Of a stretch of 37,507 nt of DNA, positions 1 to 37,507 are shown one piece after another. This DNA comes from Hyphomonadaceae bacterium. Its GTDB lineage: Bacteria > Pseudomonadota > Alphaproteobacteria > Caulobacterales > Hyphomonadaceae. The stretch lies in contig CANJXY010000014.1 in NCBI GenBank assembly GCA_947478925.1, positions 1 to 37,507 on the forward strand, in the 5' to 3' direction. The position numbers and the translations under genes were made by a program. The notes below the pieces were generated by a model. The model was not told the DNA's origin and made no database searches. It was given only the letters and a program-made list of their open reading frames with translations. The number at the start of each line of letters is the position of its first letter. Within the stretch, counting starts at the first letter, position 1.

Positions 1-836
1 ACCTCCCAGACGGATTGGGGAACCAGCTTGTGGTTGCCAGCTTCTTTCTTGCCGTTCGGCCCGCGCGAGGCATCCGCTGCAAGCGCAAGAAAGCGGCTGC
101 GTTCGGTATCGACGCCAACATCCATGGCGAGCGAGGCAGCGGGGAAATAGTCGAATAGCGTGGAGCGCTTTCCGAGAAAGACGGGCATCGCCGCCGAGCC
201 GAACTCCACGAATGGCAGATCCCGTAGACCGCGCTGGCTGACACTGTCGAACTCGCGGATGCGGATTATGACGCCGTCGTTAAGTTCGATGCGGATCGGG
301 TTCTCGCCGTCGACTGGGAAGATATCGATCACCCTGCCGCGCATGGCGAACTCGGCAGGTTCGTCGACGCGATCGTCTTCGTAATAGCCGATGCCTTTCA
401 CGGCGGCCTGGAAGGCCTGCACGTCCAGCCTGCCGCCGGCGACATAGCGCGTCAGTGGCTGGTCGAATGTCGCCGGGTCCGGCAGCATTTCGCTGGCTGC
501 TTCGGCGGTGGTGATGAAGGCCAGACGCGCACGGGATTTCTGCTTCTGCGTCCGGCGCGCCTGCCGCAGGGCGGCCATGCGCGAACCAATGTTGGCGGCG
601 GTCGGTGGTTGTGCGTCGCCTGGCAGTGCATCGCTCGACGGCAGCAGGATGCTGACAGCACCCGGCGCCGCGCCCTTCAGCGACGCGTGGATATCGCGCG
701 CGCGGTATTCGCCAGAGATGATGGCGAGCACATCCCGCTTCTCAAGCGTCTCCGCAATACGCGCAACCGCGACCCCGACTTCGCATTCGGCACGCGCTGC
801 CACAGTCCGATCCCGAGAGGCCGGTCCGTCTGCCAT
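1..836 (-). CDS. Mfd (transcription-repair coupling factor)-like protein, N-terminal part, truncated at the left window edge
   Basis: Not in the supplied ORF track because it runs off the edge. Translating from ATG 836 gives MADGPASRDRTVAARAECEVGVAVARIAETLEKRDVLAIISGEYRARDIH... then GIGYYEDDRVDEPAEFAMRGRVIDIFPVDGENPIRIELNDGVIIRIREFDSVSQRGL...STLFDYFPAASLAMDVGVDTERSRFL...LVPQSVWEV. The 'EPAEFAMRGRVIDIFP', 'FDxxSQR' and 'LFDYFPAASL' segments are typical of the Mfd/UvrB-like N-terminal module. Confidence 0.8.
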   Translation of the reverse strand, partial: MADGPASRDRTVAARAECEVGVAVARIAETLEKRDVLAIISGEYRARDIHASLKGAAPGAVSILLPSSDALPGDAQPPTAANIGSRMAALRQARRTQKQKSRARLAFITTAEAASEMLPDPATFDQPLTRYVAGGRLDVQAFQAAVKGIGYYEDDRVDEPAEFAMRGRVIDIFPVDGENPIRIELNDGVIIRIREFDSVSQRGLRDLPFVEFGSAAMPVFLGKRSTLFDYFPAASLAMDVGVDTERSRFLALAADASRGPNGKKEAGNHKLVPQSVWE

Positions 837-971
837 GCAATATCCCTCAAACCCTCAGCAGCAGGTAACGCAGTTCGCGCGCGCCGCAAGCAGGTTATTC
901 AGCCTGCCATGCCACCAAACATCCGATGGGTATCCGACCCGTTAATGGGCCGCATACGAAACGGGTCTTGC

Positions 972-2195
972 CTACCGCCCAGTCGGCAGATCCTTGTAGG
1001 CAACGCCTTTATCCACACGAACATCCTGTGGAAGACCGAGCACGCGCTCCGCAATGATGTTGCGCAGGATTTCGTCCGTACCGCCCGCTATGCGAAGCCC
1101 CGGCGCCCACATGTACGCGTTGTGGAACGCGCCCTGAAGGGCGGCGATGTCCGGATCCGAGATGATGCCGAAATGATCTTCGGCCTCGATCGCGGAGTTG
1201 GCGAGATCCTGCATGCGGTTGGCGTTGAGCAGCTTGCCGATCGAGTTCTCGGGGCCAGGCGTCTGGCCCTTCGAGAGCGCCGTCATCGTACGATACTTGC
1301 CGAGCGTGTAACCCTCGGCGCTGACATACCAGCCGGCCAGCTTTTCACGGAAGGCCTGGTCCTGCAGCAACGACCCCTTTCCGGACGGAGACGGCGTGTT
1401 GCGGGCGAGTTCGAGGATCTCGGCGTACTCTGGTCCAGCCGATCCCCCGACCGCGAGACGCTCGTTCATCAGCGTCACCAGCGCGACATTCCAGCCATTA
1501 CCGATCTCGCCGAGGCGTTCGGAATCCGAAATGCGAACGTCGGTGAAATAGACCTCGTTGAAGTTCGAGCCGCCTGACATCTGGTGGATTGGTCGCACCT
1601 CAACACCGGGCGCCTTCATGTTCACGACGAACATGGTGAGGCCCTTGTGCTTTTCCTTCTCCGGATTGGTGCGGACCAGCAGGATGCCGTAGTCGCAATA
1701 GTGCGCGCCAGACGTCCACACTTTCTGGCCATTGACGATCCAGTCGTCGCCATCACGGACGGCCTTGGTTTTGAGACCGGCAACGTCAGAACCCGCGCTA
1801 GGCTCCGAAAACAACTGGCACCAGATCTCCTCGCCGCGCAGTGCGGGCCCGACATAGCGCTTGATCTTGTCAGCAGAGTGGAACGCGATGACAGTGGGGA
1901 TGCACATGCCGAGGCCGATGCCGAACGGGGCGACAGGCGCCTGGAATTTCTGCTCTTCCTGACTGAAGATCACCTGGAAGATTGGCGGCAACTCGCGACC
2001 GCCGACCTCCTTGCGCCATGTCAGACCGACATAGCCAGCGGCGGCCTTTTTGGCCTGATAGGCTTTCGAGGCCGGAATACCATCGCCCTCTGAGCGCGCT
2101 GTTTGGCGCGAGGCAGGCGGGCCCAATGTTTTCTCAAGCCAGGCGCGGGCTTCGGCGCGGAAGGCGGCTTCTTCGGAGCTGTCGTTGAAATCCAT
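972..2195 (-). CDS. acyl-CoA dehydrogenase, GGTxEIxRN-containing subunit
   Basis: MDFNDSSEEAAFRAEARAWLEK...WCQLFSEPSAGSDVAGLKTKAVRDGDDWIVNGQKVWTSGAH...LRIAGGTDEILRNIIAERVLGLP. ATG at 2195 is preceded by GAGGAG; the track start at 2201 is an ATT. Confidence 0.93.
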   Translation of the reverse strand: MDFNDSSEEAAFRAEARAWLEKTLGPPASRQTARSEGDGIPASKAYQAKKAAAGYVGLTWRKEVGGRELPPIFQVIFSQEEQKFQAPVAPFGIGLGMCIPTVIAFHSADKIKRYVGPALRGEEIWCQLFSEPSAGSDVAGLKTKAVRDGDDWIVNGQKVWTSGAHYCDYGILLVRTNPEKEKHKGLTMFVVNMKAPGVEVRPIHQMSGGSNFNEVYFTDVRISDSERLGEIGNGWNVALVTLMNERLAVGGSAGPEYAEILELARNTPSPSGKGSLLQDQAFREKLAGWYVSAEGYTLGKYRTMTALSKGQTPGPENSIGKLLNANRMQDLANSAIEAEDHFGIISDPDIAALQGAFHNAYMWAPGLRIAGGTDEILRNIIAERVLGLPQDVRVDKGVAYKDLPTGR

Positions 2196-2206
2196 GATCA
2201 ATCTCC

Positions 2207-3322
2207 TCAGGCTGCGTTCTTGAGTTCAAGACGGCGTACCAGCTTTTCTTTCCACGTACCCGGCCCACCGCATTGAACAGCGAGCAGTTTGGCGCGGCGA
2301 TAGAACAGGTGGCAGTCGACCTCCCACGTGTAACCCATACCGCCATGCGCCTGGATGTTTTCCTTGGCCGCAAAATAGTAAGCGTCGCTGGCGGCCACGC
2401 GGGCCGCGGCGGCGGCTATCGGCATCTGCGCCGATTGCGTCGAGAGCGCCCACGCGCCGTAGTAGGCGTTCGAGCGTGCCAATTCGATGCCGACATACAT
2501 GTCCGCCAGCTTGTGCTTGATCGCCTGGTACGAGCCGATCTGGCGGGAGAAGGCATAGCGGTTCTTCGCATAGTCGATGGACATCTCGAGGCAGGACTGC
2601 GAGCCGCCAATCTGTTCGAACGCGATCAGGATGGCCGCGCGGTCCAGCACTGCCTCTGCCAGATCCCAGCCCTCGCCGGCCTTGCCGAGCCGTTCAGCAT
2701 TCGCCTTGTCGAAGGTCAGCTTGGCATGGCCGCGCGTCGGATCGAGCGTCTTCAACGTCTCGCGCTTGATGGCAGCCTGCCTGAGATCGACCAGCACAAG
2801 CGATAGCCCTTGACCCTCGCGCGCGAGCACGACGGCGTGGGTTGCGATGTCCCCATCGGTGACGGGGATCTTGACGCCAGTGAGCTTCGAGCCATCAAAC
2901 TGCGCTTCGATCGAGGATGGCGAGGGCGCGCCGGGCCCTTCGGAAACAGCAAATGCGCCGATCACGTCACCAGCGACCACGCCGGGCAACACTTTGGCCT
3001 GCTGGGCCGGGGAGCCCGAGGTCAGTAGAGCTTCGGTGAAGAAGTATAACGTCGATGAGAACGGAATAGGGGCGACAGCCCGGCCGATTTCTTCGGCGAG
3101 AACGCAGAGTTCCAGCCGGCCCAGACCGAGGCCACCCAACTCTTCCGGAATGGAGACACCCAGCCAGCCCTGCTCGGCAACACCTTTCCAGAGCGCCTTG
3201 TCAAACGAGACGGCGTCGTCATTCAGGACGCCGCGCACGACCTGGCGGCTCGATTTTTCGTCGAGGAATTTCCGCGCCTGATCGCGCAGCATCTTCTGGT
3301 CGTCTGAGAAGTCGAAATTCAC
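2207..3322 (-). CDS. acyl-CoA dehydrogenase, second subunit type
   Basis: MNFDFSDDQKMLRDQARKFLDEKSSRQVV...EELGGLGLGRLELCVLAEEIGRAVAPIPFSSTLYF...YAKNRYAFSRQIGSYQAIKHKLADMYV...QAHGGMGYTWEVDCHLFYRRAKLLAVQCGG. GTG start at 3322 with GGGAGG upstream; the longer track ORF (to 3478) overlaps the ligase gene and is probably over-extended. Confidence 0.9.
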   Translation of the reverse strand: MNFDFSDDQKMLRDQARKFLDEKSSRQVVRGVLNDDAVSFDKALWKGVAEQGWLGVSIPEELGGLGLGRLELCVLAEEIGRAVAPIPFSSTLYFFTEALLTSGSPAQQAKVLPGVVAGDVIGAFAVSEGPGAPSPSSIEAQFDGSKLTGVKIPVTDGDIATHAVVLAREGQGLSLVLVDLRQAAIKRETLKTLDPTRGHAKLTFDKANAERLGKAGEGWDLAEAVLDRAAILIAFEQIGGSQSCLEMSIDYAKNRYAFSRQIGSYQAIKHKLADMYVGIELARSNAYYGAWALSTQSAQMPIAAAAARVAASDAYYFAAKENIQAHGGMGYTWEVDCHLFYRRAKLLAVQCGGPGTWKEKLVRRLELKNAA

Positions 3323-3350
3323 GAGCGCCCTCCCTGGGCTTGTTAGTCGG

Positions 3351-4889
3351 TCAAATGCGGGCGGAGCGGCCGGCCCAGAAGGGCTCGCGCAGCTTCCGCT
3401 TGAAGATCTTGCCACTGTCCTCGCGCGGCAGTTCGTTGCTGAAGTCCACTGACTTTGGCACCTTGAAGCCCGAGACATGCTCGCGGAGATAGGTTCTCAC
3501 CTGCTCGTGCGTCAGTGTCACGCCCGGCTGCGGCTGCACGACTGCGTGGATTGCCTCGCCATACTCGTCATCCGGAATGCCAAACACAGCACAGTCGGCA
3601 ACGCCCGGCATGCGATGCAGCGAAGCTTCGATCTCGGCGGGATAGATGTTCACCCCACCCGAAATGATCATGTCCTTCGAGCGGTCGCATAGGTAGAGAT
3701 AGCCATCGGCGTCGAAATACCCGATGTCGCCCGTCGCAACGAGCCCGACCTTGGTGGAGGATACGCGCTTGGCGTGATCCTTGTGATAGGTGAAGTCCGC
3801 GATGTTGGTGAACATCGCCACCACCTCGCCAACCTCGCCCGCCGGGACGGAATTGCCGTCCGCATCTACAACCCGCACGTCTGCGCTCGGCATCGCCTTG
3901 CCCACCGTTCCCGGGTGCGAGAGCCATTGTTCCGAATTGCAGAACACCACGCCGCCGGTTTCGGTCGAACCGTAGTATTCCATGATGACAGGGCCCCACC
4001 ATTCGATCATTGCGCGCTTCACCGGCGGCGAGCATGGCGCGGCAGCGTGGACGACGAATTCAAGCGAGGACACATCGTATTTCTTGCGGACATCCTCCGG
4101 CAGCTTCAACAACCGGTTGAACATGATCGGCACCATGTGCAGGTGTGTGACCTTGTAGTCCTGGATCATGCGCAACAAGTCTTCCGGCTCGAACCGCGCC
4201 TCGAGGTGCAGGTTCGCGCCAATTCGCGCGCAGACCGAGCCGTAGGCATTTGGCGCCGAGTGATACATCGGCCCGACCATCACGCTCACGATCTGGTCAG
4301 GCGGACGCGTCGTCAGGCCGAAAATTGTAAGCAGGCTGCGCATAGACGCATCGAACTGCTCGGGCGTCGGTGACGCGCGGCGAACTCCTTTGGGATGACC
4401 AGTGGTGCCGGACGTATAGATGATTGTTCCGGGACTCTGGCGCGGCGGCCCGGTCCAAGGCTCGAAGCCCTCCAACCAGGCCGACCAGTCCATCGCGCCC
4501 TCAGGCATTTGAACCGTTTGGTTGGACACGCCATAGGCGGCTGCGATCTCGGGCGGCGTCTGCACAGTCAGCACCTGCACGCCATCGGGAATCACCGAGC
4601 GGACAGACTCATAAAGGTCCGAGTGGATAACGATGGCTTTGGCGCCTGAGTTCTCAAAAATGTATTTCGCCTCGGCCGGGGTCGCATGCCAGTTCACCGG
4701 CGTTGGGTAGACGCCCAGAAGGCCGGCCGCAGTGCTCGCCTCGAAAAACGGAAAATCATTTCGGAGGTAAAGCGCGATTATGTCGCCGGGCTTTATGCCG
4801 ATGCTATCCAACCCGGTCGCGGCCTTCGCCGATCGCAGGTTGAGGTCGGCAGTGCTCAGGCGGCGGTTGCCGCTGATGATCTCACCCAA
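3351..4889 (-). CDS. AMP-dependent acyl-CoA synthetase/ligase
   Basis: 'GTIIYTSGTTGHPKGVRR' AMP-binding P-loop, 'EYYGSTETGGV', 'ATGDIGYFDADGYLYLCDRSKDMIISGGVNIYPAEIE', C-terminal 'LPREDSGKIFKRKLREPFW'. TTG start with GGGAG upstream. Confidence 0.93.
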   Translation of the reverse strand: MGEIISGNRRLSTADLNLRSAKAATGLDSIGIKPGDIIALYLRNDFPFFEASTAAGLLGVYPTPVNWHATPAEAKYIFENSGAKAIVIHSDLYESVRSVIPDGVQVLTVQTPPEIAAAYGVSNQTVQMPEGAMDWSAWLEGFEPWTGPPRQSPGTIIYTSGTTGHPKGVRRASPTPEQFDASMRSLLTIFGLTTRPPDQIVSVMVGPMYHSAPNAYGSVCARIGANLHLEARFEPEDLLRMIQDYKVTHLHMVPIMFNRLLKLPEDVRKKYDVSSLEFVVHAAAPCSPPVKRAMIEWWGPVIMEYYGSTETGGVVFCNSEQWLSHPGTVGKAMPSADVRVVDADGNSVPAGEVGEVVAMFTNIADFTYHKDHAKRVSSTKVGLVATGDIGYFDADGYLYLCDRSKDMIISGGVNIYPAEIEASLHRMPGVADCAVFGIPDDEYGEAIHAVVQPQPGVTLTHEQVRTYLREHVSGFKVPKSVDFSNELPREDSGKIFKRKLREPFWAGRSARI

Positions 4890-4940
4890 GGCACATCTCC
4901 CTGACCGATCCGGTGGACCCGGATGCTTTGTCTCGTCCGC

Positions 4941-6266
4941 TCACCCTTGCGGCGTGAAGCTCACGCCCAGGCTACGGATGGCATGTACGAAGTTATTAGG
5001 CGCGATGTCGATCGCACCATTCCACTTGATATCCGGCAGGCGTGTCAGAAGCTGGCGATACGCCTCCTCCAGCTGGATCTGCGCCACGCGCTTGCCAAGG
5101 CAGACGTGAGGACCATAGCCGAACGCCAGATGCTTGTTCGCGTTGGGCCGCGCCACATCCAGCGTATCGGGGTTCTCGAACACGGCTGGGTCGCGGTTGG
5201 CCGCTCCATAATACATGATGACCTTCTCGCCTTCCGCCACCTGCTGGTCCGCGATCATCGCATCTTGGAGAGCCGTGCGTCGCATGTAGATGACCGGACT
5301 CACCATGCGGATGAACTCGTCGGCCGCATTCCCGAGCAGGTCCGGTTGCGTCCGCAGCTTTGCCTTCTGGTCCGGAAATTCCGTCAGCAGTTTCATCGCG
5401 CCGGACAGCGTATTGCGCGTCGTGTCATTGCCCGCGAACACGATCAGCAGCCACGACCCATCGAGATATTCGTCGCTCAGCATCTCGCCATCGACCTGCG
5501 CCCGCGCGATCGCTGTCATCAGGTCGGCTTGCGGATCCAGTCGGCGTTTGTGAAGCATGTGCAGGCCATAAGCGAACATCTCTTCCACGTTGGAATTGAA
5601 GTCGGCCACGAATTGCATCAGCTCAAGGCTCGGCGTCAGCGAGGCCTGATCAGCGGCCATGTTCTGGGCCAGCTCGAGATAGTGCATCCAGTGCAGGAAT
5701 TTTCCGCGATCCGCCTCTGGCACGCCGAGAATTTCGCACAGCGTGAATAGAGGCAGGCGCGAGCTAAACTCTTCCACGAGGTCGCACTCGCCCTTCGGCG
5801 CCATGTTGTCGATCAGGCGGGTGACTTCGTTTTGCACCCTCGCCTTCAGGCCATTCAGATAGGCCGGCGTGAAAAACGGCATGTGCTCGCGGCGCAGCTG
5901 CAAATGATTCGGCGCATCCATGTTGATCATGGTGTCGAACGAGGCGCGGCCGAGCAGCACGTGGCCCGTGCCGACCTTTGGCGTATCCATCAGGATGCCG
6001 CCGCGTTGCGAGGAGAAGGTCGCCGGATCGCCGTTGACGCGCATCACATCGGCGTGGCGTGTGACCGCCCAGAAGCCAGGGAAGTCGCCGGGTTCAGGAT
6101 GCCATGCCACCGGCGCGGCCGTGCGCATCTTTGCAAAGGTGTCGAATGGCTGCCCGTGGATAAATGCGCGGGGATCGTTGAACGTCAGCCCCTCGATACG
6201 CGGGTAGGCTTCCGGAAAGTTCGGACCGGGACGGCCTTCAACAGCCGTCTGGCTGATCAGCTGCAT
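4941..6266 (-). CDS. cytochrome P450
   Basis: I-helix 'FAGNDTTRN', ExxR 'EFIRMVSP', heme-binding 'FGYGPHVCLGKRVAQ'. ATG at 6266 (MQLISQTAVEGRPGPNFPEAYP); the track extends to 6329. Resembles the sterol/alkyl-oxidising CYP125/CYP124-type families by recall. Confidence 0.93.
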   Translation of the reverse strand: MQLISQTAVEGRPGPNFPEAYPRIEGLTFNDPRAFIHGQPFDTFAKMRTAAPVAWHPEPGDFPGFWAVTRHADVMRVNGDPATFSSQRGGILMDTPKVGTGHVLLGRASFDTMINMDAPNHLQLRREHMPFFTPAYLNGLKARVQNEVTRLIDNMAPKGECDLVEEFSSRLPLFTLCEILGVPEADRGKFLHWMHYLELAQNMAADQASLTPSLELMQFVADFNSNVEEMFAYGLHMLHKRRLDPQADLMTAIARAQVDGEMLSDEYLDGSWLLIVFAGNDTTRNTLSGAMKLLTEFPDQKAKLRTQPDLLGNAADEFIRMVSPVIYMRRTALQDAMIADQQVAEGEKVIMYYGAANRDPAVFENPDTLDVARPNANKHLAFGYGPHVCLGKRVAQIQLEEAYRQLLTRLPDIKWNGAIDIAPNNFVHAIRSLGVSFTPQG

Positions 6267-6398
6267 GGATGACTCGCCAACTCTTCTGAATGTTGGCGGG
6301 ACGTTGCGCGCCCACAGGCTGACGCGCAAGTCATCCCCTTAGGTAAGGTCAGCGACTTCAGCAGCGAATTATCTCGGAAAGCAGAATGCCGCGCCGCG

Positions 6399-7169
6399 TC
6401 AGAACGAGAACTGCTCGCGCAGGATGCGTTCGTCGAGGGCATGACCCTCGTTGAACAGCATCGTCATGGGTTTGGAACGATCCTCGCGGATCGCGACCTT
6501 TGCGACATCGCGCACTTCCTGCGTGTCGGCGGAAGCTGCGACCGGACGACGCTCCGGCTCCTGAACCTCGATCTCGACGCGCGCATCGCCCCGCAGCAGC
6601 GCACCGCGCCACCTTCTGGGCCGGAATGGCGAAATCGGGGTCAGCGCCAGCAGGTTTCCCCCGATCGGAACGATCGGGCCATGGGCTGACAGGTTGTAAG
6701 CGGTGGAGCCTGCTGGCGTCGCCACAAGCACACCATCGGCTGACATGTCGGCGAGACGCTCACGGCCATCGACGAGGATCCGCAACCGCGCCGTCTGCGA
6801 GGTCTGGCGCAGGAGCGACACTTCGTTGATCGCGAGCCGCGTCGTGACGGTTCCATCCACTTGGGTCGCGGTCATCTCCAGCGGATGGATTACGGCCTTC
6901 GCCGCCGTGTCGATCCGTTCGGGCAGTCCTTCCTCGGCATAGTCATTCATCAGAAACCCGACCGTGCCCCGGTGCATCCCATAGACGGGCAGCCGGTCCT
7001 GGAACCGCTCGCGCAGGGTATCCAGCATCCAGCCATCGCCGCCCAGAGCGACGACAACCTCAGCCTTGTCGAGAGGAGCTTGGCCATAGCGACGGGTCAT
7101 CGACTCGAGCGCCTGGCGGGCCTCCGGCTTCTGGGACGCCGTGAAATGGACTTTGAGATCAGCGCTCAT
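6399..7169 (-). CDS. nadK: NAD kinase
   Basis: 'VVVALGGDGWMLDTLR', 'VYGMHRGTVGFLMNDY', 'SADGVLVATPAGSTAYNLSAHGPIVP', 'ALTPISPFRPR'. Confidence 0.92.
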   Translation of the reverse strand: MSADLKVHFTASQKPEARQALESMTRRYGQAPLDKAEVVVALGGDGWMLDTLRERFQDRLPVYGMHRGTVGFLMNDYAEEGLPERIDTAAKAVIHPLEMTATQVDGTVTTRLAINEVSLLRQTSQTARLRILVDGRERLADMSADGVLVATPAGSTAYNLSAHGPIVPIGGNLLALTPISPFRPRRWRGALLRGDARVEIEVQEPERRPVAASADTQEVRDVAKVAIREDRSKPMTMLFNEGHALDERILREQFSF

Positions 7170-7206
7170 TTCGGCTCCCGGATGCCACCCCCCTTGAGGG
7201 GCCGCG

Positions 7207-7222
7207 TCAGCTATAAAGCTGA
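7207..7222. promoter_or_regulatory. Palindrome TCAGC-TATAAA-GCTGA in the nadK/aldolase divergent intergenic region
   Basis: Perfect 5-bp inverted repeat around TATAAA, between the divergent starts at 7169 (-) and 7293 (+). Role unknown. Confidence 0.25.
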
Positions 7223-7292
7223 AATCGGCAAATGACGACAGAATGACTTTCTTCCCGGAGCGCTATAAGTTGCGCCAACAGGGAGAATTGCC

Positions 7293-8063
7293 ATGGCCGA
7301 TGACCTCAGAACCGTCAGCGTGAAATCCCGCGTCAGCGCGGAGGAATGGAAAACCCGCGTCGAACTCGCGGCGCTGTATCGCCTGGTCGCCCTCTACGGG
7401 TGGGACGACATGATCTTCACCCACATTTCGGCCCGTGTGCCCGGCCCGGAGCACCACTTCCTGATCAACCCGTATGGGTTCTTCTTTGATGAGATCACAG
7501 CCTCCTCGCTCGTGAAGATAGACCTCGACGGCAATGTCGTCGAACCGACCGAATACATGATCAATCCGGCGGGCTTCACCATCCACTCGGCCATCCATGC
7601 TGCGCGCGAGGACGCGAAGTTCGTCCTGCACGTCCACACGGACGCGGGCGTCGCTGTGGCTTCAACCAAGGAGGGCCTGCTGCCAATCAGCCAGCATGCA
7701 CTGATCGCCCTGCCGAACCTCGCCTATCATGACTACGAGGGCATCGCGCTTGACCTTGATGAGCGGGAGCGACTGGTTGCCGATCTGGGTAACAAGAATG
7801 CGCTCATGCTTTGGAACCACGGCACGCTGGCCGTGGGCGAGACGGCGGCCGCCTGCTGGACACAGATCTTCTTCCTAGAGCGCGCCTGCCAGATGCAGGT
7901 GATGGCAGCCGCTGGCGGTCGTGAGCACCTTCGCATGGCGCCGCAGGATGCGATCGAGACAGTCAAAGAACAGCAGGCGATGGCGCGCGGCGTCGGGGCC
8001 ATGCTGGCCTGGCCGGGGTGCCTGCGGAAGCTGGACCGGGAATCGCCGGGATACGACGTCTGA
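7293..8063 (+). CDS. class II aldolase/adducin family protein
   Basis: 'LAALYRLVALYGWDDMIFTHISARVPGPEHHFLINPYGFFFDEITASSLVKIDLDGN', 'FVLHVHTDAGVAVAST', 'LMLWNHGTLAVGET'. Confidence 0.92.
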   Translation: MADDLRTVSVKSRVSAEEWKTRVELAALYRLVALYGWDDMIFTHISARVPGPEHHFLINPYGFFFDEITASSLVKIDLDGNVVEPTEYMINPAGFTIHSAIHAAREDAKFVLHVHTDAGVAVASTKEGLLPISQHALIALPNLAYHDYEGIALDLDERERLVADLGNKNALMLWNHGTLAVGETAAACWTQIFFLERACQMQVMAAAGGREHLRMAPQDAIETVKEQQAMARGVGAMLAWPGCLRKLDRESPGYDV

Positions 8064-8251
8064 TAAGCTGAGGGCTGGGGTGGGGTGACTGCCTGGCTGG
8101 AGGACGCGCCGGCTTGCGCGGCACGTTTGTGTTGGCCGCTTCATCAGCGGAGACACCTGGCGCTCACGCAGGGTCATGGAGGTTAGCCGACGGCGGGCAG
8201 CGATGGCTTGCGACGGTGTCGCGCGCGAGCGGCGACTCTGGTCAGGCATGA

Positions 8252-8740
8252 CGCGCCGACGATTTTACCCAGGTTAGCACCGGCGATAGCTGGCAGTCTG
8301 TCCCGAAGCTCGAAGGCCAGATCAGCATCGGCGAAGCCTTTGACGACCGATCCGGGCTTAGGCTTGGCATGCAAAAGACATTCGCGATCGACGAACGCAC
8401 ATCCGTCTAGCTGTTTGCGTCGTGTTTGAGCCGCGAGTCGCTCGACGGTGTAGAATGCGCCTGGGGCGGCCAAGAAGTGCGCGCGGGTATCGGCGCGTTT
8501 TTCTCGCTTGTGAGCCGCAACGGCTTTTTGAACGTGGAAGCCGGCCACCTAGCCCGGGATGACTGCGAGGGGAATGTGTTCGAGGTCGCAACCGGGCTGG
8601 GGCTTGCAATCTCCTGGAACCTCGGTCGCAAGGCGTGGCATGACGGCGGGTCCGGCCGTAGCACCAAGGTTCAGCGCAATCTGGGCTGCAATTTCGACGG
8701 ATTGGGCGTATGGGTCGTCTTGGCCAGCAGATGCTTCTGA
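8252..8740 (+). pseudogene. probable decayed outer-membrane/beta-barrel-like protein gene
   Basis: One reading frame gives RADDFTQVSTGDSWQSVPKLEGQISIGEAFDDRSGLRLGMQKTFAIDERTSV*LFASCLSRESLDGVECAWGGQEVRAGIGAFFSLVSRNGFLNVEAGHLARDDCEGNVFEVATGLGLAISWNLGRKAWHDGGSG... with an in-frame TAG at 8408-8410. Coding-like alternating hydrophobic strands, no plausible start, no intact ORF. Confidence 0.4.
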
Positions 8741-8850
8741 GTTCGCTATACTGGGGTCTGAGTGGCGTTTGGCGAGCGTGCCGTCGTTTGTTATGATTCG
8801 AGATATCACGATTTGATTCCGGGCGCGTTTGCCCAGCCGAGGAATGGGTT

Positions 8851-9342
8851 ATGTCGAAGCAGAAGCCCATCAAGGTCGTCACGCCCCCGAATCCGCTCAA
8901 GGCCAAGCTGGGCGGAGTGCTACCGGCGCTTGACCAGAAGGCCATCGCGCGCGCCGAGGCCGCGCTCGAAAACATGTCTTCGCAGTTCGCCGATTGGATT
9001 AACGAGGAACTCGCACGCCTGCTGGAAGCGTGGGCCGCCTATGAGAAGGCGCCGGGCACGCATGCGTCACGTAACGAACTGCACCGCCGCGCTCACGATC
9101 TCAAAGGCCTCGCACCAACCTATGGCTATCCGCTGGTCGGCCGCATCTGTGCGTCGCTGTGCAAGCTGACGGGCGATGAACATGGTAATCTGAATCCGCC
9201 GGACAAGCTGCTGAAGGCGCATGTCGACGCGGTGAAGGCCGCTGTGAGCGGCAAGATCATGGCATCCGATCATCCAGTCGGCCTCGCGCTTGCGAGCGAG
9301 CTCGAGGCGCAGACCAAAGCGCTGATCGCAGCCAAGGACTGA
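8851..9342 (+). CDS. Hpt (histidine phosphotransfer) domain protein
   Basis: 'LHRRAHDLKGLAPTYGYPLVGRICASLCKL' contains the H-D-LKG Hpt motif. GAGGA ribosome-binding site upstream of ATG. Confidence 0.75.
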   Translation: MSKQKPIKVVTPPNPLKAKLGGVLPALDQKAIARAEAALENMSSQFADWINEELARLLEAWAAYEKAPGTHASRNELHRRAHDLKGLAPTYGYPLVGRICASLCKLTGDEHGNLNPPDKLLKAHVDAVKAAVSGKIMASDHPVGLALASELEAQTKALIAAKD

Positions 9343-9350
9343 GCGCCAAC

Positions 9351-10130
9351 CTACCCCATCACTTCCTTCATACGCTCTTCCGTGAGCCCGTAGCCGGCCT
9401 CGGCCGGGATAACCAGCACCTTGCCGTCGGCGCGCTCCTCGACACGCGGCTCAACGGTGACGACGCGCTGGAGGCGGGCGGCGGTCTCAGCCTCGGCAGC
9501 GGTCGTAGAGCGGTCGAGGACCTGCAGGTTGAGGCGCGTCGGGAACATAAGCTTGGCCTCGCCCGTGAGGCGTCGCTGCAGCAGGCTCGCGGGCGACACC
9601 CATTCATGGTCGACGGCTTCGCGGCCATCGTGGCGGACGACCTGGCCGGCGGGGGCGTGGACCAGAAAAAAATGCGTGTCGAAACGGCGAGGCTCGAAGC
9701 TGGGCGTGATCCAGTGTGCGAATGGAACGAGGCGGTCGAGCGTCAGGCGAAGACCCGCATCGCGGATGAGCCGGATGAAACTGGTTGGGTCGGCTTCGAC
9801 GGCAGCGCGCTGATCGTCGAAAGCGGCAGAACCGGCGGCGTCCACTTCTTCGCCGCTGCGCGTTGCGAGCAGCAAGCCGGACTCCTCGAACACTTCGCGC
9901 GCAGCAGCGATACGCAGAGAGCGCGCATAGTGATCGTAAGTGCCGTCCGACAAGTCATCCCATGCGGGTTCAGCGTCGGCGGCTGCGACCTTGCCGCCGG
10001 GAAACACCCAGGCACTGGCGCCGAAAGCCATTCCTGCGCTACGACGAACCATCAGCACTTCCAATCCCGGCGCGTCGCGCACGATCAGGACGGTCGATGC
10101 GGGCTTGGGGCGATCACCTTCAGTGCTCAT
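9351..10130 (-). CDS. NUDIX hydrolase
   Basis: 'ASTVLIVRDAPGLEVLMVRRSAGMAFGASAWVFPGGKVAAADAEP...LRIAAAREVFEESGLLL' (Nudix box-like REVFEESG). Confidence 0.85.
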   Translation of the reverse strand: MSTEGDRPKPASTVLIVRDAPGLEVLMVRRSAGMAFGASAWVFPGGKVAAADAEPAWDDLSDGTYDHYARSLRIAAAREVFEESGLLLATRSGEEVDAAGSAAFDDQRAAVEADPTSFIRLIRDAGLRLTLDRLVPFAHWITPSFEPRRFDTHFFLVHAPAGQVVRHDGREAVDHEWVSPASLLQRRLTGEAKLMFPTRLNLQVLDRSTTAAEAETAARLQRVVTVEPRVEERADGKVLVIPAEAGYGLTEERMKEVMG

Positions 10131-10257
10131 TAGATCTCCGTAAACCTTCGAAATTGATGGCCGATTTGATGAAAATTCACCGATCGCATTTCGGCTGACC
10201 TTCAGGCGGCTCTGGTATCAGGGGGATAACTCAGAGCACCTCAGCCGGAACCAAGCA

Positions 10258-10956
10258 ATGACCCAAGCGCGCGCAACTCACCTGCGCCTCGTCCAGACCG
10301 AGCCCATGCCGCTGGCCGTCCGCCAGCCTCGCATCCGCTTCCGTTCGGTCGTGCGCCTGGCTGATGGCGAGGCGTTTGGCATGCATGCTGAATCAGACAT
10401 TAACTTTGAGGACACGTTCCATCCGCGTCATCTCACTGGAGCTCCGCTCCCCTCGGCGGCCGCGTGGCTTGGCGACCTGATCGAACGCGCCGGACGCCTG
10501 GCGCAGGAGACCAACCAGACGCTGCGTCCTCTCTCGATCCTCGCGCCAATGGCCGCTCTGGCCGACCAGGACGCGCCGATGGCGGCTGAAGCCGGCATCG
10601 CCCGCGCCGGCCTGCTGCCGCAGGAGGTTCGCCTCGATTTCTGTGACGCTTCGGTCTGCGCGCTTGAAGACCTGGCGCTGGACCGCGTCGATGCCTTCCG
10701 CCGTCGTGGGTTCCGTGTCGGCCTCGACGCCCGCAAGTCGTGGAGCACGCCGATGGGCGCGCGCGCACGCATGACCTTCGAAGCCGTGCGAATCGAACCG
10801 TCGCGCTGCGAAGCGCTTGAGATCCCGATGACACGCCTTGAAGTCGCGGCCGCCGAAGGTGTCGCACTAATCGCTGAAAACGTTCGCTGGCGCGATGCGG
10901 AACAACTCGCCGAACTCGGCATCTGCTTCGCAGTCGCGCCACGCGCTGACGGCTAG
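10258..10956 (+). CDS. degenerate EAL-domain-like protein
   Basis: 'RIRFRSVVRLADGEAFGMHAESD' (position of the EAL motif), 'RGFRVGLDARKSWSTPMGA', 'FEAVRIEPS', 'AAAEGVALIAENVRWRDAEQLAELGICFAVAPRADG' follows the EAL-domain layout, but the catalytic residues are not conserved. Confidence 0.6.
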   Translation: MTQARATHLRLVQTEPMPLAVRQPRIRFRSVVRLADGEAFGMHAESDINFEDTFHPRHLTGAPLPSAAAWLGDLIERAGRLAQETNQTLRPLSILAPMAALADQDAPMAAEAGIARAGLLPQEVRLDFCDASVCALEDLALDRVDAFRRRGFRVGLDARKSWSTPMGARARMTFEAVRIEPSRCEALEIPMTRLEVAAAEGVALIAENVRWRDAEQLAELGICFAVAPRADG

Positions 10957-11285
10957 CCCTTCAAGGTCCGTCCGGGAAGCCTCTGCCCCGATCAGAAAGC
11001 GGGCCCTGGCATGGTCGACAGGGTCGCGGGGCTGTCGACGTCGAGCGCGAGATCGGGGCGGCCATCCACTGCGAAGGTCGATTGTTCCCTTGCCAGCAGG
11101 CCGAAGACGAGGTGGTGCGCCGCCTTTTTACCGTCTCCATGGCTGCGAGCATCAGGCCGAGACGGACGATCATTTCGGCTTCTTCGCTCCGCTTTCGCGC
11201 ACTGGCTCGCCGATATCGCCGAGGAAGACGCCCGATCAGCTTGGCCGGAAGCCGACGCATGCAGGGCTGATCGAAGACCTCGCAG

Positions 11286-12773
11286 TCAGGTTATGAGCGC
11301 GTAGTCCATGTCGAGTTCGTCAGCGGCTTGCTCGAGACGGCGCTCAACGGACTCGGAGACGAGCGCGCGGTAAGGCGCGGCGACGCGCAGCGAGAGGGTG
11401 TCGCCGTCGCAGGTGAGCTTCGCGTGTTTCAGGAGGTCGGCGGAGCGCCCGGAGAAGTCGGCGGCGAGGCGCATGAGAGCGCCGAGCGCGCGCGCCCTGC
11501 CCGCCTGGATCGGATCAAGCAGTTTCTCGCTGACATCATTGCGGAGGCCTCGCTTGAAGCGTGAGGCGACTGCGAGCGCAAGCGCTGCGCGATCGCGGTG
11601 GCTGAGTCCCGGCAGTGGCGCACGGGCGACAAGGTCGAAAGCGAGATCGGCGCGATGATCCGGGTGCAGCAGCGCGCCGATATCGACAAGGCGACAAGCG
11701 GCGGCGGAAAGGCGCGCATTCAGCGTGTAAGGCGCGGCTTCCGACGCCCATTCGGCGAGGGCGCGGCCGAATTCCGCGGCGTGTTCGTCGGGGATCAGTG
11801 CGTCGAGGCCAGCGTCGAGCGGATCTTCCTGACGTTCGCCTGCATCGAGGCTGTCGAAGATAATGCCTTCGCGCACGCCGTAGGAGGAGATCATCACGGT
11901 CTTGAACTTGCCAAGTTCGATGACATTGCGGAGGACAGCGGCAGCATAGGGAATCGTCGCAGCCCGCTTGCGGGCCACTTCTTGGAGAAGGTCAGCATAT
12001 TTCTTGCTGTTGACGATCTCGCCCAGCATCTTGAGCAAGTCGGCTGCGTCCATCTCGTAGTTCTGCAGCATGTGCAGCGGGGCGCGTGTGAGTTCCATGT
12101 GCAGCGTGCCGATGGCGCGCCAAGCGCCGCCAACGGCAAAGAAGACATCGCCGGATTTCTTGAGCTCGGGCGCGCCTGCAAGCACCTCTTTCACGCGCGC
12201 GACGACCTTGTCCTCATTGTAGCCGCCGCCACTGTCGAGCGCGAGCGGACCGAGCGGATAGGTGGAGCCACCTTCATACCTGCCACTAACGAGACGCGCG
12301 AGTTCGAGACTGGAGCCGCCAAGATCGCCGGCGACGCCATCGACGCCCGGCGTTCCCGCAAGCACGCCTTCGGCGGCGAAGCGCGCTTCATCGTCACCGG
12401 TCAGGATACGGAGCGTGACGCCCGTTTCCTTTTTGACCCGCTCGACGAACTCTTTGCCGTCGACGGCTTCGCGCACAGCGGCAGTCGCGAACGGAAAAAG
12501 TGCTTCCACTTTCTGCGCACGGGTAATCGAGGCAAAACGCGAGAGCGCAGCGATGGCGATCTCGACCCCCTCCTTGTTGAGACTGCCTGACGAGGTGAGC
12601 CCGCGGCCAAGACCCGCGAGAACCTTCTCGTTGAAGCGCGGCTGCATGGCTCGGCCACGCACGTCATAGACAACCAGACGCACCGAGTTGGAGCCGACGT
12701 CCATCACGCCAACGCGCTTCCAGCGGACAGGTTTGCCGCTGCTTCTGGACTTGGTTATCGAAGGCGTACTCAT
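11286..12773 (-). CDS. ppx: exopolyphosphatase / Ppx-GppA family phosphatase
   Basis: 'GVMDVGSNSVRLVVYD', 'FATAAVREA', 'VTLRILTGDDEARFAAEGVLAGTPGVDGVAGDLGGSSLELARL'. Immediately downstream of ppk1. Confidence 0.92.
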   Translation of the reverse strand: MSTPSITKSRSSGKPVRWKRVGVMDVGSNSVRLVVYDVRGRAMQPRFNEKVLAGLGRGLTSSGSLNKEGVEIAIAALSRFASITRAQKVEALFPFATAAVREAVDGKEFVERVKKETGVTLRILTGDDEARFAAEGVLAGTPGVDGVAGDLGGSSLELARLVSGRYEGGSTYPLGPLALDSGGGYNEDKVVARVKEVLAGAPELKKSGDVFFAVGGAWRAIGTLHMELTRAPLHMLQNYEMDAADLLKMLGEIVNSKKYADLLQEVARKRAATIPYAAAVLRNVIELGKFKTVMISSYGVREGIIFDSLDAGERQEDPLDAGLDALIPDEHAAEFGRALAEWASEAAPYTLNARLSAAACRLVDIGALLHPDHRADLAFDLVARAPLPGLSHRDRAALALAVASRFKRGLRNDVSEKLLDPIQAGRARALGALMRLAADFSGRSADLLKHAKLTCDGDTLSLRVAAPYRALVSESVERRLEQAADELDMDYALIT

Positions 12774-12827
12774 ACGCAGGCCGCTGGTCCCTGTCTGGTC
12801 CCAGCACCTTCACCGGATACGCCGGTT

Positions 12828-15038
12828 TCAGTCCCTGGGCTTGAGCTCCGGTGGCGTAGCCAGCCGGAGCGCGCTGCCCCGGCCCGACAGGCTGGGGTTT
12901 TCGAGGAAGTAGTCGTGTGCCGAAAAGGACTGGAGGCCCTTGCCTGCCGCGCTACGCACATAGCTTCCATCCGGGCGCAACGTCCAGCTTTGAGCGTTGT
13001 CATTCAGGTTCGCCAGCATGATCTGGTCGAGAACCTGGTTATGCACAGTCGGATTCCGGATCGGCGTGAGCGTTTCGACACGGCGGTCGAGGTTCCGCTG
13101 CATCCAGTCCGCCGACGTAATGAACACTTTCGCCTCATCGGACGGCAGGCCGGCGCCGGCGCCAAAGCAAACGATTCGCGCGTGCTCGAGGAAGCGGCCC
13201 ACGATGGAGCGCACGACGATGTTCTCTGACAATCCCGGCACGCCGGGGCGGAGGCAGCAGATGCCGCGCACGATCAGCTGGATCTGCACGCCGGACTGGC
13301 TAGCCCTGTAGAGCGTGTCGATGATTGTCTCGTCCACCAGCGCGTTGAGCTTGGCCCAGATCTGCGCCGGACGTCCAGCCTTGGCATGGGCGATCTCGTC
13401 TTCGATCAATCCGATCAGCGTCGACTTGATGCCAAAGGGCGAGATCGCCATCGCTTCCATCTGCGCCGGCTTGGAGTAACCAGTGACGTAATTGAACAGG
13501 CGGCCGGCATCGCGTCCGATCGCTTCGTCAGCGGTGAACAACGATAGGTCGTCATAGATGCGCGCGGTGATCGGGTGATAGTTGCCAGTGCCGACATGGG
13601 CGTAGGCGCGTAATGACCCCTGCTCGCGCCGGATCACCAGCGAGACCTTGGCGTGCGTCTTCAATTCGATGAAGCCGTAGACGACCTGCACACCGGCGCG
13701 TTCCATGTCGCGCGCAAGGCGGAGGTTGGCCTCCTCGTCGAAGCGTGCTTTCAGCTCAACCAGCGCCGTGACGTTCTTTCCGGCTTCGGCGGCCTCGATC
13801 AGGGCTGCGACGATGGGCGAGTTCTTGGACGTACGGTAGAGCGTCTGCTTCACGGCGACGACATCGGGATCGCGGGCAGCCTGGCGCAGGAACTGCGCGA
13901 CCACGTCGAAGCTCTCATACGGGTGGTGGACAAGGATGTCCTTGACGCGGATGGCGGCGAAGATGTCGCCATTGTGCTCGCGGACCCGCTCGGGGAAGCG
14001 CGGCTCGAAAGGCGGGAAGACGAGATCCGGACGACCGTCGACGATCAGCTCGCGCAGCTGGTTCATACCCATGATGCCTTCGACCTCGACTACGTCGATA
14101 GGTTCTGCTTCGATTTCCTCGATGAAGAAGGTCTTGAGGTGTTCTGGCGCACTTCGGTCAATCTTGAGGCGCACGATACGGCCACGGCGGCGCTGTTTCA
14201 GCAGGATCTCGAATTCGCGGACGAGATCTTCAGCCTCTTCCTCGATCTCGATATCGCTATCGCGGATGACGCGCAGCATGCAGCGCCCCTTGGACAGGCA
14301 GTCCGGGAACAGAGTGTCGAGGAACAGCGTTATGACGTCTTCGAGCGCTATAAAGCGGCGGTTGTCAGGCTTACCCGGCAACTCAATGAAGCGCTCTACG
14401 TGGGTGGGGATTGGAACGAGAGCGCGCAGTTTCACTCCATCGGCCTGACGGTGCAGCGCGAACCCGACGGCGAAGCCTTGGTTCGGCAGGAACGGGAACG
14501 GATGTGATGGGTCGATGGCGAGGGGCGTCAGGACCGGGAAGACGCGCTCCATGAAGCGGGCGCGCAGCCAGTCGCGGTCAATGTCGCTGAGTTCGACGGC
14601 GTCGACCACGGCAAGGCCTGCATGGCGCATCTCGGCGCGGATGGAGGTCCAGATGCGCTGCTGCTCGGCCATCAGCAGGCCGGCTTCGGCGCCGATGCGC
14701 TGCAGCTGCTGTTGTGGCGTCAGGCCATCGGAGCTAACGCGCGTGATGTTGCTGCGAACCTGTTGACGCAGGCCGGCGACACGGACCGAGTAGAACTCAT
14801 CAAGGTTGCTGGCGGAGATTGAGATGAAGCGCAACCGCTCCAGCAGCGGATGGGCGCGGTTCTCTGCTTCCTCGAGGACGCGGGAGTTGAACTTGAGCCA
14901 GCTGAGTTCGCGGTTGAAGAAACGCTCGGGCGTGTTGGCAAGGGGCGAGGTGACGCCAACGGCTTTCGCGACCCGCTTGGGGGCCGATTTGCGCGCACGC
15001 ACCGTGCGTTCGGTTTTGACCGATCGTTTTGCCATCAT
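12828..15038 (-). CDS. ppk1: polyphosphate kinase 1
   Basis: '[20 protein letters not shown]', '[37 protein letters not shown]', '[44 protein letters not shown]', '[33 protein letters not shown]'. Confidence 0.97.
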
Positions 15039-15129
15039 CGCCCAGTGTTTTCGGCCGGTCTTGCGCCGGTCGTGAACAACCTGCTTATCATCAAGACGTT
15101 ACGGAACTTTTGCAGGATCAAATATAGGT

Positions 15130-15813
15130 TCAGCCGGGGTCCATTCCGAGCGCTATCAAGGCAGCGCGCGCGGACCGGAGACCCTCCGCCCGGCCTGGCG
15201 TTCGGGCGATTTCGTCGGCGACGCGGGTGACCGCTTCCCAAGAGGGCTCCATCCGACGCGCTAGATAAGTCACGGATTCTTCTGGAATAATCAGGTGGCG
15301 CAGGGCGCATTCCTCGCGCAGGCGGGCGGCGAGGGTTTCGTCGTCTGGGGAATCTATGGCGGCAACCGGCATGGCCACGAGGCGCGAGCGGAGATCGAGC
15401 GGGGTGGCGAACCAATCGGCGGGGCTTCCTTGCCCGGCAAGCAGGACTGGCACGCCACGGTCACGGCAAAGGTTGAGAGCGGCGAGAAGACCGAGACCGG
15501 CGTCGGTGTGGTCGGCGTCGTCCATCGCCAGCGCGGAGACAGAAAGGCTCGCGATCTCATCCATTTCGGCATTCGCCAGCGCAGCACCGGTGACGAGCGC
15601 TGCGCCAGCGTCGGCCGCCCACAAATGAAGGAGACGCGTGCGGCCGGACTTCGCCTCGCCGATAAGCGCGAGTTGCTGGCCCGGCCAATGACGCCAGCGA
15701 CGCAGCGCAACGAGGGCATTAGAGTACGACCCCGTTTCGATCAGGGGACGGCTGTCAGGATCCGCCTTCGGAAAGTCCAAAAACAGCTGGCTGGCGTGCC
15801 GGCCGTTGGTCAT
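15130..15813 (-). CDS. hdaA: DnaA regulatory inactivator Hda-like protein
   Basis: ATG at 15813: MTNGRHASQLFLDFPKADP... carries a clamp-binding QLxLxF motif, then a DnaA-like AAA+ fold 'QQLALIGEAKSGRTRLLHLWAADAGA', 'LAMDDADHTD', 'PDDETLAARLREECALRHLIIPEESVTYLARRMEPSWEAV'. The track ORF (to 15978) overlaps the upstream gene. Confidence 0.85.
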   Translation of the reverse strand: MTNGRHASQLFLDFPKADPDSRPLIETGSYSNALVALRRWRHWPGQQLALIGEAKSGRTRLLHLWAADAGAALVTGAALANAEMDEIASLSVSALAMDDADHTDAGLGLLAALNLCRDRGVPVLLAGQGSPADWFATPLDLRSRLVAMPVAAIDSPDDETLAARLREECALRHLIIPEESVTYLARRMEPSWEAVTRVADEIARTPGRAEGLRSARAALIALGMDPG

Positions 15814-15826
15814 TGTCCATTCATTC

Positions 15827-16879
15827 TCAGGGCGCTCCCGACACCAGAAGCACCCAGCCGCCGCCCACGCCGTTGCGTAGGTCGACGCCGCGCGAGCGCA
15901 GGTCCGAGGCGAGCTGTTCCGGCCGGCCGGAGTAGGAGAAGGAAATGTCAGCGCCGACAACGGTGATCGACTCGACATTGAGATCGCGAACGAGGCGCGA
16001 ATTTTCCAGACCCTTGCGGATCTTGGTCCACTGCTGAATGTCCTGGAACTGGGCTATCAGCGATACGCTGGTCGCGCCAGTCGAGCGGACGACCGACGCC
16101 GCTTTCCAGGCCCGTTCGAGTTCAGCGACAGCGCCAGACTGGGCCGAAGACAAGCTGACGAACGGGCCAACGACGCCGATTGTCGGGTTGGGAACCGTGG
16201 TGCGCATGTCGGTGAGGCGCACGTAATACTGCGGGCCCTGCATATAGACCTCGGCAATGACGCCGTGGTCGGTATGGGTGCGCGAGAGTTCATCCTGAAT
16301 GTCGGACGTGGACGGACGCTGCGTCCATGTCTGGACCGAACCGACATACGGCGCGAGTGCAGTTTCATCCGACTTGCCGGAGACAGCCGATGCGCTGCGG
16401 TTGACCCATTGCGCGCCCCAGTCTGCGGCGTTGACGTTGGAGGCCGCGACTGGAACGATAAGGGACGAGGCGGCCTGATTGTCGACGTAAGCGACGCCGC
16501 GCTGGTCGAGATAGGCCCGGACGCGATCCTCCTCGAACGTCCAGGTGACGAGACCCGTGGCGCGAATGCCTCCAGCGACGGACGAGCTCTTCATTTCGCC
16601 TTGCGTCTGGTAGCTGCGATAGAGCTGTGCGACGGCCGATGCTTCGAGGGGCGAGCGCGTGGCGGCGCGATCTTCCGGCAGGGTCAGCCGGTCGATCAGG
16701 CGCTGTGCGCCGACGAGGCGGGCCGCGTTCCTGCCTTGCAGACTGGCGTCGGCGGCGCTGGGCGCCACGCTATCGACCACAAGGTCACGCACCCGGTAGA
16801 CCGGGTTCTGGGCGAATGCACTGCCCGCCACGACGGCGGACACAACTGCAAGGGCAACGAATCTGGCAATTTTCTTCAT
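15827..16879 (-). CDS. DUF2066-type secreted protein
   Basis: Signal peptide MKKIARFVALAVVSAVVAGSAFA; 'RVRDLVVDSVAPSAADASLQGRNAARLVGAQRLIDRLTLPED' followed by DUF2066-like layout. Start chosen at 16879 (track goes to 16930). Confidence 0.75.
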   Translation of the reverse strand: MKKIARFVALAVVSAVVAGSAFAQNPVYRVRDLVVDSVAPSAADASLQGRNAARLVGAQRLIDRLTLPEDRAATRSPLEASAVAQLYRSYQTQGEMKSSSVAGGIRATGLVTWTFEEDRVRAYLDQRGVAYVDNQAASSLIVPVAASNVNAADWGAQWVNRSASAVSGKSDETALAPYVGSVQTWTQRPSTSDIQDELSRTHTDHGVIAEVYMQGPQYYVRLTDMRTTVPNPTIGVVGPFVSLSSAQSGAVAELERAWKAASVVRSTGATSVSLIAQFQDIQQWTKIRKGLENSRLVRDLNVESITVVGADISFSYSGRPEQLASDLRSRGVDLRNGVGGGWVLLVSGAP

Positions 16880-16982
16880 GGCGGGCATACGTATCAGCGC
16901 CTTCCGGCCATTGTAAGGCAGGTTGTGCATGAACGGTTTGCCATGCTGGCGATAACCCGGATTATCGTGTTAGTGGCGGCGC

Positions 16983-18014
16983 ATGACCGGCCCGGATTCC
17001 AAGACTCCCCTGACCTACCGCGATGCCGGTGTCGACATCGACGAAGGCGACGCACTTGTGGACGCGATTGCGCCGCTGGCGGCCTCGACGAAACGCCCCG
17101 GTGCGGATGGCGCACTCGGCGGCTTCGGCGGGCTGTTTGACCTGAAAGCCGCCGGGTTCAAGGACCCCGTGCTTGTTTCGGGTACGGACGGTGTTGGCAC
17201 CAAGCTGATGCTGGCCTTTGCGACGGGCCGTCATGAAACGATCGGTATCGACCTCGTCGCCATGTGCGCGAACGACGTGCTGGCGCAGGGCGCCGAGCCG
17301 CTGTTCTTCCTCGACTACTTCGCGACGGGAAAGCTCGACAAGGGTACGGGCGCCAAGGTTGTTGCCGGGATCGCCGAAGGTTGCCGTCAGGCGGGCTGCA
17401 CGCTGGTCGGCGGCGAGACGGCGGAGATGCCGGGCATGTATGCGCCGGGGCATTACGATCTCGCCGGCTTCGTGGTTGGCGGGGTCGAGCGCGAAGACAT
17501 TCTGCCGCGCATGCAGGACATGAAGGCGGGCGATCTGCTGGTGGCGATGCCATCGTCCGGGCCGCACTCCAATGGCTACTCTCTGATCCGCAAGATCGTG
17601 GAACGCAGCGGGCTCAAGCTGGAAGATCCTGCGCCCTTCGAGCCGGGCAAGACGCTGGGCGAGGCGCTGCTGGCCCCGACAAAAATCTACGTGAAGGCGA
17701 TCCTTCCGCTTATCCGCAACAAGCGCATCAAGGGTCTCGCACACATAACAGGCGGCGGGCTCACCGAGAACACGCCGCGCATGTTGCCCGATCATCTCGT
17801 GCCGAAAATCGACTACAAGGCATGGAAACTACCGCCGGTGTTCCAGTGGCTGCAGGAAACCGGTGCGATGTCGGATGAAGAAATGCGGCGTACATTCAAC
17901 TGCGGCGTCGGTCTCGTGATGGCAGTCGAGCCAGCGGTGGCGATGCCGCTGATGGAGCGACTAGCGAATGAAGGTGAGGACGCCTTCGTTATCGGCGAGC
18001 TGGTTTCAGCGTGA
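16983..18014 (+). CDS. purM: phosphoribosylformylglycinamidine cyclo-ligase
   Basis: '[20 protein letters not shown]', '[37 protein letters not shown]', '[28 protein letters not shown]', '[13 protein letters not shown]', '[16 protein letters not shown]'. Confidence 0.98.
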
Positions 18015-18024
18015 GGATCGACGT

Positions 18025-18666
18025 GTGAGCCGGGCACGGCTGGGCATCCTCATCTCAGGCCGCGGCTCCAATATGGAGGCGCTCCTGCAGGCTGCGGCTG
18101 ATCCCGCCTGGCCGTGCGAGCCGACGCTGGTGCTGTCGAACAGGCCGAACGCGGGTGGACTGGAAAAAGCGCGAAGCTTTGGCGTCATGGCGACCGCGCT
18201 GGACCACAAGATCTACGGCAAGGATCGAGAAGCGTTCGAGCGCGCGGTAGATGCGGAGCTGCGCGCGGCGGGAGTTGAGTTGATTGCACTGGCGGGATTC
18301 ATGCGCGTGTTGACGCCATGGTTCGTGAATGCGTGGGCAGGAAAACTGATCAACATCCACCCGTCTCTGTTGCCGAAATATCCCGGCGTGGACACGCACA
18401 AACGCGCACTCGCGGCGGGTGACGCCGTGCATGGCTGCACAGTGCATCAGGTGACGGCCGGCGTCGATGAAGGGCCAGTGATCGGTCAGGCCGAGATCGA
18501 TGTGCTAGCCGGCGACACGGAAGACACGCTGGCGGCGCGCGTGCTGAAGGCGGAACACCTGCTCTATCCGCGCTGCCTGGCTGCAGTGGCGCGCAAGGGC
18601 GGGACGCGGGTTGCGGAGACTGTGATCGCCGATGGGGTTGAGGTGCGACTGTTCGCGCCGCACTAA
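18025..18666 (+). CDS. purN: phosphoribosylglycinamide formyltransferase
   Basis: GTG at 18025: VSRARLGILISGRGSNMEALL...'LAGFMRVLTPWFVNAWAGKLINIHPSLLPKYPGVDTHKRALAAGDAVHGCTVHQVTAGVDEGPVIGQAEI'. Confidence 0.97.
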   Translation: MSRARLGILISGRGSNMEALLQAAADPAWPCEPTLVLSNRPNAGGLEKARSFGVMATALDHKIYGKDREAFERAVDAELRAAGVELIALAGFMRVLTPWFVNAWAGKLINIHPSLLPKYPGVDTHKRALAAGDAVHGCTVHQVTAGVDEGPVIGQAEIDVLAGDTEDTLAARVLKAEHLLYPRCLAAVARKGGTRVAETVIADGVEVRLFAPH

Positions 18667-18712
18667 CGGGGCCGACTGGACGCCACCCACATCTCCCGGC
18701 TAGTTTCGCGTT

Positions 18713-19594
18713 ATGACGAAGACCGACATCGAGACACGCAAGGCCCGCGCGCATGCGTGGTTCCAGTCGCTGCAGGGCGACATCATTTCACGCTTTGAGG
18801 CGCTGGAGGATGCGGCGGGACCGCCGCTGTATGCGGGCAAAGCGGGACGGTTCGAGAAGACGCCGTGGAAACGGGGCGATGGCGCGCAGGATCTTGGCGG
18901 CGGCACCATGGCCATCATGAAGGGCCGGTTGTTCGAGAAGGTCGGCGTGCATGTGAGCTGTGTCTATGGGGCGTTTGCGCCGGAATTTGCGAAGACCATT
19001 CCGGGGGCGGATAGGTCGGGCGGGAAGTTCTGGGCGGCTGGCATTTCGCTGATTGCCCACATGGTGTCCCCGCGCGTGCCGGCCGTGCACATGAATACGC
19101 GGATGCTCGTGACAGATGACAGCTGGTTCGGCGGCGGCGCCGACCTAACGCCCCTGCTCGCTTATCAGCGCGAGCAGGAGTTTCCGGACTCGATAGAGTT
19201 CCACGACGCGATGCGCGCGGCGTGTGAGGCCCACCGGACCGACTATGCCGCGATGAAAAAGCATTGCGATGAATACTTCCACTTGCCCCACCGCAACGAG
19301 CCGCGCGGGATCGGCGGGATTTTCTACGATCGCTACAATACCGGTGATTGGGAGAAAGACTTCGCCTTCACGCAGGACGTCGGCCGCGAATTCGCCAAGG
19401 TCTATCCGGAGATCGTGAAACGGCGGATGCTGGAGAGCTGGTCGCCGGAGCAGCGCGAGGAACAACTCGTGCGGCGCGGTCGTTATGTAGAGTTCAACCT
19501 GCTCTACGATCGTGGGACGACGTTCGGCCTGAAGACTGGCGGCAATGTCGCCAGCATCCTGTCGTCGATGCCGCCTGTGGTGAAGTGGCCTTAG
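18713..19594 (+). CDS. hemF: oxygen-dependent coproporphyrinogen-III oxidase
   Basis: '[25 protein letters not shown]', '[24 protein letters not shown]', '[11 protein letters not shown]', '[37 protein letters not shown]'. Confidence 0.98.
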
Positions 19595-20790
19595 ACGAGG
19601 CGTAGAAGCTCGTCCCTTGAAAGCAGGAAGTCGCTGGCGATCCAGGCGGTTTCCGCCTTGCGCAACGCCTCACCTAACAGTGGGCCAGGAGTAAATTCGC
19701 GCGCGAGAAGATCACCTCCCGTGAGCGGCATGACCGGTCTTGGCCAAGCTTCGGCCAGCTCGACCACGTCGGCCCAGGCGGGATCTCCACTCTCAGCCCA
19801 TGCCAGTTTCGCAAGATCCATCACCACCACCGCCCCGACCCGGTAGACGGCGACGCGGACGTCGTGTGGGGTCATATCGGCCGGCATCGGTGTCCCGTCT
19901 TCGGCCGGCAAGACAATGCGGTTGCGCTCTTCGTTCGACAGCTTGAGACGGTTGGCGATGGCTCTTGTCGCGGCGGCGTCTTTCCAGACCAGCGACAGGA
20001 AACGTAGCAGCGCATCTGGCGCTGAACCTCGCCGGGACTCCAGCGCGACCAGTTTGCGCAGCAGGCCAAGGCCGCGCGCTTCCGGGAAGATCTGCGCCAA
20101 CACGCCGGATGACCCCATCGCCTCCAGCGCACCGATCGGCTCGGCGGCAGCGCACAGCTTCTTCGTTTCCATCCAGATGCGCTCGACCGAAATCCCTTCC
20201 AGGCCGACGCGGAGCTTTGCACAGGCAGCGAGACCTGCACCGTCAAGCGCTCCACGGCCGTACCAGGCATAGAAACGGAAGAAACGAAGGATGCGGAGAT
20301 AGTCCTCGCGGATGCGCGTTTCCGGATCGCCGACGAACACGATGCGACGCGCGGCGAGATCGTCGAGGCCGCCGCCAGTCGGATCGAATACGTGTCCGTC
20401 ACGATCAGCATAGAGCGCGTTGATGCGGAAATCGCGGCGCTGGGCGTCTTCTTCCCAGTCCTGCGTGAAGGCGACGACGGCGCGGCGGCCATCGGTTTCG
20501 ACGTCGCGGCGCAGTGTTGTCACTTCAAACGGCGTGTGGTCAGCAACCACTGTCAGCGTGCCGTGCTCAATGCCGGTGGGATGCACGGCGATGTTGGCGG
20601 CGCGCATCACCTGCGTGACCTCGTCCGGCACAAGCTGCGTGGCGATATCGATGTCGGAGACCGGTTCACCAAGCAGGGCGTTGCGTACACAGCCGCCGAC
20701 ATAGCGCGCGGAGCCCGGCCGCGCCGCCTCCAGCGCGTCCATCACCCGTCGCGCGGCGATCATCCAGGGCTGGATCGCCAGCTGAGGCAT
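19591..20790 (-). CDS. CCA tRNA nucleotidyltransferase / poly(A) polymerase head-domain protein
   Basis: '[30 protein letters not shown]', '[56 protein letters not shown]', '[19 protein letters not shown]'. Confidence 0.94.
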
Positions 20791-20793
20791 GGT

Positions 20794-21138
20794 TTAGTTG
20801 CCCGTGTCGCGCGGGGCGACCGGCGCCTGCGTCGGCGTTTGGGCGGGCTGGTTCTGGCTACCCGGCAGTGGCGTTTCGATGCACGGAATTTCCTTCGCTG
20901 GTACGATGCGGCCTTCAGCGTCCAGACGGGTAGGATCAAAGCATTTGTCGGCTTCACGCGGCTCCAGCAGCGGCGGAATGACAAGGCCAAGAACGGCGAT
21001 GACGGCGCCGATGATTACGAGGCGCGTGAGGGGCCAGCGGTCCTTGATCTTCAGGTCACGCGAGGCGGCGCGATAGATCAGGAACACCGCGAACGGGATC
21101 AGGAAAAGGAGGAGTTCGACGAGGATGCGTTGAGTCAT
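20794..21138 (-). CDS. DUF6111-like small membrane protein
   Basis: MTQRILVELLLFLIPFAVFLIYRAASRDLKIKDRWPLTRLVIIGAVIAVLGLVIPPLLE..., two TM segments. Assigned by recall of the family layout. Confidence 0.65.
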   Translation of the reverse strand: MTQRILVELLLFLIPFAVFLIYRAASRDLKIKDRWPLTRLVIIGAVIAVLGLVIPPLLEPREADKCFDPTRLDAEGRIVPAKEIPCIETPLPGSQNQPAQTPTQAPVAPRDTGN

Positions 21139-21164
21139 GTCAGGTCCGTATCACACGCCGCACT

Positions 21165-21788
21165 TCACGCGCCATATAGCCGGTCATGGAGGGATTTGAG
21201 CATTCCGGCCGTCGCCCCCCAGATATAGCGCCCGTTGTGGGGCATGGCGTAATAGGCGCGCAAGACCCCGGCATATTCCCTCTCGTGACGCTGGTGATTT
21301 GCCGGGTCCATCAGGAAGCTGAGCGGGGTTTCGAACACATCGGCGACCTCGCGCTCGCTGGGCGTGGGCACATAGTCGGCGGGCAGGAGGCCTACGAAAG
21401 GCGCGATTGCGAAGCCCGAACCTGTTAGGTACGTGTCGCCCTGCCCCAGCACTTTCACCGTGGACGGATCAACGCCAACCTCCTCATTGGCCTCGCGCAG
21501 GGCGGCAGCGAGCGCGTTTTCGCCCGGCTCGATCCGGCCGCCCGGAAAGGCCACCTGCCCGGCATGGCTGGCCATGGTTTCAGGGCGGAGGGTGAGCAGG
21601 ACGCCGAAATCGTCGCCCCGGTCCATTAGCGCGACGAGCACTGCGGCACGGCGATATTTGCCATTGGGCGGCAGCCGCCAGTCCGGGTTGAGGTCGTAGT
21701 CGGTGCGCACCGGCTGGTCGAACACAGCATCAAGCGGCGCCAGCAGGCGCGCGGCGCGATCGAGGAAATCTGGCTTGGTGAAGACCAT
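21165..21788 (-). CDS. CoA pyrophosphatase-type NUDIX hydrolase
   Basis: 'AAVLVALMDRGDDFGVLLTLRPETMASHAGQVAFPGGRIEPGENALAAALREANEEVGVDPSTVKVLG', the UPF0035/CoAse layout. Confidence 0.9.
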   Translation of the reverse strand: MVFTKPDFLDRAARLLAPLDAVFDQPVRTDYDLNPDWRLPPNGKYRRAAVLVALMDRGDDFGVLLTLRPETMASHAGQVAFPGGRIEPGENALAAALREANEEVGVDPSTVKVLGQGDTYLTGSGFAIAPFVGLLPADYVPTPSEREVADVFETPLSFLMDPANHQRHEREYAGVLRAYYAMPHNGRYIWGATAGMLKSLHDRLYGA

Positions 21789-21791
21789 CGG

Positions 21792-22379
21792 TTAGGCCAT
21801 CTCCCCGACGCTGAAGCGGACCCCTGCGGAGACTACGCTCATCGTGGATTTGCCTGCATCCGGCTCGGCCCATCCGATAAGCTCGTAATAGGGCGGCCGG
21901 GCCAGCCGGGCTTCCAGACCTCCCCGGACCAGGACATAGGTCGAGGGCTCGCCTGTCTGGCGATTTGTCACGACGCGGAGCGGGTGGGCCGCATCGACTG
22001 CCACGACATCGCCCACATTCGTCGTGACCAGTATCACCTGATGGCCATCCGACTCATGCCGGTCCACGCGCACGCCCACGAACGGGGCGTCGTCCACCTT
22101 CACCACCACTTTTTCGTGAGGGGTGACCAGGTAATAGCCATCGGCGTCGCGTCTGAGGATGGTCGAGAACAGCTGGACGAGCTTTTCCCTACTGAACCGC
22201 ACGCCTTCCTGCCACCAGGAGCCGTCGCGGCGGATTTGCAGGCCGATGTCCCCACAGTGGGTCGGGTTCCACAAATTTACGGGCGGCAGGGAACGGGGCT
22301 TTTCCAAACCCGCTTCCACCTGCAAGGTGGAAATCAGGTCCGCGAGCGACTTTATGTTCGGGGCTATCGCGTTCGACAT
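21792..22379 (-). CDS. DUF1285 domain protein
   Basis: ATG at 22379: MSNAIAPNIKSLADLISTLQVEAG...'PVNLWNPTHCGDIGLQIRRDGSWWQEGVRFSREKLVQLFSTILRRDADGYYLVTPHEKVVVKVDDAPFV'. The remainder of the 468-aa track ORF is antisense to moxR. Confidence 0.85.
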   Translation of the reverse strand: MSNAIAPNIKSLADLISTLQVEAGLEKPRSLPPVNLWNPTHCGDIGLQIRRDGSWWQEGVRFSREKLVQLFSTILRRDADGYYLVTPHEKVVVKVDDAPFVGVRVDRHESDGHQVILVTTNVGDVVAVDAAHPLRVVTNRQTGEPSTYVLVRGGLEARLARPPYYELIGWAEPDAGKSTMSVVSAGVRFSVGEMA

Positions 22380-22427
22380 GGGCAGCTCGGCCTCCGGGTT
22401 CTCCCCACAGATAGGTAAATGCACCGC

Positions 22428-23426
22428 ATGAGTGAAGCCGCCATCGCCCCATCGTCCGATATCGTCAAGGAAGCCGATGCTGCCGTCGAGCTTCTGGCGC
22501 AGGTGCGCGCCGAGATCGGGAAGGTCGTGTTCGGCCAGGAACGCGTGGTCGAGCTGGTCCTGGCGACCGTTCTGGCCGGGGGCCATGCCCTGCTGATCGG
22601 GGCGCCAGGTCTTGCCAAGACCAAGCTGGTGGAAGCGACCGCCCGGGCGCTGGGCCTCGACTGGGGTCGGGTGCAGTTCACCCCCGACCTGATGCCGTCC
22701 GACATTCTGGGTTCGGAGATCCTCGATGAGGGCGCGTCCGGCCGTGCTTTCCGGTTCGTAAAGGGACCAATCTTCACCAGCCTGCTGATGGCCGACGAGA
22801 TCAACCGCGCCTCTCCGCGTACGCAATCCGCGCTGCTGCAAGCGATGCAGGAGCGGCATGTGACCGTGGCAGGCGCGAGCTATGACCTGCCCAAACCGTT
22901 CCACGTGCTGGCGACGCAGAACCCGATCGAACAGGAAGGCACTTATCCGTTGCCCGAAGCGCAGCTCGACCGCTTCTTGCTCAAGGTTGATGTTGACTAT
23001 CCGGATGCTGAGACCGAGCGCCGCATCCTGGTGGAAACGACGGGACTTGGGGATCAGACCGTTCGTCCGGTTCTTGACGCAGAAAAGCTTATCGCCATCC
23101 AGTCGCTCGTGCGTCGCATGACGGTGGGCGAGGAAGTACTCGAAGCCATCCTGCGTCTCGTGCGCTCGGCGCGTCCGGAGCAGTCTGACAATCCGCAAGT
23201 GAAGAAGCGCGTCGACTGGGGTCCGTCTCCGCGTGCCGGTCAGTCACTGATGCTTGCTGCACGTTCGCGTGCGTTGCTGCGCGGACGCCTTGCCCCCTCG
23301 CTCGACGATATCGAGGCACTGGCGGAGCCCGCTCTGGGTCACCGCATGGCGCTGGCCTACGACCCGACCGGCCAAGGGGGCACGCTGTCGGCGCTGATCC
23401 AGGAACTTGTCGCCAAAGTCGCTTAA
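22428..23426 (+). CDS. MoxR-family AAA+ ATPase
   Basis: 'VVFGQERVVELVLATVLAGGHALLIGAPGLAKTKLVEATARAL', 'FRFVKGPIFTSLLMADEINRASPRTQSALLQAMQERHVTV', 'LATQNPIEQEGTYPLPEAQLDRFLL'. Confidence 0.96.
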   Translation: MSEAAIAPSSDIVKEADAAVELLAQVRAEIGKVVFGQERVVELVLATVLAGGHALLIGAPGLAKTKLVEATARALGLDWGRVQFTPDLMPSDILGSEILDEGASGRAFRFVKGPIFTSLLMADEINRASPRTQSALLQAMQERHVTVAGASYDLPKPFHVLATQNPIEQEGTYPLPEAQLDRFLLKVDVDYPDAETERRILVETTGLGDQTVRPVLDAEKLIAIQSLVRRMTVGEEVLEAILRLVRSARPEQSDNPQVKKRVDWGPSPRAGQSLMLAARSRALLRGRLAPSLDDIEALAEPALGHRMALAYDPTGQGGTLSALIQELVAKVA

Positions 23427-23457
23427 CGTCTCAAGACCTCCCCCAGGACTTCCCCAA

Positions 23458-24330
23458 GTGCCACAGGCGCCCCTCTCGCAGTTGAAAGCCGAAGCGTCCG
23501 CTCTTGCGGGCGACCTCGGCACCCTGACCACGCACGCGCGCGCGGCGAGCGCGGCGCATCTGGGCTCCGCCGGCCGGCGCAAGTCGGGGATGGGTGAGAA
23601 CTTCTGGCAGTATCGCAGGCACACGACAGAGGACGGCGCGGATCGCATCGACTGGCGCAGGTCGGCGCGCGAGGAAAACCTGTTCGTGCGGGAGACAGAG
23701 CTGGAAACCGCGCGCACCTTCCTCTTCTGGGCCGATCCGAGCCAGGGCTTTCACTGGTCGAGCGCCGAGGCGATCCCGCACAAGGCGGACCGCGCCCTGC
23801 TACTTTGCATGGCGCTGGCCGGGGCGCTTTCGCGCTCGGGCGAACGTTGTGGCGCGCTGGGTGGCGGACGTGGACCCGTCTCTGGCGCGCGTGCTGCGGC
23901 GCGTGTCGGCGAGGACATCCGCAGTATTCGTGCTGATACGTCCTTCCCTCGCCCGCCGCGCGATAACGCTGCGGTAGTGGTGTGTAGCGATTTCTATTCG
24001 CCGCTGGCTGACTGGCGTTCGCGTCTGGCGCCGGTTGCCGCCAAATGTCGTGACGGCGTGCTACTGCAGGTGTGTGATCCGATCGAAGAAACCTATCCGT
24101 TCAATGGGCGCGTGCGGTTCTTCCGGCCCGGGCAGGATAGTGAACGCCTGATCGGTCGCGCGGAGTCGATCCGCGACGGCTATCTCGACAAGTTCGCCCA
24201 GCGCCGAAAAGACATGACGGATCTTGCCGCCGAAATCGGCTGGCGCTTTGTGAGCCATGTCACCAGCGAGCCTTCGCGTACGCCGCTTGGTGAACTTGCG
24301 TACGGCTTCACCAGCGGGGTCGCGGCTTGA
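23458..24330 (+). CDS. DUF58 domain protein
   Basis: 'GSAGRRKSGMGENFWQYRRHTTEDGADRIDWRRSAREENLFVRETELETARTFLFWADPSQGF' is the DUF58 core. Candidate GTG start at 23458; the track begins at TTG 23407 inside moxR. Confidence 0.85.
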   Translation: MPQAPLSQLKAEASALAGDLGTLTTHARAASAAHLGSAGRRKSGMGENFWQYRRHTTEDGADRIDWRRSAREENLFVRETELETARTFLFWADPSQGFHWSSAEAIPHKADRALLLCMALAGALSRSGERCGALGGGRGPVSGARAAARVGEDIRSIRADTSFPRPPRDNAAVVVCSDFYSPLADWRSRLAPVAAKCRDGVLLQVCDPIEETYPFNGRVRFFRPGQDSERLIGRAESIRDGYLDKFAQRRKDMTDLAAEIGWRFVSHVTSEPSRTPLGELAYGFTSGVAA

Positions 24331-27062
24331 GCCTGGGTCCGTTCCTGTTCCTGCAGCCATGGGCGCTGCTTGGGCTCATTGCCCTTCCCCTGCTTTGGCT
24401 TTTGCTGCGCGCGACGCCGCCGGAGCCAAAGCGGTTTGCGCTTCCATCGCTGGCGCTGCTGGAAGACCTCAAGCCGGAAGAAGAAACGCCGGCGCGGACG
24501 CCATGGTGGCTGTTGCTGCTGCGGATGATTGCACTCGCGCTCGCCATTCTCGGCTTCGCGCGACCGACCTGGGCGCCGAACGCACAAGTCAGCACCAACG
24601 GCGGTACTCTGATCGTGGTCGACGATGGCTGGACCAGCGCAGAACGCTGGCGCGATATCGTGCGCACCGCAACGGCTGCGGTCGATGAGGCCTCGCAGCA
24701 GGGCGGCACGCTGCATGTGATGTTCACCGCGCCGCGTGAAGTGGCGCGAGATGTTTCCGAGGCCCTCGATGCAGAGACGGCGCGACAACTTTTGCGCAAC
24801 GAGCGTCCTGCAGCGTGGCTGCCAGATCGCGTGGCGGCGCTGGCGGCGCTCGACAAGACACAGCTGAAGCCCGGCCGAATAATCTGGGTGACGGACGGTT
24901 TTGACCATGACAGCGCGGCGGCTTTCGCGCGGGGCCTCGCCGCCAAGGGCGCGACGGACGTGCGCATCACCCGGCCCAAGAGCGCGTTTGCGATCACGTC
25001 TGCGGACTCTTCTGCCGAAGGCGCTCGCGTCTCGGTCGTACGCGCGGACACAATACCGGGCATCACGGCGGACATCATCGCCGAAACCTCCGAGGGCGCC
25101 TCCATCGCCTCGACGCGCATTGCGTTTGATGGGGGAGCGACGACAGCGGAAGCAGCCTTCCCAATCCCAGCAGCGGCTTTGAACCGCGTGGCGCGGTTCC
25201 GCATTGGCGGATCGCCATCGGCTGGTGGCGTCTGGCTGTGGGATGACACGGCGCGCCGGCCGCATGTCGGGCTCGCGGATACGCAAAACGAGGCCCAGCC
25301 GCTGCTGGCGGAACACTATTATGCGCGCAAGGCGTTGCAGCCCTACGCGCAGCTGACCGAGAAGCCGTTGGCCAATCTGCTCGATACGCCGATCGACGCG
25401 ATCATCATGGGCGATCGCGGCACCATCGACGACGCGACCAAGACGCGGCTGGTGGACTGGATCGACAAGGGCGGCGTGCTGATCCGCTTTGCGGGGCCTC
25501 GCCTTGCGGCACAGGAAGGCGCGCTGACGCCAGTGGCGCTGCGGCCGACATCGCGCTCGCTCGGGTCCTCGCTATCGTGGGAGACGCCGCAGAAGGTTGC
25601 GGACTTCCCGGCGAGTTCGCCCTTCTTCGGCATTCCTAAGCCGGTTGATGCGGCTGTTCGCCAGCAGGTTCTGGCCCAGCCTTCAGCCGAACTCGAAAGC
25701 CAGACATGGGCCAAGCTCGAAGACGGCACGCCTCTGGTCACCGCAAAACGCATGGGACGCGGCGAGCTGATCCTGTTTCACGTTACGGCCGATCCGGATT
25801 GGTCCGACATGCCCTATACCGGCGCCTTCGTTGAGATGTTGCGCCGCTCTGTGGTGTCGGGCGGCGAACGCACCGGACCGTCCGCTCTGGGAACCGAAGG
25901 CACGCTTGCGCCGGCGCGCGTGCTCGATGGATTTGGCGTGCTAACGCCGCCGCAATCATCCGCAACGCCCATTCCCGCCGCGACTTTCCTCACCACGCGC
26001 CCCGGTCCGACAACACCGCCGGGCATCTATCTTGGGCCAGGCGGTGAGCGCGCACTGAACGCTGGAGCGCCTGCGCCGCAAGCGTTCGATGCGTGGCCGG
26101 CGGAAGTCTCGGTGACCCAGGAAGCAGCCATCGTCGAGCGCGCAGGGCTCGGCGGCTGGATGATCGGGCTCGCACTGGGGATCGTCGCGCTGGACCTGTT
26201 GATCGCGCTGGCGTTCGCCGGGCGTATCCCACGCTTCTTCGGCAAGAAGGCCGCTGCTGCCTTGTTGATGTTCGTCATTGGCGGCGCGCTGCTGAACGCG
26301 GCGCCGCCCGCTTCGGCGCAGACAACGGAACAGCTGGCGCGTGAAGCAGCGGCCCATCTGCGCTTCGCCTATGTCAAAACCGGCGACCGCCGGCTGGATG
26401 ACACGACCAAGGCTGGGCTGTTCGGCCTGTCCTACCAGCTCGGCCAGCGCACGTCGGTTGAGCCGGAGATGCCGCATGGGATCGACCTATCGCGCGACAG
26501 TCTCGAACTCTATCCGATGATCTACTACGCCGTGCCGCGCGATGCGAAGGCGCTGCCTCCCATGGCTGTTGCGAAGGTGAATGCCTATCTGCGGGCCGGC
26601 GGCGCGTTTGTGGTCGATACGCGTGATGCCGCGCCGGGCCGCGATGTATCGCAGGACCTCCAGCGATTGCTGCAGGGGATCGACGCGCCGCGCATGATAC
26701 CGGCGCCGGCGAACCACGTACTGACCAAGAGCTATTACCTGATCCGCTCCTTCCCCGGCCGTCTCAACGGACGCCTCTGGATCGAGAGCGGCGCGACGGA
26801 TCGCGATACACGGCGGGGCGATGGCGTCTCGGGCCTGTTCATCGGCGGATCGGACTGGGCCGGCGCGTGGGCGATCGACGACAAGACCGGACGGCCACTG
26901 CTGACGATGGATGGCGGCGAGCAGGCGCGCGAGATGTCTTACCGCTTCGGTATCAACCTCGTGATGTACATCCTCACCGGCAACTACAAGGAAGACCAGG
27001 TTCACATTCCCGATCTGCTTGAACGCCTCGGCACCTCGCGCGACAGGGCCAACGGACCATGA
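24327..27062 (+). CDS. membrane protein with BatA-type N-terminal domain and DUF4159-like C-terminal domain
   Basis: N-terminal 'GPFLFLQPWALLGLIALPLLWLLLRATPPEPKRFALPSLALLEDLKPEEETPARTPWWLLLLRMIALALAILGFARP'; C-terminal 'LRFAYVKTGDRRLDDTTKAGLFGLSYQLGQRTSVEPEMPHGIDLSRDSLELYPMIYYAVP'. TTG start overlaps the preceding TGA. Confidence 0.88.
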   Translation: MSLGPFLFLQPWALLGLIALPLLWLLLRATPPEPKRFALPSLALLEDLKPEEETPARTPWWLLLLRMIALALAILGFARPTWAPNAQVSTNGGTLIVVDDGWTSAERWRDIVRTATAAVDEASQQGGTLHVMFTAPREVARDVSEALDAETARQLLRNERPAAWLPDRVAALAALDKTQLKPGRIIWVTDGFDHDSAAAFARGLAAKGATDVRITRPKSAFAITSADSSAEGARVSVVRADTIPGITADIIAETSEGASIASTRIAFDGGATTAEAAFPIPAAALNRVARFRIGGSPSAGGVWLWDDTARRPHVGLADTQNEAQPLLAEHYYARKALQPYAQLTEKPLANLLDTPIDAIIMGDRGTIDDATKTRLVDWIDKGGVLIRFAGPRLAAQEGALTPVALRPTSRSLGSSLSWETPQKVADFPASSPFFGIPKPVDAAVRQQVLAQPSAELESQTWAKLEDGTPLVTAKRMGRGELILFHVTADPDWSDMPYTGAFVEMLRRSVVSGGERTGPSALGTEGTLAPARVLDGFGVLTPPQSSATPIPAATFLTTRPGPTTPPGIYLGPGGERALNAGAPAPQAFDAWPAEVSVTQEAAIVERAGLGGWMIGLALGIVALDLLIALAFAGRIPRFFGKKAAAALLMFVIGGALLNAAPPASAQTTEQLAREAAAHLRFAYVKTGDRRLDDTTKAGLFGLSYQLGQRTSVEPEMPHGIDLSRDSLELYPMIYYAVPRDAKALPPMAVAKVNAYLRAGGAFVVDTRDAAPGRDVSQDLQRLLQGIDAPRMIPAPANHVLTKSYYLIRSFPGRLNGRLWIESGATDRDTRRGDGVSGLFIGGSDWAGAWAIDDKTGRPLLTMDGGEQAREMSYRFGINLVMYILTGNYKEDQVHIPDLLERLGTSRDRANGP

Positions 27063-29104
27063 TGGATGCATCCCGTCTTGGCTTTGATCCGCTGATCCCG
27101 TGGCTGGCGCTGTGGGGACTGGTTGGCGTCGCTGTAGTGCTGTGGGGCGTCTATGTCACGCTGCGCGGCAAGGCGTGGCTGTTCCGCGCGCTGGCAATGA
27201 CGGTGCTGGCGGTAGCGCTGGCCAACCCGCAATGGATCCAGGAACAGCGCGAGCCGCTGAAGGATATCGTCGCGGTGGTGATGGACCGCTCGGAGAGCAT
27301 GAATTTCCGGGGGCGCACGGAGACGGCGCAGGCCGCCTATGACGCCATTCGCAGGCAGATCGAGGCTGACGATACGCTCGAACTGCGCATCGCCGAGACC
27401 GACCCCGGCGCCGATGGCACGGACATGTATATCGCGCTGCAGTCGGCGCTGTCGGATGCACCCCGCGACCGCATTGCCGGCGCGGTGATGATCACGGACG
27501 GCCAGATCCACGACATTCCGAAAGACACGAAGGACGCGCAGAAGCTGGGCCCGATCCATGCGATGATCGTGGGCGGCGACGACGAGATCGACCGCAATAT
27601 CGAGATCCAGTCGGCCCCGTCCTTCTCCATCATCGACCAGAAGGTCGAGATGCGCGTGCAGGTGAACGATCCGACCGCGAAAACTGTGCCGGTGGGCATC
27701 ACCATCAATGGCGAGGCGCAGCCCGACCAGACGGTGAAGGTCGGCGAGCCGCAGATGGTCTCGTTCACGCTGGACCAGCGTGGCGAGAACCTTGTGGTGC
27801 TGTCGGTTGACGGCATTCCGAACGAGCTGACGCTGGCGAACAACCTTGCCTCGGCGCGCATCTCGGGCGTGCAGGATCGGCTGCGCGTCCTGCTGATCAC
27901 GGGCGAACCGCACGCAGGGGCGCGGGTGTGGCGCGATCTGTTGAAGTCAGACCCGGCGGTCGACCTGGTGCACTTCACGATTTTGCGTCCGCCCAGCAAG
28001 TCGGACAACGTACCGACCGAAGAGATCGCGTTGATCGCTTTTCCGAAGGCGCAGCTGTTCCGTGAAAAGCTCGACGAATTCGACCTGGTGATCTTCGACC
28101 ACGAGTTGCGCCCGCAGGTTCTGGAAGAAGCCTATCTCGATCGTGTCGCTCGCTATGTCGAACAGGGCGGCGCATTGCTGGTCGCAGCCGGACCGCCCTA
28201 TCCGGGCTCGTACATGCTGTACAACACGCCCCTTGGCGGCGTGCTGCCGGGGCGCGCGACAGGCGAGATCGTCGATGGCAAGTTCGTTCCGCAGCTTACC
28301 GCGCTTGGGAAACGCCACTCGGTGACGGCGACGCTCTCCACGGAGGGCTGGGGTCCGTGGATGCGCTACATGAAGATGGAAAGCGGCAACGCCGAAGCGC
28401 TGATGCAGACGCCGGACGGGCATCCGCTGCTGCTGCTGAAACGCGTCGGCAAGGGCCGCGTGGCGAGTGTGATGTCGGACCAGCTCTGGCTGTGGGCGCG
28501 CGGCTATGATGGCGGCGGACCTTATGCCGAACTGATCCGCCGCACGGCGCACTGGCTGATGAAGGAGCCGGAGCTCGAGGAAGAACTGCTGAAGCTGGAA
28601 GCTGGCGCTGCGCCCGAGATCAAGGCGCGGCTGCAGACCATGTCGGATACGCCGGGCAAGCTGGAGCTGACCGGACCGGACGGCAAGACGCTGGAAACCG
28701 ACTGGTCGATGACATCGCCCGGACACTATCAGGCGACGCTGCCGGCGAACGGGCTTGGCCTCTATCGCGCCAAGAGCGGCAAGCTGAGCGCCGTCACGCT
28801 GCGCGGGCCGACGCATCCGCGCGAATATCTCGATCTGCGCGCGACGGCCGACAAGATCCAACCGCTGGCCACGGCGACGCTGGGCGGCGTCTACAAGCTC
28901 GGCGCCGATGGCACGCCCAACCTGCCGCGCATGCAACGGGTGGACGATCGTGGCAACGCCTCGGGTTCGGACTGGTTCGGCCTGCGCAAGCGCAACGCCT
29001 ATGCGGTGCGCGCGACGGAGAGCACGACGCTGCTGCCGGGCGTGATCGGCATGCTGCTGGCGTGCGCGTTCATGATGCTCGCGTGGCGGAGAGAGGGACG
29101 TTAG
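27059..29104 (+). CDS. large membrane protein with vWA-like and glutamine-amidotransferase-like regions
   Basis: Two N-terminal TM segments, 'VVMDRSESMNF' (DxSxS MIDAS-like), C-terminal TM 'LLPGVIGMLLACAFMMLAWRREGR'. ATGA overlap with the upstream gene. Confidence 0.8.
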   Translation: MMDASRLGFDPLIPWLALWGLVGVAVVLWGVYVTLRGKAWLFRALAMTVLAVALANPQWIQEQREPLKDIVAVVMDRSESMNFRGRTETAQAAYDAIRRQIEADDTLELRIAETDPGADGTDMYIALQSALSDAPRDRIAGAVMITDGQIHDIPKDTKDAQKLGPIHAMIVGGDDEIDRNIEIQSAPSFSIIDQKVEMRVQVNDPTAKTVPVGITINGEAQPDQTVKVGEPQMVSFTLDQRGENLVVLSVDGIPNELTLANNLASARISGVQDRLRVLLITGEPHAGARVWRDLLKSDPAVDLVHFTILRPPSKSDNVPTEEIALIAFPKAQLFREKLDEFDLVIFDHELRPQVLEEAYLDRVARYVEQGGALLVAAGPPYPGSYMLYNTPLGGVLPGRATGEIVDGKFVPQLTALGKRHSVTATLSTEGWGPWMRYMKMESGNAEALMQTPDGHPLLLLKRVGKGRVASVMSDQLWLWARGYDGGGPYAELIRRTAHWLMKEPELEEELLKLEAGAAPEIKARLQTMSDTPGKLELTGPDGKTLETDWSMTSPGHYQATLPANGLGLYRAKSGKLSAVTLRGPTHPREYLDLRATADKIQPLATATLGGVYKLGADGTPNLPRMQRVDDRGNASGSDWFGLRKRNAYAVRATESTTLLPGVIGMLLACAFMMLAWRREGR

Positions 29105-29660
29105 GCGCTGGGTTCACGATCCAGCCGCGCCGCTCAGCCAACCGCGTCAGGAAGGCGTTCAGTGACTTTATCCCGAACACCAATAGGTACATTGCAAGCA
29201 AGATTTCCGCGCCCCCGATGTCCGGATTCGCGACCACCGCCACAAAAGTGCCGACGTACACAGCCGTACCCAGAAAATCGGTGGCGAACAGGAACAGGCG
29301 CACCCAGAGCGGAGCTGTCAGCAAGCGTATTTTGCCGCCCATGATCTCCCAGCGCGACAGACTTTGCCGCGCGGCTCGCCAAAGCACGCTAACCGACACT
29401 GCGGCGACAGCCCCAGAGATGGCGCCTGCCCACCAAGGCGATTCCCTCATCAGCGCTCGGAGCCAGCCAACCACGACAACTCCGAGGCCTAGAAACGCGA
29501 AGAACCCCACCCAAGCCAGCAACTCTGAGCGCGGTGGGATCTTTCCGATCGCGTCAAACTTCGCTCGCATTTCCGGCGTCATCGTTGGCGCGTTCAGAAC
29601 GGCGCCGTTCGGGCCGAATTCGGGCTGGAAAGGTTTATCGTCCGACATGGCGTTCCCCAA
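29070..29660 (-). CDS. hypothetical multi-TM membrane protein
   Basis: 196-aa ORF with TM-like stretches 'LLAWVGFFAFLGLGVVVVGWLRAL', 'WAGAISGAVAAVSVSVLWRAA', 'LFLFATDFLGTAVYVGTFVAVVA'. Converges with and overlaps the 3' end of the previous gene by 35 bp. Confidence 0.7.
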   Translation of the reverse strand: MGNAMSDDKPFQPEFGPNGAVLNAPTMTPEMRAKFDAIGKIPPRSELLAWVGFFAFLGLGVVVVGWLRALMRESPWWAGAISGAVAAVSVSVLWRAARQSLSRWEIMGGKIRLLTAPLWVRLFLFATDFLGTAVYVGTFVAVVANPDIGGAEILLAMYLLVFGIKSLNAFLTRLAERRGWIVNPAPNVPLSATRAS

Positions 29661-29694
29661 CGAACCGTGAGGCTAGTCGAATTGCAACCGGGAG

Positions 29695-30348
29695 TCAGTC
29701 GTTCGCTTGGCCTGCCGTGAAAACCGCCAGCTGGGCGGCGAAGGCGCGCCGGTAGGCGGGGCGCGCCTCGTTGCGGGACAAGTAGGCAGCGAGGTTGGAA
29801 TAGTCCGCCAGCAGACCCATCGCGTTGGCGCGGAGCAGAACGTTTGCCATCATGAGATCGCCCGCGCTGAAATCGCCATCAAGCCATTCGGCGTCGCCAA
29901 GGCGCCTTGAAAGTTCACTCAGACGTTTGCGGGCGTTGTTGTCGAGGAGCGGCAGCCGCTGCTCGAACCACGGCTCGCCGCGTTCGACGACAATGGCCAT
30001 CGCGCGTTCGACGATCGGCGGCTCGACTGTGTTGAGGGCAGCGAACATCCACATGACAGCTCGAGCGCGGGCGTTGGCGTCCCTCGGCAGTAGACCTGCG
30101 TGTTGCTGCGCGATGTGGAAGACAATCGCGCCAGTTTCAAAGAGAGCCAAGCCGCCGTCTTCGTAGGTCGGGATCTGTCCGAACGGATGGAGCGCCAGGT
30201 GCGCGGGTTCCTTCATGGCGGCAAACGAAAGGTGGCGAACGTCGTAGGACTGGCCGACCTCTTCGAGCGCCCAGCGCACGCGCATATCACGCGCCAGCCC
30301 TCTGCCGCGATCGGGAGAGCGTTCGAATGCGGTGATGGTCGGATTCAT
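29695..30348 (-). CDS. glutathione S-transferase family protein
   Basis: 'MNPTITAFERSPDRGRGLARDMRVRWALEEVGQSYDVRHLSF...HPFGQIPTYEDGGLALFETGAIVFHIAQ', 'DGDFSAGDLMMANVLL'. Confidence 0.9.
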   Translation of the reverse strand: MNPTITAFERSPDRGRGLARDMRVRWALEEVGQSYDVRHLSFAAMKEPAHLALHPFGQIPTYEDGGLALFETGAIVFHIAQQHAGLLPRDANARARAVMWMFAALNTVEPPIVERAMAIVVERGEPWFEQRLPLLDNNARKRLSELSRRLGDAEWLDGDFSAGDLMMANVLLRANAMGLLADYSNLAAYLSRNEARPAYRRAFAAQLAVFTAGQAND

Positions 30349-30444
30349 GGCTGGCTCCCTGTGATGGCTCATCATCAGAATGACGCACAGGCTAACCGGA
30401 AGCCGACATGCCGCCGCAAACAGTTTTGCGGGCGAGCCTTCGCC

Positions 30445-30957
30445 TCAGCTTCTCGGAACGCTCAGCGCGCCTTCCAGCTTCGCCGCACGGTCTGACAGGT
30501 CGCGGATCAGGACGCGGCGCTGGTCGACGGGGCCGGGCAGCTGGAAGCGATCGCCGGTCGGCTTGAAGCCAAAGCGCTCGTAGTAGTCGAGGTCGCCGAC
30601 CAGGATCACCGCGGCGTAGCCTTGCTCGCGACAGACGCCGATGGCGCGTTCCATCAGCTTGAAGGCGACGCCATTGCCACGGCGGCGTTCGGCGACAGCG
30701 ATGGGGCCGAGAAAGGCGGCACGGCCCTTCTCGCCGACGGTCACGGGCCAAACGCGGACGACGCCGGTGACGCCTTCGCCATCGATGGCAACGAGGCTGG
30801 CGTCCACGATCGGGCTGTTGCCTTCGCGCAAGCGCTCAGCCGTCTTGACGAAGCGGCCGGGGCCGAAGACGTCGTCATAGAGCGCTTCGACGGCGTCCGC
30901 ATGCTCGGGCGCGTCCAGCACAATGGAATAGGCAGGGATGGCGGCAGTCGTAGTCAT
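30445..30957 (-). CDS. GNAT family N-acetyltransferase
   Basis: 'AAFLGPIAVAERRRGNGVAFKLMERAIGVCREQGYAAVILVGDLDYYERFGFKP', the YhbS-like GNAT layout. Confidence 0.9.
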   Translation of the reverse strand: MTTTAAIPAYSIVLDAPEHADAVEALYDDVFGPGRFVKTAERLREGNSPIVDASLVAIDGEGVTGVVRVWPVTVGEKGRAAFLGPIAVAERRRGNGVAFKLMERAIGVCREQGYAAVILVGDLDYYERFGFKPTGDRFQLPGPVDQRRVLIRDLSDRAAKLEGALSVPRS

Positions 30958-31238
30958 GGGGCCAGAGGCTCCGAGCGAGAGTGACGAACCAACGACCGCA
31001 GCTTCGGCTTTTGCCTATGCCCAGGTCAGCGCATCACCGCTGGTCGCCGTCTTCCCCCCAAACCCATTCAAGGAATCGGGGGCCCTTCGCGCAGCCGGTT
31101 ATTGGAGGGTGCAAATAGGGATAGTTGCCCCCCTCCGCAAGAATTTAATCTGTCGCAGGAAGGCGGCCACGCCCGGGCTTCGCTTCCCACCTGCTCCGCC
31201 CTGTGCTGATTATCGCCTAAATACTGGAGGAAACGGTC

Positions 31239-32156
31239 ATGGGCGTGCTTGAGGGCAAGGTTGTTCTGGTCACCGGCGGCGGCAACGGCATCGGCAAGGA
31301 GACGGCGCTTCTCCTGGCGCGCGAAGGCGCCAAAGTCGTGGTGAACGATCTGGGCGGCTCGCTGACGGGCGGCGACGAGGGCTCGGCGGGCCCTGCCGAA
31401 CAGGTAGCGCAGGAGATCCGGGCTGCGGGCGGCGAGGCGGCGTCCAACTCCGACAGCGTGGCTGACTACAAGGCCGTGGCGCGGATGGTGGAACAGGCGA
31501 AGGACACGTTCGGCGGGCTCAACGCCATCATCAACCCGGCTGGCATCCTGCGCGACACGATGTTCCACAAGATGACTGAAGAGGACTGGGACAAGGTCAT
31601 CAACGTCCACCTGCGAGGCTCGTTCAACGTCACGCGTGCGTCCATCGAAGTGTTCCGTGAACAGAAGGATGGGGCCTACGTCCTCTTCACCTCTACCTCC
31701 GGCCTTATCGGAAACATCGGGCAGGCGAATTATGCGGCGGCCAAGATGGGCATTGTCGGGCTGTCGCGGATCGTCGCCATGGAGGGGGCCCGCAACAATG
31801 TGCGCTCCAACGTCATCGCGCCCTTTGCGTGGACCCGGATGATCGCCTCAATTCCCGTAAAAGACGAAGCCAGCGCCCAGCGGGTCGGACGGATGCGGGA
31901 CGCCATGCGGGCCGACCAGGTGGCCCAGCTGGCCGTCGCCCTGTGCGCCGACAAGGCAAAACACGTGACCAGTCAGATATTCGGCGTCCGGGGCAACGAA
32001 ATCGTCCTGTTCGACCAGCCCCGCCCGATCCGCTCCATGGCCGATCTCACAGGCTGGAGCCCCGAGAAAATCCTCGATACCTGCCTACCCGCCATGGGGC
32101 CGGACTTCTTCAAGCTCGACGCCTCGGCCGATGTGTTCCCGTACGACCCCGTCTGA
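31239..32156 (+). CDS. SDR-family oxidoreductase (HSD17B4/3-hydroxyacyl-CoA dehydrogenase-like)
   Basis: 'VVLVTGGGNGIGKETALLLAREGAKVVVNDLGG' Rossmann motif, 'NPAGILRDTMFHKMTEEDWDKVINVHLRGSFN', 'YAAAKMGIVGLSRIVAMEG' (YxxxK). Ribosome-binding site GGAGGAAA upstream of ATG. Confidence 0.93.
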   Translation: MGVLEGKVVLVTGGGNGIGKETALLLAREGAKVVVNDLGGSLTGGDEGSAGPAEQVAQEIRAAGGEAASNSDSVADYKAVARMVEQAKDTFGGLNAIINPAGILRDTMFHKMTEEDWDKVINVHLRGSFNVTRASIEVFREQKDGAYVLFTSTSGLIGNIGQANYAAAKMGIVGLSRIVAMEGARNNVRSNVIAPFAWTRMIASIPVKDEASAQRVGRMRDAMRADQVAQLAVALCADKAKHVTSQIFGVRGNEIVLFDQPRPIRSMADLTGWSPEKILDTCLPAMGPDFFKLDASADVFPYDPV

Positions 32157-32360
32157 GGCTGAAATATCCTCCGGTTTGCAGTCTTTTTCGGGGGTGCGGC
32201 CGGAGATTTATGGTTTAGAAAGCGTTCCATCCGCACATCTTCGCGGAGAGGTCGTTCACTTGCTTCCGTCACACGATTTGCCCGGCATTCGGTTGGTCCG
32301 GCCCGTCAGGGCCGTTGGTCTCGGTTTGCCCGCAGTGACGGCCTCGGGGGAGCAGATCTG

Positions 32361-33422
32361 ATGGGCGACTCGGGCGGGACACTCTGGTCAATGCGAACCA
32401 AGACACGCCAGCCCTGGTGGTCCTTTCTTCCGGACGACGAGCTGCTGCAGATGCGGCTCAAGGATCTCGGCGTTTCGCTGGACGGCACATGGCTGCAAGG
32501 CAGCGTGGACACCCTGAACGGCGAACTGAAGCGCAAGGGTCTGGTTCAGGCGCACGCCTGGATTTCGGACGAGTGGTTCAGTCCCGATACGACGCCCGGC
32601 ATCGCCATTCCGTTCTATCTTGCCCACCCGCGCCTCGCCCGTCTTGAGCGCAAGATGTTCAAGGACGTGGAAGGCGGCACGCGCCGCCAGAGCCTGCAAA
32701 TCTTGCGGCACGAGGCGGGGCACATTGTTCAGCACGCCTACGCACTTCATCGGCGCCGCAAATGGCAGGACACGTTCGGCCGATCGTCGACTGCTTATCC
32801 CGAAAGCTATCGTCCCAATCCGAACAGCAAGAACTTCGTCCAGCACCTGCCGCGCTGGTATGCGCAGAGCCATCCGGACGAAGATTTTGCTGAGACCTTC
32901 GCCGTGTGGCTGACGCCCCGCTCCAACTGGAAGCAGCGCTATGCCGAATGGCCCGGAGCACTTGCGAAGCTGGAGTATGTGGACGCGCTGATGGGCGAGA
33001 TTGCCGGCGCCAAATCCGGACTGACGCGGCGCCTTGAAGTTGACCCGGTGGGCCGCCTCAACCGCACGCTGGCCGATCATTACCAACAGAAGCTGGCCTG
33101 GTACGCGGTCGACACCGACACGCGATACGACAAGGACCTGCTGCGCATCTTCTCGAACGACCCGCGCCATGCGCATCGTCCGCCGGCGTCGTCCTTCCTG
33201 CGTCACAACCGTGTCGCGATTCGCGAATCTGCCTGGCGCGTTTCCGGCGCCTACCAGATCGCACTCGACAATACGATTGATCTGCTTATCAGCAGGGCGC
33301 GGGCGCTGAAGCTGCGTGCGCCGGGCCGCGAGTATGAGCTGCGCAAATCGATGGTCCGCCTGTTGAACACCAAGGTGGCGCACCAGTTGCACGCCTCGCG
33401 CAGGCAATGGTTCGCTGTATGA
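32361..33422 (+). CDS. putative zinc-binding metallopeptidase
   Basis: 'LRHEAGHIVQHAYALH' HExxH motif, downstream acidic 'HPDEDFAETFAVWLTPR' as candidate third ligand. 353 aa, no signal peptide. Confidence 0.8.
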   Translation: MGDSGGTLWSMRTKTRQPWWSFLPDDELLQMRLKDLGVSLDGTWLQGSVDTLNGELKRKGLVQAHAWISDEWFSPDTTPGIAIPFYLAHPRLARLERKMFKDVEGGTRRQSLQILRHEAGHIVQHAYALHRRRKWQDTFGRSSTAYPESYRPNPNSKNFVQHLPRWYAQSHPDEDFAETFAVWLTPRSNWKQRYAEWPGALAKLEYVDALMGEIAGAKSGLTRRLEVDPVGRLNRTLADHYQQKLAWYAVDTDTRYDKDLLRIFSNDPRHAHRPPASSFLRHNRVAIRESAWRVSGAYQIALDNTIDLLISRARALKLRAPGREYELRKSMVRLLNTKVAHQLHASRRQWFAV

Positions 33423-34441
33423 GTCCACTCCGCATCCTGTGCCTGGCGCACCCCGACCTGATTCCTCCCGACAACATCGCGGAGATGACGGAAAACGAGG
33501 CGTATGTCTGGAAGACCGAGTACGACGTCATCAAGACATTGAAAGGCAACGGACATGACGTGCGCATGATTGGCGTGCAGTCCGAGCTGACGCCGATCCG
33601 CGATGCAGTCGAGGACTGGAAACCGGATATCGTCTTCAACCTGCTCGAGGAATTTCACGGCGAGACGCTTTACGCACAGAACGTTGTCGGCCTGCTTGAG
33701 CTTCTGCGCGTGCCCTACACCGGCTGCAATCCGCGCGGCCTCATGCTGGCGCGCGGCAAAGATCTTTCGAAGAAGCTGCTAAAGTATCACCGCGTGCCTG
33801 TGCCGGCGTTCGCTGTGTTCCCGATCGGCAAGAAGGTGCGCCGCCCCGCGCGCCTCAGATTCCCGCTCATCGTAAAGAGCCTGTGGGAGGATGCGTCCCT
33901 CGGTATCGCGCAGGCCTCCATCGTCGACACGGACGAGAAACTGGCCGAACGCGTGGCCTTCATCCACAAACGCCTCAACACGCCCGCCATTGCCGAACAG
34001 TTCATCGACGGTCGCGAGATCTATGTCGGCGTGCTTGGCAATGACCGTATCCAGGTACTGCCGGTGTGGGAGCTGAGCTTTAGCAATCTGGCCGACGGCG
34101 CACACGCGATCGCTACCGAGAAGGTGAAACACGATCCGATCTATCAGGAAAAGCGCGGTATCCTCCAGGGACCGGCGCAGGATCTCTCTCCTAAGGTCGT
34201 AACGAAGATCCGCACGCTGGCCAAGCGCATCGCGCACACTCTGGAGCTCGACGGCTATGGCCGTATCGACTTCCGCCTGTCGAAAGACGACGTGCCTTAC
34301 TTCATCGAGGCCAACCCGAACCCCGAGATCGCTTCAAGCCAGGAGTATGCTCAGGCCGCCCTACACGCAGGCGTCAGTTATGCCGACCTGCTGAACAAGA
34401 TCGTGGCGCTTGGCCTGAAGCGTGCGGGCGTGGAAACCTAA
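33419..34441 (+). CDS. ATP-grasp protein, D-alanine-D-alanine ligase-like
   Basis: 'LPYTGCNPRGLMLARGKDLSKKLLKYHRVPVPAF' (as VPYTGCNPRG), 'FPLIVKSLWEDASLGIAQASIVD', 'IAEQFIDGREIYVGVLG', 'YGRIDFRLSKDDVPYFIEANPNPEIA'. ATG 33419 overlaps the metallopeptidase TGA. Confidence 0.9.
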   Translation: MSPLRILCLAHPDLIPPDNIAEMTENEAYVWKTEYDVIKTLKGNGHDVRMIGVQSELTPIRDAVEDWKPDIVFNLLEEFHGETLYAQNVVGLLELLRVPYTGCNPRGLMLARGKDLSKKLLKYHRVPVPAFAVFPIGKKVRRPARLRFPLIVKSLWEDASLGIAQASIVDTDEKLAERVAFIHKRLNTPAIAEQFIDGREIYVGVLGNDRIQVLPVWELSFSNLADGAHAIATEKVKHDPIYQEKRGILQGPAQDLSPKVVTKIRTLAKRIAHTLELDGYGRIDFRLSKDDVPYFIEANPNPEIASSQEYAQAALHAGVSYADLLNKIVALGLKRAGVET

Positions 34442-34444
34442 GCC

Positions 34445-35749
34445 TCAGCCGCTTGGGTCGTCGTCCACCGGCTCGACCTTGCGGACCAGCACCTTGTCGA
34501 CGCGTCGACCGTCCATGTCGACGACCTCGAAGATCAATGGGGACTGCTCAACCTTGTCGCCTTCTTTAGGCATGGCGCGCAACAGGTGCATAACAAGTCC
34601 AGCGACCGTCGAGAAGCCTTCCTCGCCATTGAGACCGCGCACACCGACGAGTTGCTCGAACTCGTCCACCGGTGTCATGCCATCTACAAGCCAGCTACCA
34701 TCGTCGCGCTTCACCGGCGGGGACAGTCCCTCATCAATGCCGAGCGCATCGTCACCCGCGATCGATTCCAGAAGGTCCGCCGCCGTTACCAAACCTAGGA
34801 CCGAGCCGTACTCGTCCGACACGATCACCATACGCACCGGATTGCCCTTCATGGCCTCCAGCAGGCGCAGAACCGGCATGGTGTCAGGCACGAACACCGG
34901 CGGATGCATCACGGCTTTGAGGTCGATCTTGCCGGTGCGCGCAAGGTGGGTGAACAGCTCCTTGCCCTGCACAATACCGATGACATCATCGGCGTTTCCT
35001 GCTGCGACCGGAAAGCGGGCGTGGCCACTGTCGCCGATCTCTTTGAGCAGATCCTCACGCATCGTTTCGGGATCGAGCCACACCATTTCGGTGCGCGGTG
35101 TCATGATGGTCTTCACGGTGCGATCTCCAAGGCGCATGACGCCCTGGATCATCTCGCGCTCTTCTTCCTCGATCACGCCGGCTTTTTCGCCTTCGACGAT
35201 GAGTGACTGGAGTTCTTCCTCAGTCACATCTTCCTGACGCGTGCGATTGAGACCGAGCAAACTGAGCACGCCTTCAGTTGTCATGCGCAGCAGCCATACG
35301 ACAGGAGACGCGCCGCGCTCGATCAATGCCATGAGCGGCGCCATTATCGCTGCCATCGGTTCTGGCGCGGCCAGCGCAATACGTTTGGGAATCAATTCGC
35401 CAAGGATGAGCGATAGCAACGTGGTCAGGACGATCACGACGCCAAACGCGATCTCGGGCGCGTAGGGTGCAACGGCGGGATGGAGACCCGCGATTACGGG
35501 CGACAGATCGTCGGAGAGCGCCGTAGCGCTGTACGCGCCCGCGATCACGCCAATGGCGGTGATGCCGATCTGCACGGTCGATAGAAGCTTGGAGGGATCC
35601 TCAAGCAGCCGCAGCGCGACCTTGGCCCCGCTATTGCCCTTGTCAGCCATGGCCTTCAGGCGAGGCCGGCGCGAAGAAACGATCGCCATCTCCGACAGCG
35701 CAAACACGCCGTTGAGCAGGATCAGCAGTACGAGGATCAGAAGTTCCAT
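34445..35749 (-). CDS. CNNM/HlyC-CorC family protein (DUF21 + CBS pair + CorC_HlyC domain)
   Basis: ATG at 35749 (MELLILVLLILLNGVFALSEMAIVSSRRPRLKAMADKGNSGAKVAL) with GGAG upstream; 'TVKTIMTPRTEMVWLD', 'ARFPVAAGNADDVIGIVQGKELF', 'RMVIVSDEYGSVLGLVTAADLLE'. The track ORF extends to 35830. Confidence 0.93.
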   Translation of the reverse strand: MELLILVLLILLNGVFALSEMAIVSSRRPRLKAMADKGNSGAKVALRLLEDPSKLLSTVQIGITAIGVIAGAYSATALSDDLSPVIAGLHPAVAPYAPEIAFGVVIVLTTLLSLILGELIPKRIALAAPEPMAAIMAPLMALIERGASPVVWLLRMTTEGVLSLLGLNRTRQEDVTEEELQSLIVEGEKAGVIEEEEREMIQGVMRLGDRTVKTIMTPRTEMVWLDPETMREDLLKEIGDSGHARFPVAAGNADDVIGIVQGKELFTHLARTGKIDLKAVMHPPVFVPDTMPVLRLLEAMKGNPVRMVIVSDEYGSVLGLVTAADLLESIAGDDALGIDEGLSPPVKRDDGSWLVDGMTPVDEFEQLVGVRGLNGEEGFSTVAGLVMHLLRAMPKEGDKVEQSPLIFEVVDMDGRRVDKVLVRKVEPVDDDPSG

Positions 35750-35890
35750 GGACTCCGCGGCCAGAACGGCCGTGTGATTGGCCCGGGTCAGGTCCGGAGG
35801 CCGCTTTTTTGCTCTACTTGCCCGCTTCATTCAACGGGTCCGCAGACCGATCGCATGGCGGTTTTATCCAAATATCCCCTGTTTTCCGGA

Positions 35891-36000
35891 TCCTAGTATC
35901 TGGGAATAACCTGGCGAGACAGGTTTCCGAGCAGAGGCGTCCTACATCCGTGGATTGAATTTAGGACGCTTTTCCTATATCAAGATATTCCGTCCTAGGA
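35891..36000. promoter_or_regulatory. candidate operator array upstream of the S24-family regulator: six TCCTA/TAGGA pentamers
   Basis: TCCTA at 35891, 35940, 35973 and 35993; TAGGA at 35962 and 35996. Includes TAGGA-CGCTTT-TCCTA (35962-35977), the palindrome TCCTAGGA (35993-36000), and heptamers CGTCCTA (35938, 35991) / TAGGACG (35962). Confidence 0.5.
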
Positions 36001-36013
36001 AACGGAATCGCTC

Positions 36014-36631
36014 ATGCGCCATACAGACATCTGGAAAGCCGTTGATGCGCTTGCGGAGCGCAATGGCCTCTCGGCCTCCGGCCTTGCCCGCCGCGCCGGG
36101 CTCGATCCCACCGCCTTCAACAAGTCCAAGCGCGCCAACGCCGATGGCTCGCCGCGCTGGCTGTCTACGGAAAGCCTGTCGAAAGTATTGCAGGCGGTCG
36201 GTTCTTCGCTGGAAGACTTTGCGGCGCTGGCCGAGGGGCGGCAGGGTCACACGGTTCCGCTGCTCGGCTTCGCCAAGGCAGGAAGCGGGAGGTATTTCGA
36301 CGACGCTGGTTTCCCGACGGGACAGGGCTGGGAAGAAGTGCGCTTCCCGGGCCTGGAGACGGAAAACGCTTACGCGTTGGAGATCACTGGCGACTCGATG
36401 GAGCCCGTCTATCGCCATGGCGACCGCATCCTAGCGGTACCGGGCGCGGCGGTGCGTCGTGGCGACCGTATCGTGGTGCGCACACGCGATGGCGAGGTGC
36501 TCGCCAAACTGCTCGGCCGGCAGACAGAACGGACAATCGAGCTGATTTCGCTGAATGCGGAATATGGCGCGCGCGAATTCGCGCGCGCCGATCTGGCATG
36601 GATCGCGCGAATTTTGTGGGTCAGCCAGTAG
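36014..36631 (+). CDS. HTH + peptidase S24 (LexA-like) transcriptional regulator
   Basis: N-terminal HTH 'LAERNGLSASGLARRAGLDPTAFNKSKR'; 'GFAKAGSGRYF' with a candidate Ala-Gly cleavage site, 'ITGDSMEPVYRHGDRILA' (Ser nucleophile), 'VVRTRDGEVLAKLLGRQ' (Lys). Confidence 0.9.
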   Translation: MRHTDIWKAVDALAERNGLSASGLARRAGLDPTAFNKSKRANADGSPRWLSTESLSKVLQAVGSSLEDFAALAEGRQGHTVPLLGFAKAGSGRYFDDAGFPTGQGWEEVRFPGLETENAYALEITGDSMEPVYRHGDRILAVPGAAVRRGDRIVVRTRDGEVLAKLLGRQTERTIELISLNAEYGAREFARADLAWIARILWVSQ

Positions 36632-37070
36632 AGGTCATCGCCTGCATCAGAGCGGCAGTTTCTGCATTCGCCAGAAGGAACGACTCCACCGCCAGCTCCG
36701 ACGGCGTCACATCCGCCGGCGTGCCGAAGATCGTGATTGTCGAGATGAACGAGACCGCGCGATCCCCAATCGGCAGCTCGAAGGTAATCGCTATCGCATC
36801 TTCTGGGCTACGCTCTCGCCACGGGACAGGCGGCGCAGGATAGCCTGCCAGATCCTTCTCGAGCGCGATCAGCCTCGCATCGTACGTTGCGTGGATGTGA
36901 TCGCCCAGTCGCCACAGCACATGCGTTTTCCACTGGCCAAAAATGACGATGTTCTTCGCCAAGCCGCTGCGGTACATCGACAGGCGCTGAACATTCGACC
37001 GCCCCTCAAGCAAGGATATGTCGTCCGCCAGCGACAGCAAGGGCGCAACCGACGTATTCGCCAGCATCAA
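36621..37070 (-). pseudogene. C-terminal remnant of an XRE-family regulator with MmyB-like ligand-binding domain
   Basis: 'LANTSVAPLLSLADDISLLEGRSNVQRLSMYRSGLAKNIVIFGQWKTHVLWRLGDHI...PAPPVPWRERSPEDAIAITFELPIGDRAVSFISTITIFGTPADVTPSELAVESFLLANAETAALMQ' matches the MmyB-like C-terminal layout. There is no N-terminal HTH in frame: the TTG start at 37070 is preceded in frame by TGA at 37098-37100. Confidence 0.6.
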
Positions 37071-37083
37071 ATTGCACCAGCGA

Positions 37084-37287
37084 ATGCAGGGTTCGGATCA
37101 TGCCCATTCAACACATGCTCCGCCGCGCCGCTTTGCCTGGGTCGCCGGCAGCCTGTTTGTCGCCTTTGGGCCGGCGTTCGCCCCGACGCTGCTCGGCAAG
37201 GTGTTCGCCTGCGCTCAGGCGGCGATGGTGTTTCTCCTTGCGGAGCTCCACTTCGTCGCTCTGCGTCGCCCGCGCCTCGCCGCGTGA
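37084..37287 (+). CDS. small putative membrane protein
   Basis: Internal ATG of the 37018 ORF: MQGSDHAHSTHAPPRRFAWVAGSLFVAFGPAFAPTLLGKVFACAQAAMVFLLAELHFVALRRPRLAA*, two hydrophobic segments. Short, so uncertain. Confidence 0.4.
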   Translation: MQGSDHAHSTHAPPRRFAWVAGSLFVAFGPAFAPTLLGKVFACAQAAMVFLLAELHFVALRRPRLAA

Positions 37288-37336
37288 CGTCTTGCGGCGT
37301 CATCTGTTTTGAGCTGCTTCTTCTCTCGCACGACGA

Positions 37337-37359
37337 CCCCCTCGGTCTACGCCGGGGGG
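37337..37359. terminator. GC-rich hairpin at the 3' end of the MliC-like gene
   Basis: CCCCC-T-CGG / TCTACG / CCG-G-GGGGG stem-loop just downstream of the minus-strand stop at 37373. No obvious T-tract. Confidence 0.4.
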
Positions 37360-37372
37360 AGCATTTCGTTGA

Positions 37373-37507
37373 TCAGCCCGGCAAGGGATCGGTTTGCTTG
37401 CAGTCGACAAATGTCTCGCCCGGCACGCCGTTGAGCATGGCCTCGCCATGGTGCTCCCAGAACTCGACCCTCTCATTGCTGTAGCGCGAACCCGACGCCG
37501 CTATCAC
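37373..37507 (-). CDS. MliC-family lysozyme-inhibitor-like protein, C-terminal part, truncated at the right edge
   Basis: Minus-strand translation VIAASGSRYSNERVEFWEHHGEAMLNGVPGETFVDCKQTDPLPG* resembles the MliC C-terminus (ASGxRY...FWxKGxEA...CK). Not in the ORF track because it is open at the edge. Confidence 0.55.
   Translation of the reverse strand: MIAASGSRYSNERVEFWEHHGEAMLNGVPGETFVDCKQTDPLPG

Follow-up and report, generated by a model that had tools for sequence, protein, structure and literature searches.

The window, meaning the entire stretch of DNA analyzed here (37,507 nucleotides), is contig C14 of a Hyphomonadaceae assembly of 3.9 Mb in 344 contigs. It carries a zinc metallopeptidase gene followed by an overlapping gene for a stand-alone ATP-grasp ligase; the arrangement as it stands in the window is hereafter called T1. 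The features of the pair are as follows:

32346..32351, forward strand: putative Shine-Dalgarno-like GGGGAG, 9 nt 5' of the peptidase ATG, read from the sequence
32361..33422, forward strand: zinc metallopeptidase with a Peptidase_Mx-like core, 353 aa (ORF; PF15887, 34.4 bits; orthologue alignment)
32709..32723, forward strand: HEAGH zinc-binding motif, peptidase H117-H121
32877..32903, forward strand: DEDFAETFA, peptidase residues 173-181 (E174-F180 in 64/64 orthologues)
33399..33419, forward strand: RRQWFAV-stop, C-terminal tail of the peptidase and T1 signature, with low model confidence
33419..33422, forward strand: ATGA, joining the ligase start codon and the peptidase stop codon (an overlap shared by most T1 and T2 loci)
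33419..34441, forward strand: stand-alone ATP-grasp ligase of 340 aa with the fold of Ddl, distinct from Ddl itself
34262..34270, forward strand: ligase R282-I-D284, equivalent by alignment to Ddl R255 and D257 (oxyanion/Mg)
34313..34330, forward strand: ligase NPNPEI (N299-I304), Ddl counterpart N-T-x-P-G-M, with E303 in place of Ddl G276

Most of what the sequence-only reading had described at this locus was confirmed, including the peptidase ORF with HEAGH and a downstream DEDFAETFA, the ATG/TGA overlap of the two genes, and the lack of mur and fts genes (none among the ORFs at 25-37.5 kb, read by eye). Its ligase length of 344 aa was corrected to 340 aa: the longer form starts at 33407, which clashes with the overlap given in the same reading, and 33419 is the start kept in relatives. 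The flanking ORFs (window 24327-29104 and 34445-35830), named by eye, comprise two large membrane/VWA-type ORFs upstream of the pair and a CNNM/hemolysin-C-like ORF downstream on the opposite strand.

The peptidase, in which no signal peptide was seen by eye, exceeds the gathering cutoff of PF15887 (Peptidase_Mx; 27 bits) with a match that covers only positions 84-164 of 236. It shares with this family an HExxH and DFAETF-type core (~30% identity over ~100 aa); however, ten typical alphaproteobacterial Peptidase_Mx members that we read have neither a nearby ligase nor an RRxWxA[LV] tail, and several of them have N-terminal zinc-ribbon-like cysteines. H117, E118, G120, and H121, as well as HExxH together with the distal Glu (DFAE), are present in 64/64 orthologues, giving no sequence sign that the HEAGH protein is catalytically dead, an outcome that the earlier reading had allowed for. 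Based on zincin families, the third zinc ligand is predicted to be E178. The peptidase model has a pLDDT of 81.7 overall, with a good core and a poor C-terminus. A PDB search with the peptidase sequence gave no significant match, and the best fold matches were M34-type zincins such as PPEP (E about 0.3, non-significant).

Conservation and arrangements of the pair

Among 15 congeneric genomes, including that of the window, both genes are present together in 13 and both are missing in 2. Identities are mostly 81-89% for the peptidase and 87-93% for the ligase, decreasing to 71/61% and 83/73%, respectively, in the two farthest congeners. Given these high identities and the joint presence or absence of the two genes, the pair is real and not a chance association. 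None of the other genera sampled from this family and order has the peptidase. A scan for peptidase relatives over genomes of 84,980 species returned at least 561 confirmed stretches, and the best 80 of these were read; they come from Hyphomonadaceae, Dongia and other Rhodospirillaceae, Xanthobacteraceae, Bradyrhizobium, and Gemmatimonadota. Within these best 80, the ligase is the next gene downstream of the peptidase in all 79 scorable loci (the 80th is cut by a contig end), mostly with a 4-nt overlap; the ligase start lies within ~50 nt in 77 loci and at 136 nt in the other two.

When the ligase was used as the query in 385 genomes of the class, strong matches were all paired and matches of 30-33% identity were unpaired. 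Plasmid searches gave no match to the peptidase and, for the ligase, only ~30% identical ATP-grasp or Van/Ddl genes; three of these were inspected and none has an adjoining annotated peptidase. Such plasmid genes include ATP-grasp genes of rhizobial plasmids (e.g., pNGR234a; L051, L053, and others) that share ~31% identity with the ligase and have no annotated peptidase adjoining them, and a 31% identical Ddl-like ligase on a Thioflavicoccus mobilis plasmid (L052), whose neighbours are genes for the biosynthesis of diaminobutyrate and diaminopropionate (SbnA-like) and a radical SAM gene of the KamA family. Two tandem ATP-grasp genes in a genome of the same order (L029, G044:C42) show 25-30% identity to the ligase of the window.

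In Gemmatimonadota, matches at E<=1e-5 occurred in 110 of 298 genomes, and we read 82 loci. Five arrangements were distinguished. In addition to T1, these are T2, with a tail-less peptidase ~38% identical to that of T1 and an overlapping ligase downstream; T3, with a short gap between the two genes; T4, in which peptidase and ligase are convergent neighbours; and T5, in which the ligase comes first and overlaps a different peptidase, a zinc-ribbon Peptidase_Mx protein. The T5 sample consists only of the six weak matches of this type that were fetched and gives no measure of prevalence. The ligase reaches the profile threshold in 79/82 of the loci read, and 80/82 are paired. One locus (L246) holds a ligase fragment at a contig edge, in another (L250) the stretch ends too early to tell, and a T4 locus (L252) has the peptidase and no ligase within the stretch read. 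The T3 pairs L245 and L247 lie near ORFs that, by eye, resemble an M20-type peptidase and a sugar nucleotidyltransferase.

In the ligase tree, each type forms one clade, T1 is divided by phylum, canonical Ddl proteins are separate, and all paired ligases cluster together with moderate support (91/71). Peptidase and ligase distances are correlated (r=0.88 overall, 0.70 within types). Because T5 ligases are ~40% identical to those of T1, whereas the peptidases are only ~25% identical and have zinc ribbons, the sequences suggest an exchange of partner, with unequal rates as an alternative. The earlier reading had named rare adjacency in relatives as evidence against a functional pair; the opposite was found in the loci counted above (79/79 and 80/82). 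Because both genes were kept through five arrangements, including convergent and ligase-first orders, their retention through changes of order and strand across two phyla is strong evidence of a joint function.

The C-terminal tail of the T1 peptidase

T1 peptidases end in RRxW[IF]A[LVM]-COOH, with the two Arg present in 76 and 78 of 79 proteins, Trp in 75/79, and Ala in 78/79. This conserved T1 tail is a new finding of the present analysis. Its conservation matches that of the active site (~4.1-4.3 bits at R, R, and A), and the region has low model confidence and appears to be disordered. The tail Arg and Ala residues are encoded by several synonymous codons, and the tail is still conserved where the ligase start is 10-136 nt downstream. 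Codon variety and conservation despite such spacers rule out a ribosome-site constraint as its cause and identify the tail as a protein-level feature of T1. The tail was found in none of the 41 T2-T5 peptidases (0/41), which are nevertheless paired, ruling it out as a universal ligase substrate.

Two roles of the tail were considered. It is conceivable, though we would not expect it, that the tail is a docking site for the ligase, used for assembly during co-translation, or a ligase substrate, with an amine joined to its C-terminal carboxylate in the way that RimK extends the RpsF C-terminus (PMC11957791). Conservation equal to that of the active site, low model confidence, synonymous codon variation, persistence where the ligase is 10-136 nt away, and absence from the ten unpaired Peptidase_Mx proteins are all consistent with such a role; tail-less pairing in T2, T3, T4, and T5 means that it would not be a general substrate. 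Somewhat less likely, the tail marks the peptidase for degradation by ClpXP, or by a different AAA protease, and so keeps its level in check. The MuA tag RRKKAI is recognized by ClpXP (PMC8138137, PMC5143411), and the exactly C-terminal position, the low model confidence, and a likeness to this tag favour the idea. However, the likeness was judged by eye, the conserved Trp is absent from the MuA tag, and a degradation signal would account for the tail and not for the pairing.

Relationship of the ligase to Ddl

The ligase matches the Ddl C-terminal domain (PF07478) with 89.5 bits and has the predicted fold of Ddl (pLDDT 88.6, Foldseek E 4.6e-25). Residues K97, K144, E187, R255, D257, E270, and N272 of E. 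coli DdlB are kept as K114, K153, E200, R282, D284, E297, and N299. These ATP/Mg residues are invariant or nearly so among orthologues (R282 and D284 in 64/64 by alignment). The D-Ala-binding motifs are not kept: GGxSxERxVS, which holds Ddl E15 for D-Ala1, occurs in 0/64 pair ligases and 6/6 canonical Ddl rows, HGxxGEDG and NTxPGM occur in 0/64, and NTxPGM is again present in 6/6 canonical Ddl rows. At the position of Ddl S150, pair ligases have Ala, Gly, or Ser. The position of Ddl G276 (E303) is Glu in 64/64 aligned orthologues and, across the types, Glu in most T1, Asp in some Gemmatimonadota, and aromatic in T2-T5. The position of Ddl L282 is acidic in all types (the nearly invariant acidic E309). 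From sequence, we infer an acidic acceptor site, which suggests a cationic or amine acceptor.

A separate, better-scoring Ddl is encoded in 12/12 pair-bearing genomes outside the congeners (four of them single-contig) and a separate Ddl in 11/12 pair-bearing congeners. No ddl was found in the MAG of the window itself. When the ddl-ftsQ-ftsA-ftsZ stretch of a relative was compared with this assembly (G000), the only match was in ftsZ, with none in ddl, ftsQ, or ftsA; this match stops 2 nt short of the end of contig C210 (L155), which breaks off inside ftsZ. The missing ddl is therefore most likely an assembly gap, and its absence was rejected as a sign that the pair ligase replaces Ddl. In a congener that keeps the pair (G010, contig C63, L154), ftsQ is preceded by only ~26 recognizable ddl codons, reflecting either misassembly or loss of ddl. 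The lack of any other ddl in the genome, which the sequence-only reading had set as part of a refutation, is seen in the window's own MAG, where a gap is the likely cause, and the view of that reading of the ligase as Ddl-like but not the housekeeping Ddl held up, given the separate Ddl elsewhere and the missing D-Ala motifs.

Judged by these sequence features, the pair ligase is not Ddl: it has the same fold and the same ATP/Mg residues but lacks the D-Ala-binding motifs, lies on a separate branch of the tree, and scores far below the cutoff of NCBIfam TIGR01205 (115.6 vs 245.65 bits), a cutoff that is also missed by the presumed true Ddl of Bradyrhizobium (181-184 bits). It is improbable that the ligase serves as an auxiliary enzyme for D-Ala-D-Ala (or D-Ala-D-X) synthesis, with its peptidase partner handling cell-wall peptides. 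Ddl enzymes are indeed its best named relatives by profile, sequence, and fold, but the low score, the loss of D-Ala-binding motifs in 64/64, the better-scoring Ddl in 12/12 tested genomes, and the lack of observed mur or fts neighbours argue against it.

Proposed function and significance

The reading that we favour, with moderate confidence, is a two-enzyme module that acts on one amide-linked peptide, polymer, or protein product other than a peptidoglycan precursor. The Ddl-fold ATP-grasp protein would form an amide bond via an acyl-phosphate, with substrates other than a pair of D-alanines, and the co-translated cytosolic zinc metallopeptidase would cut that product or a precursor of it, as a trimming, priming, or reversal step. 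A peptide, a polymer, or a protein modification would be the outcome. We infer here that both enzymes are active, that both act on one product, and what kind of product it is. The shared-product model is supported by the conserved pairing, the gene overlap, the intact catalytic residues, the separate Ddl, and the loss of D-Ala motifs. Against it stand the lack of a third lineage-common gene that points to a pathway (no third gene common to lineages was found near the pair), unpaired Ddl-like relatives that show the fold in varied roles, the T4 locus without a ligase, and the moderate support for the grouping of paired ligases. Alternatively, the peptidase might activate or stabilize the ligase instead of acting on a product.

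A far-reaching extension of the shared-product model, which we regard as speculative, is that the pair represents an undescribed class of ligase-peptidase modules in two phyla, in which the two enzymes run a make-and-break cycle on an amide polymer or on a protein modification of a new kind, with participation of the T1 tail. The ligase acceptor site would then be acidic and, jointly, the T1 tail would be a docking site or the target of ligation.

Known systems that combine synthesis and cleavage offer partial parallels. In rimABK of Pseudomonas, RimK extends the C-terminus of RpsF, and the protease RimB removes residues and stimulates the ligase (PMC11957791). The pair resembles RimB-RimK in having a protease and an ATP-grasp ligase in one operon, whereas RimB is a retropepsin-like aspartic protease and the pair's peptidase an HExxH zincin; the pair ligase scores 18.2 bits against the RimK family (PF08443), below the cutoff of 21. 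In cyanophycin synthetase CphA1, a metallopeptidase-like site makes primers inside the synthetase, so that one product is handled both by this site and by ATP-dependent amide synthesis (PMC9262961). CphA1 is, however, a single fused polypeptide with an inverted HxxEH and a distant M16-like fold, unlike the two genes and HExxH zincin of the pair. By analogy, the pair may work like RimB-RimK and cyanophycin synthetase, with a ligase and a hydrolase that oppose each other or cooperate, as a member of neither. The Anbu operon (ATP-grasp, alpha-E, transglutaminase, and Ntn hydrolase; role unproven; PMC6376114) likewise combines a ligase and a hydrolase, but with another hydrolase class, another ATP-grasp type, and four genes.

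RiPP maturation, with side-chain links installed by the ATP-grasp enzyme on a precursor peptide whose leader the peptidase would remove, is likewise improbable. Graspetide loci do combine ATP-grasp ligases with occasional metallopeptidases (PMC8939145), but neither a small ORF common to lineages within 1.5 kb of the pair nor another common neighbour was found, and the ligase fold is Ddl-type. With regard to anti-phage defence, no PADLOC model matched.

The literature searched holds no description of the pair; an earlier mention may exist, most likely in Iyer et al. 2009 on amidoligases, which lies outside that literature. Enzyme pairs in which one partner makes a bond and the other cuts it are rare, and such a design is informative, as in RimB-RimK and cyanophycin synthetase. 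The pair occurs in at least several hundred sequenced genomes, including the easily grown Bradyrhizobium, and because relatives of the ligase are often named D-alanine-D-alanine ligase, misannotation of the pair ligase is probably common. Three features provide cheap and concrete handles on the function of the pair: the motif in the tail, the acidic acceptor site, and the possible exchange of partners.
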